This document shows positions 1 through 64,000 of a stretch of 64,000 nt of DNA, in pieces. The first letter of the stretch is position 1; each line of letters begins with the position of its first letter. The translations under genes and the position numbers were made by a program. This DNA comes from Levilactobacillus lanxiensis. GTDB taxonomy: Bacteria > Bacillota > Bacilli > Lactobacillales > Lactobacillaceae. The notes below the pieces were generated by a model. It did no database searches, was not told the DNA's origin, and saw only the letters and a program-made list of their open reading frames with translations. The DNA is taken from contig NZ_BOLN01000005.1 of NCBI RefSeq assembly GCF_016861655.1, forward strand, positions 124,001 through 188,000, read 5' to 3'.

Positions 1-802
1 CCTGAGGAAAACGCGCCAACACGGCTTGTGACAAATCGGTCGTGCTTTGGATGGGCACGACCGTCACGCTGGCCGGTGCCGCCAGCTTCGTGGGTGCCGT
101 GATCAACGTGACCTCGGCACCGGCCTCACGAGCGGCGGTAGCGACCGCATAGCCCATTTTGCCAGAGGAGTCGTTGGTCAGGAAACGGACAGGGTCTAAC
201 CGTTCGCGAGTCCCACCAGCGGTCACGAGGATCCGCCGACCGACCAGCGTCTGGGGCGTAAACACACCCAGCTGCTCCACCTGAGCAACGATATCGGCAG
301 GCTCGGGGAAGCGGCCCTGACCGGAATAGCCCTCCGCCAGTTTGCCAGTGGCCGGGGCCAGGACGTGCACCCCATCGGCAATCAGTTGCTGGCGATTCCG
401 CTGCGTCGCGGGTGCTTGCCACATATGGGTGTTCATGGCCGGCACAACGATCTTGGGGGCGGCGGTCGCCAACCAGGTTGCACTGGCAGCGTCGTCGGCC
501 TGACCATTGGCAAATTGGGCCATGAGGTTCGCGGATGCTGGCGCGGCAATGGCCAGGTCGGTCCAATCGGCCAGCTCAACGTGGGCAATTTGCCCGTTGG
601 CCTGCCACCAGGACTCGTCCGTGAGCACGGGTGCCTTGGTCAGGGCCGCAAAGGTTGCCGCCGTGACAAACTTGGCGGCCCCCGCTGTCAGAACAACGCG
701 AACCGTGGCGCCGGTCCGTTGTAGGTCACGGGCTAGGAGTGCGGCCTTATAAGCGGCCACACTGCCACCGACCGTTAACGTAATGTGTTTGTCTTCTAGC
801 AT
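1..802 (-). CDS. coaBC: Phosphopantothenoylcysteine decarboxylase / phosphopantothenate-cysteine ligase CoaBC (partial)
   Basis: Bifunctional enzyme of coenzyme A synthesis that ligates cysteine to phosphopantothenate and decarboxylates the product. The window cuts it, leaving the first 267 codons. The N-terminal flavoprotein decarboxylase domain is visible: a TVGGSVAAYKAA start, an APASAN segment and the PAMNTHMW substrate-recognition motif. The ligase domain then begins with LVTAGGTRERLDPVRFLTN. The ATG at 800-802 has GGAGGG 6 nt upstream. It follows rpoZ on the same strand, but the rpoZ terminator and a type A repeat lie between, so it is probably transcribed separately. Identity is secure; the C terminus is not visible. 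Confidence 0.95.
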   Translation of the reverse strand, partial: MLEDKHITLTVGGSVAAYKAALLARDLQRTGATVRVVLTAGAAKFVTAATFAALTKAPVLTDESWWQANGQIAHVELADWTDLAIAAPASANLMAQFANGQADDAASATWLATAAPKIVVPAMNTHMWQAPATQRNRQQLIADGVHVLAPATGKLAEGYSGQGRFPEPADIVAQVEQLGVFTPQTLVGRRILVTAGGTRERLDPVRFLTNDSSGKMGYAVATAAREAGAEVTLITAPTKLAAPASVTVVPIQSTTDLSQAVLARFPQ

Positions 803-855
803 TGCTTTCCCTCCAATTATATCATCTGCACTTGAGGCGAAGGAAACCATCGTCA

Positions 856-1115
856 CAAGGCTAGTGAAAATAAACCTAGACTGATCAATGACTGCCGTTC
901 CCGACGGCGGGTTCAACCTGTCCTGCTGTGGGGCCCGGTTCCAGCCTGAGAAACGGGCTTCCACCTCGCCTTGAAACCTCGCTGAAGTTCACGAGTTTCC
1001 AAGGTTGGCCCATGGCCTAAGCTGAGCAGTTCACTCAGCTAACGCCATCGACACAGCTGACCAGGTTGACCCGCCTCTGGTCACTCACATTGATGGCTAA
1101 TTTTCACTAGCCTTG
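856..1115. repeat. Type A palindromic repeat, copy 1
   Basis: One of nine type A elements. The outermost arms, 856-871 and 1100-1115, are a perfect 16-bp inverted repeat with core CTAGTGAAAAT. Inside, reading the minus strand, is the conserved core GTGACCAGAGGCGGG..., with internal stems CAACCTG/CAGGTTG and GTTAGCTGAG/CTCAGCT. It fills most of the 542-bp gap between coaBC and rpoZ. The rest of the gap holds the rpoZ terminator and no recognisable gene. Confidence 0.85.
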
Positions 1116-1291
1116 CAGGCGACAATCGTTTCTTTCGCATCCACTGACTAAGCTATTATCCAGTCATTTAAATTTTCTGTACCGGATTTGGTTAAATGAA
1201 ACGACTTTTCAGAAACCGGCATCAAGTATACCTTATTCGTAAGGACCACCTAAAGAATATGGCTCAACCTGTCACAATTTCTCTAAACTGA

Positions 1292-1337
1292 TAAAAAAGG
1301 CCAGATTACCCAACGGCAACCTGGTCTTTCCTGAACC
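1292..1337 (-). terminator. Intrinsic terminator after rpoZ
   Basis: On the minus strand AGACCAGGTT pairs imperfectly with AATCTGGCCT around a loop and is followed by TTTTTT. It lies 8 bp beyond the rpoZ stop and ends the gmk-rpoZ transcript. Confidence 0.75.
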
Positions 1338-1344
1338 GCCAAAG

Positions 1345-1560
1345 TTAGGCGTCCAGATCCTTTTCGTCCGGATCAATCATTAAGGCACCGGCAGCGATTT
1401 CTTCCAGTGCGCGACCAATCGTCTTGGGCGACTTGTAATCGGTCAAGAGTGGCTTAGCGCCGGCGTCCAACTCGTGGGCCCGCTTGCTAGCCAGCATAAT
1501 CAAAGAATAACGTGAATCAACTTGTGCTAATAAATCATCAACTGAGGGATAGAGTAACAT
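1345..1560 (-). CDS. rpoZ: DNA-directed RNA polymerase omega subunit
   Basis: A 71-residue omega subunit, which helps assemble RNA polymerase by clamping the beta' subunit. The order is typical: [11 protein letters not shown], then [16 protein letters not shown], then [23 protein letters not shown]. Length matches the short omega of Firmicutes. It starts 2 bp after gmk ends, so the two are translationally coupled, as in most lactobacilli and bacilli. Confidence 0.95.
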
Positions 1561-1562
1561 TT

Positions 1563-2177
1563 TTATTCGTCTCCAATCATTTGTTCGTAATCCGGCATAA
1601 CCCGGGTTACCCGTAAACGTTCACTGCGGATGATCATTTGAATCCGGTCGACGGCTTGGCTGACTTCGTCGTTTACCACGGCGTAATCATAGTTGCGCAT
1701 CATCCGAATTTCACCCACGGCCTTCTTGATTCGTTTGTTAATGACGTCCATGGCGTCAGTGCCCCGACCAATCAGGCGGTGCTTTAATTCCATCAAATCA
1801 GGTGGCGTTAGGAAAACGAAGACAGCGTCGGGACAATTGGCACGAACCTGCATGGCCCCGTTGACTTCGATTTCCAAGAAGACGTCCTTACCCTCATCAA
1901 GGGTCTCATTAACATATTTTAACGGGGTACCGTAGTAGTTGTCAACATACTTGGCGTACTCCAGCATCTCACCGTTACGGATATTTTCCTCAAATTCTTC
2001 CTTCGAGACGAAGTAATAGTCAACCCCATTCACTTCGCCTTCCCGCGGTTTCCGGGTGGTCATTGAAATGGAGTACGAAAAATCGGTCGCTCCCGTTTCA
2101 AATAGCGCCTTACGAACCGTTCCCTTACCAACTCCGGAAGGACCCGAGAGCACAATGAGCATTCCACGTTTAGCCAT
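1563..2177 (-). CDS. gmk: Guanylate kinase
   Basis: Phosphorylates GMP to GDP with ATP in purine nucleotide synthesis. The 204 residues begin [21 protein letters not shown], carrying the P-loop GPSGVGKG. The GMP-binding stretch [23 protein letters not shown] follows at about residues 37-57, and the LID region contains [17 protein letters not shown]. First gene of a gmk-rpoZ operon. Its leader contains a strong hairpin (2214-2258). Confidence 0.97.
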
Positions 2178-2213
2178 CGTTTAAAAATCCCTTCATCATA
2201 AAAAATTTAATTA

Positions 2214-2258
2214 TGGGTTGGCTCCCCTAGTCAATAAATCAGTGGGAAGCCAACCCCT
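2214..2258 (-). promoter_or_regulatory. Hairpin in the gmk leader
   Basis: On the minus strand GGGTTGGCTTCCC and GGGGAGCCAACCC form a stem of about 13 bp with a loop near 16 nt. About 10 nt later comes AAATTTTTTAT and then the gmk ribosome site. It could be a terminator of unknown upstream transcription or an attenuator-like leader structure; the sequence does not decide. The remainder of the 2178-2526 gap shows no gene I can support. Confidence 0.5.
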
Positions 2259-2526
2259 TTTCGCCAGAATTGATTGGCTTGAACTATACAATCTATAGGA
2301 TACTATATTACCACTATTCAGCAACAAATACTGCATATCCGGGCTATTTCTGAAAAAAAACTGGATTCTGTCGCGGTGAGCTAAGTTTAACTGAAAACGA
2401 ACAGCGTGTGCTATACTGGAAAATCCGTCATCGAGGAGCAAAATAAAATTTTATCGTTAAACCAAGACAGCTCGGCGCTTCAACCTGGTTAACCGCCTTG
2501 ACGAAAAAAGTTACGAACAAAAAGGC

Positions 2527-2576
2527 TTGCAATTCCAAACAAGTGTTCGTATAATAAAAATACAAACAAACGTTCG
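2527..2576 (+). promoter_or_regulatory. Promoter with two LexA (SOS) boxes
   Basis: TTGCAA (2527-2532), 17 bp, TATAAT (2550-2555). CAAACAAGTGTTCG (2536-2549) lies in the spacer and CAAACAAACGTTCG (2563-2576) just downstream of the -10. Each differs from the Gram-positive LexA/DinR consensus CGAAC-N4-GTTCG at one fixed position. The placement would block polymerase, so SOS repression is a strong inference. Confidence 0.7.
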
Positions 2577-2587
2577 AGGTGATCAGC

Positions 2588-2914
2588 ATGCAAAATTCAA
2601 TCGCAAAACGCGTTACCCTGTCTGATCGGGTAACCACCCTATCACAGACCCTGTTCAGTCCCTTACCCGTCATTAATGGTCAAGCCGTTTACGCCCAAAT
2701 GCCCGCCTTTCAATTAACTTTGTTCCTACAACAGGCTTTGGACCGCCATTACTTAGTCCGCCTCCAATTTAAGGCAGCGCCCGAAACGGCACCAGCCACT
2801 GTGATCGGTCAGTTAAAGCAGGACTTGGCTGGTCACCTCATTTTAAAACAGAACACGCAGCTCACCACCATTGTGACCCCAGAACTCTTACGTTCGGTCC
2901 AACGCGTCAAGTAA
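2588..2914 (+). CDS. Small SOS-box-controlled protein of unknown function
   Basis: I do not recognise this 108-residue protein. ATG 2588 has GAGGTG 6 nt upstream; a GTG at 2579 overlaps that ribosome site and is less likely. It has no signal peptide or membrane segment. The C-terminal half (TVIGQLKQDLAGHLILKQNT, then TTIVTPELLRSVQRVK) looks like beta strands followed by a helix. Size and SOS-type promoter recall the YolD-like proteins that accompany Y-family polymerase genes, but the YolD motifs are not evident and no polymerase gene is adjacent. Monocistronic, with its own terminator. Confidence 0.7.
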   Translation: MQNSIAKRVTLSDRVTTLSQTLFSPLPVINGQAVYAQMPAFQLTLFLQQALDRHYLVRLQFKAAPETAPATVIGQLKQDLAGHLILKQNTQLTTIVTPELLRSVQRVK

Positions 2915-2919
2915 GCCAA

Positions 2920-2962
2920 ACGGTCATGATAGTCAATCGCCTATCATGGCCGTTTTTTTTTA
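2920..2962 (+). terminator. Terminator after the small SOS gene
   Basis: ACGGTCATGATAG and CTATCATGGCCGT pair over 13 bp with one G-T wobble or mismatch and are followed by eight or more T. It lies between this gene and the convergent adhesin gene. Confidence 0.85.
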
Positions 2963-2969
2963 CAATTTT

Positions 2970-5033
2970 TTAGTTTTTCTGCGTCCGGCGATACTGCCAA
3001 ACGCTGAGGCTACCGCCAATCAGCAGTAAGCCGCCTAGGGCTGCGAAGATTGACTTGGCTTCGTTGGTCTTAGGCAAGAGGCCATTGGCTTGACCATGGT
3101 GCTTAGCAGACGAAGCCTGGTTACCCGTGATGGTGCCGGCCCCACCGCCATGAGTATTAGATGACGACCCACGTGGGACGGGCGTAGAACCCACTCTGTC
3201 ACCGTGCCGACTGCTTGAGTCTACAGAATTAGAGCTAGACGTTGAAGTCGATGTCGACGTCCGGGTCGATGAGCTCGTTGACGTGCTGGAGCTGGACGAT
3301 GATGAACTGCTTGAGCTCGAACTTGATGAATTGCTGGAGTTTGAAGAGTTACTGGAACTCGAGCCACCACCCCCAGTGCCCGTGCCTGACGTTGAGATAC
3401 TACTATCATCTGCCTGTGAGACAGAAGCACTTGGGTCATTATCACTAATTTTAAACGGAATCGGCGTTTGATCCAGTTTATAACCAGTAGGTGGGGTTTG
3501 CTCAATGAAATCGTAGTTTCCCTTAGCAATGGGACTGATGGTTAGTTGGCCATCGGCATCTGTTGTGTAGGTGAGTTTATTGACCGGATTAGCTAGGTCA
3601 TCCGCTTTATAGAGCTTGTAAGCAGCCCCACTTAATTTTGCACCTGTCTCCTTGGCACTCTTTGTCAGAGTCACTGTAAACGGATTGTCTGATTGCGAAA
3701 CCCGTTGTGGATTAGCCGTTGTATTTGAAGTAGTGATGGTAAATTTATCAGATACCTCATTATTCAGTTGATACCCAACTGGTGCTTGAGTTTCTTTAAC
3801 ACGATACGTACCTGCCGGAAGACTATCATATGTGAAAGTCCCTTGATAATCTGTTGAAAAGGTCATAAAATCTGCAAAGTTTCCATCTGCATCTTGCCTC
3901 AGCAACTCATACTGTGCTTCTTTAAGTAGTTTACTAGAATTGCTGCTGTCATGTTTTGTAAACACCATACTCCCTAAAAAGTCATAACCGTTAAGTTGAC
4001 CAGTACCACCATTTCCCCATGGAATATCGCTATGTGATTTACCCACAATTGACGGTTCTCCTGACGTATCTCCAGACCCAGGAACTTCTCCAGAACTGCC
4101 AGCTTCCCCATCTTCTGCAGTCAACTCAACATAGTTACTAAGATGACCACCCATTATTTTTTGGTCAATTAGCTTCTGATAATCTACTGTCGCAGTATAC
4201 TGCAGACTGATTTTTCCCGTAACTTTTTTAAAAACAAATTTAATATCAGAGCCACTCGTCGTTACTTCTACTTGATCCTTATCAGAAAAATCAATCGACT
4301 TTTCAGATGTTCCATTCGTCTCTGTTCCATAAAGTGAACTTGGATCAAAAGTTTGGAACGCACCTAATGTATCGTTTAAAGTAACATCACCCATATTTTG
4401 TTCATCATAGTTAAAAACAAGATTCCAACCGGTTTCTTTGGGATACTGAGTATTATCGACGGTAATTGAAGAATTATCAGGCACCCACCCCACCTTATCA
4501 ATAACATTATGTGAACCATCGCCGCTGGACTCACCATTATTAGCAGTTCCCCTAACTGTCACGCTCAGTACCCCACCAGTATAGATTTTGTCTCCAGATA
4601 ATACGTCATCAAACGTTAATTCCCCTGTAGATTCACCTTTGCTTCTATGAAAGTGTCCAACAGCGGTATTATTTGGTCCTAATATAGTAAACTTAATCTC
4701 ACCTGGATCAATATTTTGTGTTGGCAATTTAACAGTGACATGACTGCCATTTGTTATTTGAACGTCTGATTGAGACACCTTAAAATTATAAATTAAATGA
4801 TAGAAGTCACCTGACTTATATGCATAATCCATCGGTGAATCATCAGTTGAGACAATATCACCTAAACCATCGGGCTTTGCCCCGTCATCGTATCGTACTT
4901 CAGCTGGTGCATCAAGCCCACTGATCTTACCATCCAGCGATTCACCGTCGGCCTTAGCAATCACTGAACCACCCATGAAAACTAATACCACGGTCAACAA
5001 CCCTAAACCCCAGAGTCCAATCTTTTTCCACAT
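2970..5033 (-). CDS. LPxTN-anchored surface adhesin with CnaB domains (paralogue 1)
   Basis: Cell-wall-anchored surface protein of 687 residues from ATG 5033 (GGGGTG 8 nt upstream; a GTG at 5042 is an alternative). Order: signal peptide with a hydrophobic core to about residue 28 ending VIAKA; an N-terminal adhesin region; two SpaA/CnaB prealbumin-like domains (about 355-450 and 455-545), each ending in an E-x-PP/AP-x-GY-type motif; a Ser/Thr stalk (about 560-645); the sorting signal LPKTNE, a hydrophobic segment and an RRTQKN tail. LPxTxE-type signals are usual in lactobacilli. CnaB domains normally carry Lys-Asn isopeptide bonds. The ligand is unknown. The coding sequence upstream of the stalk is clearly more AT-rich than the paralogue behind it. 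Confidence 0.9.
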   Translation of the reverse strand: MWKKIGLWGLGLLTVVLVFMGGSVIAKADGESLDGKISGLDAPAEVRYDDGAKPDGLGDIVSTDDSPMDYAYKSGDFYHLIYNFKVSQSDVQITNGSHVTVKLPTQNIDPGEIKFTILGPNNTAVGHFHRSKGESTGELTFDDVLSGDKIYTGGVLSVTVRGTANNGESSGDGSHNVIDKVGWVPDNSSITVDNTQYPKETGWNLVFNYDEQNMGDVTLNDTLGAFQTFDPSSLYGTETNGTSEKSIDFSDKDQVEVTTSGSDIKFVFKKVTGKISLQYTATVDYQKLIDQKIMGGHLSNYVELTAEDGEAGSSGEVPGSGDTSGEPSIVGKSHSDIPWGNGGTGQLNGYDFLGSMVFTKHDSSNSSKLLKEAQYELLRQDADGNFADFMTFSTDYQGTFTYDSLPAGTYRVKETQAPVGYQLNNEVSDKFTITTSNTTANPQRVSQSDNPFTVTLTKSAKETGAKLSGAAYKLYKADDLANPVNKLTYTTDADGQLTISPIAKGNYDFIEQTPPTGYKLDQTPIPFKISDNDPSASVSQADDSSISTSGTGTGGGGSSSSNSSNSSNSSSSSSSSSSSSSSSTSTSSSTRTSTSTSTSSSNSVDSSSRHGDRVGSTPVPRGSSSNTHGGGAGTITGNQASSAKHHGQANGLLPKTNEAKSIFAALGGLLLIGGSLSVWQYRRTQKN

Positions 5034-5176
5034 TAGAAACACACCCCATACTCTTGATTACTTGTTTTAAGTCAAGTATAACGCAATTCGACGAATAAAC
5101 TCGTATTAAATATATGAAGTGTGTAAATAAGTTGCCGTAACAAATGACACTCGCACAGGTAGTTGCCTTTGCGCAC

Positions 5177-5213
5177 AAAAAATCCAGCGGTTACTGATAC
5201 GACCGCTGGACCC
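5177..5213 (-). terminator. Terminator after adhesin paralogue 2
   Basis: On the minus strand CCAGCGGT and ACCGCTGG form a stem followed by ATTTTTT. It separates the two adhesin genes, so they are not simply one operon. Confidence 0.75.
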
Positions 5214-5235
5214 TAAAATTCACTCTATTTTTCGT

Positions 5236-7473
5236 TTAATGCGTCCGCCGCCACTGCCAAGCACTCGTGCCAATGCCTAACAGGACTAGCCCGACCATCA
5301 ATGCCAAGACGCCTTTACCTTCATTGGTCTGTGGCAAAATATGATTTTGGGGCGCCGCCGTTGCTGGCTCACTGGAACTGGTTGTTGGCGTTGAAGAGGA
5401 CTGACTCGATGTCGTCACGACGGTTGTTCCCCGACTAATCGATGAGCTGGAGATGCTGGACGAGGTGACCCGGTCAGCACTCCCACCACTACTCAAATTA
5501 CTGGAAGAACTGTAAACAGACGTCGATTCAGAACTGGTACTCTTGTCACTAGATGGCTCCGAACTCGGTTGCGACTGAGACGAGCTTGAACTTGGTACTG
5601 TGTAAGTATTCGACGAAACACTGCTAGAACTCGAGCTCCCCGTGCTTGAATCACTTAATCCGGAACTACTTGTATTAGACGTAGCCGACGTGTCCGAACC
5701 TTGGCTAGAGTCCGTCGCACTGGAAACAGTCGTCTCACTGCTCTGGCTAGAACCGCCCGACACGGAAGAACTTGCGCTACTGGTACTCTCCGTCTCACTC
5801 GTCACCGACGAATCCTGACTGGAGGTACTTGAACTGACGCTAGAGGCGTTCGAACTAACACTAGTACTTGAACTTGGACTACTGCTAGACTCCGTAGCAA
5901 AGACATCGTCCTGCTTAACATTGACCACGTTATCTTGCTGCTCCGTGCCGCTAATGGTAAATAGCATTGGCGTGGCATCCGTCAGATAACCAGTTGGTGC
6001 CTGCTCTTCGATAAATTCGTAGTTTCCTGGGGCCAGGCCCGTCACCGTCAACGTGCCGTCATCGCCAGTGGTGTATTCGTCAGTGGAGACTGATGCGCCA
6101 GCCTCGTGGTCCTGCCAACCACTGCCGTACGCCAACGCATAACTCGCACCGACCAACTTGTCCTGCGAACTTTTATCGAACTTGGTTAATTTGACCGCTC
6201 CCTGGCTATCCGCTTGGGTAACCGTCTGATGGGCATCCTTATTGGTCGCGCTGATCACAAATGGAACCGGTAGGGTGTTTAGCTGGTAACCACTTGGCGC
6301 CTGTGTTTCCACAAATTGATACGTACCGGCGGCTAACCCGTAGTCATTGATCACCCCATGGGAATCGGTGGTCATCTTCGTTTGCAAGTCTTCGTACATC
6401 CCCGTCGCTGGATTCAACTTTTGCAGGGTATATTCGGCGCCGCCGAGGACCGTGGCTTGATCATTGGCCGTCTTGGTCAGCGTGACACTGCCAATGTAGT
6501 CGCCGCCAATCGTGGCACTCCCGCCCCATTGCACGTTCTTGTGGGAATCGGCCGTCACCGCCGGATTGCCCGGGTTCGACCCAGAGCCCGAACCGGTACC
6601 GGCACTGCCCGATTCACCATCGTCCGCAGACAGGTCAACATTGTTGCTGAGGTAGCCACTCGTTTGCCCGGTAAAGGCCGTCGTATCCACCTTGGCGTAG
6701 TAGGACAGCGAAATTTTCCCAGTTACATTCGTAAAGGTCATGGTCAGCTTCGAGCCGTCACTCACGACGGTCGGAGTGACCTTGTCGCCGGTCGTTTCGT
6801 CCGTCGCCGACACGGAACCAGCCACGTATGTCTGGTAGGCCCCCAACGTATCCGTCAGCGTGACGGTCCCCATGTTCTTAGCCGTCGGATTAAACACGAT
6901 TTGCCAAACGGCTTGCTTGGGAATACCAGCGTCGTTGTAATCACTATCTTGAACCCAACCGTTCTTCGCCACAACATAATCATCGCCACCACCAATTGCA
7001 GCACCACTAGTCCCAGTGACGTTAAAGGTCAGCGTTCCTTGGTGATAGGTATTGGCATTGGCTAAGGCGTTGTTAAACGTAATCGTTGCCGTATGTCCCT
7101 TGTCAGCGGGAAGTAAAAAGTCCCCAACCTTGGTCGCCGTCTGGTCTCCGGTCGTCACGTCAAATTTAACGTAACCATGACTGGCAGAATCTGGCAATGT
7201 GACCGTCGCCGTATCGCCATCACTAATCGCCGTATCGTCGGCGACCTTCCACGTGTACGACAGCCGATAGTTTTGCCCCGACTTGAGCGGCGCAGTCGGA
7301 TCGGTCACCGGTGTATACGTGTTATCCCCAGTTTCTTCTTCCACTTTGCTGGGCACACTCAGTCCCTGAACATTGTTATCAATGCTGTTGGCCTGAGCAC
7401 TACTCTGAAATCCTAGTAAAATCAGTAGCGTGACCATCAAGCTTAACCCAATTAATCCAATACGCTTACCCAT
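5236..7473 (-). CDS. LPxTN-anchored surface adhesin with CnaB domains (paralogue 2)
   Basis: A 745-residue paralogue of the next adhesin, from ATG 7473 (GAGGTG 6 nt upstream); a TTG at 7491 would add six residues. Signal peptide MGKRIGLIGLSLMV to about residue 28, N-terminal adhesin region with the same SLSYYAKVD/LSNNVDLSADDGESG block as paralogue 1, two CnaB domains (QAPSGYQL and QAPTGYLT ends), a longer Ser/Thr stalk of about 170 residues, LPQTNE, membrane segment and RRTH tail. Base composition matches the surrounding chromosome. Surface exposed; probably binds host, plant or bacterial surfaces, but the ligand cannot be read from the sequence. No sortase gene lies in the window. Confidence 0.9.
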   Translation of the reverse strand: MGKRIGLIGLSLMVTLLILLGFQSSAQANSIDNNVQGLSVPSKVEEETGDNTYTPVTDPTAPLKSGQNYRLSYTWKVADDTAISDGDTATVTLPDSASHGYVKFDVTTGDQTATKVGDFLLPADKGHTATITFNNALANANTYHQGTLTFNVTGTSGAAIGGGDDYVVAKNGWVQDSDYNDAGIPKQAVWQIVFNPTAKNMGTVTLTDTLGAYQTYVAGSVSATDETTGDKVTPTVVSDGSKLTMTFTNVTGKISLSYYAKVDTTAFTGQTSGYLSNNVDLSADDGESGSAGTGSGSGSNPGNPAVTADSHKNVQWGGSATIGGDYIGSVTLTKTANDQATVLGGAEYTLQKLNPATGMYEDLQTKMTTDSHGVINDYGLAAGTYQFVETQAPSGYQLNTLPVPFVISATNKDAHQTVTQADSQGAVKLTKFDKSSQDKLVGASYALAYGSGWQDHEAGASVSTDEYTTGDDGTLTVTGLAPGNYEFIEEQAPTGYLTDATPMLFTISGTEQQDNVVNVKQDDVFATESSSSPSSSTSVSSNASSVSSSTSSQDSSVTSETESTSSASSSVSGGSSQSSETTVSSATDSSQGSDTSATSNTSSSGLSDSSTGSSSSSSVSSNTYTVPSSSSSQSQPSSEPSSDKSTSSESTSVYSSSSNLSSGGSADRVTSSSISSSSISRGTTVVTTSSQSSSTPTTSSSEPATAAPQNHILPQTNEGKGVLALMVGLVLLGIGTSAWQWRRTH

Positions 7474-7576
7474 GTTCCACACCTCGTTCAATTTGTTACT
7501 TCATTGACTTAAGTATACCGCAAAGTCGGCAATAGATTAAGGGCAGACTCATATACACCTGAAACTAATAGTTAAA

Positions 7577-7628
7577 TAAAAGGCGCCAACTCACCCGTTT
7601 AACTAACACGGAGAGCTGACGCATTTTT
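7577..7628 (-). terminator. Imperfect terminator after the HicB-like gene
   Basis: GGCGCCAACTCACCCGT and ACGGAGAGCTGACGC pair imperfectly. T-rich runs lie on both sides (TTTT on the minus strand, TTTTTT on the plus strand), so it may work in both directions. Confidence 0.55.
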
Positions 7629-7654
7629 TAATAAATCGTCTAATCGATCACGAA

Positions 7655-7957
7655 TTACAATATCTGATTGGTCGGCACATGACTGTCCTTAGCGACTGTA
7701 CTTAAATCAACTGCCGTCAATTGGACCTGGTCGTGCGGATAATCTGCCTGGACCTGTTCCAGTGATGATGCAGTAGGCAGGTCCTGCACATCGTAGAGCA
7801 TGAGTCCTAGAACTTCTTGCGCATTTAGCATGGCCTTGCCCAACGTCGCCGCTTGGCTAATCGCGCTAGGCACGTCTGGAAAGATAACCGTCAACGCATC
7901 TGTTTCTGAATCGTGAATAAATATGGTCGGGTAAACCACAATTCTAGTTTTAACCAT
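7655..7957 (-). CDS. HicB-like antitoxin-fold protein, orphan
   Basis: A 100-residue protein from ATG 7957 with GAGGAG 8 nt upstream; a GTG at 7966 overlaps that site. The N-terminal half reads TRIVVYPTIFIHDSETDALTVIFPDVPSAISQAATLGKA..., the partial RNase H fold of HicB (a strand pair, a FPD motif and a helix with ALNAQEVL-like spacing), followed by LPTASSLEQV. A HicA toxin (short dsRBD-like protein) is expected next door but none is visible in 7491-8002, and no DNA-binding domain follows the HicB part. It may be a solitary regulator rather than a toxin-antitoxin module. Confidence 0.75.
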   Translation of the reverse strand: MVKTRIVVYPTIFIHDSETDALTVIFPDVPSAISQAATLGKAMLNAQEVLGLMLYDVQDLPTASSLEQVQADYPHDQVQLTAVDLSTVAKDSHVPTNQIL

Positions 7958-8002
7958 CCTTACCACTCCTCAATCCTACCAACATCAGCCGTAACTCAAA
8001 AC

Positions 8003-9715
8003 CTACGCCTTCTTTGACCGTTTCGCCTTCACTTCATCAGCCAAGCCTAATAACTCGTTGGCATGTTCCATTGCTAGCTTCGTGACCTGAGTCCCAGCAG
8101 ACATCCGGGCAATTTCGCTGATTCGGTCGTGTTCACTCAACCGGGTCAATTGCGTTTCGGTCCGGTTGCCCTTGATTTCCTTAGCAATAAAGTAATGGTG
8201 ATCCGCCATGGCTGCGACTTGCGGCAAATGCGTGATACATAGGACCTGAGAAGCCTGGGCAATGCCACTGATCTTCTCGGCAATGGCTTGGGCCACCCGA
8301 CCGCTGACCCCGGTATCTACTTCGTCGAAGATAATCGAGGTAATCCCCTGTGACTCGGAGAAAATCGTCTTCAATGCCAGCATGATTCGCGAGAGTTCCC
8401 CACCGGAAGCAATTTTAGCCAATGGCCGCATGGCTTCGCCAGGATTGGTCCGCAAATAAAATTCCACGTGATCCAGCCCGCTGCTGAGAATCGGTTGGGT
8501 CTTGGACCGCGTAAAGTGCACGGCAAAAACCGTCTTATCCATATATAAATCGGCGAGCTCACCATGAATGGCCGTTTCCAGCTTGTCAGCGGACTGTTTA
8601 CGGGCCTTACTGAGCTGTTCTCCCAGCTTCAACAGCGTCGTTCGTTGAGTCGCAACCTGTGACTCGAGGTCGTCAGCCGTTTCATCGGTGGCCTGCATTT
8701 GCTTGAGTTCCGCCGCAATTTTATCAAAGTATTTCAGAACTTGGGCTTCGGAATCACCGTATTTACGCTTCAACTGATTGATGACGTCTAACCGCCGTTC
8801 AATCTCATCGAGCCGACCCTCATCCCACTCCAGCAGATCCAGTTGAGAAGAGACATCCCCGACCGCGTCGCTTAAGGCGTAGTAGGCCGTTTCCAGACTA
8901 CTAGCAATCTGCTTAAAGGCCGGATCAAAATCAGCGATACCCTGCATGGCTTGCATGGCGCCACTGATTTGATCATTAGCCCCGGGAGCAGTGTCTTCAC
9001 CCGTCAAGGTAATCTGCACCAGCTGTAAGGCGTCGTTGATCTTCTGGAAATTATCCAGTCGTTCCCGTTCAGCAACCAAGCTCTCTTCCTCACCTGGTTG
9101 GAGCTGGGCCGATTCAATCTCGTTGACCTGAAATTTCAGCATATCTAAGTGCTGGGCCCACTCTTTTTCGTTAGCCCGTTTATTTTCTAAGGTTGCCTGT
9201 AACTGGGTATATTGCTGATACACGGCCTGGTAGCGCTGCCGCAGTTTTGCGACCGTGCCCCCAGCAAACTCATCGAGCATCCCCAGATGTTTTTCTGGTT
9301 GCATGAGTTCCTGGTGTTCGTTTTGCCCGTGAATATCAACGGCCGTTTCGCCAATGCGCTTCAACGTGTTGGTATTCACCAGCATGCCATTGACCCGACA
9401 GGTATTGCGACCATTTTGATGGATCTCACGCTGGAGAATCACGCTTCCATCATCATGGTCGATACCCAACTCATCTAGGACTTGATAGGTCGTCCCGCCC
9501 GTGGGAAAGATAAAGCTCCCTTGAATGATGGCCTTATCCGTTCCCGTACGCACAAAATTGGCCGATCCACGACCCCCAGCCAGTAGACCGACTGCGTCAA
9601 TAATAATTGATTTTCCGGCCCCGGTTTCCCCGGTCAGCACGGTCATCCCATTTTTAAAGGCGACGTCCAGTCGATCGATAATGGCAAAGTTTTTAATTGA
9701 CAGCTCTTGTAACAC
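8003..9715 (-). CDS. recN: DNA repair protein RecN
   Basis: SMC-like ATPase acting early in double-strand-break repair. From GTG 9715 (ribosome site GGGGG 6 nt upstream) it has 570 residues, usual for RecN. N-terminal VLQELSIKNFAIIDRLDV, Walker A GETGAGKS near residue 35, a central coiled coil (about 150-370), then the signature LASGGELSRIMLALK and Walker B IIFDEVDTGVSG. Last gene of the folD-xseAB-ispA-tlyA-argR-recN series, an order conserved from bacilli to lactobacilli. Confidence 0.97.
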   Translation of the reverse strand: MLQELSIKNFAIIDRLDVAFKNGMTVLTGETGAGKSIIIDAVGLLAGGRGSANFVRTGTDKAIIQGSFIFPTGGTTYQVLDELGIDHDDGSVILQREIHQNGRNTCRVNGMLVNTNTLKRIGETAVDIHGQNEHQELMQPEKHLGMLDEFAGGTVAKLRQRYQAVYQQYTQLQATLENKRANEKEWAQHLDMLKFQVNEIESAQLQPGEEESLVAERERLDNFQKINDALQLVQITLTGEDTAPGANDQISGAMQAMQGIADFDPAFKQIASSLETAYYALSDAVGDVSSQLDLLEWDEGRLDEIERRLDVINQLKRKYGDSEAQVLKYFDKIAAELKQMQATDETADDLESQVATQRTTLLKLGEQLSKARKQSADKLETAIHGELADLYMDKTVFAVHFTRSKTQPILSSGLDHVEFYLRTNPGEAMRPLAKIASGGELSRIMLALKTIFSESQGITSIIFDEVDTGVSGRVAQAIAEKISGIAQASQVLCITHLPQVAAMADHHYFIAKEIKGNRTETQLTRLSEHDRISEIARMSAGTQVTKLAMEHANELLGLADEVKAKRSKKA

Positions 9716-9789
9716 GTTGTGACCCCCTAAATAAAAGACCACCGCTGTGCATCAGCGCTTGCTGGTCGTCAGTCGTGGTCCGGTCGTTT

Positions 9790-10245
9790 CTAATCCGCAA
9801 TCATGCGGTCAATCGTCTTTTCTAATTGTAAGGCACCCTGATGGGAAACACAAACGGTCAAGACGGAACTATCATCGCCCACCGTCCCAAAAATAAAGTC
9901 ATAACGCATTTGATCCAGTAATGAAGCAACTACTGGACCGTTGCCTGGTAGAACCTTCAAAATGGTGAATTGGTCCTGGACCGCAAAAGATATGTAGGCG
10001 TTTTGTAACGTCCGCTGTAACTTTTTCTGCGTATCAATTTTCTTTTGGACGGGTAGACTGTAGCGGTAGCCACCAGACTCAGCTGGCAGCTTAACCAGCT
10101 GCATCTCCTTGATATCCCGTGAAATGGTCGCTTGCGTCACGTGAATCCCGTCCTCATCTAATAGCCGAACGAAATCCTCTTGCCGTTCAATTTCTCGTGA
10201 TGTCAGTAATCGTTTGAGTAATTGCTGGCGTTCCTGCTTCTTCAT
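9790..10245 (-). CDS. argR: Arginine repressor family regulator
   Basis: A 151-residue ArgR/AhrC protein, an arginine-sensing hexameric DNA-binding regulator. The winged helix is N-terminal (MKKQERQQLLKRLLTSREIERQEDFVRLLDEDGIHVTQATISRDI). The C-terminal oligomerisation and arginine-binding domain contains GTVGDDSSVLTVC, close to the usual GT(I/L)AGDDT motif. The 92-bp gap upstream is AT-rich and contains loosely ARG-box-like TTATGCATTTTTATCA, but I cannot assign an operator firmly. This copy, between tlyA and recN, is the conserved one. Confidence 0.95.
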   Translation of the reverse strand: MKKQERQQLLKRLLTSREIERQEDFVRLLDEDGIHVTQATISRDIKEMQLVKLPAESGGYRYSLPVQKKIDTQKKLQRTLQNAYISFAVQDQFTILKVLPGNGPVVASLLDQMRYDFIFGTVGDDSSVLTVCVSHQGALQLEKTIDRMIAD

Positions 10246-10337
10246 ACCTAGCCCCCCTTATGTGATAAAAATGCATAATCTTATCATATACCAGACCTAA
10301 GTATTTGGAAAGTAAATTCTCATAAATTTCTCATAAT

Positions 10338-11153
10338 CTATTGCTGTAGGCTCTTATAAGCGGCATCAATCGTTTGTTCAACCGATACATTACTTGCACA
10401 GACTGCATTTTTATCAACTGACTGTAAGTGAACCAGGAATTCAATATTCCCTTCGCCACCCCGAATCGGTGAAAAATCTAAGCTCAACACGCTGTATCCC
10501 GTGGCAACCGCAAAATCAATAATCATTTGCACCACGCGGGTATGGACGGCGCGGTCACGAACGATTCCATGACTACCGACATCGTCGCGGTCTGCTTCAA
10601 ATTGCGGCTTGATCAGGGCAACCACGTCACCATCCGTCGCCAGAATGCCCTTCAGCGGCGGCAAAATCATCTTCAAGGAGATGAAGGAGACGTCGATAGA
10701 AGCAAAGGTGGGCTGGCCTTTGGTGAAGTCACTTAACTTACTATAACGGAAGTTGGTATGCTCCATCACAATGACCCGTGGGTCTTGCCGGAGCTTCCAA
10801 ACCAGCTGGTTACTCCCAACGTCCAGCGCATAGCTTAACTGCGCCCCGTTCTGAAGCATGACATCCGTAAATCCACCTGTCGAGGAGCCAATATCCAAGA
10901 CGATACGGTCGGTCACGTCGATATCAAAACTAGTTAAAGCCTTGGCTAACTTAAAGCCGCCCCGTGACACGTAGGGCAAGGGATGGCCCTTCAAATGCAG
11001 TTCGGTGTCTGCTGGAATCATGGATCCCGGCTTATCCAACCGTTCCTCATTTTTTCCTAAGATTTCCCCGGCCATGACGGCACGTTTGGCGTCATCTAAA
11101 GATGTATAAAGTCCCTGTTCAACTAATAAGTCGGCAACTCGTTTCTTTTTCAT
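10338..11153 (-). CDS. tlyA: TlyA-family rRNA 2'-O-methyltransferase
   Basis: A 271-residue protein with an N-terminal S4 RNA-binding domain ([32 protein letters not shown]) and a FtsJ-like methyltransferase domain (PYVSRGGFKLAKAL, then VLDIGSSTGGFTDVMLQNGA, the SAM site, near residue 90). TlyA proteins methylate ribosomal RNA, and some act as hemolysins in heterologous hosts. The start overlaps the end of ispA by 4 bp (ATGA), so the pair is coupled. Confidence 0.93.
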   Translation of the reverse strand: MKKKRVADLLVEQGLYTSLDDAKRAVMAGEILGKNEERLDKPGSMIPADTELHLKGHPLPYVSRGGFKLAKALTSFDIDVTDRIVLDIGSSTGGFTDVMLQNGAQLSYALDVGSNQLVWKLRQDPRVIVMEHTNFRYSKLSDFTKGQPTFASIDVSFISLKMILPPLKGILATDGDVVALIKPQFEADRDDVGSHGIVRDRAVHTRVVQMIIDFAVATGYSVLSLDFSPIRGGEGNIEFLVHLQSVDKNAVCASNVSVEQTIDAAYKSLQQ

Positions 11154-12055
11154 GCATTCACCCGTTTCGTATCAAAGTAACTAAAGAAAGCCGCGAGTAG
11201 CGTTGTATCAACGCTAGCTGGCACCTTGGCTAAGGCCGTCTGACCGCTTTGAATCGTCGCAATCAGCGCCTGATTAGCGCCCGCCAGGCCCAGTTTACCC
11301 GGATAGGTATTCTTGGCCTCCCCGGCATCCTTTTGCGTGGCCTTCCCCAATTCTGTGGGCGTGCTGACCACGTCTAAGATATCATCGTAAATCTGAAAGG
11401 CCAGTCCAAAGGCGTCGGCAAATTCCAGATAGGGTGCCCACTGTGCTTCTGGTGTTTCACTCAGAATCAGTCCGGCCTGAACGGCATAGTGGAGGAGCGC
11501 CCCGGTTTTTTCCCGGTGTAAGACGCGTAGCTTAGCCATCGGTAGGTCCACGTGCTCATTCTGCACGTCCTTAGCCTGTCCGGCGACCATGCCCTTTGGC
11601 CCAGCCGCAACGGCGAGGGCCCGGGTCAGCGCCACCTGCGTCGTTGCTGGCAAGTCCGTCGCCGTCAGCCACTGAAAGGCCAACGTCAGCAGGCCATCAC
11701 CCGCCAGCGTCGCCATGCCAGCACCAAACTTCATGTGATTGGTGGGTTCGCCCCGTCGTAAGGCATCGTTGTCCATTGCTGGCAGATCATCATGAATCAA
11801 CGAATAGGTGTGGAGCAGTTCCAATGCCATGACTGGCCGCCAATCACGCTGGTCGTCAAAGGACCGCCCCAGCGTCTGCAGGGTCGCCACCGTTAATAAT
11901 GGCCGTAAGCGTTTGCCACCGGCTAAAACGGAGTAGCTCATGGCTTCGGCCAAGCGTGCATCCCCACTATCCGTGGCAATGGCCGCCTTTAACGGCGCAT
12001 TTAAGCGCGGTACCCAGGTCGTTTCAAACTGCTGGAGCTGGTCATCAATCGGCAT
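11150..12055 (-). CDS. ispA: Polyprenyl diphosphate synthase (farnesyl/geranylgeranyl type)
   Basis: Condenses isopentenyl diphosphate with allylic diphosphates to make the C15/C20 precursor of undecaprenyl phosphate and quinones. 301 residues from ATG 12055, with GGGGGC upstream. First aspartate-rich motif DDLPAMDND near residue 85, second motif DDILD near 225, plus GKRLRP near the N terminus. The exact chain length cannot be read from the sequence. It overlaps xseB by 11 bp, consistent with coupling. Confidence 0.93.
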
Positions 12056-12293
12056 CACCGTTGCCCCCTTGTGGCGTTTCAAAGGCGACTTCCTGATCAG
12101 AATCATTCATCATGGTCGTCAACGTCTTTTCAGCGTCCTGGAGGGTCGATTGCAGACTCTTGCTCAGCGCGACACCCTTTTGAAACTGGTCCAGGGCTTG
12201 TTCCAATGGAATGTCTCCCTGTTCCAGTTGGGAAACGATGGTTTCTAAGGTCGTTAAATTCTCTTCAAATGTTGGTTGCTTTTCATCACTCAT
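12045..12293 (-). CDS. xseB: Exodeoxyribonuclease VII small subunit
   Basis: 82 residues from ATG 12293 with GGAGGA 5 nt upstream. The family signature [38 protein letters not shown] fills residues 8-45. It partners the large subunit in single-strand-specific exonuclease VII. The start lies 8 bp inside the end of xseA. Confidence 0.95.
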
Positions 12294-13638
12294 GTTTGTC
12301 CTCCGATGTTGGTGTAATCGTCTTAATATCGGCTTCAGCCGTGCCGTCACTCAGATGGATCGTTGCTGGGGCAACTTTTAAATCATTCACGCTACGAACC
12401 ACGTGATCATTTTGGGTCACATAGCTATAGCCCCGCCCCATAATCTTAAGTGGGCTTAAATAATCCAGTCCATTGATCAATTGGGCCACTTGTTTCTGTT
12501 GGTTGATTAAATAACGCTTGGCTTCCGTGTTCAGTCGCGCTGACGTCTGGCTCACTAGGAGCTGGTCACGATGGACCCGTTCTAGCGGTGACTGTCCGAG
12601 TAGACCTTGCTGGGCCAATGCAAAACGCTGTTGCCGTTGCCGGACCTGCGTTTGCATATTGCGTGTCAGCGCCTGTTGCGCCCGGTCTAAGCGCTCTACG
12701 TAAGTCTCGTACAACCGTTGTGGCTGTCGGAACACGTAGGCGGTCATTAGTTTATTCAAGCGTTCTTGTTGGAAGTTAATCCGGTTACTCATGGCATTCA
12801 ATAATCGCGTCCGTTGTTGGCTCAGTTTGAGCAATTCATCACTCAGCACGGGAACGGCCAATTCGGCGGCTGCCGTAGGCGTTGCGGCCCGCACATCGGC
12901 CACCAGGTCGGCAATCGTGGTATCCGTTTCGTGCCCGACTGAAGAAATAATCGGCAATTGACTGGCCGCAATGGCCCGCGCCACAATTTCTTCGTTAAAT
13001 GGCCACAAATCTTCGATTGACCCACCACCCCGACCAATAATCAGGGTATCAAATGAGCCGTTGGCGTTGGCCCGTTGAATCTGTCGCACAATGTCGGCTG
13101 CGGCTGCATCCCCCTGCACAACTGCCGGGAAAAGCACAATCTGTGCAATGGGAAAGCGCCGCCGGGTCGTGGTAATAATGTCTCGAATCACGGCCCCACT
13201 GGGACTGGTCACGACCGCAATCCGCTTGGGAAAGCGCGGTAATGGCCGCTTGGGCGCGGTAAATAGACCCTCATCGGCCAGCTTTTGCTTCAGCTGTTCA
13301 TAGGCCTGGTACAGTTGTCCAACGCCGTCTGGCTCCATACGCTCCACGTAGATTTGATAGTTCCCCGTGGGCTCGTACAGAGAAATACGGCCCGTCACCA
13401 GGACCTTCATCCCGGTCTCAGGAGTAAATTTCAGCTTCTCAAAGGCTGATTTGAACATAATGGCGCTAATTTTCGCGTGATCATCCTTCAAGCTAAAGTA
13501 CTGGTGGGCGTGTGGCCGAAGCCGAAAGTTAGAGATTTCACCCGTCAGATACACCTTGCCTAGGTAGGGATCGACGTCAAATTTTCGTTTTAAATACTGG
13601 GTCAGCGCCGTGACCGTTAAATAATCAGTTTGTGCCAA
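12286..13638 (-). CDS. xseA: Exodeoxyribonuclease VII large subunit
   Basis: Catalytic subunit degrading single-stranded DNA to oligonucleotides. I choose TTG 13638 (GGAGTGAGGA upstream), giving 450 residues beginning [20 protein letters not shown], the usual start; a TTG at 13665 would add nine residues. N-terminal OB fold ([23 protein letters not shown]), then the catalytic domain with [27 protein letters not shown] and [17 protein letters not shown]. The C-terminal third is coiled coil. It overlaps folD by 14 bp. Confidence 0.95.
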
Positions 13639-14491
13639 GTTCCTCACTCCACTCGCAAAGGTCAACTGTCTGTTGCATTAGTGTGGCAATCGTCATGGGA
13701 CCAACGCCCCCCGGAACGGGCGTAATGGCACCGGCCCGCTTAACGACGCCGTCAAAGTCCACGTCTCCGGTCAATTTGCCGTTTTCATCACGGTCCATCC
13801 CCACGTCAATGACGATGGCACCCGGTTTCACGTCGGTTTCCTTGATCAAATGGGTTACCCCAGTCGCGACAACCAGCACATCGGCCGTTCGGGTCAATTC
13901 GCTAAGATTCTTGGTGTAGATGTGGGCGATGCTGACCGTCATATCGGCGTTCAACAGCATCGAGGCCATTGGGCGACCTACAATCATACTACGGCCCACG
14001 ACGACTGCATGCTTGCCCCGTAAATGAACCGGGAGTGAAGCTAACATGGTCATGATGCCCCGCGGTGTGCAGGAAACGGGATGGTGTCCTGGTAAGTCGG
14101 CAAATAACCGGCCAACGTTTAAGGGATGGAACCCGTCCACGTCTTTCGCCGGATCAATCTGAGCGACCACGGCTTGTTCGTCCAGTCCCTCAGGTAACGG
14201 TGATTGCACCAAGATCCCATGAATTGCTGGGTCTGCATTGTATTCATTAACAACTTGTAAAAGTTCTGTTTGTGAAATGGTTGCGGGAAGCTGCCGAACC
14301 ACGGAATTGATGCCGAGTTGGCCGGCCTTCTTGTGCTTGTTGCGCACGTAAATGGCGCTGGCGGGGTCTTCACCCACAATAATCACTGCAAGGCCTGGAA
14401 CGACACCACGTTGGGCGAGCGTTGCCACCCGGTCCTTGGTGTGGGCATTGAGGTCTTTCGCCAGTTGTTTGCCGTCGATAATGGTCGTCAT
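13625..14491 (-). CDS. folD: Methylenetetrahydrofolate dehydrogenase / cyclohydrolase FolD
   Basis: Interconverts methylene-, methenyl- and formyl-tetrahydrofolate for one-carbon metabolism. 288 residues, full length. Substrate motif ASAIYVRNKHKKAGQLGI with the catalytic lysine, KDVDGFHPLNVGRL, the nucleotide-binding GKHAVVVGRSMIVGRPMASML near 160 and the PVPGGVGPMTIATLM terminus. Start ATG 14491. First gene of the folD-xseA-xseB-ispA-tlyA-argR-recN group. Confidence 0.97.
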   Translation of the reverse strand: MTTIIDGKQLAKDLNAHTKDRVATLAQRGVVPGLAVIIVGEDPASAIYVRNKHKKAGQLGINSVVRQLPATISQTELLQVVNEYNADPAIHGILVQSPLPEGLDEQAVVAQIDPAKDVDGFHPLNVGRLFADLPGHHPVSCTPRGIMTMLASLPVHLRGKHAVVVGRSMIVGRPMASMLLNADMTVSIAHIYTKNLSELTRTADVLVVATGVTHLIKETDVKPGAIVIDVGMDRDENGKLTGDVDFDGVVKRAGAITPVPGGVGPMTIATLMQQTVDLCEWSEELGTN

Positions 14492-14763
14492 GAAGTTATT
14501 CCTCCCGTAAATTTCAAGTTAACTACCATTTTAGCATAGTTGACCTGAAAACGGGACTGCATCGCGGCGCAAAATGACCCGGTCACAATCTGTTAAACAA
14601 ATTGATTGCTGAAGACTTAATTAGTCCGCACGCTACTAAATTTTCACTCGACACCGCCGTGCGCAGTGACCACTCGTCGCGCACGTCAACGTTAGTATTT
14701 CGCGACAGGTGTTTGTCGCCCGCTGACGTTTCACCGCGACGCACTGACCACATTCAGCGCAAC

Positions 14764-14801
14764 AAAAAAGACCGACCGCTAAAAGTTAGCAGTCAGTCGA
14801 T
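14764..14801 (-). terminator. Terminator after nusB
   Basis: On the minus strand GACTGACTGCTAA and TTAGCGGTCGGTC pair with G-T wobbles and are followed by TTTTTT. The rest of the 316-bp nusB-folD gap (14492-14763) shows no gene or clear signal beyond the space for the folD promoter. Confidence 0.85.
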
Positions 14802-14807
14802 TTGTGA

Positions 14808-15236
14808 CTAAGATTGTGAATCCAACGGTTCATCTAACGTATGTGCAAGCACACCGTTGATGAATCGCCGAGAACGGTCGTCGCTGAAGTTCTTGGCTAA
14901 TTCCAAGGCTTCGTTGACAGCCACTCGGTCAGGCACTTCTTCCACGTAGTCAATTTCATAAAAGGCGATCCGCATGATTACCAAATCAGTTTTGGCAATC
15001 CGCTTGAGCTGCCAGCCAGTGCTCAGGTACTGGTCGATCTTCGCATCCAAGTCAGCTTGGTTTGCTAAGACGCCAGTAACGAGCTTCTGGAGGTAGTCAG
15101 GCACGGGAACGGTTTGGTCCGGGTCATCCGTCAAGACACGTTGGTACAACGCATCATGATCGGCATCGGGATTGGCGTTCAAGGCAAAAAGCATTTGAAA
15201 CGCGCGTTCCCGAATTTGATGTCGTGTAAGTGTCAC
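14808..15236 (-). CDS. nusB: Transcription antitermination protein NusB
   Basis: A 142-residue NusB that binds boxA RNA with S10 in rRNA antitermination. Opens TRHQIRERAFQMLFALN and carries the conserved FYEIDYVEEVPDRVAVNEALELAKNFSDDRSRRFINGVL near the C terminus. The GTG start shares one base with the asp23 stop (TAGTG), so the two genes are tightly coupled. Confidence 0.96.
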   Translation of the reverse strand: MTLTRHQIRERAFQMLFALNANPDADHDALYQRVLTDDPDQTVPVPDYLQKLVTGVLANQADLDAKIDQYLSTGWQLKRIAKTDLVIMRIAFYEIDYVEEVPDRVAVNEALELAKNFSDDRSRRFINGVLAHTLDEPLDSQS

Positions 15237-15676
15237 TATTGGTCACTATCTCCTTCATCGCTCTGGTTAAACAGGTTATCAGGGTCGACCTGTTGCGCCG
15301 TCTTTTCGGGAATGACGCCTTCCACGTGAACGTTAACTTCACGCAAGTCGAGGTCCGTCATGAACAACAATTGTTGCTTCACGTTATCTTGAATGGCCAA
15401 GGCAACCTTAGGCACCGCTACCCCGTAATCCAAGTAAACGTAAACGTCAACCGCTAATTCGTCGCCATCAAAGACCAGCTTAACGCCCTTCCCATGTTGT
15501 TCTTTACGACCCAACAGTTCGGTAACGCTATTTGCTAAAGAACCCCGCATCCGTGCGACGCCTTCGGTTTGACTAGCCGCAATGCCGACGATAATTTCGA
15601 GGACTTGCGGTGCCACTTCGATCTTACCCAAAGCGGGTTCCTTTGATTCTAAAATGATATTAGTATCTTCCGCCAT
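15236..15676 (-). CDS. Asp23/Gls24-family protein (YqhY type)
   Basis: A 146-residue alkaline-shock-protein-23-fold protein, no signal peptide. Typical features are GKIEVAPQVLEIIVGIAASQTEGVARMRG, then DVYVYLDYGVAVPKVALAIQDNVKQQL. The efp-yqhY-nusB order is widely conserved in Firmicutes. In Bacillus, YqhY is linked to control of fatty-acid (acetyl-CoA carboxylase) metabolism, so a similar role is possible here. Confidence 0.9.
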   Translation of the reverse strand: MAEDTNIILESKEPALGKIEVAPQVLEIIVGIAASQTEGVARMRGSLANSVTELLGRKEQHGKGVKLVFDGDELAVDVYVYLDYGVAVPKVALAIQDNVKQQLLFMTDLDLREVNVHVEGVIPEKTAQQVDPDNLFNQSDEGDSDQ

Positions 15677-15715
15677 TCGTTGACCCTCCCTTACTGATTA
15701 AACGTGTGTGAAAAC

Positions 15716-16276
15716 TTAGGCACGGGAAATGTACGTACCGTCAGTTGAGTTGATGGAGAGCTTGTCGCCTTCGTTAACGAAGAATGGCACTTGAACGACT
15801 AAGCCAGTGTTCATGGTAGCAGGCTTGGAACCACCAGAAGCGGTGTTCCCCTTGATACCAGGTTCCGTAGCAACAACTTCCAAGACAACCGTGTTTGGCA
15901 CTTCGATACCGAGAACTTCGGAACCGTATTGAACCAAGTCAACGTTCATGTTTTCTTGTAAGTATGGGAGTTGTGCCTTGATTTGGTCATCTGGCACTTC
16001 GATTTGTTCGAAGTTGTCGGTGTCCATGAAGACCCGGTTACTACCATCTTCGTACAGGTATTGCATCGAACGCGTTTGGATATCAGCACGTTCCATCTTA
16101 GCACCGGCACGGAAAGTCTTTTCTTGAACGGCACCCGTCCGTAAGTTCTTAAGCTTTGAACGAACGAAAGCGCCACCCTTACCAGGCTTAACGTGTTGGA
16201 ACTCAATGATGCGCCAGATTGCGTGATCGACTTCGATCGTTAAACCGTTTTTAAAATCAGCAGTAGAAATTGCCAT
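15716..16276 (-). CDS. efp: Elongation factor P
   Basis: Relieves ribosome stalling at polyproline stretches. 186 residues with the three KOW/OB domains of EF-P. The loop [12 protein letters not shown] places the lysine that is post-translationally modified in many species at residue 33. C-terminal domain ends [17 protein letters not shown]. Lies between pepP and the asp23 gene, 39 bp from the latter. Confidence 0.97.
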
Positions 16277-16352
16277 AATGTGTCAGCCTCCTAAAATATG
16301 TCCTCTTTATAATATCAATTCTTACCCATAAAAAGCAAGATAGGTGAGTCAC

Positions 16353-17417
16353 TTACAGAATAATTAAATTTCTCGGCACGGTTGTCAGGGTCTCGTGACC
16401 CGTTGCCGTCACCAATAAATCGTCTTCAATGCGAATGCCACCCTGACCGGCAAAGTAAACGCCGGGTTCCACGGTGATGACCTCGTTTGGGGCCATCACG
16501 TCGGGCCAGCCCCGACCAATGTTCGGACCCTCGTGGATATCCAAGCCAATGCCATGGCCCGTACCGTGAATGAAGGCTGCGCCGTAACCCTGATCGGTCA
16601 AATACTGCCGACCAATGATATCCAGCTCATCCCCCGTGACGCCGGGTTTAACCGCTGCCATAATCTTTTCCTGTGCGGTCTGCACAGCATGATAGGCTGC
16701 CGTCAAAGCGGTCCCGGGATCTCCCAAGGCCACCGTCCGCGTCACATCAGAGGTGTAGCCATCCACGTAAAAGCCACAATCAATCGTGACCAGTTCACCA
16801 CTGGCCAGTTGCTTGTCGCTCGCCTGACCATGCGGCCAAGCTGAACGCGCCCCACTGGCAACGATGGTCCCAAAGCTGGGACCCGTTGCGCCGTGGTCTT
16901 GCATCCACCGTTCGAGCCACTGGGCCGCTTGCCGTTCCGTCATGCCGGGCTTCAACACCTCCAGCAAAGCGAGGACCCCCTCGCTAGTTAGTGCCGTTGC
17001 CCGTTTCAAGGCGGCCAATTCGGCCGGTTCCTTGATTTGACGGAGCGCATCGATTACCCCAGCAAGGGGCACGATGTCAGTCATTAAATGCTCATCTAAC
17101 CATTCAAACTCGGCTAAGGTTAAACTATCCTCAATTCCTAGTACCGTTGCACCAGCGGCCTCTAACGCATCATCAACGGCTTGCAAGTAGTCGCGGGTGA
17201 TTGTTTTCGGGACGTCGGGCATGGTCGCCGCTAATTCAGACTGGTAACGCGCGTCCGTGATAAACACGGCGTCGTGTTCCGTGACCAGCAGATACCCGTC
17301 GCCGGGCTCCACACTGGTGCCGACTAAGTAGCGTTGATTACTGGGTGATGAGACCAAAAAGCTATCGATACTTAACGTGGCAAATTTGGCCTGTAACCGT
17401 TCGATTCTAGTTGTCAT
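16353..17417 (-). CDS. pepP: Xaa-Pro aminopeptidase, M24 family
   Basis: Cytoplasmic metallopeptidase removing residues ahead of proline, or cleaving Xaa-Pro dipeptides. 354 residues: a creatinase N-terminal domain (to about 125), then the pita-bread domain with the metal ligands in DCGFYVDGYTSDVTRT, HGTGHGIGLDIHEGP and a final glutamate in GGIRIEDDLLVT. It sits upstream of efp as YqhT does in Bacillus. PepP versus PepQ specificity is not decided by sequence alone. Confidence 0.92.
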   Translation of the reverse strand: MTTRIERLQAKFATLSIDSFLVSSPSNQRYLVGTSVEPGDGYLLVTEHDAVFITDARYQSELAATMPDVPKTITRDYLQAVDDALEAAGATVLGIEDSLTLAEFEWLDEHLMTDIVPLAGVIDALRQIKEPAELAALKRATALTSEGVLALLEVLKPGMTERQAAQWLERWMQDHGATGPSFGTIVASGARSAWPHGQASDKQLASGELVTIDCGFYVDGYTSDVTRTVALGDPGTALTAAYHAVQTAQEKIMAAVKPGVTGDELDIIGRQYLTDQGYGAAFIHGTGHGIGLDIHEGPNIGRGWPDVMAPNEVITVEPGVYFAGQGGIRIEDDLLVTATGHETLTTVPRNLIIL

Positions 17418-17442
17418 GACCCTAGCCTCCTTGATGTTTGGC

Positions 17443-17492
17443 AGAAAAAAGAAGAACTCAAAGCGAATTGGTCTCGCCTCAAGCTCTTCAGT
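17443..17492 (-). terminator. Terminator of the rplU-prp-rpmA operon
   Basis: On the minus strand GAAGAGCTTGAGGCG and CGCTTTGAGTTCTTC form a long stem with a few mismatches, followed by TTTTTT. Confidence 0.85.
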
Positions 17493-17513
17493 CGTTACGA
17501 GGAAAACCTCGTG

Positions 17514-17813
17514 TTATTTAGCTGCTTCTTCTGCAACTGGGTATACGGATACTTGACGCTTGTCGCGGCCAAGACGTTCGAATTTAACGACGCCAGCAAC
17601 CTTGGCAAACAAAGTATCGTCACCACCGCGGCCTACGTTCAAGCCTGGGTAGATGTGCGTCCCACGTTGGCGGTAAAGGATAGAACCACCGGTAACAGTA
17701 GAACCGTCAGCAGCCTTCGTCCCAAGACGACGACCAGCAGAGTCACGACCGTTAGCAGTAGACCCACCACCTTTATGGTGAGAGAAGAATTGTAAGTTCA
17801 TGTTCATCAGCAT
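17514..17813 (-). CDS. rpmA: 50S ribosomal protein L27 with cleavable N-terminal extension
   Basis: L27 reaches into the peptidyl-transferase centre. From ATG 17813 (GGAGGTG 6 nt upstream) it has 99 residues beginning [17 protein letters not shown]. The NLQFF-S segment is the Firmicute N-terminal extension that the protease Prp removes, and Prp is encoded just upstream. The body [31 protein letters not shown] is typical of L27. Confidence 0.96.
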
Positions 17814-17831
17814 AAGTTTCACCTCCGCAAT

Positions 17832-18170
17832 TTAGTCTTTGGTTTCAGCGAATTGAATATAATCCGCGTAATTTGTGGCGACATCTCTTAACCCATCCGC
17901 AAAACTCTGGAGGAGTGTTTGTCCCTTTAATTCGGCCGTTGCTTCCAGCTTTGGTGGAAGGTGGACTTCCAGATAGCCACCCTCCTGATCACGATTCTCA
18001 ACCTCTATTGGAATCTCAGCGATTCGTTGTAGAGCATTAACCGTCGTAATCGCAAGCACCGATACCGCAGCGCAAACAATGTCTTGACCATACTCACCTG
18101 AGTCAGCGTGGCCAGTGATTTGGAATGAATCGATTCGGTTGGTTCCATGATGGAACGTCGCGTGAATCAT
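17832..18170 (-). CDS. prp: Ribosomal-processing cysteine protease Prp
   Basis: A 112-residue cysteine protease that trims the N terminus of L27. Catalytic His21 and Cys33 are in ITGHADSGEYGQDIVCAAVS. It lies between rplU and rpmA, the conserved Firmicute arrangement (YsxB), 18 bp before rpmA. Confidence 0.95.
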   Translation of the reverse strand: MIHATFHHGTNRIDSFQITGHADSGEYGQDIVCAAVSVLAITTVNALQRIAEIPIEVENRDQEGGYLEVHLPPKLEATAELKGQTLLQSFADGLRDVATNYADYIQFAETKD

Positions 18171-18198
18171 CGAGATCGCCTCTCTTTAATCTTTAGGC

Positions 18199-18507
18199 TT
18201 AAGCGTTGATAGCATCAACGACAACCTTGGTGTATGGTTGACGGTGACCCTTCTTCGTATGAGTACCCTTTTTGGCCTTATACTTGAAAGTAACAACCTT
18301 CTTTTCCAGACCCTGCTTTTCAACAGTTCCAGTAACGGTTGCACCTGCAACAGTTGGCGTCCCGATCTTAGGCTTGTCACCACCGACAAAGACAACTTGG
18401 TCAAAAGTAACCTTTTCACCAGCTTCAACGTTCAACTTTTCGACGTAAACAGCTTGGCCTGCTTCGACCTTGTACTGCTTGCCGCCAGTTACGATAATTG
18501 CGTACAT
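18199..18507 (-). CDS. rplU: 50S ribosomal protein L21
   Basis: 102 residues from ATG 18507, preceded by [27 protein letters not shown] and the terminal [16 protein letters not shown] are diagnostic. First gene of the rplU-prp-rpmA operon, with a leader of about 120 nt and a strong promoter. Confidence 0.97.
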
Positions 18508-18625
18508 GTGTGTGCACCTCCTTATATATTTAGACTTAGACTCGCCGAAAACAAGTGCTCCGCAAGGCGGAAAACTTAATGACTCGTCCCGAGCGGTTGC
18601 AGCTGTGGAAGTCCACAAATACAAC
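18508..18625 (-). ncRNA. Candidate ribosomal L21 leader RNA
   Basis: The rplU transcript has a leader of about 120 nt with small hairpins: TGGACTTCCA near 18607-18616 and CCGCCTTGCGG near 18570-18580. Firmicute rplU operons commonly carry an autoregulatory L21 leader in this place. The assignment rests on position and hairpins, not on a covariance search. Confidence 0.5.
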
Positions 18626-18631
18626 ATGAAA

Positions 18632-18660
18632 ATTATACTTGATAGGATTTCCCACGTCAA
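18632..18660 (-). promoter_or_regulatory. rplU promoter
   Basis: TTGACG (18655-18660, minus strand), 17 bp, TATAAT (18632-18637). The -35 box overlaps the stop codon of the TetR gene upstream. Confidence 0.85.
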
Positions 18661-19280
18661 GCTTTTTCTGCGCCAATTGGCAGGTCAATCCCGACCGGTG
18701 CGAACCAGGCCGCGACTGGCGTGACTTCTGGCTTTAATAATTGGCAAAAAGATTGTGCCAAAAATTCTGACCGGTAACGGCGATTGTCGTTTAACCAGTG
18801 GTGCACCAACCCGGTAAAAGCGGTCGCTAAAAAGGCCGTCTGCACATCCAATGGCGGTTGTTCCCCATCGGGGGTTGGCAGGTGTTGGGCGTAAGCGGTC
18901 ATTTCCCGCTCAAACCGCTGAAGTAGTCGAGGTTGAAACTGGGTGAATTGGGGGTGCAACAAGACCAGTAGGATTTGATGATGCTGATCAACGTACCGTA
19001 AGGCCGGGCCCAACGCAAAGCCACGGGTCGGCTCACCCTGTGGCGTCAGGGTCGTCTTAGCGGCTGCAAACCACTCATCAATGACCTGCTGCTCAGTCTG
19101 TTCGAGGAAGTCTACCTTGTCCTTATAATGCAGGTAAAAGGTCCCGCGGGTGATCTGGGCCGTCTGGGTCAACTTCTGTACGGAAATCTGCTTCAATGAG
19201 TTTTGTTGGAGTAGCGTACTCAATGCTTGGCGCAGCCGGTCATTCGTCCGGACAACGCGTGGGTCTGTCTGACTGATAAT
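18657..19280 (-). CDS. TetR/AcrR-family regulator with probable ATT start
   Basis: TetR-type repressor; the HTH segment is [33 protein letters not shown], and the C-terminal part resembles the DhaS-like TetR_C group. The first ATG/GTG/TTG start in frame is TTG 19223, which has no ribosome site and removes helix 1. The frame stays open upstream through [22 protein letters not shown], restoring helix 1, to an ATT codon at 19278-19280 with AGGGAG 6 nt before it; an in-frame stop lies just beyond. I therefore extend it to 207 residues. The regulated genes are not obvious. Confidence 0.75.
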
Positions 19281-19365
19281 GTCTCGCTCCCTTCACTTCT
19301 AGAAAAAGCTAGTCCGACTACGAACTAGCTTTTCATTTACCATTCTATTCTTAAACATCGTTCGT

Positions 19366-19582
19366 TGGGTTAGGCCTATGGGTTCGTTCCCGGCGGCGGG
19401 CCAAAGTGCCCTGATGTGGGGCCGGTTCCAGCCAAAGTACGGGCTTCCACCTCAACTTTGAGCCAAAGAACGGTCTCAAAGGTTGTCCCATGGGCTAAGC
19501 TGAGAAAAAATCACTCAGCTAAGGCCATCGACACAGCTGGTCACTTTGGCCCGCCTCTGGTCACTAACATTTGCCTAACCCA
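19366..19582. repeat. Type A palindromic repeat, copy 2
   Basis: Outer arms TGGGTTAGGC (19366-19375) and GCCTAACCCA (19573-19582). Core in the orientation of copy 1 reversed, CGTTCCCGGCGGCGGG..., with internal stems CAAAGTG/CACTTTG and CTGAG/CTCAG. It shares the 656-bp gap 19281-19936 with a type B element; no gene is visible there. Confidence 0.85.
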
Positions 19583-19690
19583 TTCACTAATTTAGTGTAA
19601 TTTTCACGTTAAGCTTATTGGCCGCTAATTATACACAACCAAGTTGACCGTAGTATGTAGCCAACACACTCCGTCACCCCACGCCAACAA

Positions 19691-19940
19691 CTAACGGTTA
19701 TGGGTGCGGGTCAAACCAGTGTCAGCCGCAGGGCTGGTGAAAATGGGCTCAGCCGTGGGAGTTACCTAAGCGGGGGGACCCCGCTTAGGTAACTGCTATC
19801 TTTGAGACGCGAACTTCGGCTCAAAGTAAGTCCGAAGACCGCCCCTCAGGCTTCGGGCGCGCGCCCACAGCGTCACGGCCCATTTTCACCAGCCCGGAGG
19901 CGAGTCAACGACCGTTTCGAACCAGCCCCAAAACCGTTAG
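19691..19940. repeat. Type B palindromic repeat, copy 1
   Basis: Outer arms CTAACGGTT (19691-19699) and AACCGTTAG (19932-19940); the right arm contains the dUTPase stop codon. Inner arms GGGCTGGTGAAAATGGGC (19731-19748) pair perfectly with 19878-19895. A perfect 16-bp hairpin AGTTACCTAAGCGGGG lies at 19760-19794, followed by CTTTGAG/CTCAAAG and CCGAAG/CTTCGG hairpins. Confidence 0.88.
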
Positions 19941-20479
19941 TAATTGTTGGCTTGGCGGTCGAGATTGACTTGACGTTTGGCCTCGTATGCGGCCTGAATC
20001 TGGTCCTGACTAAACCCGAAATCCACGAATCCCCACTTCAAGAACAGCCGCCAAGCATGGCGGAAGTCCTCTTGCCGGTGGGCAAAGTGACTGTTGAACA
20101 GCATCCGTTTCAGAATCAAGTATTGTTGGTCCAAATCCTTGGCTGGCCGACTGGTTTCGAGGGTCGTCAGGTCTTCTTCCGTCAACATGATCAGGTGCGT
20201 CCAGGTCTTCTTGGCCGCAACCAGGAAGAAGAAGTCCATGGCGTCCGTATACTCCGTCAACAGGGTCTCTTCCGGCGTTTGACCGGCATCGGCCTTGCCA
20301 CGGTGAGTCTTCCAGACCTTAAACCATTCCGACGTATTGGCCACTTCGGCAAGTTCCACGTCGAGGGCCACGTAGGCGTTTTCAATCTGTGACTTACGGG
20401 TCATTTCAATGTCTCGGTCCCGGGTGATCTGCTCATCCAGGGCGATGGATTGTTGCACTAATTTTGCTAACTCTAACAC
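19937..20479 (-). CDS. dUTP diphosphatase, dimeric all-alpha type
   Basis: Probable dUTPase of the dimeric MazG-like superfamily, hydrolysing dUTP to dUMP. 180 residues from GTG 20479 (GGAGG 9 nt upstream). Metal-binding acidic motifs appear as ALDVELAEVANTSEWFKVWK (about 37-56) and EETLLTEYTDAMDFFF (about 69-84), the E-x2-E and E-x3-D pattern of this family; helices fill the rest. It follows two genes of unknown function with only 13 bp spacing, so all three form one operon. Confidence 0.85.
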   Translation of the reverse strand: MLELAKLVQQSIALDEQITRDRDIEMTRKSQIENAYVALDVELAEVANTSEWFKVWKTHRGKADAGQTPEETLLTEYTDAMDFFFLVAAKKTWTHLIMLTEEDLTTLETSRPAKDLDQQYLILKRMLFNSHFAHRQEDFRHAWRLFLKWGFVDFGFSQDQIQAAYEAKRQVNLDRQANNY

Positions 20480-20492
20480 GTTGGGAATCCTC

Positions 20493-21434
20493 CTAACCGA
20501 AGATCAAGGGGTCAGACGAAATTTCCAGGTCCGTCAGGTTTTCCAGGTACCAGTCGCGCATGAATGGGTACTTTAAGAGAACGTCGAACCAGGAAATCTT
20601 CTGGTCATCATCGTGGACCGTCAAGACCCACTCTGGTTGCCCTTCCAATTGGTTGTTAAAGATATCGACGACCACACCGTGTTCCAGCGCAATTTCGGCC
20701 CCATTGCCGTTGACGCCGTTGGTTAACATGTAGTCTTCCTTGGCAGCCATCACAAACAAACGGTCCACCACGCCGGCTGGCAAGTCCGTTGACCGTACCG
20801 CATAGTTTTGGCGGTTGGCGGCATCTAAAATATTGAAGTCCACGGAATAACCGTAGTCTTCCTTCAGGTAACGGGCAAAATCCACTAAGATCTGAACGGA
20901 TGTCTTCACCGTTTCGGCAGGCACCGTTTCGTGCAGGTCAATGATAAAGAGCTGTGTCAGCGCATGGCTGTTGAAGCGGAACATTTTGCGTTCCAGGTTC
21001 AGGTAGAACAAGGATTGGCCGGTCGCCCGTTCGCGGTAGTAAACCCCACCGTTTTCAGACGTTTCCACGCGGAAGTTAAACGTTCCCCGGTCACCCAGCG
21101 GCGTTAACTGTTGGGTCAACTCTTCGTGGTGGTCGCGAGATTGTAAGATGACGTTCTTTCCTTGATCGTGCAGTTCCAGCATCCGGGACATGAATAACAG
21201 GTAATAGTCGGCGTTACTATACTGGTGCGGGAAGGTCACGTAGTCGGAATCCAGCGTAAAGTCGGCCAGTTCCGTGGCGGCAGAAACCAATTCATCGGGA
21301 TCCGTCGTCTTGATCAGTTGGTCCATCAATTTGGTGAACCGCAAGCCCGTTTCCAAGCCATCCTTAATTGCCTCGTTATAGTTGAGTAACCGGCCACTGG
21401 TGGTCAATGTCGATGGGTCATTTTCATTAATCAT
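20493..21434 (-). CDS. Conserved protein of unknown function
   Basis: I do not recognise this 313-residue protein. ATG 21434 follows GAGGTG by 7 nt and overlaps the previous gene by 8 bp; a TTG one codon upstream is also possible. No signal peptide, membrane helix or catalytic motif stands out. It has a helical N-terminal third and mixed alpha/beta remainder with blocks such as RDHHEELTQQLTPLGDRGTFNFRVET and FNILDAANRQNYAVRS. Translational coupling to the coiled-coil protein upstream suggests a shared complex or pathway. Confidence 0.75.
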   Translation of the reverse strand: MINENDPSTLTTSGRLLNYNEAIKDGLETGLRFTKLMDQLIKTTDPDELVSAATELADFTLDSDYVTFPHQYSNADYYLLFMSRMLELHDQGKNVILQSRDHHEELTQQLTPLGDRGTFNFRVETSENGGVYYRERATGQSLFYLNLERKMFRFNSHALTQLFIIDLHETVPAETVKTSVQILVDFARYLKEDYGYSVDFNILDAANRQNYAVRSTDLPAGVVDRLFVMAAKEDYMLTNGVNGNGAEIALEHGVVVDIFNNQLEGQPEWVLTVHDDDQKISWFDVLLKYPFMRDWYLENLTDLEISSDPLIFG

Positions 21435-22305
21435 CAACTGTCACCTCGCCCTCACTCTTGCCTAACAGGCTGTTCAAGTAGTCCGCATATAGACTCGCAT
21501 TGTGGGCTTCGAAGTGTTCAAAGTCATCAAAGGCGTCGCGAATACTTTGCTTTTCGTAGTTTAAAATCGTATCTTCCTTAGACAAAACGAGAATCCGATC
21601 ATCATTTTCCTTGATTGTCTTGTGGGCGTTCAGGGCTTTTTCGTCCTCGTCCGCTAACTTGGTCAATTGGTCAATGATGCCCTGACGTTCGTCTTTGAGC
21701 TTACCGGAATCCCAAGGCATACTGCTCTTGCCACTGTTCTCCTTCAGCTGTTCACGCAGCTCAGCCTTCTGGTTGTCCCGGGTGGTTTGGGCGTCCACCA
21801 ATTTCTGGAGTTGTTCACTTTGACCGGAAATAGATTCGATCTGCGCGGTATTGAGCCGTTGACCATGAGCTTCCAAGGCGAATGAATCCTTGAGCTTTTG
21901 GTATTCCTTTTCGTCAAACTCAAATTTCACGTTAATGACATCTAAGTCGCCGAACAGACGCCGGTCCCACCAGTTCCCAAAGTAAATGTGGAACAGACCG
22001 GTCGTGTATTCTTCGTAGTAAAAGAATGGGTAAATGTGCCCCAAGTAATCGATCAGGTTGTCACTTAAGTAGTGGCTGATCTGGGGATGAATATTGTCGA
22101 CCAATTCTGCCAGATGGTTCACTGCCCGGGTCGAACGGGTCTTCTTCACTTCTTGATAGTAACGCACTTGGTCCAGCAATTCGTAAACCTGACGATCATC
22201 GCCGTGTTGAACTGCGGCTTGCAAGGTGCTTAAGTATTCGAGCTTGTTGGCGATTGCCTGTGTTAAGGCATCGGCGGCACTAGCTTGTTGTTCTTGATTT
22301 TCCAT
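21427..22305 (-). CDS. Coiled-coil protein of unknown function
   Basis: A 292-residue, strongly charged protein I do not recognise. The first half is helical with an aromatic patch (IYPFFYYEEYTTGLFHIYFGNWWDRRLFGDLD, about 91-122). Residues 130-265 are heptad-like coiled coil (QLQKLVDAQTTRDNQKAELREQL, LTKLADEDEKALNAHKTIKENDD). ATG 22305 has GAGGGA upstream. First gene of a three-gene operon with the unknown 20493-21434 and the dUTPase. Confidence 0.75.
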   Translation of the reverse strand: MENQEQQASAADALTQAIANKLEYLSTLQAAVQHGDDRQVYELLDQVRYYQEVKKTRSTRAVNHLAELVDNIHPQISHYLSDNLIDYLGHIYPFFYYEEYTTGLFHIYFGNWWDRRLFGDLDVINVKFEFDEKEYQKLKDSFALEAHGQRLNTAQIESISGQSEQLQKLVDAQTTRDNQKAELREQLKENSGKSSMPWDSGKLKDERQGIIDQLTKLADEDEKALNAHKTIKENDDRILVLSKEDTILNYEKQSIRDAFDDFEHFEAHNASLYADYLNSLLGKSEGEVTVDD

Positions 22306-22465
22306 GGATTATCCCTCATTATTCTGATGTTCCCTAGCGCTTGCCGTGAACATTTGGTTATACGTTCATGTTACCAAAAATTGGCCGAGAAAAAAGCAGT
22401 TTGCCTGAAGTTTTATGGGAAAATCATTAATTTTTTCTCGACCGTTAAAAATTTACTCTGTCACC

Positions 22466-22502
22466 ACGAAAAAAGATCCGAGACAATCGTCCCGAATCTT
22501 TA
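22466..22502 (-). terminator. Terminator downstream of glnA and its repeat
   Basis: On the minus strand GATTCGGGAC and GTCTCGGATC pair, followed by TTTTTT. It lies beyond a type A repeat that sits between the glnA stop and this terminator, so the repeat is probably transcribed in the glnRA 3' UTR. Confidence 0.8.
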
Positions 22503-22670
22503 GGTGATTTGAATTTTAAAATTAAGTCTCGCTGACGACCACACCATCTTTAAGAGACAGTGCGTACGCAGAATTTTCATCAACTAACATCCCTGTCGCA
22601 GCAGGAGCAAGTTAACTGATTCCTCTCGTACAGTCACCTGACACATCAGCAACTAAGAACTGCCACTACT

Positions 22671-22950
22671 GGGTTAAACCCGTGTCAGCCGCAGGGCTGG
22701 GAAAACTGGGCCTGTCGCGGAAGTGACCAGAGGCGCGCCAAGGTGCCCAGCTGTGTCGATGGACTTGGTTGGGGTTCTCTCCCAACCTAGCCCATGGGAC
22801 AACCTTTGAGACCGCACTTCGGCTCAAAGTTGAGGTGGAAGCCCGCCCTTCGGCTGAAACCGGCCCCACAGCAGGGCACCTTGAGCGCGCCGGCGGGAAC
22901 GGACACGACCAGGCCCAGTTTTCACCAGCCCGGAGGCGAGGACTTAACCC
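22671..22950. repeat. Type A palindromic repeat, copy 3
   Basis: Outermost arms GGGTTAA (22671-22677) and TTAACCC (22944-22950), the latter 2 bp from the glnA stop. Inner arms GGGCTGG + GAAAACTGGGCCTG (22694-22714) pair with 22910-22931. Further stems: GGCGCGC/GCGCGCC, CAAGGTGCCC (22739-22748) with GGGCACCTTG (22874-22883), GGTTGGG (22767-22773) with CCCAACC (22781-22787), and CTTTGAG/CTCAAAG. The best-preserved copy. Confidence 0.9.
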
Positions 22951-22952
22951 GT

Positions 22953-24293
22953 TTAGTACAGTTCCAGGTACTGATCGCGTTCCCATTCGGAAACTTGCGT
23001 CCGGTAAGAGTTGTACTCCAGGTTCTTGGCTTCGATGAAGCTCTGGTACAGGTGGTTGCCCATCGCACCGCGCATCACATCGTCGGCAGCCAAGTCCTTC
23101 AACGCGTTGTGTAACGTGTCAGGTAGGTTCGTGATGTGGTTTTCTTGACGTTCTTCAGCATCCATCCGGTAAATGTTCCGGTCGATAGCTTCACGTGGCG
23201 CCAGTTGGTTACGCAGCCCATCCAGGCCGGCTTCCAAGACGGCAGCGATGGCCAAGTATGGGTTAGCTGCGGGGTCAACACTCCGTAATTCCAAACGCGT
23301 GGACAAGCCACGGGAGTTTGGTACTCGGATCAGTGGTGACCGGTTCGAACCAGACCAAGCCACGTAAACAGGTGCTTCGTAGCCAGGCACTAACCGCTTG
23401 TAACTGTTGACGATTGGGTTGCAGATGGCGGTATAGCTCCGGGCATGCTTCAGCAGACCACCCAAGAAGTGGAAGGCGTCTTCAGACAATTCCATCTTGC
23501 CATCCTTGTCGTAGAAGGCGTTCCCCTTGTCATGGAACAGGGACATGTTCAAATGCATCCCGGACCCGTTGATGCCGGCCAATGGCTTTGGCATGAACGT
23601 GGCGTACAGGCCGTACTTCCGGGCGATGGTCTTAACCACCAGCTTAAACGTTTGGATGTTGTCAGCCGCCGTTAAGGCATCGGCATACTTAAAGTCAATT
23701 TCGTGTTGGCCAGGAGCGACTTCATGGTGCGCCGCTTCAACGTCAAAGCCCATTTCTTCCAGGGTCAAAACGATTTCACGCCGACAGTTTTCACCCAAGT
23801 CCATTGGGGCCATATCAAAGTAGCTCCCCTTGTCGTTCAACTCGGTCGTTGGCTTGCCGTTTTCATCCATCTTGAACAGGAAGAATTCGGGTTCTGGTCC
23901 AATGTTAAAGTCGGTGAAGCCGGCCTTACGCATGTCATCAAGCACCCGAATCAAGTTGTTCCGAGGGTCGCCTTCAAATGGCTTGCCATCGGTCGTGTAG
24001 ACTTCACAGATGACCCGGGCAATCTTGCCCCGTTCCGTGCTCCACGGGAAGATCATCCACGTCGAAAGATCAGGGTACAGGTACATGTCACTTTCTTCGA
24101 TTCGGACGAACCCATCGATTGAGGAGCCGTCAAACATTAATTTGTTGTCGAGCAACTTACCGAGTTGGCTGATGGGCACCTCAACGTTCTTGATTGTCCC
24201 AAATAAATCGGTGAACATTAACCGTAAGAACTTAACGTTTTCGTCCTTGGCCATCTGACGAATATCATCTTTGGTGAATTCCGGCTTTGCCAT
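22953..24293 (-). CDS. glnA: Glutamine synthetase type I
   Basis: Makes glutamine from glutamate, ammonia and ATP. 446 residues, the length of the Firmicute GSI-alpha form. Motifs: [24 protein letters not shown], the active-site [29 protein letters not shown] and the ATP/glutamate region [34 protein letters not shown]. In this subgroup activity is controlled by feedback inhibition and GlnR binding rather than adenylylation. It follows glnR after 48 bp in a glnRA operon. Confidence 0.98.
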
Positions 24294-24341
24294 TAAAAAT
24301 CGCTCCTTGCTGTTTTTTGAAATTTCTTACCGTGATTGGGT

Positions 24342-24731
24342 TTAAAGGGGTCGCTGTTGCGGCATCCCCGGTGTTGGATGACCCAGGCCGCCCTGCCGAA
24401 TGAATTCGTCCTGCAAAATGCGCCGCACGTCTTCGTCCGTTAAGGGCTGCCGTTGGGCTGCTTCCTTCGCTTGGGCAGCCTGCTGCTGTTGATCATAAAT
24501 AGCTTTGATGCCCGCCACATTGACCCCTTCAGCCAGGTAGTCTTTGATTTCCAGCAATCGGTCGACGTCATTTAACGAATACATCCGCCGATTACCCTCA
24601 TTACGTTCGGGAAAGACCAACTCTTGGGCCTCATAGTAGCGAATCTGGCGGGCCGTCAAGCTCGTTAACTTCATCACCGTCCCGATTGGCAGGACTGCCA
24701 ATGATCGACGTAACTCTTTTTCCTTCATCAC
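24342..24731 (-). CDS. glnR: MerR-family nitrogen regulator GlnR
   Basis: Represses glnRA and nitrogen-uptake genes when glutamine is plentiful, through feedback-inhibited GlnA. 129 residues: winged-helix HTH PIGTVMKLTSLTARQIRYYEAQELVFPERNEGNRRMYSLNDVDRLLEIKDYLAEGVNVAGIKAIY, then a Gln/Ala-rich linker and a C-terminal tail ending GLGHPTPGMPQQRPL. Start GTG 24731 or ATG 24728 behind GGGGG. A consensus GlnR box and promoter lie upstream, so it is autoregulated. Confidence 0.96.
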   Translation of the reverse strand: MMKEKELRRSLAVLPIGTVMKLTSLTARQIRYYEAQELVFPERNEGNRRMYSLNDVDRLLEIKDYLAEGVNVAGIKAIYDQQQQAAQAKEAAQRQPLTDEDVRRILQDEFIRQGGLGHPTPGMPQQRPL

Positions 24732-24757
24732 TACTGGCCCCCTTTAACTATGATGCC

Positions 24758-24785
24758 ATCATACCACGCTGAAAGCGCTAGTCAA
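24758..24785 (-). promoter_or_regulatory. glnRA promoter
   Basis: TTGACT (24780-24785, minus strand), 16 bp, TATGAT (24758-24763). Confidence 0.75.
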
Positions 24786-24792
24786 GGATTCA

Positions 24793-24809
24793 TGTTAGAA
24801 AACATGACA
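24793..24809 (-). promoter_or_regulatory. GlnR operator
   Basis: TGTCATGTTTTCTAACA on the minus strand fits TGTNA-N7-TNACA exactly and lies 8 bp upstream of the glnR -35 box. This is the known arrangement for GlnR control of its own operon. Confidence 0.85.
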
Positions 24810-24850
24810 TGAAGGCTAAAAATCATTAATTCTTTAATTAATCGTAAGAA

Positions 24851-25768
24851 CTAAGCCTTCAGCCAGTCAGTTACTTGGGTCATGATTTGTTCATAAGCTT
24901 CTGGATGTTGGACCAAGTCGTACCAGGTCGCCGTGGTCTGGTTCCGAAACCAGGTCAGTTGGCGTTTGGCATAGTGGCGGGAATCCTGTTTGATCAGGTC
25001 CACGGCCGCTGGCAAGCGTTTAGGTTGTTCTAAGACCGGCAACAATTCGCGGTAGCCGATACCCGTGGCGGCCGGTAGATCCGTGCCGCCCTGTGCCGCC
25101 AACCACCGGACCTCATCTAATAAACCATCGGTCATCATCAGGTCGACCCGTTGATTGATGCGGTCATACAGCAGGTTTCGGTCGGTATTTAACGCTAAAT
25201 ACAATTCATCGTACTGGGGTCCCCCGTTATTCTGGTGGGAGAAGAGCTGCCCCGTGACCTGAATGACCTCCAGCGCCCGTACCGTGCGTCGAACGTTGGT
25301 CGGGGGAATCTTCCCGGCCGCGACCGGATCCAGGCCGTTAAGCCGCTGCCAGAGCGCCTGAGCCCCATTGGCCTGAGCTTCTGCCCGCAGGCTTTCGCGA
25401 ATTGCCGGATCACCCGGAGCATCGGCGCCCAATTTCAAGCCGTCAAACAGAGCCTGCAAATAAAACCCGGTTCCCCCCGCAATGATGGGCAGATGGCCAC
25501 GGTCGGTAATCTCTTGAATCAGCTGCTGGGCGGCTGTCACAAACTGGGCGACCGTGAATTGTTGGTCCACATCGCGGACATCAATCAAATGATGCGTCGC
25601 CGCGGCCTGTTCTGCCGGAGTTGCCTTGGCCGTTCCAATATCCAGGTGCCGGTACACCTGCATGGAATCGCCGGAAATAATTTCGCCATTCAATTGTTGG
25701 GCTAATCGAACCGCCAGTGAGGTCTTCCCCACCGCGGTCGGGCCCACAACTGCTAAAACCTTAGTCAT
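24851..25768 (-). CDS. miaA: tRNA dimethylallyltransferase MiaA
   Basis: Adds a dimethylallyl group to A37 of tRNAs reading UNN codons. 305 residues: P-loop VVGPTAVGKTSLAVRLAQ, SGDSMQVYRHLDIGTAKAT, PIIAGGTGFYLQALFDG, and the substrate-tunnel segment GIGYREL, with KRQLTWFRNQ near the C terminus. Overlaps the phosphodiesterase gene upstream by 8 bp. Confidence 0.97.
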   Translation of the reverse strand: MTKVLAVVGPTAVGKTSLAVRLAQQLNGEIISGDSMQVYRHLDIGTAKATPAEQAAATHHLIDVRDVDQQFTVAQFVTAAQQLIQEITDRGHLPIIAGGTGFYLQALFDGLKLGADAPGDPAIRESLRAEAQANGAQALWQRLNGLDPVAAGKIPPTNVRRTVRALEVIQVTGQLFSHQNNGGPQYDELYLALNTDRNLLYDRINQRVDLMMTDGLLDEVRWLAAQGGTDLPAATGIGYRELLPVLEQPKRLPAAVDLIKQDSRHYAKRQLTWFRNQTTATWYDLVQHPEAYEQIMTQVTDWLKA

Positions 25769-26519
25769 CTCGTTTGCCTCCCTGCATCTTCGTTCGTAAC
25801 GCCACGGCCCGCGCTGGGTAATCCGTGATTAGTCCAGCAAAATGGTGCCGCAAGCAGTAGGCCATGTCGGCGGGACTGTTAACGGTCCACGGTCGCAACT
25901 GCACGTGGGGTAAAAAGAACCGGTGCGCCTTGACCCAACGAATATCCGGGTGTAAGCCACCAACCAGGTGCTGCCGCTGCATGCGTTTCGCCTGACGCCC
26001 AGCCGTCTTAAAGAGCTTGGCGTACTCCGCCTGCGGATACAGGCTACGCAGTGTCACGATTGACTGCGCCCGAAAACTCGAGAAGACCAAGCGAAACGGC
26101 ACGGGTTGCTGCGTAAAGTAATCCGCCAGCGCCTGTTCGATGCCGTCATAATGAATTTTATTCGTCTTCAACTCAAGGTTAAACACCCCGGTAAAGTGGT
26201 CCCTGATCAATAACTGAATGACTTCATCTAACGTTGGCACCTTGGTCCCGGCGAATTCACTGCCAAAGTGACTACCGGCGTCCAGTTGCTTGATTTCCGC
26301 CAGACTGTGGTCTTGTACCAATCCAGTACCATTGGTGGTCCGATCAACCTTTTCATCGTGCATAATAATTAATTGGTGGTCGCTAGAAAATTGCACGTCG
26401 GTCTCAATGCCATCCGCCCCAGCATCCAACGCCGCTTGAAATGCCAGCAGTGTGTTCTCGGGCCGGGTCCCCTTGCTACCCCGGTGTGCGATGATTTGTG
26501 TGGGTTGTCTCTTAAACAC
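25761..26519 (-). CDS. Glycerophosphodiester phosphodiesterase
   Basis: Cytoplasmic GDPD-family enzyme hydrolysing glycerophosphodiesters to glycerol-3-phosphate and an alcohol. 252 residues, no signal peptide. Motifs IAHRGSKGTRPENTLLAFQAALDAGADGIETDVQFSSDHQLIIMHDEKVDRTTNGTG hold the catalytic His-Arg, metal Glu/Asp and second His; FNLELK follows. Starts at GTG 26519. Resembles UgpQ/GlpQ1. Confidence 0.93.
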   Translation of the reverse strand: MFKRQPTQIIAHRGSKGTRPENTLLAFQAALDAGADGIETDVQFSSDHQLIIMHDEKVDRTTNGTGLVQDHSLAEIKQLDAGSHFGSEFAGTKVPTLDEVIQLLIRDHFTGVFNLELKTNKIHYDGIEQALADYFTQQPVPFRLVFSSFRAQSIVTLRSLYPQAEYAKLFKTAGRQAKRMQRQHLVGGLHPDIRWVKAHRFFLPHVQLRPWTVNSPADMAYCLRHHFAGLITDYPARAVALRTKMQGGKRDD

Positions 26520-26604
26520 GCATTCCCATTCCCTTCACGTTAATTCTATTAGTAAGGGTACCACAGAACCCCGGCGTTTCGTCCTAAATTGTTACGTTTT
26601 GACC

Positions 26605-26839
26605 ATTGGAAATGAGACAGTCTTTGCTACCGTTCCCGCCGGCGGATTCAAGGTGCCCTGCTGTGGGGAACGGTTCCAGCCTATGGTGCGGGCTTCCGCC
26701 TCGACTTTGAGCCTGAGAAACGGTCTCAAAGGTCGTCCCGTGTTCTAGGTTGGGCAAGCCCTCCCCAACCAAGAACACCGACACAGCCGGGCACCTTGAT
26801 CCGCCTCTGGTCACTCACATTGTCGGTCTCATTTCCAAT
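26605..26839. repeat. Type A palindromic repeat, copy 4
   Basis: Locus-specific perfect 14-bp arms ATTGGAAATGAGAC (26605-26618) and GTCTCATTTCCAAT (26826-26839), with weaker GTTTT similarity outside. Internal stems CAAGGTGCCC/GGGCACCTTG and GGTTGGG/CCCAACC. It lies in the 562-bp gap between the divergent phosphodiesterase and DUF3042 genes; nothing else there is assignable apart from promoter space. Confidence 0.88.
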
Positions 26840-27081
26840 AATTAAAACCTAAATCGCCTGTGCTTTTCCTGTCATCTGCACCATGTATTCTGGTAAAAAG
26901 GCAAGCAGTATACTGCCTCGTGCCACACAATTTCAACCGATAGAGCGGCAACGTGCGGTTAAGAACTACCCTAACGCGCCTCACCAATCAGAACACCATG
27001 TAAATCACTAGCAATTTGAAGGGAAAAATAGCATAATGGAAGCGGATAACTTAAAATCTTACACGATGGGAGTCGAATGCT

Positions 27082-27258
27082 ATGAAGCACTTCACAAAAG
27101 GGTTCTTATTTGGCGTTGTTGCGACCGCTAGTGCCGTTGCCGGCGCAGTCTTTTCTTTCAAGAAGAAGGTCGTTCAACCAATCGAAGATCAAGAAGCTCG
27201 GTTCGAAGAAAACCGGAAGCTGGCTAACCGCAAGAGTCACGCCGCTCATCACAACTAA
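27082..27258 (+). CDS. DUF3042-family small protein
   Basis: A 58-residue protein typical of lactobacilli: MKHFTKGFLFGVVATASAVAGAVFSFKKKVV, one N-terminal hydrophobic segment, then a charged tail (EDQEARFEENRKLANRKSHAAHHN). GGGAG lies 9 nt upstream of ATG 27082. Function unknown; probably a membrane-associated small protein. Followed by a strong terminator shared with the convergent gene. Confidence 0.85.
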   Translation: MKHFTKGFLFGVVATASAVAGAVFSFKKKVVQPIEDQEARFEENRKLANRKSHAAHHN

Positions 27259-27298
27259 GTTCCACTAAGACCAGTCAGTTGGTCACTTTATCAATGCA

Positions 27299-27349
27299 TT
27301 AAAAAAGTGTGTCACCCGGAAAAATCCGCGTGGCACACTTTTATTTTGT
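27299..27349. terminator. Bidirectional terminator
   Basis: AAAAAGTGTGTCAC and GTGGCACACTTTT form a long stem with T-rich tracts on both strands. It serves the plus-strand DUF3042 gene and the minus-strand glcK group. Confidence 0.85.
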
Positions 27350-27760
27350 CTAATTCGTTTTCTTGGTCTTACCTTGCCAACGGGCGTAACCCGTTTTCAG
27401 AATCGAAATGTCTTTGTAGCCTTCCTTGCCCAACAATAAGGCCGCCCGGGTACTCAATGCTTTCCCCTGGTCGTACAGGTAAACGGGCAAGTCAGCCCGA
27501 ATACCCGTATGGTAAGCCTTAAACGTGGAATAAGGAATATTGCGGGCCCCTAAAATGTGGCCGGCATCAAAGTCTTTCTTTTCACGCAAATCAATGACCT
27601 GAGCCTTACGCATGCCTTCTTGGAACGCGTCCTCGTCAATGACCGTGGCTACTTGGTTCCGGCGAACGATCGTAATCATTTGCCAAGCTGCCCAAGCGAT
27701 GATCAAGACTAGCAAAATGACGGTGTAGACCATCATTCCTGAAATTGCTGCAATTACCAA
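27350..27760 (-). CDS. Membrane-anchored rhodanese-like protein lacking the catalytic cysteine
   Basis: 136 residues: an N-terminal transmembrane helix (about 4-28, VYTVILLVLIIAWAAWQMI), then a rhodanese fold with VIDLREKKDFDAGHILGARNIPYSTF and the active-loop position VYLYDQGKALSTRAALLL. The cysteine expected in that loop is replaced by Asp, so sulfurtransferase activity is unlikely. This YqhL-like form follows glcK in lactobacilli and bacilli. Role unknown. Confidence 0.88.
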   Translation of the reverse strand: MVIAAISGMMVYTVILLVLIIAWAAWQMITIVRRNQVATVIDEDAFQEGMRKAQVIDLREKKDFDAGHILGARNIPYSTFKAYHTGIRADLPVYLYDQGKALSTRAALLLGKEGYKDISILKTGYARWQGKTKKTN

Positions 27761-27789
27761 ACTAAATCGTCCTTCCTAAACCACTTGTT

Positions 27790-28761
27790 CTAGTTGCTCT
27801 TTTGGAACCGCAAAGCTAATGAAGCGGCACCGATAACCCCGGCGTCGTTCCCCAATTGTGCTAAGCGTAACTTCGTTGAGTCACGAACAGCTGGGAAGGC
27901 ATTTTCTTGGAAATACCGCGTCGTTGGTTGTAATAAAGTGTTCCCGGCGTTGGAGACCCCACCACCGATGATGATGTTGGCTGGGTTCAAGATGTTGGCC
28001 ACGTTAGCCAGGGCTAAGCCGAGGTAGAACGTTACCCGGTCAACAACTTGGTTGGCCAAGATATCACCGTTGTCGGCTAAGTAGAAGACCATCTTGGAGG
28101 TGACACTTTCCTGGTTGTCTTCCATTTCCTTCAAACGAGACGTGCCCATGAAGTCCTTGGCCATGTCGGCTGCCACGTGAACAACCCCGGTTGCGGAAGC
28201 GTATTGTTCCAAGCAACCGCGCTTGCCACAGGTACACAGGTAACCATTTGGTTGCACCGTGACGTGACCGAGTTCACCGGCCCCACCATTGATACCGTGG
28301 AGCAAGTGACCACCAGCGATGACCCCACCGCCGACACCAGTACCTAAGGTAACGAAGACGACATCGCTGTCCTTTTCGCCGGCACCCTTCCAGTATTCAC
28401 CCAGTGAAGCGACGTTAGCGTCGTTGTCCAGGATAAATTGCAGGCCTAAGCCTTCTTGGATTTGGTCACGGACTTGTTGGCGCTTCTTCCAGTTCAGGTT
28501 GAAAGCACCGATAACGGTTCCATTTTCAATATCGACAGAACCTGGCGTCCCCATCCCGATACCCAGGAAGTCGCTCTTGCTGAATTCTGAGTTGATGATA
28601 TGTTGACTGATTGAATCAATGATGTTTGGAACGATGTGGCTACCTTCATCAGAGATGTCGGTTGGAATGCTCCACTTCGTCAGAATTTCTCCTGCAAGTG
28701 AGAGAAAAGCCATTTTCGTGGTGGTCCCACCTAAATCGATCCCAATTAAATTTCGTGCCAT
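27790..28761 (-). CDS. glcK: ROK-family glucokinase
   Basis: Phosphorylates free glucose to glucose-6-phosphate. 323 residues from ATG 28761 (GGAGGG 9 nt upstream). Phosphate-binding IGIDLGGTTTKMAFLS, then DNDANVASLGEYWKGAGE with the catalytic Asp, VTLGTGVGGGVI, and the ROK zinc motif GHVTVQPNGYLCTCGKRGCLEQYAS. It follows yqgQ after 4 bp, the conserved Firmicute order yqgQ-glcK. Confidence 0.96.
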   Translation of the reverse strand: MARNLIGIDLGGTTTKMAFLSLAGEILTKWSIPTDISDEGSHIVPNIIDSISQHIINSEFSKSDFLGIGMGTPGSVDIENGTVIGAFNLNWKKRQQVRDQIQEGLGLQFILDNDANVASLGEYWKGAGEKDSDVVFVTLGTGVGGGVIAGGHLLHGINGGAGELGHVTVQPNGYLCTCGKRGCLEQYASATGVVHVAADMAKDFMGTSRLKEMEDNQESVTSKMVFYLADNGDILANQVVDRVTFYLGLALANVANILNPANIIIGGGVSNAGNTLLQPTTRYFQENAFPAVRDSTKLRLAQLGNDAGVIGAASLALRFQKSN

Positions 28762-28765
28762 AACG

Positions 28766-28996
28766 CTAAATCCCTCCAATGGATTGGTGATTATCTCTTG
28801 CTCGTTGTTCCTCTAAACGGTGTTCATGCGTGAGAACAACCTTCGCTTGGACAAAGGTTGGATCATCCACCACCCGTGCTCTTCGGAGGTGGTCCAATTC
28901 CAATGCCATCACTTCGATATCCCAAAGTCGCTTACCGACGTACACATAAATACCAAATTTTTTAAGTAGCTGCTGAACATCATATAACGTTTTCAT
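28766..28996 (-). CDS. YqgQ-family protein (DUF910)
   Basis: 76 residues from ATG 28996 (GGAGG 10 nt upstream). Signature MKTLYDVQQLLKKFGIYVYVGKRLWDIEVMALELDHL fits the YqgQ three-helix fold, with a longer charged C-terminal tail. It always accompanies glcK in Firmicutes; function unknown, single-strand nucleic acid binding has been suggested from the fold. Confidence 0.9.
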   Translation of the reverse strand: MKTLYDVQQLLKKFGIYVYVGKRLWDIEVMALELDHLRRARVVDDPTFVQAKVVLTHEHRLEEQRARDNHQSIGGI

Positions 28997-29038
28997 TGTG
29001 CCACAACCTCCATGAAATTGCACGAGACTTTTCGACAA

Positions 29039-29719
29039 TTACTGGGCCATGCCGTGTAAATAAAGCCAGACCAAGCCACCAATCAACACGATGGTGGCGA
29101 CGATTCTTTTAACTGGACTAACCTTACCAATTCGTGGCACGCCGACGGTATACGCTATCAGGAAGCCACTAGCCAGGCCACCCAGGTGACCCGCTAAATC
29201 AATCCCTGGGGTGAACAGATCAAAGGCAATGTTCATGACCACAAACGCTAAAAACGTCCGGGCCAACTGCCGGATACCTGGATTCTGCCAGAAGGATTCT
29301 CCTAGCATCAGGAAGGCCCCAAACAGGCCAAAGATGGCCGTGCTGGCCCCCGCTGACAAGCTGTCGGAGAAGCAGAAGGAGGCGACGTTCCCGCCAACAC
29401 CGGCAATCAGGTACATCACGAGAAAACGTGTGTGCCCGAAAGCGGCTTCAATCTGCATCCCCACAAAGTACAGGGTGATCATGTTCATCAGAATATGGGT
29501 AAACCCAATGTGCAGGAACATGGGGGTAAATAACCGCCACCATTCCCCCTGCTGAATCAAGGCATTGAGCTTCGCCCCGAAGGTAATCAGGACGTTCACA
29601 CTGGTACTGCCCCCGGCCAACGTCATGGCCAAAAAGACCAGGGCATTGATCACGATTAGACCAATCGTCATGTAAGGCGTCTGGTCCAAGCGCCGTAACC
29701 GGTATTTAAAATTCGTCAC
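29039..29719 (-). CDS. Rhomboid-family intramembrane serine protease
   Basis: 226 residues with six or seven membrane helices. The catalytic dyad is Ser126 in SAGASTAIFG and His178 in LAGHLGGLASGF. HxxxN-type loop WWRLFTPMFLHIGFTHILMNM precedes it. This is the integral-membrane part only; the cytoplasmic N-terminal domain of Bacillus YqgP is missing. Substrates are unknown. Fourth gene of the rpmG to glcK group. Confidence 0.94.
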   Translation of the reverse strand: MTNFKYRLRRLDQTPYMTIGLIVINALVFLAMTLAGGSTSVNVLITFGAKLNALIQQGEWWRLFTPMFLHIGFTHILMNMITLYFVGMQIEAAFGHTRFLVMYLIAGVGGNVASFCFSDSLSAGASTAIFGLFGAFLMLGESFWQNPGIRQLARTFLAFVVMNIAFDLFTPGIDLAGHLGGLASGFLIAYTVGVPRIGKVSPVKRIVATIVLIGGLVWLYLHGMAQ

Positions 29720-29734
29720 CGCAAGGCTTCCTTT

Positions 29735-30286
29735 CTATTGGACGGGCGCTGCCAAAACAGCGTCCAATAAGACATCGAAGTCCTCAACCGGCCAAGTGGG
29801 CTGCTGCGCCTGTTGCGCCGGCAAAGCTAGCGCCACTTTGAACCCGTTTGTTCGGGGTAAATAACGGTCGTAATAACCGCCACCAAAGCCTAACCGTTCA
29901 CCGGTCACGGCAAACCGCAGACCCGGCACAATGATCAGATCAAATTCTTCTGGCTCGATAATGGCACCGTTGACCGGTTCCTGCAAGCCAAACGAACTGG
30001 TCGCAAACGTTGTTTGGTCATCGACCACGTGAAAGGCCATCTGCCGGTGCGGTAAGGTGACCGGCACCGCGATAGTTTTCCCCGCAGCTCGGGCACCGTC
30101 GATGATTGGCTGGGTCGCCAACTCAAAGTCCCCACTGATGGTCGTTGCAATGCACTTAGCGGCCTGCCAAGCTGGTAACGCAAACAGTTGCCGGTACAAC
30201 TCGGCCGACGACGTCTGACGCTGATCAGCGGGCATGGTGGTCAAAGCTTGAATCGTCTGTTGCCGTAACAAGGCTTTGGATTGCAT
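29735..30286 (-). CDS. 5-formyltetrahydrofolate cyclo-ligase
   Basis: Converts 5-formyl-THF to methenyl-THF with ATP. 183 residues. The substrate/ATP region LIIVPGLRFAVTGERLGFGGGYYDRYL near residues 114-142 is the family signature. Sits upstream of the rhomboid gene, as YqgN does upstream of YqgP in Bacillus. Confidence 0.95.
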   Translation of the reverse strand: MQSKALLRQQTIQALTTMPADQRQTSSAELYRQLFALPAWQAAKCIATTISGDFELATQPIIDGARAAGKTIAVPVTLPHRQMAFHVVDDQTTFATSSFGLQEPVNGAIIEPEEFDLIIVPGLRFAVTGERLGFGGGYYDRYLPRTNGFKVALALPAQQAQQPTWPVEDFDVLLDAVLAAPVQ

Positions 30287-30313
30287 TGGTTTACCCCCTT
30301 GAGAGTTTTTTTC

Positions 30314-30345
30314 AATAAAAAAAGGTGCGGACTCTCGCCCGTACC
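30314..30345 (-). terminator. Terminator after rpmG
   Basis: On the minus strand AAGGTACGGGC and CCGCACCTT flank a short loop and are followed by seven T. The downstream cyclo-ligase gene is therefore at least partly separated from rpmG. Confidence 0.8.
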
Positions 30346-30495
30346 TTACTTAGTTTCACGATGCAAAGTTACTTTCCGGTCACGTGGGCAGTATTTCTTA
30401 AATTCAACCCGGTCCGGGTTATTACGCCGGTTCTTGCTGGATAAGTAATTGCGTTCGTGGCATTCCGTACATTCTAAAGTGATGTGTACACGCAT
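30346..30495 (-). CDS. rpmG: 50S ribosomal protein L33
   Basis: 49 residues from ATG 30495 (GGGAGG upstream): [41 protein letters not shown]. It keeps one CxxC and a single Cys in YCPRD rather than a complete second pair, as in the B. subtilis RpmGB-like form. Lies between the class B PBP gene and the cyclo-ligase gene. Confidence 0.95.
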
Positions 30496-30693
30496 TGTGG
30501 GTAACCTCCCAACTTGTTTAGAATTACAGGCTAGAGCCCTTAACTCGTAATATATTACCATTAATCGGCAGCAATTACCAGTGATAATCCTAAATATGTT
30601 AAGCAAAAATACTTAACAGCTGTAAAATCGCCGACACCGCGGGATTTTCGCCCGGAACACGATTTTTTCATTTTTTTGTTGCCGACCCGCTCA

Positions 30694-32760
30694 CTACTTA
30701 ATCGTTGAGGTCGATTGGACCGTCTTCCAGTAAGCTGAGTAGATTTCCTTGGCCAACTTCATGTTGTTATCTTCGGCATTGACCCCTAAGTTAGGCATTG
30801 CCAAGGCAACAACCACTTGTGGATGCGTCGATGGTGCGTAAGAAGCCAGACTCAGCGTTACTGTTTCGTTACCCTTGTAATACGTTTGGGCCGTCCCAGT
30901 CTTGGCGGAGATTTCTGGTGAGATCGAAGATAATTCGTCCCCAGTCTTGTACGTGTTGCTCCCGTGAACCACGTCGTACAGACCTTCCGTGACTAATTTC
31001 TTCTGTGCTGCCGTCATGTCGATTCGGTTCAAGACCTTTGGTGTCACGGAGTTCTTCACAGCGCCCAGTGACCCATCGGACTTGGTCCCCCGGATGGAAT
31101 CCACGACGTGTGGGGCAATTCGCGTGCCCCCATTGGCAACCGTCGACATGTACTGCGCAACTTGTAAGACCGTGTAGGCATCGTAGTTCCCGAAGGACAA
31201 GTCCAACGCGTTCCCAATGTGGGCCTTACTGCTGGAGCCTCGTAACCCGGTACTTTCGCCTGGGAGGTCAATCCCGGTCGAGACACCCAACCCAAATTGG
31301 TTGAAGTAGCCCCGTTCCTTGGCGAAAATGCTGGTACCCATGGTCAAAGCCGCACCGGAAACGTAGTTAAAGTTGGCTTCCTTCATGGCTAATTGCATCA
31401 TGTAGGAGTTGGAAGAAACTTCCAGCGCCGTGGATGCATTGACCGCCATGTCGGCACCACCATTAGCGTTAAACCAGGACGCCTTCTTGACCCCACCAAC
31501 GGTGATGGGTTTATCGGTCAAGGTGTTGTTGTACGGCGTGATCACGCCATCCATTAACGCCCCTGAAACCATGGCACCCTTGACGACAGACCCCATAACG
31601 ATGTCACTGTTCATAGCACCTAAGGCGTTCGTCGTGATCTTACCCGTGGATGGGTTCCGGTCGACCCCGGCCATCCCAATGATGCCCCCGGTATTCGGGT
31701 TCATCACGATGGCATAGGTCCCGGTAGACACGCCACCGGCACCAGATTCGGCCGAGTGAACCAGCGTCTGCAGTTTCTTCTGGAAGTCAGAATTGATGGT
31801 CAATTGGAGGTTATCCCCCTTGGATCCACCATACTTCTTGACTTCCTTGGTCACGGTATTATTACCGGCGACTTCGACCTGCTTTTCAGCCTTGGTCCCC
31901 CGCAGAACAGATTCATATTCCTGTTCCAGGTAGGATTGGCCCACACTGTCATTCCGTGAGTAGCCTTGGGCCAACAGTTCATTGACCTTGTCGCTAGGCA
32001 ACCCGGTCTTTTCGGATGAAACCGTCCCAATGATCGACTTGATCGACGACCCGTTCGGATAGTTCCGTGACCAACTTGTTCCGACCTGAACCCCAGGCAT
32101 TTCGGATAAATGTTCACCGATTTCCGCAATTTCCTTGCTGGAAACGCCGGAATCCTTGATATAGGTGGTCGATAACGCGTAGGCCCCACTCATCTTAGCA
32201 AAAATGGCCGCCGCATTTTTCTGCGTTTTGGTCAATTTGAACGAAGAATCGTTTTCCAAGTAAGTCAGTGCCTTGTTGTACATTTGCGTCGTGGACATGC
32301 CCTTGGTGCCGGACAGCTTCTTCTCAACTGCCTTTAACCGATTGTTGTCGGTCAAGTAGTAGTCGATCGACTGCCGTGGCGTCAATGAACTGGTGGAGAC
32401 CGTTAAGTACCGGCCTAACTTATTGGCAATATCGTACATACTGGTGGACAGAACGTTGACCCCTTTGGTGTAGGAAATGGCTTGGTGGGCTTTATTCCCC
32501 ACTAATACCTTACCGTTGGAATCGTAAACCATCCCCCGTTGCACGTTGGTGGTTTCAATCGTGGTATCGGTCGAGTTGACCTCCGCCTTAAATTGCGACC
32601 CATACATTACTTGCAAATACGCCAACTGACCGATCAGCGCCGCAAATAACAGGGCAACAATGATGAAAAGAAAGTTCAACCGAAACGGGATCTCGGACTT
32701 CACGGGACCGTCACTCGACCGCTGATTTCGGTTGCTAACGCGATTATAAAAATTCTTCAC
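30694..32760 (-). CDS. Class B penicillin-binding protein (PBP2B-like transpeptidase)
   Basis: Peptidoglycan transpeptidase of 688 residues anchored by one N-terminal helix (LFIIVALLFAALIGQLAYLQV, about 30-50). Dimerisation domain, then the transpeptidase domain with Ser391 in SVVKG, SSN in EVSSNSYMM and KTGTAQ from Lys620. The rpmG linkage and length match PBP2B/PBP2A of lactobacilli. Likely acts in septal or lateral wall synthesis; which one cannot be read here. Confidence 0.94.
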   Translation of the reverse strand: MKNFYNRVSNRNQRSSDGPVKSEIPFRLNFLFIIVALLFAALIGQLAYLQVMYGSQFKAEVNSTDTTIETTNVQRGMVYDSNGKVLVGNKAHQAISYTKGVNVLSTSMYDIANKLGRYLTVSTSSLTPRQSIDYYLTDNNRLKAVEKKLSGTKGMSTTQMYNKALTYLENDSSFKLTKTQKNAAAIFAKMSGAYALSTTYIKDSGVSSKEIAEIGEHLSEMPGVQVGTSWSRNYPNGSSIKSIIGTVSSEKTGLPSDKVNELLAQGYSRNDSVGQSYLEQEYESVLRGTKAEKQVEVAGNNTVTKEVKKYGGSKGDNLQLTINSDFQKKLQTLVHSAESGAGGVSTGTYAIVMNPNTGGIIGMAGVDRNPSTGKITTNALGAMNSDIVMGSVVKGAMVSGALMDGVITPYNNTLTDKPITVGGVKKASWFNANGGADMAVNASTALEVSSNSYMMQLAMKEANFNYVSGAALTMGTSIFAKERGYFNQFGLGVSTGIDLPGESTGLRGSSSKAHIGNALDLSFGNYDAYTVLQVAQYMSTVANGGTRIAPHVVDSIRGTKSDGSLGAVKNSVTPKVLNRIDMTAAQKKLVTEGLYDVVHGSNTYKTGDELSSISPEISAKTGTAQTYYKGNETVTLSLASYAPSTHPQVVVALAMPNLGVNAEDNNMKLAKEIYSAYWKTVQSTSTIK

Positions 32761-32972
32761 AACAGCTCTGCTCCTTATTGTACAGCTACTATTCTACCAA
32801 ACTTCGTGGCCAGTCACTATCCCACTTCAGAAATTTAAACAAACTATGCTATTCTAGAGGCCGGGATGGCTGACGCCCAATTGGTATTCTAGCATACTGT
32901 GATTCTCTCAAAAGTGACCTGCTCCCCATTTTACCAAAAATAAATAAATTATGGCGGTTTTTCGTCTTTCAA

Positions 32973-33194
32973 AATATTTTGCGGGTAATTGGCCGTTCCC
33001 GGCGGCGGGCTCAAGGTGCCCTGCTATGGGGCCGGTTCCAGCCTGAGGGGCGGGCTTCCACCTCGACTTTGTGCCTGAGGTGCGGTCACAAAGGTCGTCC
33101 CGTGGGCTAGGCTGGGAAAGTACCCCAGCCTAGCCCACCGACACAGCTGGGCACCTTGGCCCGCCTCTGGTCACTCACATTTTCCTAAAATATT
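32973..33194. repeat. Type A palindromic repeat, copy 5
   Basis: Outer arms AATATTTT (32973-32980) and AAAATATT (33187-33194) are locus specific. A perfect 15-bp hairpin GTGGGCTAGGCTGGG/CCCAGCCTAGCCCAC and the CAAGGTGCCC/GGGCACCTTG stem are inside. With copy 6 it occupies the 1,243-bp divergent gap between pbp and yfhO; 33195-33470 and 33761-33990 show only short shadow ORFs and no convincing gene. Confidence 0.87.
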
Positions 33195-33470
33195 CTATCG
33201 ATGGGGATTGGCCATATTTTATTTACGTTTGTCTCTATTTTCTGCCGGACGTAATCACTCCCAAAGGATTTTGCATAGCCACATTCCCGATAACCCATCG
33301 CCCACTTGTCAAAATAAATATGTGCAACCAGGCCGATGGAATCAAAGCATTATTAAACCGAGCGATCCCGATGCAAACTCACTTGGCTAATCGCAGCACA
33401 ACATCTTTAGTCTGTCGATAACCGGTTAATACATAAGAATCAGTACGCAACTCAAGCACCGTCTATGGAC

Positions 33471-33760
33471 TAAACGTGCGGCAGCCACCGGGATGGTGAA
33501 AATGAAACGTTTGTATCAGTGACCAGAGGTGGGCCAAGACGCCCAGCTGTGTCGATGGTCTTAGTTGCGTGATTTGTTCGCAACTTAGCCCATGGGACAA
33601 CCTTTGAGACCGGTTCTCAGGCTCAAAGTTGAGGTGGAAGCCCGCTTTTTGGCTGGAACCGGCGCCACAGCAGGGCGTCTTGAGACCACCGCCGGGAACG
33701 AGCGCCACAGCGTTCCAATCCCTTTTTCACCATCCCGGAGGCGAAACCAACGACCGTTTA
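33471..33760. repeat. Type A palindromic repeat, copy 6
   Basis: Outer arms TAAACG (33471-33476) and CGTTTA (33755-33760). Inner arms CCGGGATGGTGAAAA (33488-33502) pair perfectly with 33724-33738. CAAGACGCCC (33535-33544) pairs with GGGCGTCTTG (33673-33682), and AGTTGCG (33563-33569) with CGCAACT (33579-33585): both stems are rewritten relative to copy 3 yet remain paired. Confidence 0.9.
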
Positions 33761-34003
33761 ACTCATACCCAGTATTTTAGTTGAGTTCTGAAATATCTTT
33801 AAAAATATGACAATCCGGCCGCACAGCTGGCCCAGTATAGTATGATAAGAACTGGCCAATCTTTGACCACGCGTGGTCGTGTCACCTAACCAACCCGTTA
33901 GCCTGACCGCCACGCCAGCTTCGCCCTTAGGCTGAATCCGCCGATTCACGCCGCAACACTCATAAACTTGCTTTTAAATTATTGAAAGATTGAGGTGGCT
34001 TCC

Positions 34004-36637
34004 TTGCAAGAAAAAAAACGACGTTGGTCGCTTACACAACGTCAATCCACACTTTTGGGTGCGTTCTTAACGCCCTTTTTATTAATGACGGCTTATTTTA
34101 TCTACCGGCAGATGGCCCCATTTGGCTCAAGTAGCCTATTGACGGTCGACCTAGGTCAGCAGTACATCGACTTCTTTGCCTATCTACGGCGAGCCCTACT
34201 GCACGATCCCAGCAGTATTTTCTACTCCTTTGCGAACGGCTTGGGTGGCGAAATGCTGGGGACCTGGTCGTACTACCTGCTCAGTCCGCTGAACTGGCTG
34301 TTACTGCTCTGTCCCGGCGCCACGCTCACGACCGGGGTCTTCCTCCTGACCGTGATCAAATATGGGCTGGCTGGCCTGACCTTCGGCTGGTTACTGCTCA
34401 AAACGACCAACCAATCCGGTTTTAAGCTGGTAACGTTGGCCACCGCCTACGCCTTGATGGGCTGGTCGATTGCCAACCAACTCAACATCATGTGGTTAGA
34501 CGCAGCCTACCTGTTGCCACTGATTTTCTACGGCCTGTATCTGTTGATGCACACCGGCAAGTGGCGTACCTACGTGGTCTGGTTGACCCTCATGCTGGTC
34601 GTGAACTACTACATGGCCTACATGATCTGTCTCTTCTTGATTTTGGCATTCGTTTGGTTTGCCGTTGATCAATTTACTAACTGGCGGCACTTCTGGGGTC
34701 AAACCGTAAAGTTTGCGTTGACCTCCGCCGCAAGCGGCCTGTTGGCAGCATTCGTGTTGCTGCCAACCTGGTGGTCCCTGTCGCAAAGCAAGGCCCAGTA
34801 CACGGTCACAACCTTTAAGTGGAAGTTTGAATTCTTCCCACCGAAGATGATTGCCAAGTTCTTCATGGGCGCCTTCAACTTTGATCAAATGCCGGACGGG
34901 ACCGCCAACCTCTTCATCGGTGCGCTGGCCTTACTCGGAAGCATTTTCTTTTTCGCGGACAAACGTATCAAGCTACGTAGCCGCATCACCGCCGGCATCA
35001 TCACCCTCTTCTTGGCGTTATCCCTCTGTGTTCAACCCCTCGACCTGTTGTGGCACGCGGGCCAGTTCCCCGTTTGGTACCCGTACCGCTTCTCGTTTGT
35101 CGTGAGTTTCTGGCTGATTTGGTTGGCCGCGCAAACCCTAACGGACGACTTCGAACCCGGCTGGTTGGCCATTGCCGTCGCCACACTGCTCATCGTGGCC
35201 GGCACCGCCTACGTGGCCTTGAACCTCAAGTCCTTTAAGTTCTTACAAATGAATCAAGTGCTCCTCGGCCTGTTCTTTGCCGTCTTGGCCCTAGGCCTAA
35301 CGACGCTGCCCGTCAAGCACCACTGGATCTATCCGCTGGCCTTTTTCGTCATCGGGATAACCGAGGTCTCGGCCAACGCCTTCATGTCGTTAAACAACAT
35401 TAGCTACGTCTCTCAAGGCGAATACGGCAACTACACCAACGAGCTCCAACGCTTGGTCAACCGCGTGCAGAAGAAAGATCAAGGCGTCTACCGTATCGGT
35501 AAGACCTTCCTGCGAACCAAGGGCGATGCCTTTCAAACGGGCTATGCCGGCGGCGGGGTCTTCTCATCCGTCCTGCCAAAAGCCACGCCGACCTTCTACG
35601 GCAACATTGGGAGTCCGGATGGCGACGGCTTCGTTGAATACAGCAACGGGACACTGGTCACCGATTCCCTGCTAAACATGAAGTACTACTTCCAGCAAAA
35701 ACAATTGTCCGGCGCCTTGAGTGGGACTAGCATGTTGCCGGCGTCCACCAACAAGGCCGACCTGGCGGATTACCAAGCCGTGGGTCAGGACCAATGGGCC
35801 ACGACCTACCGTAACCAATACGCTCTGCCAATAGGTTACGCCGCCAATCAACAGATTCTAACGTTGAAGAACAAAACGGCCGACCCGGCACAGTACCAGT
35901 CCAACTGGCTGGCCGCGTTGACCGGTAAAGTCACGGACCAACACCTGTACACGGCCGAAAATTTTGACCAAGTGACGTTCCAAAACATCGCCCAACAGTC
36001 GAAGATCACCGGCGCTGTGTTACAACGCAAAAACCTGTTGAAACCGGCGAAGATTACGCTGACATTCACCCCAACCACCAACGACGCGTACTACCTGACC
36101 TTTGGTTCGACGGTCAATTCGGATAACGCGACGTTCATCCTGAATGGTAAAACGCTGGATCAGTACAAGACCTACCGGAACACCATCATGGTCAGTGCCG
36201 CCGACCATGCCAAAGGTAAGAAGCAAACGTTAACGATTCAGCTGAAGAAGGGCTCGTTGTGGCTGGATAACTTCACGCTGTATCAACTGAATACGGCGAA
36301 GTTCCAACGCGCCGTCACGCAGCTGAAGACGCAACCCTGGCACCTAACGAAACACAGCAGTCGCTATTTCCGTGGCACCATCACGACTAAGACGGCCGAT
36401 CAGGTCCTGAACACCTCCGTGCCGTACTCCACCGGTTGGCACGCCACCGTTAATGGTAAGCGCGTCAAAACGTACAAGACAGTCGGCATGTTCACCGCCG
36501 TTAAGCTGCCTAAGGGCCAGAGTACCGTGACACTGTCCTACTGGCCACCGTTGTTAAATGCCGGGTTGCTGGTTAGTTTAGTGACGTTGCTGGGTCTGAC
36601 AGGCGGCTGGTACCTCACCCACCGTCGTCACGGTTAA
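34004..36637 (+). CDS. YfhO-family polytopic membrane protein
   Basis: 877 residues from TTG 34004 (GAGGTGG 5 nt upstream; GTG 33995 overlaps that site). The first 450 residues form about 12 membrane helices with the family pattern LLTVDLGQQYIDFFAYLRRALL, YSFANGLGGEMLGTWSYYLLSPLNWLL and a PVWYPYRFSF block. A large extracytoplasmic region follows (about 460-845) and a last helix (LLVSLVTLLGLTGGWYL). YfhO proteins are GT-C-like and act in glycosylation of lipoteichoic acid or other wall polymers in Bacillus and Listeria. It is monocistronic; its last Gly codon and stop form one arm of a type B repeat. Confidence 0.93.
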   Translation: MQEKKRRWSLTQRQSTLLGAFLTPFLLMTAYFIYRQMAPFGSSSLLTVDLGQQYIDFFAYLRRALLHDPSSIFYSFANGLGGEMLGTWSYYLLSPLNWLLLLCPGATLTTGVFLLTVIKYGLAGLTFGWLLLKTTNQSGFKLVTLATAYALMGWSIANQLNIMWLDAAYLLPLIFYGLYLLMHTGKWRTYVVWLTLMLVVNYYMAYMICLFLILAFVWFAVDQFTNWRHFWGQTVKFALTSAASGLLAAFVLLPTWWSLSQSKAQYTVTTFKWKFEFFPPKMIAKFFMGAFNFDQMPDGTANLFIGALALLGSIFFFADKRIKLRSRITAGIITLFLALSLCVQPLDLLWHAGQFPVWYPYRFSFVVSFWLIWLAAQTLTDDFEPGWLAIAVATLLIVAGTAYVALNLKSFKFLQMNQVLLGLFFAVLALGLTTLPVKHHWIYPLAFFVIGITEVSANAFMSLNNISYVSQGEYGNYTNELQRLVNRVQKKDQGVYRIGKTFLRTKGDAFQTGYAGGGVFSSVLPKATPTFYGNIGSPDGDGFVEYSNGTLVTDSLLNMKYYFQQKQLSGALSGTSMLPASTNKADLADYQAVGQDQWATTYRNQYALPIGYAANQQILTLKNKTADPAQYQSNWLAALTGKVTDQHLYTAENFDQVTFQNIAQQSKITGAVLQRKNLLKPAKITLTFTPTTNDAYYLTFGSTVNSDNATFILNGKTLDQYKTYRNTIMVSAADHAKGKKQTLTIQLKKGSLWLDNFTLYQLNTAKFQRAVTQLKTQPWHLTKHSSRYFRGTITTKTADQVLNTSVPYSTGWHATVNGKRVKTYKTVGMFTAVKLPKGQSTVTLSYWPPLLNAGLLVSLVTLLGLTGGWYLTHRRHG

Positions 36638-36845
36638 GCTAGTGTGTCGGCAGTGCCTCCGGACCGGTGAGAATGGGCCGTGACGCTGTGGGCGCACGTC
36701 TGAAGCCTGAGAAACGGTCTTCAGACTTACTTTGAGCCGAAAACCGCGTCTCAAAGATAGCAGTTGTCTAAGCGGTAAACCGCTAAGGCAACTCCCACGG
36801 CTGAGCCCATTTTCACCAGTCCTGCGGCTTCACACTAGCTTAACC
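36632..36845. repeat. Type B palindromic repeat, copy 2
   Basis: Perfect 15-bp outer arms GGTTAAGCTAGTGTG (36632-36646) and CACACTAGCTTAACC (36831-36845). The left arm contains the last codon and stop of yfhO. Inside are CACGGCTGAGCCCATTTTCACC-related inner arms, a hairpin GTTGTCTAAGCGGT/ACCGCTAAGGCAAC, CTTTGAG/CTCAAAG and a GTCTGAAG/CTTCAGAC hairpin. Confidence 0.9.
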
Positions 36846-36928
36846 CCAACGGTCTGTTTTATGTCGATTCGGTAAAGCACCTCTGAATAGTCGCAGCGAT
36901 TAACCGCACCAATTCAATCGACTTGTAT

Positions 36929-36974
36929 AAACGTCCATGATTTAGTCCTAGTGACTGAGTCGTGGACGTTTTCT
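36929..36974 (+). terminator. Hairpin terminator downstream of yfhO
   Basis: AACGTCCATGATTTAGTC and GACTGAGTCGTGGACGTT pair with few mismatches, then TTTTC. It lies about 85 bp beyond the type B repeat, so the repeat is in the yfhO 3' UTR. Confidence 0.7.
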
Positions 36975-37083
36975 ATCTGGCGGAGTTATACCTGCTCTCT
37001 ATCATTTACCAGTAGTCCGGACTGCTGGTAACCATCTACAAATAAAGATTAATTCCCACATGCCAAATGCCCCCGACCAAATG

Positions 37084-37123
37084 CCCCCGACCAAGTCCTA
37101 ACGACTTAATCGGGGGTATTTTT
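37084..37123 (+). terminator. Second plus-strand hairpin terminator
   Basis: CCCCCGACCAAGTC and GACTTAATCGGGGG pair, then TATTTTT. A 14-bp direct duplication, ATGCCCCCGACCAA, lies at 37067-37080 and 37081-37094. No plus-strand gene is visible between this and the previous terminator. Confidence 0.7.
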
Positions 37124-37162
37124 CTGTCCACTTACACGATTCTCACACTTTACCCGCAAACG

Positions 37163-37200
37163 AAAAAATTCGCCTGACCTTAAGTTGGTCAAACGAATTT
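37163..37200 (-). terminator. Terminator after the HesB-like gene
   Basis: On the minus strand AAATTCGTTTGACC and GGTCAGGCGAATTT pair around AACTTAA and continue into TTT. Confidence 0.8.
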
Positions 37201-37209
37201 GCTAGCGAC

Positions 37210-37518
37210 TTACTTATCAAGTTCACCATTGTCGTCGTAGATGTATACTGGGCCATCTGTCTTGGCATCGTAATCGATGGTCAAATCATAACCGACGAAG
37301 AACCATTGGTCCCCCTCGGTGATGTAATAGGTCACATCGTCCTTCTTTTCTGCAACAATTGGGTGGCGGGGATGATCGTCCGGGGTCATGCCGAGTGAAA
37401 AGCCATCGTGAACCGGCGTCTTGCCGTAAACTTTACCAAAGAAACGAACGCCACGACCAGTCATTCCCATGTCTTCACGGAACCATTTGCTTGCTGCATC
37501 AGTCACATTAATTTTCAT
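37210..37518 (-). CDS. HesB/IscA-like protein without cysteines
   Basis: 102 residues from ATG 37518 (AGGAG 9 nt upstream). The beta-rich HesB-like fold is recognisable (MKINVTDAASKWFREDMGMTGRGVRFFGKVYGK, then GFSLGMTPDDHP, FFVGYDLTIDYD), but none of the three cysteines used for Fe-S ligation is present. This cysteine-free form is common in lactobacilli and its role is unknown; Fe-S assembly is unlikely by this residue set. Confidence 0.85.
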   Translation of the reverse strand: MKINVTDAASKWFREDMGMTGRGVRFFGKVYGKTPVHDGFSLGMTPDDHPRHPIVAEKKDDVTYYITEGDQWFFVGYDLTIDYDAKTDGPVYIYDDNGELDK

Positions 37519-37662
37519 TTTGATAGACTCCTCTTTGACAGACTGTGAATCCGTTTTCATACCATTTATACCACGCCAAGCGGGTCCTTGGCAAGTATCG
37601 TTTCACTAACTGCATTATACACAATTAAATTGTGGTCTTCAATCTAACTGCTTAAAAGTAAG

Positions 37663-37700
37663 CAAAAAGGCGTCCCGACCGTGGTCGAGGCACCCTTTAA
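37663..37700 (-). terminator. Terminator after greA
   Basis: On the minus strand GGTGCCTCGACC and GGTCGGGACGCC pair with one or two mismatches, then TTTTTT. Confidence 0.85.
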
Positions 37701-37739
37701 ATTTCAGAACTATTTGAAAAAGTCGCGAAAACTTTTTTC

Positions 37740-38216
37740 TTATTCGACTGCTAAAATTTGAACAGTCATATCGCCACCTGGGGTATCAAAAGTAACTTTT
37801 TCCCCGTTCCGGTGGCCTAACAGGCCCTTAGCGATTGGTGAGTCGTTGGAGATTTTCCCAGACATAGGATCGGCTTCAGCGGCACCCACGATGGTGTATT
37901 CTTCGGGTTCTTCATCGGGCAATTCCTTGAAGGTAACCTTCTTACCCACAGTGATTTCATCCTTGTCGCTGCCATCGTTGTCGATGATTTGAGCGTATTG
38001 CAGCATACGTTCAACGGTGCTGACCCGCGTCTCTAGCATACTTTGTTCGTCCTTGGCTGACTCGTATTCAGAGTTTTCTGAAAGGTCTCCGTAAGAACGT
38101 GCAATTTTAATCCGGTCAATAACCTTAGGCCGTTGAACCATCTTTAAGTCTTCGAGTTCGGCTTGGAGTTTTTCCTTACCTTCCTCAGTCATTGGATACA
38201 TTTTATCTTGTGCCAC
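37740..38216 (-). CDS. greA: Transcription elongation factor GreA
   Basis: Rescues backtracked RNA polymerase by stimulating transcript cleavage. 158 residues from GTG 38216 (AAGGGG 7 nt upstream), exactly the family length; a start further upstream is unlikely. N-terminal coiled coil with [16 protein letters not shown] carrying the acidic tip residues, then the FKBP-like C-terminal domain ([18 protein letters not shown]). Confidence 0.96.
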
Positions 38217-38285
38217 ACTGGCCACCCCTTTTAGCAAATTATAGTCTTGCGGTTCACCCACAAGTTGAAGTTTATTTTGATTGAT

Positions 38286-38316
38286 AGAAAAGGTTAGCCG
38301 TTTTTACCAGCTAACC
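38286..38316 (-). terminator. Terminator after udk
   Basis: On the minus strand GGTTAGC and GCTAACC pair, then TTTT. Confidence 0.7.
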
Positions 38317-38325
38317 TGTCCTATT

Positions 38326-39009
38326 CTATATGGTTGTATCTGGATTGTCAAAAACTTGGTCATTGCCACTCGCTTCGAGGATTGCCCGAATCTTCGTGAC
38401 TAACAGGTCGATAGCGACTTGGTTCTCGCCACCTTCAGGCACAATCAGGTCGGCGTAACGCTTGGTTGGTTCAACGAATTGATGGTAAGTTGGCTTAACC
38501 GTTGCCAAGTATTGTTGGATAACAGATTCCAGTGACCGGCCCCGTTCGTTCATATCCCGTTGAATCCGGCGAATGATCCGAATGTCATCGTCCGTATCAA
38601 CGAAGACCTTGATGTCCATCAGGTCCCGCAGCCGTTCGTCATCGAGGATTAAAATCCCTTCCAAGATGATGACGTCCCGTGGTTCCTGGTGAATCGTTTC
38701 CTTGCTCCGCGTGGACAACGTGTAGTCGTAAACAGGCTTCTCAATGGGTTCGTAGTTCAACAATTGCTTCAATTGTGAAATCAAGAGGTCGGTGTCGAAG
38801 GCTAAGGGGTGGTCGTAGTTCACGGCAGCCCGTTCTTCCATCGTCATGTCATCTTGATTGTTGTAGTACGAATCTTGTTGCAAAATCATGATTGAATGCC
38901 CAATCAATTGATTGAAAATTGCCCGACTTACGGTCGTTTTGCCACTACCGGAACCCCCGGTAACCCCAATGATAATCGGTCGTTTCTTGTTTGCCAACAC
39001 TGTCGCCAT
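38326..39009 (-). CDS. udk: Uridine kinase
   Basis: Phosphorylates uridine and cytidine in pyrimidine salvage. 227 residues with P-loop [20 protein letters not shown], then [33 protein letters not shown]. The ATG at 39009 lies very close to AAAGG; GTG 39000, 6-8 nt behind AAAGGATGG, may be the true start (224 residues). It follows mltG after 4 bp. Confidence 0.96.
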
Positions 39010-39013
39010 CCTT

Positions 39014-40147
39014 TTATTTATTATCGCTTGCTAGTGAACTCGTCTTTTCTTGATGCTGTGCATAAGTCTGGGAGAAGTAAACCTTCCCCGTCTTGGTATT
39101 CGCGATGAAGTAGTAGTACCCCTTCTTCTGGTCCTTCGGGTGTAAGACTGCTTTGATCGATGACGTGCTAGGGTTTGCAAATGGCCCTGGCCCGTAACCC
39201 GTGTGGATGTACAGGTTATACGGTGACTTCACCTTCAGGTCCTTGTAAGTCAGCGTCGACTTCGTGGTCTTCAAGGCATATTGCACGGAAATGTCAGATT
39301 GTAAGGCCATCCCCGCCTTGATGCGGTTCAAGAAGACCCCGGCAATCTTATCCCGGTCGGATTGTGTGACCCCTTCGCGTTCAACCAAGGAGGCTAACGT
39401 CAAGGTTTCTTGTACCGTGCGTTTTTCCTTCTTGATAGTGGCGTAACTGCCTTGCAAGTTCTGATCCGTCTTCGCAACCATTTCGGTCACCAATTGTTTC
39501 AAGGTCATCTTCTTGCCGGCTTGATAGGTTGCGGGGGCTAAATAACCCTCTAACCGGTACCGCACCTTTTTGGCCGACTTGGCGGAGCTCAGAAGTTGCG
39601 GATATTTCGCCGCTAATTCATTGAAGAACGTTGGGCTCTGCATCAGGTTCATGAATTCTTTCTTGGTGAAATCCGTCTGAATCGGAATCTCAGCCGCAAT
39701 CTGGTCGACCGTTTCGCCTTCGCGAACTAGCACCTTCCCAGACGTACTCTGAATCGGTTCCGCCGAACCACCCTTCTGTAACTGCGTCGCAATTTGCTTC
39801 AGGGTCATGGACGGTTTCAACTGGTAATACCCAGCCTGGAAATTCGTAAACTTATTCGATTTCACGTAGTAGTTAAAGACCATACCGCTCTTAACCACTT
39901 TTTTGTCTTGCAGGATCTGCCCAATTTTATTGGACGTTGCCCCCATCGGCACGTGAACCTGAACCACATTGTTATTGCTAGTGTCCATGGGTTTCAACGC
40001 CGTCTGGAAGTAATGATAGCCAAAGAACCCAATGACGACTGCCAAAAGCACTAGCAGACTTGCCACGCCGATCATGATACGCCGGCCAAACGACCGTTTC
40101 TTCCCCGATTCTTGTCGCGACGGGGTAGGATTTGTGCCATTATCCAA
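39014..40147 (-). CDS. mltG: Endolytic murein transglycosylase MltG
   Basis: Membrane-anchored lytic transglycosylase that cuts nascent glycan strands. 377 residues from TTG 40147 behind GGAGG. Cytoplasmic N terminus, one helix (about 23-48, [24 protein letters not shown]), LysM-like region and YceG domain with [25 protein letters not shown], which holds the catalytic Glu, and [24 protein letters not shown]-17-TATAAT promoter lies at 40182-40210. Confidence 0.95.
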
Positions 40148-40181
40148 CTTATTTCCTCCGTTCTATGCCATAGTCTTCTCT

Positions 40182-40210
40182 ATTATACAGAAATTCCGGC
40201 CCAGCGGAAA
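40182..40210 (-). promoter_or_regulatory. mltG promoter
   Basis: TATAAT (40182-40187, minus strand), preceded at 17 bp by TTTCCG (40205-40210). Confidence 0.6.
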
Positions 40211-40239
40211 CCTGAAAAGCAGATTTTGAAGAAATGTAA

Positions 40240-40830
40240 CAAAGAGTGCGGAGCGAGCCGCTTAGACTCTGAGCATTAACGTCGACTAAGTGATGACCCC
40301 GGGCTTGGGTCATTGCTTAGTCGGGGTTAAGCGCAGGAGTCTGGCTCGCGGAGCACGTTTCCGAGGCCGCAAGTTTCCGGATCTAAAAGCGAAGAACCAG
40401 TCGAACGACCAACGACCTAAGTCAGTCTAAATCAATGACGACACCCGGGCCTGGGGCATTTTCGTTACGGTGTTAAGCGGAACCAGTTGCCTCGCGTAGC
40501 ACGTTTCAGAAGCCGCATGTTTCCGAATCTAAAAGCGAAGAACCAATCAAATGACCTAAGTCAGTCTAAATCAATGACGTTGTCTCAGGCTTGGGTCATT
40601 GATTAGTCGGGGTTAAGCGCAGGGACCTGGCTCGCGTAGCACGTTTCCGAGGCCGCAAGTTTCCGAATCTAAAAGCGAAGAACCTGTCAAACGACCTAAG
40701 TCAGTCTAAATCAATGACGTTGCCCTAACACAAAGCATAAAAATCTGCCTCGCATAGCTAAGCCAACACCTTCCTAAAACCATAAACTTCCAAATCAAAA
40801 AGCGAAAGCCAACCAAGCGACCTAAGTCAA
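40240..40830. repeat. Decaying tandem array of about 140-bp units
   Basis: Three clear units and a fourth degenerate one, aligned on ATCTAAAAGCGAAGAACC at 40381, 40527, 40667 and (diverged) about 40793, with periods near 146, 140 and 126 bp. Each has CACGTTTCCGAGGCCGCAAG, CGACCTAAGTCAGTCTAAA and a palindrome such as CTAAGTGATGACCC/GGGTCATTGCTTAG (unit 1) or ATCAATGAC/GTCATTGAT (unit 3). No ORF spans it. It is non-coding, unrelated to types A and B, and lies in the 1,041-bp gap 40148-41188 with the mltG promoter and a type B repeat. Confidence 0.85.
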
Positions 40831-40927
40831 TCTAACTACCTAACCATCAACTCACACATAGACTTAAATAAAATCAGACCGACACACCCCACGTCAACGT
40901 CCTCACAATCCATCCAAACCCGCAGCA

Positions 40928-41137
40928 CGTTTTTTCGGGTCAAACCAGTGTCAGCCGCAGGGCTGGTGAAAATAGGCTCAGCCGTGGGAGTTTCCTTGGT
41001 GGCTTTGCCACTTAGGAAACTGATATCTTTGAGACGTGCCCTTCGGCTCAAAGTAAGTTCGGAGACCGCCCTTTGGCTCCGGACGTTCGCCCACAGCGTC
41101 ACGGCCTATTTTCACCAGCCCGGAGGCGCAAAAAACG
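40928..41137. repeat. Type B palindromic repeat, copy 3
   Basis: Outer arms CGTTTTTT (40928-40935) and AAAAAACG (41130-41137); the right arm is the T-run of the pheT terminator. Inner arms GGCTGGTGAAAATAGGC/GCCTATTTTCACCAGCC differ from copy 1 by one compensated pair. Hairpin AGTTTCC (40989-40995) with GGAAACT (41015-41021), CTTTGAG/CTCAAAG and CGGAG/CTCCG follow. Confidence 0.9.
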
Positions 41138-41172
41138 CGCTAGCCATCCCGAAGGAAAGCTAACGCGTTTCA
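41131..41172 (-). terminator. pheT terminator
   Basis: On the minus strand AACGCGTTAGC and GGCTAGCGCGTT pair around a loop of about 13 nt, then TTTT. Its T-run overlaps the proximal arm of the type B repeat. Confidence 0.85.
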
Positions 41173-41188
41173 TTAAAGTCTTAACGTC

Positions 41189-43597
41189 TTAACGAATTTC
41201 AGCGCCCAAGTCGTCTTGCAGCCGCTTCTCAACCTTTTCAAAGGCCTGAGTCACGACATCATCGACTAAGGTTTCGTGCTTGTCTTGGAACGTCAACGTG
41301 TAAGCCAGGGACTTCTTGCCCTTTGGCACCTTGACGCCATCGTAAACGTCAAACAGCTTGACGGATTGTAAGAACGCCCCGCCCCGCTTTTCGATCAATT
41401 CAACGATTTGGTCGTTGGTCACGTCGTTGTCGACCAGCATGGCCACGTCACGCGTGATGGCTGGGTAACGCGAAATCACGTCGTATTGGTTTTCCTGCTT
41501 AGGCATATCAATGATGGCCTGCAGGTTCAATTCGAAGACGTAAGTGGCCCCAATCTTGAATTTCTTAGCAATCGTTGGGTGAATTTGACCCATGAACCCG
41601 ATCCGGTGACCGTGAACTAAAATGTCCGCCGTCCGGCCTGGGTGCATTTCTGGCATGTCCGTGTTGGCCACGTAAGTCACGTCACCGTTCACAGCCATAT
41701 CCTTGAGGTAGGCTGCGACGATTCCCTTCACTTGGTAGAAGTCAACGGGTTGGGCAGGGGCATCCCAAGCGGTTGGCAACAGCGTCCCGGTGATGGCACC
41801 GGCGATGTGTTCTTGTTCGCTAGGACGCTCCGTCCCGTCTTCACGGTAGAAGACCCGTCCTTGTTCGTACAAGGCCACGTCCTTCACCTTCCGAGCACTG
41901 TTGTAGGCGATATCGTCCAACAGACCCGTGATGACGTTCATCCGCAACACGGCGTGGTCCACGCTCATTGGCCAAGCCAACTTGGTGACCTCGCTTGGTT
42001 GCATCAGGAACATCTTAGCCTTGTCTTCCGTCGTCAGTGCGTAGGAAATGGCTTGGTTCAACCCTAAGCCCTCTAAGGAGTGGCGAGTTGCCCGCATCAA
42101 TTTCTGTGACGTCGTCAGTTCACCCATGGTCATGCGACCCGTTGGCAACGTTGCTGGCAATTCGTCGTAGCCGTAGATCCGCGCGATTTCTTCCAACAAG
42201 TCGGCTGGAATGTGAATATCGTTGCGGCGAACGGGTACCGTGACCGTCAGCTTTTCACCATCGGCAGTCACGTCACAGCCCAACGTTTCCAAAATGTGGG
42301 TGACCTTGGCTTGATTCAAGTCGGTCCCCAACACAGCGTTCACGCGGCTCATGGTAATGTCGATCACGGCTGGTGCAGGCACGTTGTCAGCAGCAACGAC
42401 CGTCCCCGTTTGGACAGTCCCACCGGCCAACTCGTCCATCATCTGAGCAGCAGCGTCTAAGGCGTCTTGCAAACCAGTCCGGTTCACGCCACGTTCGAAG
42501 CGTTGCGAAGCATCCGTGTGTAAGTTATGCCGTTGCGCAGCCTTACGGATGTGGTCGTGTTCAAATACGGCGGCTTCGATGGCAACCGTGGTCGTGCCAT
42601 CAGCGATAGCTGTGTCCAGGCCACCCATGACACCGGCTAAGGCGATTGGGGCCTTGTCGTCAGCAATCACAATATCGTTGACGTCCAAGTCGTGTTCGCC
42701 TTCGTCCAAGGTCGTCAGCTTTTCGCCGGCCTTAGCGTTCCGGACGTAAACGTCTTCACCCGCAAATTTATCGTAGTCAAAGGCATGTAGGGGTTGACCA
42801 TATTTCAACATGATGTAGTTAGTGATATCCACCACGTTGTTGATTGGCCGGTAACCGGCGTTCCAGAGGCGAATTTGCAGCCACATGGGACTTGGGGCTA
42901 ATTTAACTTGCTTGACCAAGCGCATCTTGTATTGGGGAGCCAAGGACTCGTCCACGTGAATGCTTAATTGATCCGCAATCGGTTCACCGGCTTCTTTAAC
43001 GGCTGGTTGGTCGAACTTAACGGGCAGGTCGTAGATGGCTGACAGGTCATGTAACGTCCCGTACAGGCTCAACATGTCCCCCCGGTTAGGCGTCACGTCT
43101 AAGTCGATCAGACTGTCGTTCATCCCCAGGTAATCGTAAACCTCGTCGCCAGGCTTGGCATCGGCCGGCAGCACGTAAATGCCATCCGCGTATTCCTTAG
43201 GCACAACGGCTTCGGGGAAGCCAATTTCTTGTAAGGAGCAGATCATCCCGGCAGAAGGAACACCGCGCATCTTGGACTTCTTGATCTTAACGTTGTCGGC
43301 AATCCGTGAACCAGGCAGGGCCACGATGACCATCTGGCCTTCGGCAATGTTGGGTGCGCCACACACGATTTGTAAGGGGGCGTCTTCACCGACGTCCACT
43401 TGGCAAATGTGTAAGTGATCGGAGTCCGGGTGAGCTTCAATGCTCAGCACGTGGCCGACAACGAGTTTCTTCAGGCCGTCGCTTGGCTTGACAACGTCGT
43501 CCACTTCAACGGACGTCCGTTCAATTTTTTCCGCCAAGTCAGCAGGCTTAACGTTTAAATCCAGGTATTCTTTAATCCAGTTGTATGAAATCTTCAT
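41189..43597 (-). CDS. pheT: Phenylalanyl-tRNA synthetase beta subunit
   Basis: 802 residues. N-terminal tRNA-binding (EMAP-like) domain around 40-150 (VGHVLSIEAHPDSDHLHICQVDVG), B3/B4 editing domain, B5 domain, the catalytic-like core and the C-terminal anticodon-binding domain (QYDVISRYPAITRDVAMLVDNDV). Follows pheS after 9 bp, expressed from the T-box-controlled pheST transcript. Confidence 0.98.
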   Translation of the reverse strand: MKISYNWIKEYLDLNVKPADLAEKIERTSVEVDDVVKPSDGLKKLVVGHVLSIEAHPDSDHLHICQVDVGEDAPLQIVCGAPNIAEGQMVIVALPGSRIADNVKIKKSKMRGVPSAGMICSLQEIGFPEAVVPKEYADGIYVLPADAKPGDEVYDYLGMNDSLIDLDVTPNRGDMLSLYGTLHDLSAIYDLPVKFDQPAVKEAGEPIADQLSIHVDESLAPQYKMRLVKQVKLAPSPMWLQIRLWNAGYRPINNVVDITNYIMLKYGQPLHAFDYDKFAGEDVYVRNAKAGEKLTTLDEGEHDLDVNDIVIADDKAPIALAGVMGGLDTAIADGTTTVAIEAAVFEHDHIRKAAQRHNLHTDASQRFERGVNRTGLQDALDAAAQMMDELAGGTVQTGTVVAADNVPAPAVIDITMSRVNAVLGTDLNQAKVTHILETLGCDVTADGEKLTVTVPVRRNDIHIPADLLEEIARIYGYDELPATLPTGRMTMGELTTSQKLMRATRHSLEGLGLNQAISYALTTEDKAKMFLMQPSEVTKLAWPMSVDHAVLRMNVITGLLDDIAYNSARKVKDVALYEQGRVFYREDGTERPSEQEHIAGAITGTLLPTAWDAPAQPVDFYQVKGIVAAYLKDMAVNGDVTYVANTDMPEMHPGRTADILVHGHRIGFMGQIHPTIAKKFKIGATYVFELNLQAIIDMPKQENQYDVISRYPAITRDVAMLVDNDVTNDQIVELIEKRGGAFLQSVKLFDVYDGVKVPKGKKSLAYTLTFQDKHETLVDDVVTQAFEKVEKRLQDDLGAEIR

Positions 43598-43606
43598 GGT
43601 TGGCGG

Positions 43607-44653
43607 TTATCCTTTCTTCGTGAATTGGTTGAGGAAGCGAACATCATTTAGGTAGAAGTTCCGGATGTCATCCACCCCGTACTTCAACATGGCGAACCGG
43701 TCAGGACCGACCCCAAAGGCAAAGCCGCCGTAAACATCGGCGTCAACGCCAGCCATCTTCAAGACGTTCGGGTGCACCATACCGGCACCTAAAACTTCGA
43801 TCCAGCCAGTATTCTTGCAGACCTTGCAGCCCTTACCACCACAGTTAAAGCAGGTAATGTCGGCTTCAACGGAAGGTTCCGTGAATGGGAAGTAACTTGG
43901 TCGTAACCGCACATCAAATTTGTCACCAAATAATTCGTGGGCCAGAACTTGTAACGTCCCCTTTAAATCAGCCATGGTAATGTGCTTGTCGATAACCAAG
44001 CCTTCCACCTGATGGAATTGGTGAGAGTGGGTCGGGTCATCGGTATCGCGCCGGTAAACTACCCCTGGGGAGATCATCTTCAAGGGGCCCTTGCTGAAGT
44101 CATGCGTTTCCAGCGTCCGCGCTTGCATTGGCGACGTCTGTGTCCGCATCAAGATTTCCTTCGTAATGTAGAAAGTATCTTGCATGTCACGGGCTGGGTG
44201 ATTCTTCGGCAAGTTCATCATTTCAAAGTTGTACTTGTCTTCTTCGACTTCGGGACCGCTCAGGACTTGGTAACCCATGCCCAAGAAGAGGTCTTCGATT
44301 TGGTCGATGATTTGTTGGATCACGTGGGGTTCACCCTTGGCAACCGGCGTCCCTGGTAAGGTCACGTCGATGGCTTCGTTCGCCAATTTGGCATTCAAAA
44401 CCGCGTTTTCCAGTTCTTCACGCCGCTTAGCTAAAGCCGCCGTCAAGTCATCCCGGATTTCATTGGCAAATGCCCCAACCTTAGGCCGTTCTTCGGCATC
44501 TAAGTCGCGCATCCCCCGTAAAACCTCGGTGATGGGGCCTTTTTTACCCAGTAACGATACCCGGACTTGGTTCACGTCTTTCAGATCGCCAGATTTTTTA
44601 ATTTCCGCGAGACCGCGTTCGTGCAGTTCGTTTAATTTATCCTTTAACGACAT
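43607..44653 (-). CDS. pheS: Phenylalanyl-tRNA synthetase alpha subunit
   Basis: 348 residues, class II catalytic subunit. Coiled-coil N terminus, [11 protein letters not shown] motif region, [18 protein letters not shown] (motif 2) and [22 protein letters not shown] (motif 3). The intact motif region [10 protein letters not shown] includes the Ala that determines amino-acid selectivity. First gene of pheST. Confidence 0.98.
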
Positions 44654-44703
44654 ACGTCATCCTCCATTTTCTTTGGTCAAAGCGCCACAATTCTTGGGCA
44701 AAC

Positions 44704-44955
44704 AAAAAAGCCCCGCCCCCATAACTAGGGACGAAGCTTCGCGGTACCACCCTGATTCAGCTAAAAGTTTAGACTCTTAGCCACACTCAGAAGTGATAAC
44801 GGTCATTCACCGGAAAATCATTCATCGTGTCGCCACGAATCCCGATTACAACTCAAGAACTGAATTCACCCAGTAATTTGAAGTTTGCTTCCAATCTAGG
44901 CAAACTCTTCCTGACAAATTGCACCGGCTACTGCTTTTCTATCATCGTTTTTAAT
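44704..44955 (-). promoter_or_regulatory. T-box riboswitch upstream of pheST
   Basis: The minus strand carries the canonical T-box AGGGTGGTACCGCG (44740-44753), followed by the terminator stem GAAGCTTCGTCCC with GGGGCGGGGC and TTTTTT (44704-44709). The leader is about 250 nt. In this family uncharged tRNA pairs with the T-box sequence and a specifier codon in stem I; here tRNA-Phe is inferred from the genes downstream. It accounts for the 345-bp gap before the HxlR gene. Confidence 0.93.
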
Positions 44956-44998
44956 TATTACGCTATCTTAGCCTAGCGGATTTTGTCGCAACTGTCAA

Positions 44999-45367
44999 CT
45001 ATTTCTGGTCGGCTTCCGTTGGACAATACCACTTGTCAGACCACGCGTGAACCGCGGCCATAATGTCTTTGAACTCTTCGCCCTTGTCCGTCAATTCGTA
45101 TTCGATCAACGCGTTGTCGGGGAACGTGCGACGAACAATCACGCCGTTAGTTTCCAATTCCTTCAAGCGTTCCACCAGAACCCGATCACTACAACGGGGA
45201 ATGTTGCGGGCTAAGTCACGGAAGCGTTGCGGTCCCTCATGAAGGAGGACATCGATAATTAATCCGTTCCACTTCTTACCTAAAAAAGAAAAGGTTTGTT
45301 CAAATCGCGGGCAAAGCTCAAAGTCTACCGTTGGTTCGTCCTGCGCCTTTGATGACATCATTTGCAT
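44999..45367 (-). CDS. HxlR-family transcriptional regulator
   Basis: 122 residues from ATG 45367 (GGAGG upstream). Winged helix of the HxlR/MarR-like group: LCPRFEQTFSFLGKKWNGLIIDVLLHEGPQRFRDLARNIPRCSDRVLVERLKELETNGVI. One Cys near the N terminus (Cys15-20 region) is where redox-sensing members carry their sensor. It follows the HD gene after 34 bp. Targets unknown. Confidence 0.9.
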   Translation of the reverse strand: MQMMSSKAQDEPTVDFELCPRFEQTFSFLGKKWNGLIIDVLLHEGPQRFRDLARNIPRCSDRVLVERLKELETNGVIVRRTFPDNALIEYELTDKGEEFKDIMAAVHAWSDKWYCPTEADQK

Positions 45368-45401
45368 CCTTATCCTGCCTCCCATCCATGTTTCCCTGAA
45401 A

Positions 45402-45899
45402 CTAGGCGTTAGGCGTTACTTTGTTCATTAAGGCTTCCACTCGCTTACGGGCTGGCCCACAGAATTCGTGAACGGCTTCGTAATCATCTACTAGGGAAAC
45501 AATGGCACTTTCCCGGTATTTAGGCATAGCGAGCGTTGCGCCCCACATGTGCTTCAAGATAATATCCTTTTCCATGGGGCTCAGGTCCGTTAATTTTTCA
45601 GCGTTCCGCAAAGCAACTCGTGGATGGATAAACGCGTGCGACCCTAGATTGAACTTCGTCGTGCGCCAATCATAATAAAATAAATCATGTAACAAACCAC
45701 CCCGTGCGGTGGCCCGGGTGTTTAAGCCAAGTTTCTTAGCAATCAGGTAACTGTTATACGACACTGAAATACAGTGGGACAAGCGGTCAGAGTGATGGTG
45801 TTGCGTGTAATTCGCCAGGCGTTGAACCGGCTCCTTTGCCAACAGATCAGAAACTAAAGCCAGGTACTCGGGGTCATCACGCCAAGTCAGTTTGGTCAT
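45402..45899 (-). CDS. HD-domain hydrolase
   Basis: 165 residues from ATG 45899 behind AAAAGGAAG. HD motif residues: HHHSDRLSHCISVSYNSYLIAKKLGL, GGLLHDLFYYDWRTT and HMWGATLAMPKYRESAIVSLVDDYEA, giving H...HD...D. HD proteins hydrolyse phosphate esters of nucleotides; the substrate is unknown. Probably co-transcribed with the HxlR gene downstream. Confidence 0.88.
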   Translation of the reverse strand: MTKLTWRDDPEYLALVSDLLAKEPVQRLANYTQHHHSDRLSHCISVSYNSYLIAKKLGLNTRATARGGLLHDLFYYDWRTTKFNLGSHAFIHPRVALRNAEKLTDLSPMEKDIILKHMWGATLAMPKYRESAIVSLVDDYEAVHEFCGPARKRVEALMNKVTPNA

Positions 45900-46033
45900 A
45901 GAATGCTTCCTTTTCATTTAAAATTATGATTTTCAGTCTTCTTAACCCTATATCTTACTTACTTTTCACCAAATTGCAACCATCTTGCTTGGATTTCGCC
46001 CGGGTTAAGCCTTTCTTTACCTTTATCCCTTGT

Positions 46034-46279
46034 GTCAGACCTGTAAAAATGGGTGTCCGATTTACGTTCCCGGCGGTGGGCTCAAGGTAGTCTGCTGTGG
46101 GGAACGGCTCCAGCCTGTGAAGCGGGCTTCCGCCTCGCCTTTGAGCCTGAAAAGCGGTCTCAAAGGGCGTCCCGTGCTCTAAACTGAGAAAACCACTCAG
46201 TTAAGACCACCGACACAGCAGGTCATCTTGATCTGCCTCTGGTCACTCACACTGGCCATGCCATTTTTACAGGTCTGAC
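46034..46279. repeat. Type A palindromic repeat, copy 7
   Basis: The longest perfect arms in the family: GTCAGACCTGTAAAAATGG (46034-46052) and its 19-bp complement at 46261-46279, unlike the arms of any other copy. Core in the same orientation as copy 4, with CTGAG/CTCAG hairpin. Internal CAAGGT-type stem is imperfect here. Lies with copy 8 in the 930-bp gap 45900-46829; 46280-46538 shows nothing I can assign. Confidence 0.9.
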
Positions 46280-46538
46280 GATGGCGCTTGGTGTTATCAA
46301 TTAATTTAGATGTATGCTTTTTAGAATGTTTAAGTGTCTCAAAATAAGGGACTACCATTCAATTCAATGAGCATTAATCAGACACAACAATAGTGTGTAA
46401 AAAGGAATCACCATCATACGGCTGAGAAAACGGAGCCAGTCATAAAAGTGCCTCAAGACGAACCTGGGTACAGAAACGTGAATAGGCACTACAAACCGTT
46501 CGCTAGAAGATCCGACTGACACGTCCACCGACAATCAA

Positions 46539-46828
46539 GGGTTGAACGCGTGTCAGCCGCAGGGCTGGGAAAACTGGGCTGGTCGTGGGAGTGACCAGAG
46601 GCGAGCCAAGGTGACCAGCTGTGTCGATGGCCTTGGCTGGGGTATTTTCCCAGCCTAGTCCATGGGACAACCTTTGAGACCGCTTTTTGGCTCAAAGTTG
46701 AGGTGGAAGCCGCCCTTCGGCTGGAACCGACCCCACAGCAGGGCTCCTTGAGCGTGCCGCCGGGAACGGACGCGACCAGGCCCAGTTTTCACCAGCCCGG
46801 AGGCACTGACAACGCAAAAGTTCAACCC
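46539..46828. repeat. Type A palindromic repeat, copy 8
   Basis: Outer arms GGGTTGAAC (46539-46547) and GTTCAACCC (46820-46828), the right arm ending one base before the TrmH stop codon. Inner arms GGGCTGGGAAAACTGGGC pair with GCCCAGTTTTCACCAGCCC with a single bulge. Internal hairpin GGCTGGG/CCCAGCC; the CAAGG/CCTTG stem is partly eroded. Confidence 0.9.
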
Positions 46829-46829
46829 C

Positions 46830-47600
46830 TTATTGGACCAGGCGGAACATGACGACGCCGGCTGCCACCGCCACGTTCAACGACTCTGCCTGTCCTTTAA
46901 TCGGAATGTACAGGTTCCGCGTCGTCATTTGTTGCAGGTCGGACGCCATGCCGTTCCCCTCGTTACCCATAACAATGGCCCCAGCAGTCAGCTGTGGCAC
47001 GTCCCGGTAGCTCTTAGCATCCCGGTCCAGGTTAGTCCCATAGACGGGCAGGTGCCGGCCGGTAAAGGTGCTGATCCAGTCGTGCAGGTCGGCTTCGACC
47101 AATTGGATGTGAAATTGACTTCCCTGCATGGACCGGAGCACCTTTGGTAAGAACCGGCTGGCGGTCCCTTTCCCAAAGACCACACCGGTCAGGCCAGCGG
47201 CATCTGCCGTGCGGACCATCGTGCCAATGTTCCCAGGATCCTGAACGTAATCCAGGAATAGCCAAACCCCCTCAGCCGTGCTGGGGTCACCCACCGTATC
47301 CTTGGGAAGCGGCACCGTCGCGAAAATTCCTTGTGGCGTGCCCGTGTCCCCAATCGTTTGGGCAATGCTGTCGGTCAGTTCGTAGGTGTCCACATTGGCT
47401 GGTAGTTCCGCCGCGTGTTCGGCCAATTGGTCGGCCGTTCCCATGATGGCGGTCAGTTCATGTTTGGCCTTGATGGCTTCCTGAACCAAATGCCAACTTT
47501 CTAATAGGTAAGATTGCGTTGCTTTACGACCCTTTTTGGTGTTTAAGGCCCGCCACTGCTTGACCTTTTTGTTCTGTCCCGACGTAATTTTTTCAGTCAA
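46830..47600 (-). CDS. TrmH-family RNA 2'-O-methyltransferase (SpoU type)
   Basis: 256 residues from TTG 47600 (GGGAG 8 nt upstream; ATG 47615 has no good ribosome site). N-terminal substrate-binding domain (KKVKQWRALNTKKGRKATQSYLLE), then the SPOUT knot: VWLFLDYVQDPGNIGTMVRTADAAGLTGVVFG, GAIVMGNEGNGMASDL and IPIKGQAESLNVAVAAGVVMFRL. Likely methylates 23S rRNA ribose, like YsgA. Divergent from acylphosphatase. Confidence 0.93.
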   Translation of the reverse strand: MTEKITSGQNKKVKQWRALNTKKGRKATQSYLLESWHLVQEAIKAKHELTAIMGTADQLAEHAAELPANVDTYELTDSIAQTIGDTGTPQGIFATVPLPKDTVGDPSTAEGVWLFLDYVQDPGNIGTMVRTADAAGLTGVVFGKGTASRFLPKVLRSMQGSQFHIQLVEADLHDWISTFTGRHLPVYGTNLDRDAKSYRDVPQLTAGAIVMGNEGNGMASDLQQMTTRNLYIPIKGQAESLNVAVAAGVVMFRLVQ

Positions 47601-47778
47601 CTTGATTACTCCCATTCTTTGATCACATGTTTACCGCTAATCCGTCTGACCACTCACCATTTATGATGAGCCATCGGACCCGCGTCCGGTATGCTTTCTT
47701 TTTTCTAATTTTACCATACCACTGGGCAGGTCCGACCACGCGCGGTATGATTAAGCTAAAAAATAAAGGAGACTTTCG

Positions 47779-48051
47779 ATGATTACCCAAGAACTCTTAG
47801 TCAGCGGTCGCGTCCAGGGCGTGGGCTTTCGTTACTCGGCCAGCAAACTTGCTCAACACCTCGGCGTGACCGGGACCGTGCAGAATCTTCCCAACGGCCA
47901 GGTGGCCATCGTGGCGAGTGCGGACGCCGACGTGTTAGCGGACTTTGCCCAGCAATTACGCACCAATCTCTCCCCCTGGATTCAGGTTAGTCAGCTCAAG
48001 ATTACCGACCGTGCACCCCAACATTTTACGACGTTTCGGATTATTATTTGA
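47779..48051 (+). CDS. acyP: Acylphosphatase
   Basis: 90 residues; hydrolyses acyl phosphates. Phosphate cradle VSGRVQGVGFRYSA with Arg18, catalytic Asn36 in VQNLPNGQV. AAAGGAG precedes the ATG. Divergent from TrmH and just upstream of yidC, a conserved lactobacillar arrangement. Confidence 0.95.
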   Translation: MITQELLVSGRVQGVGFRYSASKLAQHLGVTGTVQNLPNGQVAIVASADADVLADFAQQLRTNLSPWIQVSQLKITDRAPQHFTTFRIII

Positions 48052-48153
48052 AAATACCCGCTAAATCAAGTAAGATGTTTGATGTTAACGGCATTTTGCC
48101 GCTGGGGGCGTCCGCGCTCTACATGTTTATTTAAAAGGGGTTCAAAACATAAA

Positions 48154-49071
48154 ATGAAAATCTCCAAGAAAGTCTCTGTCACCACCGCTCTAGCTGCGAT
48201 GGCACTAGTGCTTAGTGGGTGTGTGCAGACGAAAAACGGGAAGCCATACGGCCTCGTTTACGATTACCTAGCCATTCCTGGGCAACACGTCATGAATTGG
48301 TTAGCCAACTTCTTCGGCGGTAGCTACGGTTGGGCGATTATTATCCTGACCGTGATCGTGCGAATGGTTCTGTTACCAGTCATGGTGAAGCAAATGCGTG
48401 GCGCCACGGTTCAACAGGAAAAGATCTCGATGATCCGGCCACAAATGACCGCCTTGCAAAAGCAACAAAAGGCTGCCAAGACGCCAGAAGAACAACAGGC
48501 TGCCAGCCAGGCCATGATGGCCCTCTACCGGAACAACGGTATCAGTATGACCGGTGGGATTGGTTGCTTGCCGCTGTTGATTCAAATGCCCGTCTTCGCT
48601 GCTCTGTATGCGGCCATTCGGTATTCACCAGAATTACAGAGTGCTGTCTTCTTGAACATCCCCTTGGGTAAGGCTAGCTGGATCTTAGCCTTACTGTCCT
48701 TCCTCTCCTACCTGTTGCAAGGGTACCTGTCCTTGCTGGGGATGCCGGAAGAACAGAAGAAACAGATGCGCTTCACCCTGCTGCTGTCACCCGTCATGAT
48801 TTTATTCTTCACGATGAGTTCACCAGCCGGATTAGGCCTGTACTTCTTCGTCGGTGGGTTGTTTGCCTGCCTGCAAACGCTGATCATCAACTTCTACCGG
48901 CCACGGATTCGTAAAGAAATCCAAGCCAAAATGAAGGATCGGCCAGCTCCCGTCGTTGAACCGGTCGTCGCAAAACCTGTGACCCCGGCTGCTAAACAAG
49001 CAACGGCTAAAAAGGCCAGCCAAAAGAACCGGAATCGTAATGCTGGTAAGCAACAACATCACCAAAAATAA
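48154..49071 (+). CDS. yidC: Membrane insertase YidC, lipoprotein form
   Basis: 305 residues. A lipoprotein signal MKISKKVSVTTALAAMALVLSGC (Cys23) fixes the start at ATG 48154; the AAAAGGGG site is 13 nt away, longer than usual. Five membrane helices with the YidC core GWAIIILTVIVRMVLLPVMVKQMRG, NGISMTGGIGCLPLLIQMPVFAALY and a Lys/Gln-rich cytoplasmic tail that binds ribosomes. Inserts membrane proteins, with or without Sec. Confidence 0.95.
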   Translation: MKISKKVSVTTALAAMALVLSGCVQTKNGKPYGLVYDYLAIPGQHVMNWLANFFGGSYGWAIIILTVIVRMVLLPVMVKQMRGATVQQEKISMIRPQMTALQKQQKAAKTPEEQQAASQAMMALYRNNGISMTGGIGCLPLLIQMPVFAALYAAIRYSPELQSAVFLNIPLGKASWILALLSFLSYLLQGYLSLLGMPEEQKKQMRFTLLLSPVMILFFTMSSPAGLGLYFFVGGLFACLQTLIINFYRPRIRKEIQAKMKDRPAPVVEPVVAKPVTPAAKQATAKKASQKNRNRNAGKQQHHQK

Positions 49072-49082
49072 TCGCTAATGCG

Positions 49083-49122
49083 TAAAGGCGCCGACTGAAT
49101 TTTCTCAGCCGACGCCTTTTTC
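49083..49122 (+). terminator. Terminator after yidC
   Basis: AGGCGCCGACTGA and TCAGCCGACGCCT pair around ATTTTC and are followed by TTTTT. Confidence 0.9.
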
Positions 49123-49293
49123 TATACCCTTATTTAGTTGTTAGCGACAAAATGCTTAGCTATCGCGTTTACGTGTACTTTTTGATGCCACTTCTAAATG
49201 TTCTACCGACCGGGCCCACGACCCATGAAACGGCTCAAAAGTGAATTTACCTTCATTTGCTAGTAACAAAAAGCGTGATTTAAGCCTCCCCGT

Positions 49294-49698
49294 TTAGCTC
49301 ATCATCAGTTCCTGGCGAATGCCACTTGGCACCGTTTCCCGGTCAACCTTCCCCCAAGATTCCACGTTTTGTCCCTTGGTACTGATCTTCAGAAATTTAT
49401 TAGGCTTCAACTTCCACTGAGAATCAAAAGCCAACGTCCGTGACTGCCCCTGGGCATTGTAGGTCACCAAGTGGTAAGTGTACTCGTCCTCACCACCCCC
49501 GCCGATAAAATGCCGAATGGGCTTAGCGTTAGTTGAAGCGTACACGTCTTCAATCTTGACCAACGGATTCACATTATCCGCCGCCATGGCCAGTTCGGAA
49601 TGCTTATTCTTGGTCAAGTTTGGCAACAGAAAGGCCCCTACACCTAAGACCACAATGATACTGGCAACCAACACAAAAAACTTACTGATAAATTTCAT
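49294..49698 (-). CDS. YxeA-family secreted/membrane protein (DUF1093)
   Basis: 134 residues: an N-terminal hydrophobic anchor or signal (FFVLVASIIVVLGVGAFLL), then the beta-rich YxeA domain: DVYASTNAKPIRHFIGGGGEDEYTYHLVTYNAQGQSRTLAFDSQWKLKPNKFLKISTKGQNVESWGKV. Common in lactobacilli and bacilli, function unknown. Stands alone between yidC (convergent) and the histidine kinase gene. Confidence 0.85.
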   Translation of the reverse strand: MKFISKFFVLVASIIVVLGVGAFLLPNLTKNKHSELAMAADNVNPLVKIEDVYASTNAKPIRHFIGGGGEDEYTYHLVTYNAQGQSRTLAFDSQWKLKPNKFLKISTKGQNVESWGKVDRETVPSGIRQELMMS

Positions 49699-49813
49699 TT
49701 TAAAATCCCCCTATATCGGCTAATTACTCAAGTAACTAACTAGTTACCATAGCATAACTGAGCCAACGAGGCCTGTCAATCACAATTTTGATATTTCTAG
49801 TTAATTGTATACA

Positions 49814-49856
49814 ACAAAAAGGACACCCTCAGCATTTTCAGCTGAAAGTGTCCCTT
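49814..49856 (-). terminator. Terminator of the two-component operon
   Basis: On the minus strand AAGGGACACTTTCAGC and GCTGAGGGTGTCCTT pair, then TTTTT. Confidence 0.88.
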
Positions 49857-49866
49857 TAAATAAACC

Positions 49867-51510
49867 CTATTTTTCATCTGGTGAATCCGGTGTGTCTGGC
49901 TTATCGGCCTGACTATCATCAACCAATAACGCTGACTTGATCCCCGGAATCTCATCGTTAGCTGCTTGAACCCGCTCCTTCTTGTCGGTCAGAATCTGTG
50001 CATCCTCATCCGATAAGATTGGCAGGGAGACCCGGAAGACCGAGCCCTGGCCCAACGCACTCTCGATGGTAATCTTCCCGTGGTACGCCTCAATCAGGCG
50101 CTTGGCAATGGCTAAGCCTAACCCATTGCCCCCCTTGGTCCGCGAACGGGCCTTGTCGACACGGTAGAAGCGGTTGAAGACACGGTCACGGTTCTCCTGG
50201 GAGATTCCCTCACCGAAGTCTTGAACGGCCACCTCGAGGTTCCTAGTGTCACTCTCGTAGCTCATATGAACTTCCTTGCGCTTCTGCGAGTACTTCACGG
50301 CATTGTCCATCAGAATGATGAGGATCTGTTCCAAATGATTCCGATAAATTTGCGCTTGCACTGGCCGATGCACATCGTTATCCAAAATAAACACGTAATC
50401 CGGATGGATCATCTTAAAGTTGTCGAAGACTTGTTCAACAACTTCACTGACGTCCGAAACTTCATTGGGGTAATTGACCTCAATCTGTTCGGCCCGTTGC
50501 AGATCCAACATTTCTTGGACCAGACTCTTCATCCGTTTCGTTTCCTGTAAGGATGCCTTGATGGACTCGTTCAAGACCTCCGGATCATCCTTGCCCCACC
50601 GGTCCAGCATCTCCATGTGACCCTGAATAATGGCCACGGGCGTCCGCAATTCATGGGAAACATCTTCCACGAACTGCTGTTGCTGATCCATGTAGCGCTG
50701 GGTGGTATCAAGCATGTCGTTAAACAAACTACCCAAGTCACTCAGCTCATCTTGGTGGTGTAGCTCTGGGACCCGCCGATCGGTCTGGGGATCCTCACGC
50801 ATGGCATGAATGGTCTCTCGAATTTCCTCGACTGGTCGCAACAGGAAGGTCGCCAGGCTGTAACTTAGAACGGCAGCGGCTAAGACCGCCATCATCCCCA
50901 GAACCACTTCGACCTGCAGTAGCTTGACCTGGGTGGCGCGATAGTCCCGTAAATTATCGGTGACCTGCACGTACCCCAGAATCTTGTTGCCCTGCTTCGC
51001 CCGAATGGGTGCCGAGCCAACCAAATTTTTATGACCGCTGATGACCCGCGTCGCAATCCGTTCCTTATTGCTCTTCGCAAATTTAATTGGACTGTTCCGC
51101 GTGGCAAACAGTGGCTGGCCCTGATAATCATAGACCGTCACCGTTTGGCTGTCGCGGGCAAGACTCGTGATTATCGCATTGTTATAGGCACCAGCCGGCT
51201 TCTTGGCCTCAGACATCACGGTCCGTGGCCGCAACAACTGGTTGACCTGGTTACCCGTCAACGGCTGTTTCTGGTTATTCAACTTCTCAACCACAACGTT
51301 CAACGTATCTGACACGTGGGTCTTTTCCTGGCGCATCAGAACCGTCATAAAACTGTTAAAGATAAGGAAAACAATCACCGCAAAGATGACCAGTACCCCA
51401 AAGGCCGTGGTTAGCGCCCACTCCCACTTCAGGGAGAAACGAAAACCGGGCTTCTTCGGTTGGGTATCGTCATGATCGGTGGCTGTCTCCGTTAGTTCTG
51501 GCGATTTCAC
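49867..51510 (-). CDS. Sensor histidine kinase (ArlS-like)
   Basis: 547 residues: TM1 (about 32-57), an extracytoplasmic sensor loop (58-188) with little similarity to named domains, TM2 (about 189-212), HAMP, HisKA with His286 in DVSHELRTPVA, HATPase with N-box NAVKYS, DFGEGIS and GGNGLGLAIAKR. The C-terminal 50 residues are a charged, Asp/Pro-rich tail (QADKPDTPDSPDEK). The start overlaps the response-regulator stop by 4 bp (ATGA). Order and type match ArlS/YycG-neighbour kinases of lactobacilli; the signal is unknown. Confidence 0.93.
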   Translation of the reverse strand: MKSPELTETATDHDDTQPKKPGFRFSLKWEWALTTAFGVLVIFAVIVFLIFNSFMTVLMRQEKTHVSDTLNVVVEKLNNQKQPLTGNQVNQLLRPRTVMSEAKKPAGAYNNAIITSLARDSQTVTVYDYQGQPLFATRNSPIKFAKSNKERIATRVISGHKNLVGSAPIRAKQGNKILGYVQVTDNLRDYRATQVKLLQVEVVLGMMAVLAAAVLSYSLATFLLRPVEEIRETIHAMREDPQTDRRVPELHHQDELSDLGSLFNDMLDTTQRYMDQQQQFVEDVSHELRTPVAIIQGHMEMLDRWGKDDPEVLNESIKASLQETKRMKSLVQEMLDLQRAEQIEVNYPNEVSDVSEVVEQVFDNFKMIHPDYVFILDNDVHRPVQAQIYRNHLEQILIILMDNAVKYSQKRKEVHMSYESDTRNLEVAVQDFGEGISQENRDRVFNRFYRVDKARSRTKGGNGLGLAIAKRLIEAYHGKITIESALGQGSVFRVSLPILSDEDAQILTDKKERVQAANDEIPGIKSALLVDDSQADKPDTPDSPDEK

Positions 51511-52193
51511 GAACGCATCACGTACCCTGTCCCCCGGACCGTCTGGATGTAGCTCTTCTGGCCGGCGACATCAATTTTATTTCGCAGGTAACGCACGTAA
51601 ACGTCCACCACGTTGGTTTCAACTTCGGACTCGTAACCCCAAACCTTGGTTAACAGGACGTCCCGGGCCAAAACGACGTTGATGTTTTCCATTAAGGCTA
51701 ACAGCAATTCGTATTCCCGCTTGGTCAGGTTGATGACCTCATCGCCACGACGCACGATGCGGTTTTCCTTTTCAATCGTCAAGTCCTTGAACTTAACGGT
51801 CGTTTGCTTGGTGTTCTTTTGCTCGCCTTCCAGGTGAATCCGCCGTAACAGCGCCCGCACCCGTGCAAGTAATTCTTCAATGGCAAATGGCTTCACGATG
51901 TAGTCGTCGGCCCCATGGTCTAACCCGGAAACTCGGTCGATCACGGAATCACGCGCCGTCATCATGATGATTGGCGTACTCTTCACTTCGCGTACCCGGC
52001 GGGCAACTTCGATCCCGTTCAATTCAGGCAGCATGAGGTCCAGCAAAATGACATCGAAGTCCTGTGACAGTGCAGCTTCTAATCCGGTCCGACCGTTAAA
52101 TTGCACGTTGGTTTCGTAACCTTCATGCTTCAATTCCAATTCAACAAAGCGGGCAAGATTTTTTTCATCTTCAATAATTAAAATTCGACTCAT
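51507..52193 (-). CDS. OmpR-family response regulator (ArlR-like)
   Basis: 228 residues. Receiver domain with acidic pocket Glu8-Asp9, phosphorylation site Asp52 (LLDLMLPE), Thr in MMTARDS and Lys in YIVKPFAIEELLARV. Winged-helix DNA-binding domain from about residue 130 (NRIVRRGDEVINLTKREYELLLALMEN...GYESEVETNVVDVYVRYLRNKI). First gene of the pair; promoter space is in the 414-bp gap upstream, where TTGCAT and TGATAA-like boxes near 52280-52310 are possible. Confidence 0.95.
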   Translation of the reverse strand: MSRILIIEDEKNLARFVELELKHEGYETNVQFNGRTGLEAALSQDFDVILLDLMLPELNGIEVARRVREVKSTPIIMMTARDSVIDRVSGLDHGADDYIVKPFAIEELLARVRALLRRIHLEGEQKNTKQTTVKFKDLTIEKENRIVRRGDEVINLTKREYELLLALMENINVVLARDVLLTKVWGYESEVETNVVDVYVRYLRNKIDVAGQKSYIQTVRGTGYVMRS

Positions 52194-52420
52194 TGCGCTC
52201 TAACTCCTCTGGCTATTTCACGGCAGCCGCTGCAATCAAACCCATACTACCAGCGGCCGTCCGATAATCATTTCAACATTTAATTTTATCATATTTTCTC
52301 ATAATTGTATGCAAAAGCACGCCGCTTCTCACATTTAGTTATTTCTTTACTTTCTAAACCGGGAAAAAGTCCTTCACTTGCAAACAACAACCGGTTGCAT
52401 TCGATAGTTAAGTTTGCTTT

Positions 52421-52434
52421 TGAAAACGGTTAAG
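52421..52434 (+). promoter_or_regulatory. cre-like site upstream of adhP
   Basis: TGAAAACGGTTAAG fits the CcpA consensus TGWNANCGNTNWCA at 12 of 14 positions. It lies about 110 bp upstream of the adhP -35, a plausible place for activation, but this is weak evidence. The rest of 52200-52520 shows no gene. Confidence 0.3.
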
Positions 52435-52527
52435 TAGTTTGCTTCACATTGTTGGTTACTGTATTCTTCTATTGTAGCCTTGATTTAACGCTAATTAATT
52501 AGTGCCTTGATTAAATCTTAATAATTT

Positions 52528-52571
52528 TTGTGCAAATTTTCACTTGCAACTCAGCACTTTTGCAGTATACT
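52528..52571 (+). promoter_or_regulatory. adhP promoter with Rex-like operator
   Basis: TTGCAA (52544-52549), 16 bp, TATACT (52566-52571). TTGTGCAAATTTTCACTT (52528-52545) matches the Rex consensus TTGTGAA-N4-TTCACAA except at three positions and overlaps the -35 box. NADH-responsive control of an alcohol dehydrogenase would make biological sense. Confidence 0.6.
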
Positions 52572-52607
52572 AGCTCTTGTAGATAAAAAGAAAGAGGAGT
52601 TGTTTTC

Positions 52608-53624
52608 ATGAAAGCAGCAGTTATTCGCGATTCAGTAGACGGTTACGTTGATATTAAAGATGTTACGCTTCGTCCCATCACCCATGGGGAAGCCTTAGTT
52701 AAGATGGAATATTGTGGTCTTTGCCACACCGACTTACACGTGGCTGCCGGTGACTTCGGTAAGCAACCTGGCCGGATCATTGGACACGAAGGTGTTGGTA
52801 AAGTTATCCAAGTTGCTGACGACGTTGAAAACTTGAAGATTGGCGACCGCGTTTCCGTTGCCTGGTTCTTCAAGGGTTGTGGCCACTGTGAATATTGCTT
52901 GACCGGCCGCGAAACACTTTGCCGTAATGTTAAGAACTCCGGGTTCACCGTTGATGGTGCCATGGCTGAAGAATGTATCGTTGATGCCAACTACGCCGTT
53001 AAGGTCCCAGATGGTTTGGACCCCGTTGAAGCTACTTCATTGACTTGTGCCGGTGTAACCATGTACAAAGCTTTGAAGGTCGGCGAAACGAAGCCTGGCC
53101 AATGGGTTGAAGTTGTTGGTGCCGGTGGTTTAGGTAACCTGGCTATCCAATACGCCCACAACGTCTTCGGTGCCCACGTGGTCGCCGTTGATGGTAACCC
53201 TGACAAGTTGGCTGCTGCTAAGGCTAACGGTGCCGAAGTGCTGATCAACCGGCATGACGGTGATGTGGCTGAACAAATCCAAGCCAAGGTCGGCGGTGTC
53301 GATAACGCCCAAGTTACGGCCGTTAACAAGGATGCCTTCACCCAATCCGTTAACGCTTTGAAGCCAGATGGTAAGCTGGTTGCCGTTGCCTTACCACAAG
53401 GTGACATGGAATTAAACATCGCCAAGACGGTGTTAGACGGTATCTCTGTTCGTGGTTCCTTAGTTGGGACTCGTCAAGACTTAGCCGAAACATTCCAATT
53501 CGGTGCAGAAGGCAAGGTTCACCCTATCGTGAAGACTCGTCGTCTGGACGAAGTTAACGACATCATCGACGAAATGAAGAACAACCAAATCGTTGGCCGG
53601 ATGGTCGTTGATTTTACTAAATAA
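52608..53624 (+). CDS. adhP: Zinc-dependent alcohol dehydrogenase AdhP
   Basis: 338 residues; interconverts alcohols and aldehydes with NAD(H). Catalytic zinc ligands Cys39 and His60 ([16 protein letters not shown]), structural zinc cluster [16 protein letters not shown], and the Rossmann motif [15 protein letters not shown] near 175. Closest to ethanol/propanol-active AdhP. Codon use is more biased than its neighbours, suggesting high expression. Own promoter and terminator. Confidence 0.96.
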
Positions 53625-53647
53625 GGGTTCAAACTTTAATACTTCCG

Positions 53648-53677
53648 AAAGCCGCTCCCGTGAAGAGCGGCTTTTTT
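53648..53677 (+). terminator. adhP terminator
   Basis: AAAGCCGCTC and GAGCGGCTTT pair around a short loop and continue into TTT. Confidence 0.9.
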
Positions 53678-53910
53678 GTGTTTTCAGAGAGATGGTCCCC
53701 TCACCCCCAAAGCTAATAGTTGCGACGATTATGCCAACCACGAAACTATCCTGTACACGAAATTGCTCCGGCATTAATGGTTATAAGCTAAATAGACTGA
53801 TGACCTATCTACGCATCAAAATGACTAATTACACCGTCCAGCAAATAAGCAATACTGGCAACCATTATCAGCAACATCCCCATCGTCACAGACTAACCCA
53901 CAACCGAAAT

Positions 53911-54191
53911 CAGTATTAGCTGAGCTAGTGAAAATGTGACTGAGCAGTCAGTGTTAGTGACCAGAGGCGGATCAAAGTCCCCCGCTGTGTCGGTGGGCTA
54001 GGCTGGCGTCTTTTGTCCAGCCTAGCCCACGGGTCGACCTTTGAGACCGCCTTTTGGCTCAAAGTCGAGGTGGAAGCCCGTTTCTCAGGCTGGAACCGAC
54101 CCCATAGCCGGGGACTTTGAATCCGCCGCCGGGAACGGCATGGCGCCCACAGCGTCACGGCCCATTTTCACCAGCCCGGAGGCGCAAACTG
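53911..54191. repeat. Type A palindromic repeat, copy 9 (A/B hybrid)
   Basis: The core is type A: CAAAGTCCCC (53973-53982) pairs with GGGGACTTTG (54110-54119), and GTGGGCTAGGCTGG (53993-54006) with 54017-54030 over 14 bp. The right flank, however, is type B (GCGCCCACAGCGTCACGGCC then CATTTTCACCAGC at 54163-54175). The left arm GCTAGTGAAAATG (53924-53936) pairs with it except one base. It fills much of the 573-bp gap after adhP; the remainder shows no gene. Confidence 0.85.
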
Positions 54192-54197
54192 AAACAG

Positions 54198-54839
54198 TTA
54201 CTCCTGATAAAGCAGGGATAGTGCCCGCAAATCGGCCGCCGACAGCGTTTCACGCTGCTGGTCCAGCGGATACATGATCGACTGACGACTCTCACTATGG
54301 GCCAATCCCAGCGCATGCCCAATCTCATGAATGGCCACGGACACGCGAATTCTAAGCTCCGGGTGCGCCAGGTTGAGGCCGGCCTTGGCCCGGTTCACGG
54401 TGAATGCTTGCCACCCACTACGGTGTTTTACGGTCGGGCCGCCCTCACCCAATTCAACGAAATCCCCCGCCTGCTTGGACGTATCCCGTTGATAGGTAAA
54501 AAAGGTTAAGCCATTTTGGCGCTTGCCCGGCATCCCCGGGACCAAACGCACCAGCCCCGTTCGATTAAACACCCCCACGGCTTCCTCGAAGATGGGCCGG
54601 ATATTGGCCGTCACGTGTCGGTCAAAATGATAATAGTACGTGGGCGCCAACGGATACGTCGCCGCCACCAGACTCAACGGGGTTTGCGCGTGCTTGGAAC
54701 TGGGGAGTGGCCCTTCCATTTGATTGACTAACCGATCCAACCGACTGACGGACCTGATGTGGGGCGCCAAGGCCCCCGGCCACAAGATACATAACAGACT
54801 CACCAGCACCCCGACCCACAGTAGCCGCCACTTTAGCAT
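54198..54839 (-). CDS. Secreted matrixin-type zinc metalloprotease, paralogue 1
   Basis: 213 residues with an N-terminal signal anchor (WRLLWVGVLVSLLCILW). The metzincin site is HEIGHALGLAHSES, zinc ligands His171, His175, His181, followed by the Met-turn in SIMYPLD. A propeptide-like cysteine switch is not seen. Ends ADLRALSLLYQE, typical of the M10A fold. Substrates unknown. AAAGGAGG precedes the ATG. A second copy lies about 550 bp upstream. Confidence 0.93.
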   Translation of the reverse strand: MLKWRLLWVGVLVSLLCILWPGALAPHIRSVSRLDRLVNQMEGPLPSSKHAQTPLSLVAATYPLAPTYYYHFDRHVTANIRPIFEEAVGVFNRTGLVRLVPGMPGKRQNGLTFFTYQRDTSKQAGDFVELGEGGPTVKHRSGWQAFTVNRAKAGLNLAHPELRIRVSVAIHEIGHALGLAHSESRQSIMYPLDQQRETLSAADLRALSLLYQE

Positions 54840-55092
54840 GGTTGTTGCCTCCTTTAATTTCTATCATTCTTAGTGTAGGCAGTCCGGTGCTCGCTGACGA
54901 GTGTTTTGCAAATCGGGACGCAGAAAATAACGGCTGACCAGTTAAAATTGACGCGCCTTATCAAAATTAAGCAATTAATCGCCGTACTGACGGGTCTGGC
55001 ATGCGTTTCGCCATCTTAGTCCTTCAACCGAGACACTAGTGGGTATCCATTTTTACATCCATTAACGACTTCAAGACCAAATCTATTCAACT

Positions 55093-55138
55093 AAAAAAGG
55101 CGCCCCACCGCCAAAAAAATGGTTGTGAGACGCCTTCA
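55093..55138 (-). terminator. Terminator downstream of matrixin 2 and its repeat
   Basis: On the minus strand AAGGCGTCTCAC and GTGGGGCGCCTT pair, then TTTT. It lies beyond the type B repeat, so stop codon, repeat and terminator come in that order. Confidence 0.8.
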
Positions 55139-55179
55139 TGTATAGAACAACTTGATAAGCATAAAATTCAACGGTTACG

Positions 55180-55393
55180 GGCTAAACCCGTGTCAGCCGC
55201 AGGGTTGGTGAAAATGGGCTAAGCCGTGGGAGTTACCTTAGCGGGTTCCCGCTTAGGTAGCTGCTATCTTTGAGACGCGCTTCTCAGTGGCTCAAAGTAA
55301 GTCCGAAGACCGCACCCTCAGACCTCGGACTTGCGCTCACAGCGTCACGGCCCATTTTCACCAGCCCGGAGGCAGGGAAACACACCTTTAGCC
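55180..55393. repeat. Type B palindromic repeat, copy 4
   Basis: Outer arms GGCTAAA (55180-55186) and TTTAGCC (55387-55393), one base from the matrixin 2 stop codon; similarity continues across the stop. Inner arms GGTTGGTGAAAATGGGC/GCCCATTTTCACCAGCC with one G-T pair, hairpin AGTTACCTTAGCGGG/CCCGCTTAGGTAGCT, CTTTGAG/CTCAAAG and CCGAAG/CTCGG. Confidence 0.88.
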
Positions 55394-55394
55394 A

Positions 55395-56054
55395 TTAAGC
55401 TTTCTGGTAAAGGTGTCGCAGTGTCTTTAAATCTCCCGCTGACAAATGCGTCGTCCCTTGGTCGATCGGATACATGACCGAATTGTGACTGTGACTGTGA
55501 TCCAAACCAACCGCGTGACCGATCTCATGAATGGCGACCGAGAGCCGCACACTTTGCGGATATTTCAGATTCATCCCCGCCCGCGCGTGATTGGCCGTGT
55601 AGCCCTGAAAACCAGTGACTTCCTCGATTTCCGGGCCCCCTTTGCCCAGTTCCAAGTACGTGCTCTGATCTTCCGGCATCTCCTTGCTGTAGGCAAAGAA
55701 GGCAATCTCGTTCTGATGCGCAGTGGCGTCCCCCGCCACCAAATTCACGATGCCCGTTTCATTATAGACGGCGACGGCCTTTTCAAAGGTCCGCACCATC
55801 TTATCCGGGACTTCATTGCCAAAGCGGTAATAATAGGTCTTGCTTAACGTTTGCGGCTTAACAATTGATTCAACGGGTGTGGCACGCTTAGACTCCTCGC
55901 GCCCCACCATGGGCAACTGAACGCCCAGCCGACTAGTGGCCTGAGCAACTGTGATCTCTGACATCGCAACAAATTTAGGAAATTTTCCCCAGACACTGAC
56001 TAGCATGACGCTCCCCAAGAGTAAAACTGCTAGTAGGCCCCAAAGCTTCCGCAT
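55395..56054 (-). CDS. Secreted matrixin-type zinc metalloprotease, paralogue 2
   Basis: 219 residues from ATG 56054 (AGGAG 7 nt upstream; an earlier start at 56072 adds six). N-terminal hydrophobic anchor (LWGLLAVLLLGSVMLVSV), then the same fold as paralogue 1: YYYRFGNEVPDKMVRTFEKAVAVYNETGIVNLV, ELGKGGPEIEEVTGFQGYTANHARAGMNL, and HEIGHAVGLDHSHSHNSVMYPID with zinc ligands His176, His180 and His186. The tandem pair probably arose by duplication; each is followed by a palindromic repeat. Confidence 0.93.
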   Translation of the reverse strand: MRKLWGLLAVLLLGSVMLVSVWGKFPKFVAMSEITVAQATSRLGVQLPMVGREESKRATPVESIVKPQTLSKTYYYRFGNEVPDKMVRTFEKAVAVYNETGIVNLVAGDATAHQNEIAFFAYSKEMPEDQSTYLELGKGGPEIEEVTGFQGYTANHARAGMNLKYPQSVRLSVAIHEIGHAVGLDHSHSHNSVMYPIDQGTTHLSAGDLKTLRHLYQKA

Positions 56055-56261
56055 ATTCTCGCTCCTATCCAACTGACTAGTGCCAGTCTACCGAGAAACA
56101 CGAAACACCGCCACCAATCCAGACTAAGATGGCCGGAATCCAAGACTTTCTTAAACTATTGACGGGGATACATTAGGTTTCTAATCTATTTTTCATTATG
56201 TAAACGGTGTTATTAAAGAATTTATAACTAGCTGCATTAAATTTCTCTAATTTAATTCACA

Positions 56262-56303
56262 CCAAAAGCCCACAACAAGCCATCTTGCCGTGGGCCTTTT
56301 CAC
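56262..56303 (-). terminator. apbE terminator
   Basis: On the minus strand AAGGCCCAC and GTGGGCTTTT pair around a loop of about 16 nt. Confidence 0.7.
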
Positions 56304-56317
56304 ATGCAACTCATTTC

Positions 56318-57082
56318 TTAAAATTCTACTAAGTTATCCTGGGCGGTGACCAGCAATCCCATGATTTTGAGCTGACGTTGCTGTTTGAACGACTCAAATG
56401 CCCGTTCACCCATCGCCACCGCCGTCGTTGCCAACGTATCGGCCGCAATCAGGCTTGGCGCCAACACGGTGGCTTGATCCAAACTGGGGGCGCCCTCCTG
56501 ACACTGAATGGGCCCGCCAATCGCGCTGCCACCCCGCATCGAGGTCGCCATTGCCCCATTTTTGATGCGATAACGCTTGATGACGTGACTCATGTCGTTC
56601 GGGGACTCGACCCCCACGTTCCAGACAAACTCGCTGCGCGCGGTCACACCCATCTGTACGTCGCCCCCGCCGTTGATTGCGGCCGCGACCAGGCTTTGAT
56701 CTTGCAGCAGCGGCCGCAGATACGTTTCAAACGCCTGAAAGAGCATCCAGCCCTTCAGGAGCCCACGTGGGTCAAACGTCCCCGCGTAAAAGGGATCGAA
56801 GGCGTTGGCCGTATCCGCCTGTGCCTTGAGTGCCAGCTGGTAAACCGCCTGCAGTTCCGGACCAAACGCGGACGGCGCCAGTTCACCGCGCTGAAACTGA
56901 CAAAGTTCCGAATCCGTGCGGTCGCGTGAAAAGCACAGGTTCAATCGCATAAAATATCGAGAAAGACTCGTAATCAATTGCTGAAACGTTGACTCGGACA
57001 GATGGCCAAACCGGGGCATGACTAACCGAACATCAATCGGCGCCGTTCCTGTTTCAATTTGAATGGTTAATAATTTGCTCAC
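56318..57082 (-). CDS. apbE: ApbE-family FAD:protein FMN transferase
   Basis: 254 residues, shorter than the usual 300-340 and without a signal peptide. Conserved residues are present: DPFYAGTFDPRGLLKGW, INGGGDVQMG and the C-terminal metal/FAD segment SLIAADTLATTAVAMGERAF. ApbE moves FMN to a Ser/Thr of target proteins, often of electron-transfer chains. The start overlaps the small gene upstream by 4 bp (ATGA), so both are one unit. Confidence 0.9.
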   Translation of the reverse strand: MSKLLTIQIETGTAPIDVRLVMPRFGHLSESTFQQLITSLSRYFMRLNLCFSRDRTDSELCQFQRGELAPSAFGPELQAVYQLALKAQADTANAFDPFYAGTFDPRGLLKGWMLFQAFETYLRPLLQDQSLVAAAINGGGDVQMGVTARSEFVWNVGVESPNDMSHVIKRYRIKNGAMATSMRGGSAIGGPIQCQEGAPSLDQATVLAPSLIAADTLATTAVAMGERAFESFKQQRQLKIMGLLVTAQDNLVEF

Positions 57083-57240
57083 TTGGCCCGCCCCCCAGTC
57101 GTGTACAGTAGCGTGACGGGCACCCGATCATTGGTCACCGCCGTCGCCGATGATTTTGCTTCCCTGAGCAGCGTCACCCCATCCACTAAAACGGCCACCA
57201 CCAGCAAACCAGTTAACACCCCACGTAAAAACCGTTCCAT
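57079..57240 (-). CDS. 53-residue membrane protein upstream of apbE
   Basis: Starts at ATG 57240 with GAGGTG 5 nt upstream. One membrane segment (about 8-22, VLTGLLVVAVLVDGVTLL) and a short outer tail REAKSSATAVTNDRVPVTLLYTTGGRAK. The tail contains E-A-K-S-S-A-T, loosely like the flavinylation motif D-x-x-S/T-G-A-T. Coupling to apbE suggests it is its partner or target, but this is inference. I know no named family. Confidence 0.7.
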   Translation of the reverse strand: MERFLRGVLTGLLVVAVLVDGVTLLREAKSSATAVTNDRVPVTLLYTTGGRAK

Positions 57241-57341
57241 GTGTGTCACCTCACTCTTTATTTCGAGTATACCCACAAATGTCCCGCACTCGTCGCGGGA
57301 ACGCCGAGTAGGTTAAGTGACCGCTAAAAGCGCGCCGTTGC

Positions 57342-57376
57342 GCAAAAAAATAGCCCGGGACAAAATCCCAGACTAC
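57342..57376 (-). terminator. Terminator after the HAD phosphatase gene
   Basis: On the minus strand AGTCTGGGA and TCCCGGGCT pair around TTTTG, followed by ATTTTTTT. Confidence 0.85.
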
Positions 57377-57392
57377 GACATTAAACTAGCTA

Positions 57393-58205
57393 TCAGTCCA
57401 AAACGACCTGCTGAATCGTCTTCAACACGCCATCGTGTTCGTTGTCGACGGTCGTCACGTGTTGCGCCGCCGCCTGAATCGTGGCATCGGCATTTGCCAT
57501 CGCAAAGCCGCTCCCGGCAAATTGTAACAACGGCACGTCGTTCACGCCGTCGCCAAAGGCCATGATGTTGGCTGCCGTGAGTCCCTGTTGTTGCGCCAAC
57601 CATTGAATCGCCGGCAACTTACCCACGTTAGCCGCCACGATATCGATGACCCCGTAGCCGCTGTCATGAGCGCGTAGCCGTCCGTCAAAGTAGGTGTTGA
57701 GTCGGTCAACCAATTCGGCCGCCTGGTCTGGCGTCGTCGACACGCTAATTTTCTTGATCCGATCATCCACGGTCGCCAAACTCTCAACCTGTTGCAAATT
57801 ATCGTAGTAGGCTTCGGCCGCGTCAATCAGCTGTTGCGGGGCCCCGAGTTCCGTGTAGGACGCCCGTTCCCCGGTTAGAATCACGTAGGTGTGCCGCAGA
57901 AAGTCCTGATGCCGATCCACGCTGACAAACTGGTCAACGTCCGCCGCCGACAAACTACCATCAAAGATTTGTTGGCCGTCCCGATAGATAGACGCACCAT
58001 TTTCAGCGACCATGACCAGATTAGGGGCTAAACTGTCCGCAAAGAGGTCCCGCAGATGGGCGTATTCATTCCCTGAAGCCAAGACCAAGGTAATCTGTCG
58101 TGCGCGTAACGCGGCCAGTACCTCGCGCATCAGCGGCTGATTGTAACTCTGGTCAGCATGTAACAGCGTGCCATTCAGGTCCGTCGCGATTAATTTAATT
58201 GCCAA
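57393..58205 (-). CDS. Cof-type HAD-IIB phosphatase
   Basis: 270 residues from TTG 58205 (AGGAG 7 nt upstream). HAD motif I is DLNGTLL, with Asn in place of the usual second Asp; motif II LVLASGN; motif III Lys in KLPAIQWL; motif IV GDGVNDVPLLQFAG. The cap domain is type C2 between motifs II and III. Substrate is unknown sugar- or nucleotide-phosphate. Alone, with promoter in the 58206-58340 gap. Confidence 0.92.
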   Translation of the reverse strand: MAIKLIATDLNGTLLHADQSYNQPLMREVLAALRARQITLVLASGNEYAHLRDLFADSLAPNLVMVAENGASIYRDGQQIFDGSLSAADVDQFVSVDRHQDFLRHTYVILTGERASYTELGAPQQLIDAAEAYYDNLQQVESLATVDDRIKKISVSTTPDQAAELVDRLNTYFDGRLRAHDSGYGVIDIVAANVGKLPAIQWLAQQQGLTAANIMAFGDGVNDVPLLQFAGSGFAMANADATIQAAAQHVTTVDNEHDGVLKTIQQVVLD

Positions 58206-58340
58206 AATTTCACTCCTCAAAAATAACTGTGTGCAGTCATTATACGCGTCCACCCGGGTAAAACACAAAAGGAAATCCGAATCATTTGACCCTAAACCAC
58301 AGCCAGTTATCTCGACAGTCACCACGTCCGCCTGATTAGG

Positions 58341-59690
58341 CTACCTGGCCTGCTGCTGATCTTGACTCGCCAGCAAGACCAAAGCCGCGAGAAAACTTAA
58401 TCCGGAAATCGCCGTAATAATGAGCAACTGCGTCACATAGCTCGTTGTAAAGGGGTGCAGCCCACTGGTCAGCGCCACTACGACCGAAATGCCGACCGAT
58501 TGGCCAAACTGATGAACCGTGTTGACCACTCCGGAAGCGGCACCGGCAATTTCAGAATCGGTATTTGCTACCCCCTCGACCGTTAGCGGACTCAACACTA
58601 GGCCCTGACCAACCCCAAAGATCATCATCGGTAGCGCAAAGGCAATCCAATAACCGCGATTCAGCCCCAAGATGACCGTGAGCGAAACACCCAAAGTAAC
58701 CAACACGACGGCAATCACAATCAACCGTGCATTGCCTAACTTACTGGATAGCCGTGACACCTGAAGTGCCCCAAAGAATTGTGGAATCGTCACGGGCAGG
58801 AAGGCTAACCCGGTCAGTAACGGTGAAAAGCCATAGATATGTTGTAACGCTTGCGTGGTGACAAAAAAATAAGCAAACGCGGCCCCGATAAAGAAGAAGC
58901 GAGCAACGTAGGCACTGTTCCGTCGTCGGTCAGAAAATAACCGTAACGGCATAATGGGATTCTTGACTGCCCCCTCGGCATAGACGAACAGCCCCAGCGC
59001 CATCACGGCAATGACGAATGCCAACCGCTGGTGCACCGTCCCATCGATGCTGTAAACCAAGGCCGACAAGCCTAACACTGATAAAAAGGTGCCGACAATG
59101 TCCAGACGAGTTGTTCGCTGGCTTTCACGGCTCTTCACAAAGAATAACGTCAGTACAAACATCAGCACCCCCACTGGAACGTTTAAAAAGAAGCCGACGC
59201 GCCAGGAAAAGGCACTCGTGATCACGCCACCCAGCACCATCCCAAAGCTTGCGCCAATCCCCGCGGTCGTTCCATAGGCGGCAATGGCCCGCGACCGCAT
59301 CTTCCCCTGATAATTATCCAGGAGTAGTGCCAACGTGGTCGGTGCCAGAATAGCTGAACCCACGCCCTGAAACGCGCGCATGGCAATAATCATTGGGCCA
59401 GTCGTCGCTAAGCCAACCATTAATGAACCAACCGAGAACAATAGCAAGCCCATTAAAAATACCCGCCTACGACCGTACACGTCACCAATCCGTCCGCCAA
59501 ACAATTGAAAGCCCCCAAATGTGAGGGTGTAGGCGCTGCTGACCCACGCCAGCGTCTGCGAATCCAAGTGCAGGTCCGCCGCTATCTTCACGGTGCTCGT
59601 AAATACAATTGAATTGTCCAAGAGAATCATAAAATAGCTTAATAAAATAATCGGTAAAACAATGCCAAATTTTTCTTTATTCCCTGCCAT
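58341..59690 (-). CDS. MFS drug transporter, DHA2 (EmrB/QacA) type
   Basis: 449 residues from ATG 59690 (GAGG 6 nt upstream), with about 14 hydrophobic helices. Motif FGGRIGDVYGRRRVFLMG follows helix 2; motif C-like GPMIIAMRAFQGVGSAILAPTTLALLL, and GMVLGGVITSAFSWRVGFFLNVPVGV. Exports hydrophobic drugs or metabolites by proton exchange. No regulator is adjacent, but an inverted repeat overlaps its promoter. Confidence 0.92.
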   Translation of the reverse strand: MAGNKEKFGIVLPIILLSYFMILLDNSIVFTSTVKIAADLHLDSQTLAWVSSAYTLTFGGFQLFGGRIGDVYGRRRVFLMGLLLFSVGSLMVGLATTGPMIIAMRAFQGVGSAILAPTTLALLLDNYQGKMRSRAIAAYGTTAGIGASFGMVLGGVITSAFSWRVGFFLNVPVGVLMFVLTLFFVKSRESQRTTRLDIVGTFLSVLGLSALVYSIDGTVHQRLAFVIAVMALGLFVYAEGAVKNPIMPLRLFSDRRRNSAYVARFFFIGAAFAYFFVTTQALQHIYGFSPLLTGLAFLPVTIPQFFGALQVSRLSSKLGNARLIVIAVVLVTLGVSLTVILGLNRGYWIAFALPMMIFGVGQGLVLSPLTVEGVANTDSEIAGAASGVVNTVHQFGQSVGISVVVALTSGLHPFTTSYVTQLLIITAISGLSFLAALVLLASQDQQQAR

Positions 59691-59800
59691 AACAAGCCTC
59701 ATCTTTGCTTAAAATAACCTCATCCCGATCGGTTTCTTTTGAGGTGAATGAGTCCATCATAGCGAGCATTGGCCGGCTTGAAAATTACCAGTTAGGCATG

Positions 59801-59825
59801 CTAGTATACTTGTCACGCATACTAG
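59801..59825 (-). promoter_or_regulatory. Inverted repeat overlapping the MFS gene promoter
   Basis: CTAGTAT (59801-59807) and ATACTAG (59819-59825) form a 7-bp inverted repeat with an 11-bp spacer. A TATACT -10-like box for the transporter lies inside it (minus strand). Size and place suit a TetR/MarR-type operator; no cognate regulator is nearby. Confidence 0.4.
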
Positions 59826-59872
59826 TGTGTCTCCGTCCGGTACACCGGCTCCAATCCAGCCGCAAACAGGAC

Positions 59873-59906
59873 GAAAAAAAGCGCCTGGAAAGATTCCCAG
59901 ACGCGC
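59873..59906 (-). terminator. Second terminator between rpmF and the MFS gene
   Basis: On the minus strand GCGTCTGGG and TCCAGGCGC pair around AATCTT and are followed by TTTTTTT. A back-up terminator for the operon upstream; together with the next one it explains most of the 314-bp gap. Confidence 0.8.
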
Positions 59907-59948
59907 GATTATTTTCAACTTAATCAAAGAATCAGCCATTTTTTTTAC

Positions 59949-59990
59949 ACAAAAAACTCCCAGAAGCCGCGGACTTCGTGGGAGTTTCTC
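59949..59990 (-). terminator. Terminator after rpmF
   Basis: On the minus strand AAACTCCCACGAAG and CTTCTGGGAGTTT pair around TCCGCGG and are followed by TTT. Confidence 0.88.
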
Positions 59991-60004
59991 TAAACTAATA
60001 AAAA

Positions 60005-60193
60005 TTAGTTGTTTGCGTTCTTAACCGCAACGACCTGACGGCCATCGTAGAAACCGCAACTTGGGCAAACCATGTGTGACTTACGTAATTCACCACAGTT
60101 AGGGCAAGCAGTTAAATTAGGCGTGGTTAACTTGATGTGACCACGACGCATAGCTTTTTTCGTCTTAGACGTTTTCCGTGCTGGTACAGCCAA
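60005..60193 (-). CDS. rpmF: 50S ribosomal protein L32
   Basis: 62 residues from TTG 60193 (GGAGGTG 6 nt upstream): AVPARKTSKTKKAMRRGHIKLTTPNLTACPNCGELRKSHMVCPSCGFYDGRQVV. Both CxxC pairs are present (the zinc-binding form). Follows yceD, the conserved pair. Confidence 0.96.
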   Translation of the reverse strand: MAVPARKTSKTKKAMRRGHIKLTTPNLTACPNCGELRKSHMVCPSCGFYDGRQVVAVKNANN

Positions 60194-60259
60194 AGAAAAC
60201 ACCTCCTTTAAATAAATTATATCCACTAGTGAAAAAATTTTTAAGGCTTACAAAGGCGA

Positions 60260-60811
60260 TTATTGATCATCCTGATCAGGGAAGAAATCTTTTAACTTTG
60301 CAAGACGTGGATCAACTGATTGATTTTCCTTCTCCACCTTAGCCAGGTCAGCCTCGGAAACGACTTCCCAGTCGTCACCAGTCGGCATCTGTTCACCTTG
60401 CTTTTCAGCGTCAGAAAGAATGTGCATCGGAATCTGTAAAATAATGTTATCCCCGATGGCCTTATCGAAATCGATTTCGTCATCTTTAACCACCATCACA
60501 ACGTCGGTCTTCTCAAACCGTTGCGTTGCGGCGGGGTCGGAAACATAAAATTCCGTCATGTTGAAGTCAACGGGTAGGTCAACCGGTGCTAAAGACCGGC
60601 TGGATGGGACCGTTAAGTCCGCCGTAACCCGTGCATCAACGACAACGTCACCATCCACAACGGACACAATGCCCTTGGCGTGGACGGGACTTAAATCTAG
60701 GACATCATCGCTAAAGCGGTCCATCAAGTCCGCCTTCAAATCCAACGTTTCATCGAACGCTAGCGGATCATTCCGGTGATTCTTGCGGATCTCGGTCAAC
60801 GACCATTTCAT
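60260..60811 (-). CDS. YceD-family protein (DUF177)
   Basis: 183 residues. Typical DUF177 features: KWSLTEIRKNHRNDPLAFDETLDL start, VDARVTADLTVPSSRSLAPVDLPVDFNMTEFYV, and a C-terminal PRLAKLKDFF motif. It always precedes rpmF and is implicated in 23S rRNA metabolism; exact role not established from the sequence. Confidence 0.93.
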   Translation of the reverse strand: MKWSLTEIRKNHRNDPLAFDETLDLKADLMDRFSDDVLDLSPVHAKGIVSVVDGDVVVDARVTADLTVPSSRSLAPVDLPVDFNMTEFYVSDPAATQRFEKTDVVMVVKDDEIDFDKAIGDNIILQIPMHILSDAEKQGEQMPTGDDWEVVSEADLAKVEKENQSVDPRLAKLKDFFPDQDDQ

Positions 60812-60884
60812 CGCAATCCCTCCAATGCAACGTGATAAATTATACCTGTCAAAAAATAAGATGTCAAGGTAATTTCCTTGATAG

Positions 60885-62033
60885 TCATTTAGAATCCACT
60901 TTTTTTACCGGAATTCGGCCATAATCCTGGTCGATTCCGGTCACCAGGGTGCGGACAGCCCCCAGCCGGTCGTCCAAAGCGCCCGGCCCCTGTTGCCAAT
61001 CCCGGTCAGCCCGGCTAACCAGGGGCAGCGTGACCTGCTTCTTGATCTGATGCAGATACCGCTGGCCCTGCGCCGAGTATCCCAGTACCCGCAGGTATTG
61101 CGGCTGGACCGCCATTTCAGCTGGCTTAGCCTGCAATAAGATGTAGGCCGACTGGCGCTGTAAACGCGTGTAGGTGTAACGCTTGGTCTTCACCGCGTGC
61201 ATAAACGCCGCAAAGTCCGGACTCGTCAGCGCCGCTCGCTTCAACCGATACTCGACACCCTCGGTAATCTGGTAACACTGACGCAGGTCCGCCACATCCC
61301 CACTAACCAGCTGATAACGCAGTGCCGGCCAGAAGTCGGCCCAACTGGTCAGCTGAGCGCGTTTGAGCAGATTCAGGGTCGTTGGCGGGACAACCGGTTC
61401 CACCGCCGTCCAGTCGCCTGTCAGGGCCGCTGAGCGGATAGCTGTGGCGCTCGCGTAAGCCGCCCCGGCATCAATGGTCGGCTCGTTGTGCTGGCTCCCA
61501 CGGCGGGCCAACGGCAATAACGTTAACGGTTGTCCCTGCCGTTCGTTAGCCAGCGCATAGAAGAAGCCCAGGATATCATTGGCCGCGTTCAGGGTAATCC
61601 CCGTTTGCTCCCGCAGATACCCCTGAAATAGTGAGGCGTAGGTTTGATCAAAGCGTTTGAACGTCGTCGGATCAGTCGGTAAATGCGCCATCAGACGGGC
61701 ATAATCCATGTCCGGGTGCTCGGTACCAAAGGCCAGCCAGTGACACTGTAACGCGGCCAACAGACGGACACCCCCCGCCGCAAATAAATGCGCCGGTTGT
61801 AGAGCCGTGGCGCTTGGCAGTTCCACCACCAAGTCCACGCCACCGTCTAAGGCCGCCTGGGTGCGCTGCCACTTGTCCATCAAGGCCGGTTCGCCCCGTT
61901 GGACCCAGTTGCCACTCATCGCCGCTACGACCACGTCAGCCCCCGTCTGGGCCTTCGCCTGTGCAATCTGGTAGGCGTGCCCATTATGAAAAGGATTATA
62001 TTCCGCAATGATTCCCACTGCCTGTAGCGCCAT
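60885..62033 (-). CDS. tmcAL: tRNA(Met) cytidine acetate ligase TmcAL
   Basis: 382 residues; makes N4-acetylcytidine at the wobble position of elongator tRNA-Met using acetate and ATP. Nucleotidyltransferase fold with GIIAEYNPFHNGHAYQIAQAK, the HxGH motif, and SGNWVQRGEPALMDKW, then a long helical C-terminal domain. Formerly YlbM. Start 2 bp before the methyltransferase stop (reading the minus strand), tightly spaced in the nadD operon. Confidence 0.95.
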   Translation of the reverse strand: MALQAVGIIAEYNPFHNGHAYQIAQAKAQTGADVVVAAMSGNWVQRGEPALMDKWQRTQAALDGGVDLVVELPSATALQPAHLFAAGGVRLLAALQCHWLAFGTEHPDMDYARLMAHLPTDPTTFKRFDQTYASLFQGYLREQTGITLNAANDILGFFYALANERQGQPLTLLPLARRGSQHNEPTIDAGAAYASATAIRSAALTGDWTAVEPVVPPTTLNLLKRAQLTSWADFWPALRYQLVSGDVADLRQCYQITEGVEYRLKRAALTSPDFAAFMHAVKTKRYTYTRLQRQSAYILLQAKPAEMAVQPQYLRVLGYSAQGQRYLHQIKKQVTLPLVSRADRDWQQGPGALDDRLGAVRTLVTGIDQDYGRIPVKKVDSK

Positions 62034-62035
62034 TG

Positions 62036-62779
62036 CTAAGCCTCCCGCGTCACCTCAAAGAACCAACGCGTGGTGTCAGAGGTGGGTTCACTGTTCCCAA
62101 AGTCTGCGCTGACCCGTTTAACCGTCAGCCCAGCCTTGGCCAAAGCCTGCTGGTAATCGGGTAAGTCATAGGTCCGCTCGTGATGAAGCTCGGTCACCTT
62201 CCGATACTCCCCGGTCGTTTCATTCTTGGTGAAGAAGGCCAGGTCGTGTTCGGCAGCGTGTTCTTCGTCCTCGATACCATAGCTGGTCCAGACAAAGGCC
62301 CGGGTCTCATCGACGTAATTATACATGTAGCCTGGGTAGACGTCATCCGTTTGGTGTGGGGTAATCACATCAAATAGGAATTGACCGCCCACAGCCAAGT
62401 GGTCATGCACCTGGGTAAACGCCTGCGTCACGGCGTCCAAGTCCGTTAAATAACAGAAGGAATCCGCAAAACACGTCACCGTTTGGTACTGGCCAATCTC
62501 ACTGAGGTCCAGCATGTTGCCCGCCATCAAAGGCAGACTCACATCGGCCTCAGCGGCGTGCTTAGCAGCCAGTGCCAGCATGTCTTCACTGAGGTCCAGT
62601 CCACTGACCTGGTAGCCCTGCTGCGCCAATAGGACGCCTAATCGGCCGCTCCCACAAGCAAGGTCCAAGAGTTCCCCACTCGTTGGGGCTACCCGTTCAG
62701 CGACAAAATCCAGCCATTGGTCGTACATGGCTGGATCAAATAATTCGTCGTAAAGCTCCGCAAAGGATTGATAGATCAT
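62036..62779 (-). CDS. Class I SAM-dependent methyltransferase
   Basis: 247 residues with motif I LLDLACGSGRLGVLLAQQGYQVSGLDLS near residues 37-64 and a motif II-like LPLMAGNMLDL. The C-terminal half is beta-rich. Substrate unknown; YqeM-type genes lie at this place in the yqeK-rsfS cluster. Overlaps rsfS by 4 bp (ATGA). Confidence 0.92.
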   Translation of the reverse strand: MIYQSFAELYDELFDPAMYDQWLDFVAERVAPTSGELLDLACGSGRLGVLLAQQGYQVSGLDLSEDMLALAAKHAAEADVSLPLMAGNMLDLSEIGQYQTVTCFADSFCYLTDLDAVTQAFTQVHDHLAVGGQFLFDVITPHQTDDVYPGYMYNYVDETRAFVWTSYGIEDEEHAAEHDLAFFTKNETTGEYRKVTELHHERTYDLPDYQQALAKAGLTVKRVSADFGNSEPTSDTTRWFFEVTREA

Positions 62780-63132
62780 GCTTCAACCCATTGACCCAGA
62801 TCAACTTCTGGGGCGTCTGACCAGAGCTTTTCTAAGTTGTAGTGACTCCGCTGTTCTTTTTGGAAAACGTGCACAACCACGTCACCTAAGTCAATCAGAA
62901 TCCAGTCGGCATTGTTCCGGCCTTCAACATCCTTGACGGTCACGTCGTTGGCGCCCATTTGATCAATGATCTCATCGGCAATGGCTTGGACCTGACGACT
63001 GGAGTTGGCTTCCATAATCAGGAAGTAGTCCGCCATCAGACTCACCTTGTTCATATCTAAGGCAGTCATATCCTCTGCCCGCTTGTTTTCTGCAGCCTTA
63101 ACCGCAATTTCTAAAATTTGTTTGCTTTCCAT
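62776..63132 (-). CDS. rsfS: Ribosomal silencing factor RsfS
   Basis: 118 residues from ATG 63132 (GAGGAG upstream). Binds L14 and blocks subunit joining when nutrients are scarce. Signature AAENKRAEDMTALDMNKVSLMADYFLIMEANSSRQVQAIADEI, and GRNNADWILIDLGDVVVHVF. Sits between yqeK and the methyltransferase. Confidence 0.96.
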   Translation of the reverse strand: MESKQILEIAVKAAENKRAEDMTALDMNKVSLMADYFLIMEANSSRQVQAIADEIIDQMGANDVTVKDVEGRNNADWILIDLGDVVVHVFQKEQRSHYNLEKLWSDAPEVDLGQWVEA

Positions 63133-63145
63133 GCATTTTCTCCTC

Positions 63146-63751
63146 TCAAACGTTCGGATAACGTGGCACCCACGCATTGTAGGTGTCAATGGACTTGGGG
63201 TAGACCGGTTTCCCGTTTTCTACCAAGTATGCCAAGGTGTATTTTGCCTGAAAGGCCACCGCCTTAGCCAAGTTCTTATCCGCTAATTGCCGTGCCTCGT
63301 CGACCCCGGGGAAATCTCTAGCCGGTTCAATATAATCGGCCGTATAGATGATCTGCTCCAGTGGTGACATGTAAATGGCCCCAGTCGTATGGTGCCGCAC
63401 AGCGTTTAAAATGTCTTCGTCATAGATACCCAATTCGTGCTTGATCAGCTCGGCACCAACCACCCCATGCCAAATGGCATTGCCGTAATTCAGCAAGATG
63501 GGATCCAGCTGGTACTGCTTGATGGCCGCAATAAAGTCCTCATCGGGTCGTTGCTTGGCGTAATCGTGAACCAGGCCAGCGATACTGGCCTTTTCCACAT
63601 CAACGTCGTTCATTTGAGCCAAGGCAATGGCCGTTTGTTCTACCCGCTGAACGTGTTTAAAGCGTTTCGGTTTGAGCTGTTTTTCAATTTTCGCCAGCAA
63701 CTCGTCACGAGTGCCCGCGAAAAGGTGTTCCGTGTAGGTTAGTTCAGTCAC
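63146..63751 (-). CDS. yqeK: HD-domain diadenosine tetraphosphatase YqeK
   Basis: 201 residues; hydrolyses Ap4A symmetrically to two ADP. HD motif RFKHVQRVEQTAIALAQMNDVDVEKASIAGLVHDYAK, then WHGVVGAEL and RHHTTGAIYMSPLEQIIYTADYIEP. Its start overlaps the end of nadD by 8 bp; the nadD-yqeK-rsfS order is conserved in Firmicutes. Confidence 0.95.
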   Translation of the reverse strand: MTELTYTEHLFAGTRDELLAKIEKQLKPKRFKHVQRVEQTAIALAQMNDVDVEKASIAGLVHDYAKQRPDEDFIAAIKQYQLDPILLNYGNAIWHGVVGAELIKHELGIYDEDILNAVRHHTTGAIYMSPLEQIIYTADYIEPARDFPGVDEARQLADKNLAKAVAFQAKYTLAYLVENGKPVYPKSIDTYNAWVPRYPNV

Positions 63752-64000
63752 GATATAATAAATGCTCCTTTATATAGAGATCGACCATGGTTGGCACCAG
63801 GTAGCGCACGGATTGTCCGCGGCGGACCTGCTCCCGCACCATCGTTGAACTAATGCCGATTTGAGGAACGTCGACCCACAGGACGGGGTACGGCGACTCG
63901 CGGTTAAATCCCTGACGACAGACGCCCACGAACTGCACTAATTTCGTCAGTTCATCGATTCGGTACCACTTCGGTAAGTAAGCGACCATGTCGCCCCCAA
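63744..64000 (-). CDS. nadD: Nicotinate-nucleotide adenylyltransferase (partial)
   Basis: C-terminal part of NadD, which makes deamido-NAD from nicotinate mononucleotide and ATP. The frame runs off the window at 64000, so the MVAYLPKW methionine is internal: GGDMVAYLPKWYRIDELTKLVQFVGVCRQGF matches the middle of the enzyme, then the ISSTMVREQVRRGQSVRYLVPTMVDLYIKEHLL motif closes it. The N-terminal HxGH motif is outside the window. Confidence 0.95.
   Translation of the reverse strand, partial: GGDMVAYLPKWYRIDELTKLVQFVGVCRQGFNRESPYPVLWVDVPQIGISSTMVREQVRRGQSVRYLVPTMVDLYIKEHLLYRD

Follow-up and report, generated by a model that had tools for sequence, protein, structure and literature searches.

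Inverted copies of gene ends beside a dispersed, folded repeat of Levilactobacillus lanxiensis

The repeat downstream of yfhO and its terminal inverted repeats

The window, the whole 64,000-nt stretch of DNA analyzed here, is part of the 3.03-Mb genome of Levilactobacillus lanxiensis. It carries yfhO (33995..36637, plus strand; from the list of open reading frames, Pfam PF09586 YfhO, E = 1.2e-276), the product of which is 98% identical to its counterparts in Levilactobacillus mulengensis and L. wangkuiensis. The segment 36632-36845 at the end of this gene represents a single copy of a repeat that is dispersed over the genome, with at least 41 matches (40 of 271 candidates were scored). With up to three mismatches allowed, the 19-base end motif of the repeat was found 174 times, compared to 3 times for the reversed control.

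The repeat, which we refer to as type A, has a core of about 175 nt that is old, high-copy, non-coding and strongly folded, and that is usually found downstream of genes, with one orientation. At yfhO the multibranched core occupies 36655..36828 on the plus strand, as supported by the genome matches and the consensus fold. In the fold derived from an alignment of 40 copies, a long outer stem encloses three hairpins. The fold comprises 60 consensus pairs, 14 of which changed on both sides in at least one copy, and the core is thus conserved as a structure. Matches to the core were found in 13 of 151 genomes of the family, the own genome included, with mostly short pieces outside the genus, and none were found in plasmid or phage collections. 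None of 4227 Rfam models matched the repeat when the window and the yfhO copy were searched, and a described Rfam RNA family was therefore rejected as its identity.

Further type-A elements in the window, all on the minus strand, lie after the dUTPase gene (19725..19901; genome match C5:143709-143901), close after the glnA stop (22665..22938; GlnA, TIGR00653), where a type-B core is nested in the element, and directly after the terminator T-run of pheT (40924..41141; TIGR00472), with a mirrored A-run on the far side. Type-B elements, given without strand, are located at 856..1115, 26592..26852 and 46034..46279. The flanks of the first, compared with those in relatives, are about 470 bp apart here and 2-16 bp apart in L. 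cerevisiae, L. angrenensis, L. suantsaiihabitans and L. brevis CD0817. Nested or adjacent repeats were observed at 22665-22938, 33028-33736, 46100-46805 and 53939-54184, with type-B cores between the stem arms of type-A elements, and such composites reach about 700 nt.

The original prediction held that the outer arm of the yfhO copy reproduces the stop codon of the host gene in inverted form. The arms GGTTAAGCTAGTGTG (36632-36646) and CACACTAGCTTAACC (36831-36845), both on the plus strand, are indeed perfectly complementary over 15 bp, and the TAA stop of yfhO (36635-36637) lies inside the first. Arm complementarity and comparison across copies identify these arms as the left and right terminal inverted repeat (TIR) of the type-A element. 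When the yfhO copy was compared to the 39 others of the 40-copy set, including copies after unrelated genes, at least 11 of 15 positions of the far arm were matched at the homologous place in 16/39 copies, and of the near arm in 10/39, compared to 0/39 at control places (further out, for the far arm). The yfhO orthologs of L. cerevisiae, L. angrenensis, L. brevis CD0817 and L. suantsaiihabitans end at the same point without an element. Because the far arm is the element's own TIR and recurs after unrelated genes, we reject it as a copy of the yfhO stop.

The same applies, by eye, to the short arms reported at trmH, glnA and matrixin 2, which are forms of the TIR (about CGGGTTAAAC/GTTTAACCCG). 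Past the TIR, a few additional matching bases were seen at trmH and glnA; those at glnA were not significant (87 of 300 shuffles).

Inverted flanks and gene stops across the copies

Although the headline example fails, the general observation stands. In a set of 74 copies, made up of the 40 and of 34 more from two further segments (weak and duplicate matches dropped), we aligned the near flank with the reverse-complemented far flank outside the TIR and used cross-locus pairings as a control. The true pairs reached a mean score of 9.19, compared to 6.44 for cross-locus pairs (SD 1.42, z = 16.6), and scores of at least 15 occurred in 11/74 true pairs versus 0/5402 cross pairs. A preceding test with 40 copies pointed the same way (scores of at least 20 in 10/40 true pairs versus 2/1560 cross pairs). 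The alignment of direct repeats over the same 74 copies gave no signal (6.34 versus 6.22 for cross pairs). Inverted copies of the near flank are therefore present on the far side of many copies, in line with the original observation, and the flanks are inverted rather than direct. A target-site duplication was rejected on this basis, with the reservation that a duplication of a few base pairs would be compatible with the data.

MITEs such as ERIC or RUP are non-autonomous elements with terminal inverted repeats. The type-A element shares these features, but differs in its locus-specific inverted flanks and in the lack of a detectable direct repeat among the 74 copies.

The mirror is confined to the vicinity of the core. 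In 24-nt blocks, z was 12.1 for blocks starting 24 nt from the core, 7.1 at 36 nt, 6.0 at 42 nt, 2.0 at 48 nt and -0.3 at 60 nt, so that the signal fades about 50-60 nt from the core and is gone in blocks starting at 54 nt or more. The alignments show that the mirrored stretch varies in length among copies and that the far arms hold small deletions. An anchored extension alignment, with a mean of 8.2 for true pairs and 0.9 for cross pairs, applied too strict a scoring close to the core and is illustrative only.

Mirrored flanks were also detected beyond the type-A set. The 52 type-B copies showed an inverted excess with z up to 11.4. This set is unfiltered: it contains at least four type-A cores, and numerous members lie inside type-A stems, which raises the cross-pair scores too. 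In the window, type-B elements with locus-specific arms outside the TIR include those at 26592/26826 (27 nt, 85%) and 46034/46261 (19 nt, 100%). In L. cerevisiae, 20 copies gave an inverted excess with z up to 8.8, at 10 nt, with the TIR not set apart, and 20 copies of L. angrenensis showed no locus-specific mirror up to 160 nt from the matched core.

The copies are oriented relative to genes. A gene stop, placed by an ORF rule of at least 90 codons, lies to the left of the core, at a distance of 9-75 nt, in 29/40 copies and to its right in 0/40; the anchored extension alignment had right-side ORF stops in 3/40 copies, all inside the element. A mirror that covers the stop together with 6 or more coding nucleotides was found in 15 of the 29 stop-bearing copies, compared to 27/812 cross pairs (score of at least 12), and in 12 copies versus 2 cross pairs at a score of at least 16. 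Both the 74-copy test and the stop test thus reveal reverse-complement copies of adjacent sequence above chance, as template switching would leave. A clear mirror is lacking in roughly half of the copies that have a stop close by, and inspection by eye showed a gene start or a terminator, instead of a stop, on the near flank of some copies.

The dUTPase locus provides an individual case. Its gene-side arm (19911..19946, minus strand) holds the stop and last codons of the gene (PF08761, dUTPase_2), and its far arm (19685..19720, minus strand) mirrors them over 36 nt with 72% complementarity (0 of 300 shuffles). Unlike the yfhO arms, the dUTPase and pheT arms lie outside the TIR, and the claim that the dUTPase arms include the stop is borne out. 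By the same shuffle test, no mirror was present at this locus in L. cerevisiae (175 of 300), L. brevis (68 of 300) or L. angrenensis (279 of 300), and the far arm scored 16 against its own gene end versus 11, 8 and 7 against those of the three relatives. L. cerevisiae has a terminator and no element here, while L. angrenensis, L. suantsaiihabitans and L. brevis have other elements. The proposed check on element-free relatives gave a clean answer at one locus: the element-free L. cerevisiae possesses the gene-side arm only, and therefore the mirror at the dUTPase gene arose with or after the insertion. For pheT, the mirrored T-run is real in that the arms 40924-40935/41130-41141 match over 12 nt (92%), but it is statistically weak when taken alone (48 of 300 shuffles).

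These loci bear on one of the two explanations originally offered, namely that a hairpin already present at the site, e.g., a terminator, took up the element in its loop. Such an origin would suit the type-B cores located between two stem arms of type-A elements, as well as the pheT copy and locus L029, which by eye sit at terminator T-runs. However, the mirrors enter coding sequence at 15 of the 29 stops and the dUTPase mirror is absent from the relatives. Likewise, glnA is followed in L. cerevisiae by its stop and then a terminator, whereas in L. lanxiensis the stop is followed by the element and, by eye, a terminator-like hairpin with a T-run comes about 170 nt past the far end of the element. 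Loop insertion fits poorly, and we consider it extremely unlikely.

Age and evolution of the arms

At one locus shared with L. cerevisiae (L042/L226), the far arms of L. lanxiensis, L. mulengensis and L. cerevisiae could be compared in equal windows. Against the L. cerevisiae gene end they scored 23, 24 and 22, respectively, and against the own gene end 21, 21 and 17; these small margins come from a single locus. The own far arm reads GACCAGTT as in the L. cerevisiae gene, whereas the own gene reads GACGCATTT. Since the L. cerevisiae gene end is the best match for the far arm in each of the three species, these arms resemble fossils of the ancestral gene end and keep what is apparently the older sequence.

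Comparison of 47 ortholog pairs (43 own loci; L. lanxiensis versus L. wangkuiensis or L. mulengensis) revealed no co-evolution of the arms at the low power of this test. The fit of the far arm to the gene end of its own species minus the fit to that of the other averaged +0.40 (17 positive, 19 zero, 11 negative; one-sided P = 0.16). An arm score of at least 12 was reached in both species by 18/47 pairs, TIR included. With the mirror common to L. mulengensis or L. wangkuiensis at many loci, it therefore predates that split, and no correction after it was detected. At TIR sites where the near arms differ between species, the far arm agreed with its own species 15 times, with the other 8 times and with neither 9 times; outside the TIR the corresponding counts were 4, 3 and 3, on very few sites. 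At yfhO a matched change was seen, with AAGC/GCTT here and AAAC/GTTT in L. wangkuiensis. Judged from these comparisons, the mirror appears to be old and mostly decaying, and some later correction within the TIR is possible.

We weighed these data against a later and repeated origin of the mirror, in which a resident hairpin is extended outwards by quasipalindrome template switching during replication. This mechanism is known in E. coli (PMC7202029) and has been proposed as a builder of RNA stems (PMC8794818). The varying length of the mirrored stretches would follow from it, and the 15 versus 8 TIR sites favor same-species matching as it would predict. Against it, the arms of the ortholog pairs are not clearly better matched within their own species, the few outer sites are nearly balanced, and the far arms at the shared locus fit the L. 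cerevisiae gene best in all three species. We regard such a later origin as rather unlikely.

Selection for base pairing would be another route, with the far flank evolving to pair with the gene end and form a structure at the stop codon. The core structure itself is conserved, and a role for structures just after stops has been reported (PMC7518266). The absence of detectable co-evolution in the 47 pairs (at low power), the better fit of the own far arm at the shared locus to the L. cerevisiae gene than to its own, and the small deletions in far arms speak against pairing selection, and we hold it to be very unlikely.

Clean empty sites were sought among 52 length differences between the three close species. 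Most of the 14 that were aligned look like partial deletions or module changes, and none of these 14 is an insertion with a fresh, perfect mirror. One whole element is present in L. wangkuiensis (contig 7, about 26.9 kb; L134:7800-8100) and wholly absent here. Its inverted arms are weak (14 of 500 shuffles) and a direct repeat is not significant (303 of 500); the difference may reflect a gain in L. wangkuiensis or a loss here.

Copying of gene ends and candidate mobilizers

A search of the genome for a mobilizer (Y1 transposase, RAYT or reverse transcriptase) identified none for the repeat. There are two Y1_Tnp matches, one of which was scored and reached 131.8 bits with the IS200/IS605 model (cut-off 55) and 37.6 with the RAYT model (cut-off 80). 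RAYT was rejected as the mobilizer on account of this score and of the IS605-like appearance of the Y1 genes. These are two very similar genes (L186 and L187, on C4 and C2), each, by eye, divergent from a TnpB-like ORF. A reverse-transcriptase gene lies on C4 at about 75.5-77.8 kb (L188:39-2316), beside a 99-nt repeat pair that is 92% identical; of the 8 positions at which the pair differs, 7 have an adenine in the second copy. The arrangement looks like a diversity-generating retroelement, and a retroelement was rejected as the mobilizer for this reason.

This one reverse-transcriptase gene is relevant to a transcript-linked origin, in which a transcript that ends within the element would fold back and have its 3' end lengthened along the gene end, after which a reverse transcriptase and recombination would bring the product back into DNA. 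Such a route would account for the gene-relative orientation (29/40 versus 0/40) and for elements directly after stops or a terminator T-run. Its weaknesses are the resemblance of the gene to a diversity-generating retroelement, the failure to find a dedicated enzyme, and the copies that, by eye, have a gene start at the near flank, since a mechanism acting on 3' ends leaves these unaccounted for. We consider the transcript route distinctly unlikely.

The best reading, to which we give an even chance, is fold-back copying of the gene end by template switching at or soon after the arrival of the element; of the two explanations originally offered, this hairpin-primed copying fits best. The element would be copied into a gene end, and the growing DNA strand, having completed the element, would fold back through its right TIR, which is complementary to the left TIR or the stop-codon region. 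The folded strand would then copy a stretch of the gene end, tens of nucleotides long, before rejoining its template. No staggered cut is required, which is consistent with the absence of direct repeats. Polymerases that stall at quasipalindromes are able to use the nascent strand as template in E. coli (PMC7202029), and template switching can create RNA stems and hairpins (PMC8794818). Fold-back copying does face difficulties: replication errors alone do not predict that stops face the element on one side only, a clear mirror is lacking in about half of the stop-bearing copies, the L. angrenensis copies show no excess, and glnA and pheT taken alone are weak. The matched change at yfhO and the excess of own-species matches at TIR sites leave room for some later correction.

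In quasipalindrome template switching (PMC7202029, PMC8794818), a nascent strand copying itself likewise leaves a reverse-complement stretch, but single small events are described there, compared to tens of loci in one genome here. Additionally, each mirror in L. lanxiensis is located at the distal flank of a folded, dispersed element and has a gene end as its source. REP, REPIN and BIME sequences with their RAYT, as introduced in PMC2817692 and PMC3116915, are likewise high-copy, intergenic, palindromic and non-coding. They differ from the present repeat in that the latter has a multibranched core of about 175 nt, and that the scored Y1 protein falls below the RAYT cut-off. Besides REP sites, attC sites are targets of guided insertion by IS1111/IS110 elements. 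The guided insertion of IS1111/IS110 into REP sites (PMC11187229, PMC11208160) is similar in its association with palindromes and its non-coding region; here, in contrast, no ORF-bearing element was seen, and the palindrome was seemingly made with the insertion rather than targeted by it.

We tentatively extend fold-back copying to a broader, possible but less probable scheme. Template-switch copying, with no transposase involved, would be the way in which the repeats spread, and every arrival would be stamped with an inverted gene end; the far arms would be fossils of ancestral gene ends throughout the genome, and type-B cores would enter type-A stems by the same switching. With fold-back copying of gene ends as such, the genome would hold a natural and repeated record of this process in bacteria at tens of loci, in which the copied length and the source side can be read from the sequence and the event dated from the copied gene end. 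"Palindromes" at bacterial repeats could then result from insertion itself rather than serve as regulatory structures. In a literature search by title or opening of the abstract, with most subscription papers outside its coverage, no description of mirrored gene ends flanking a bacterial repeat was found.

Two further features were observed in the window. Three direct repeats of 109 nt, spaced by 140-146 nt and 76-93% identical to the first, lie at 40302-40696, and a Ribosomal protein L21 leader (Rfam RF00559) is located at 18528-18608 on the minus strand.
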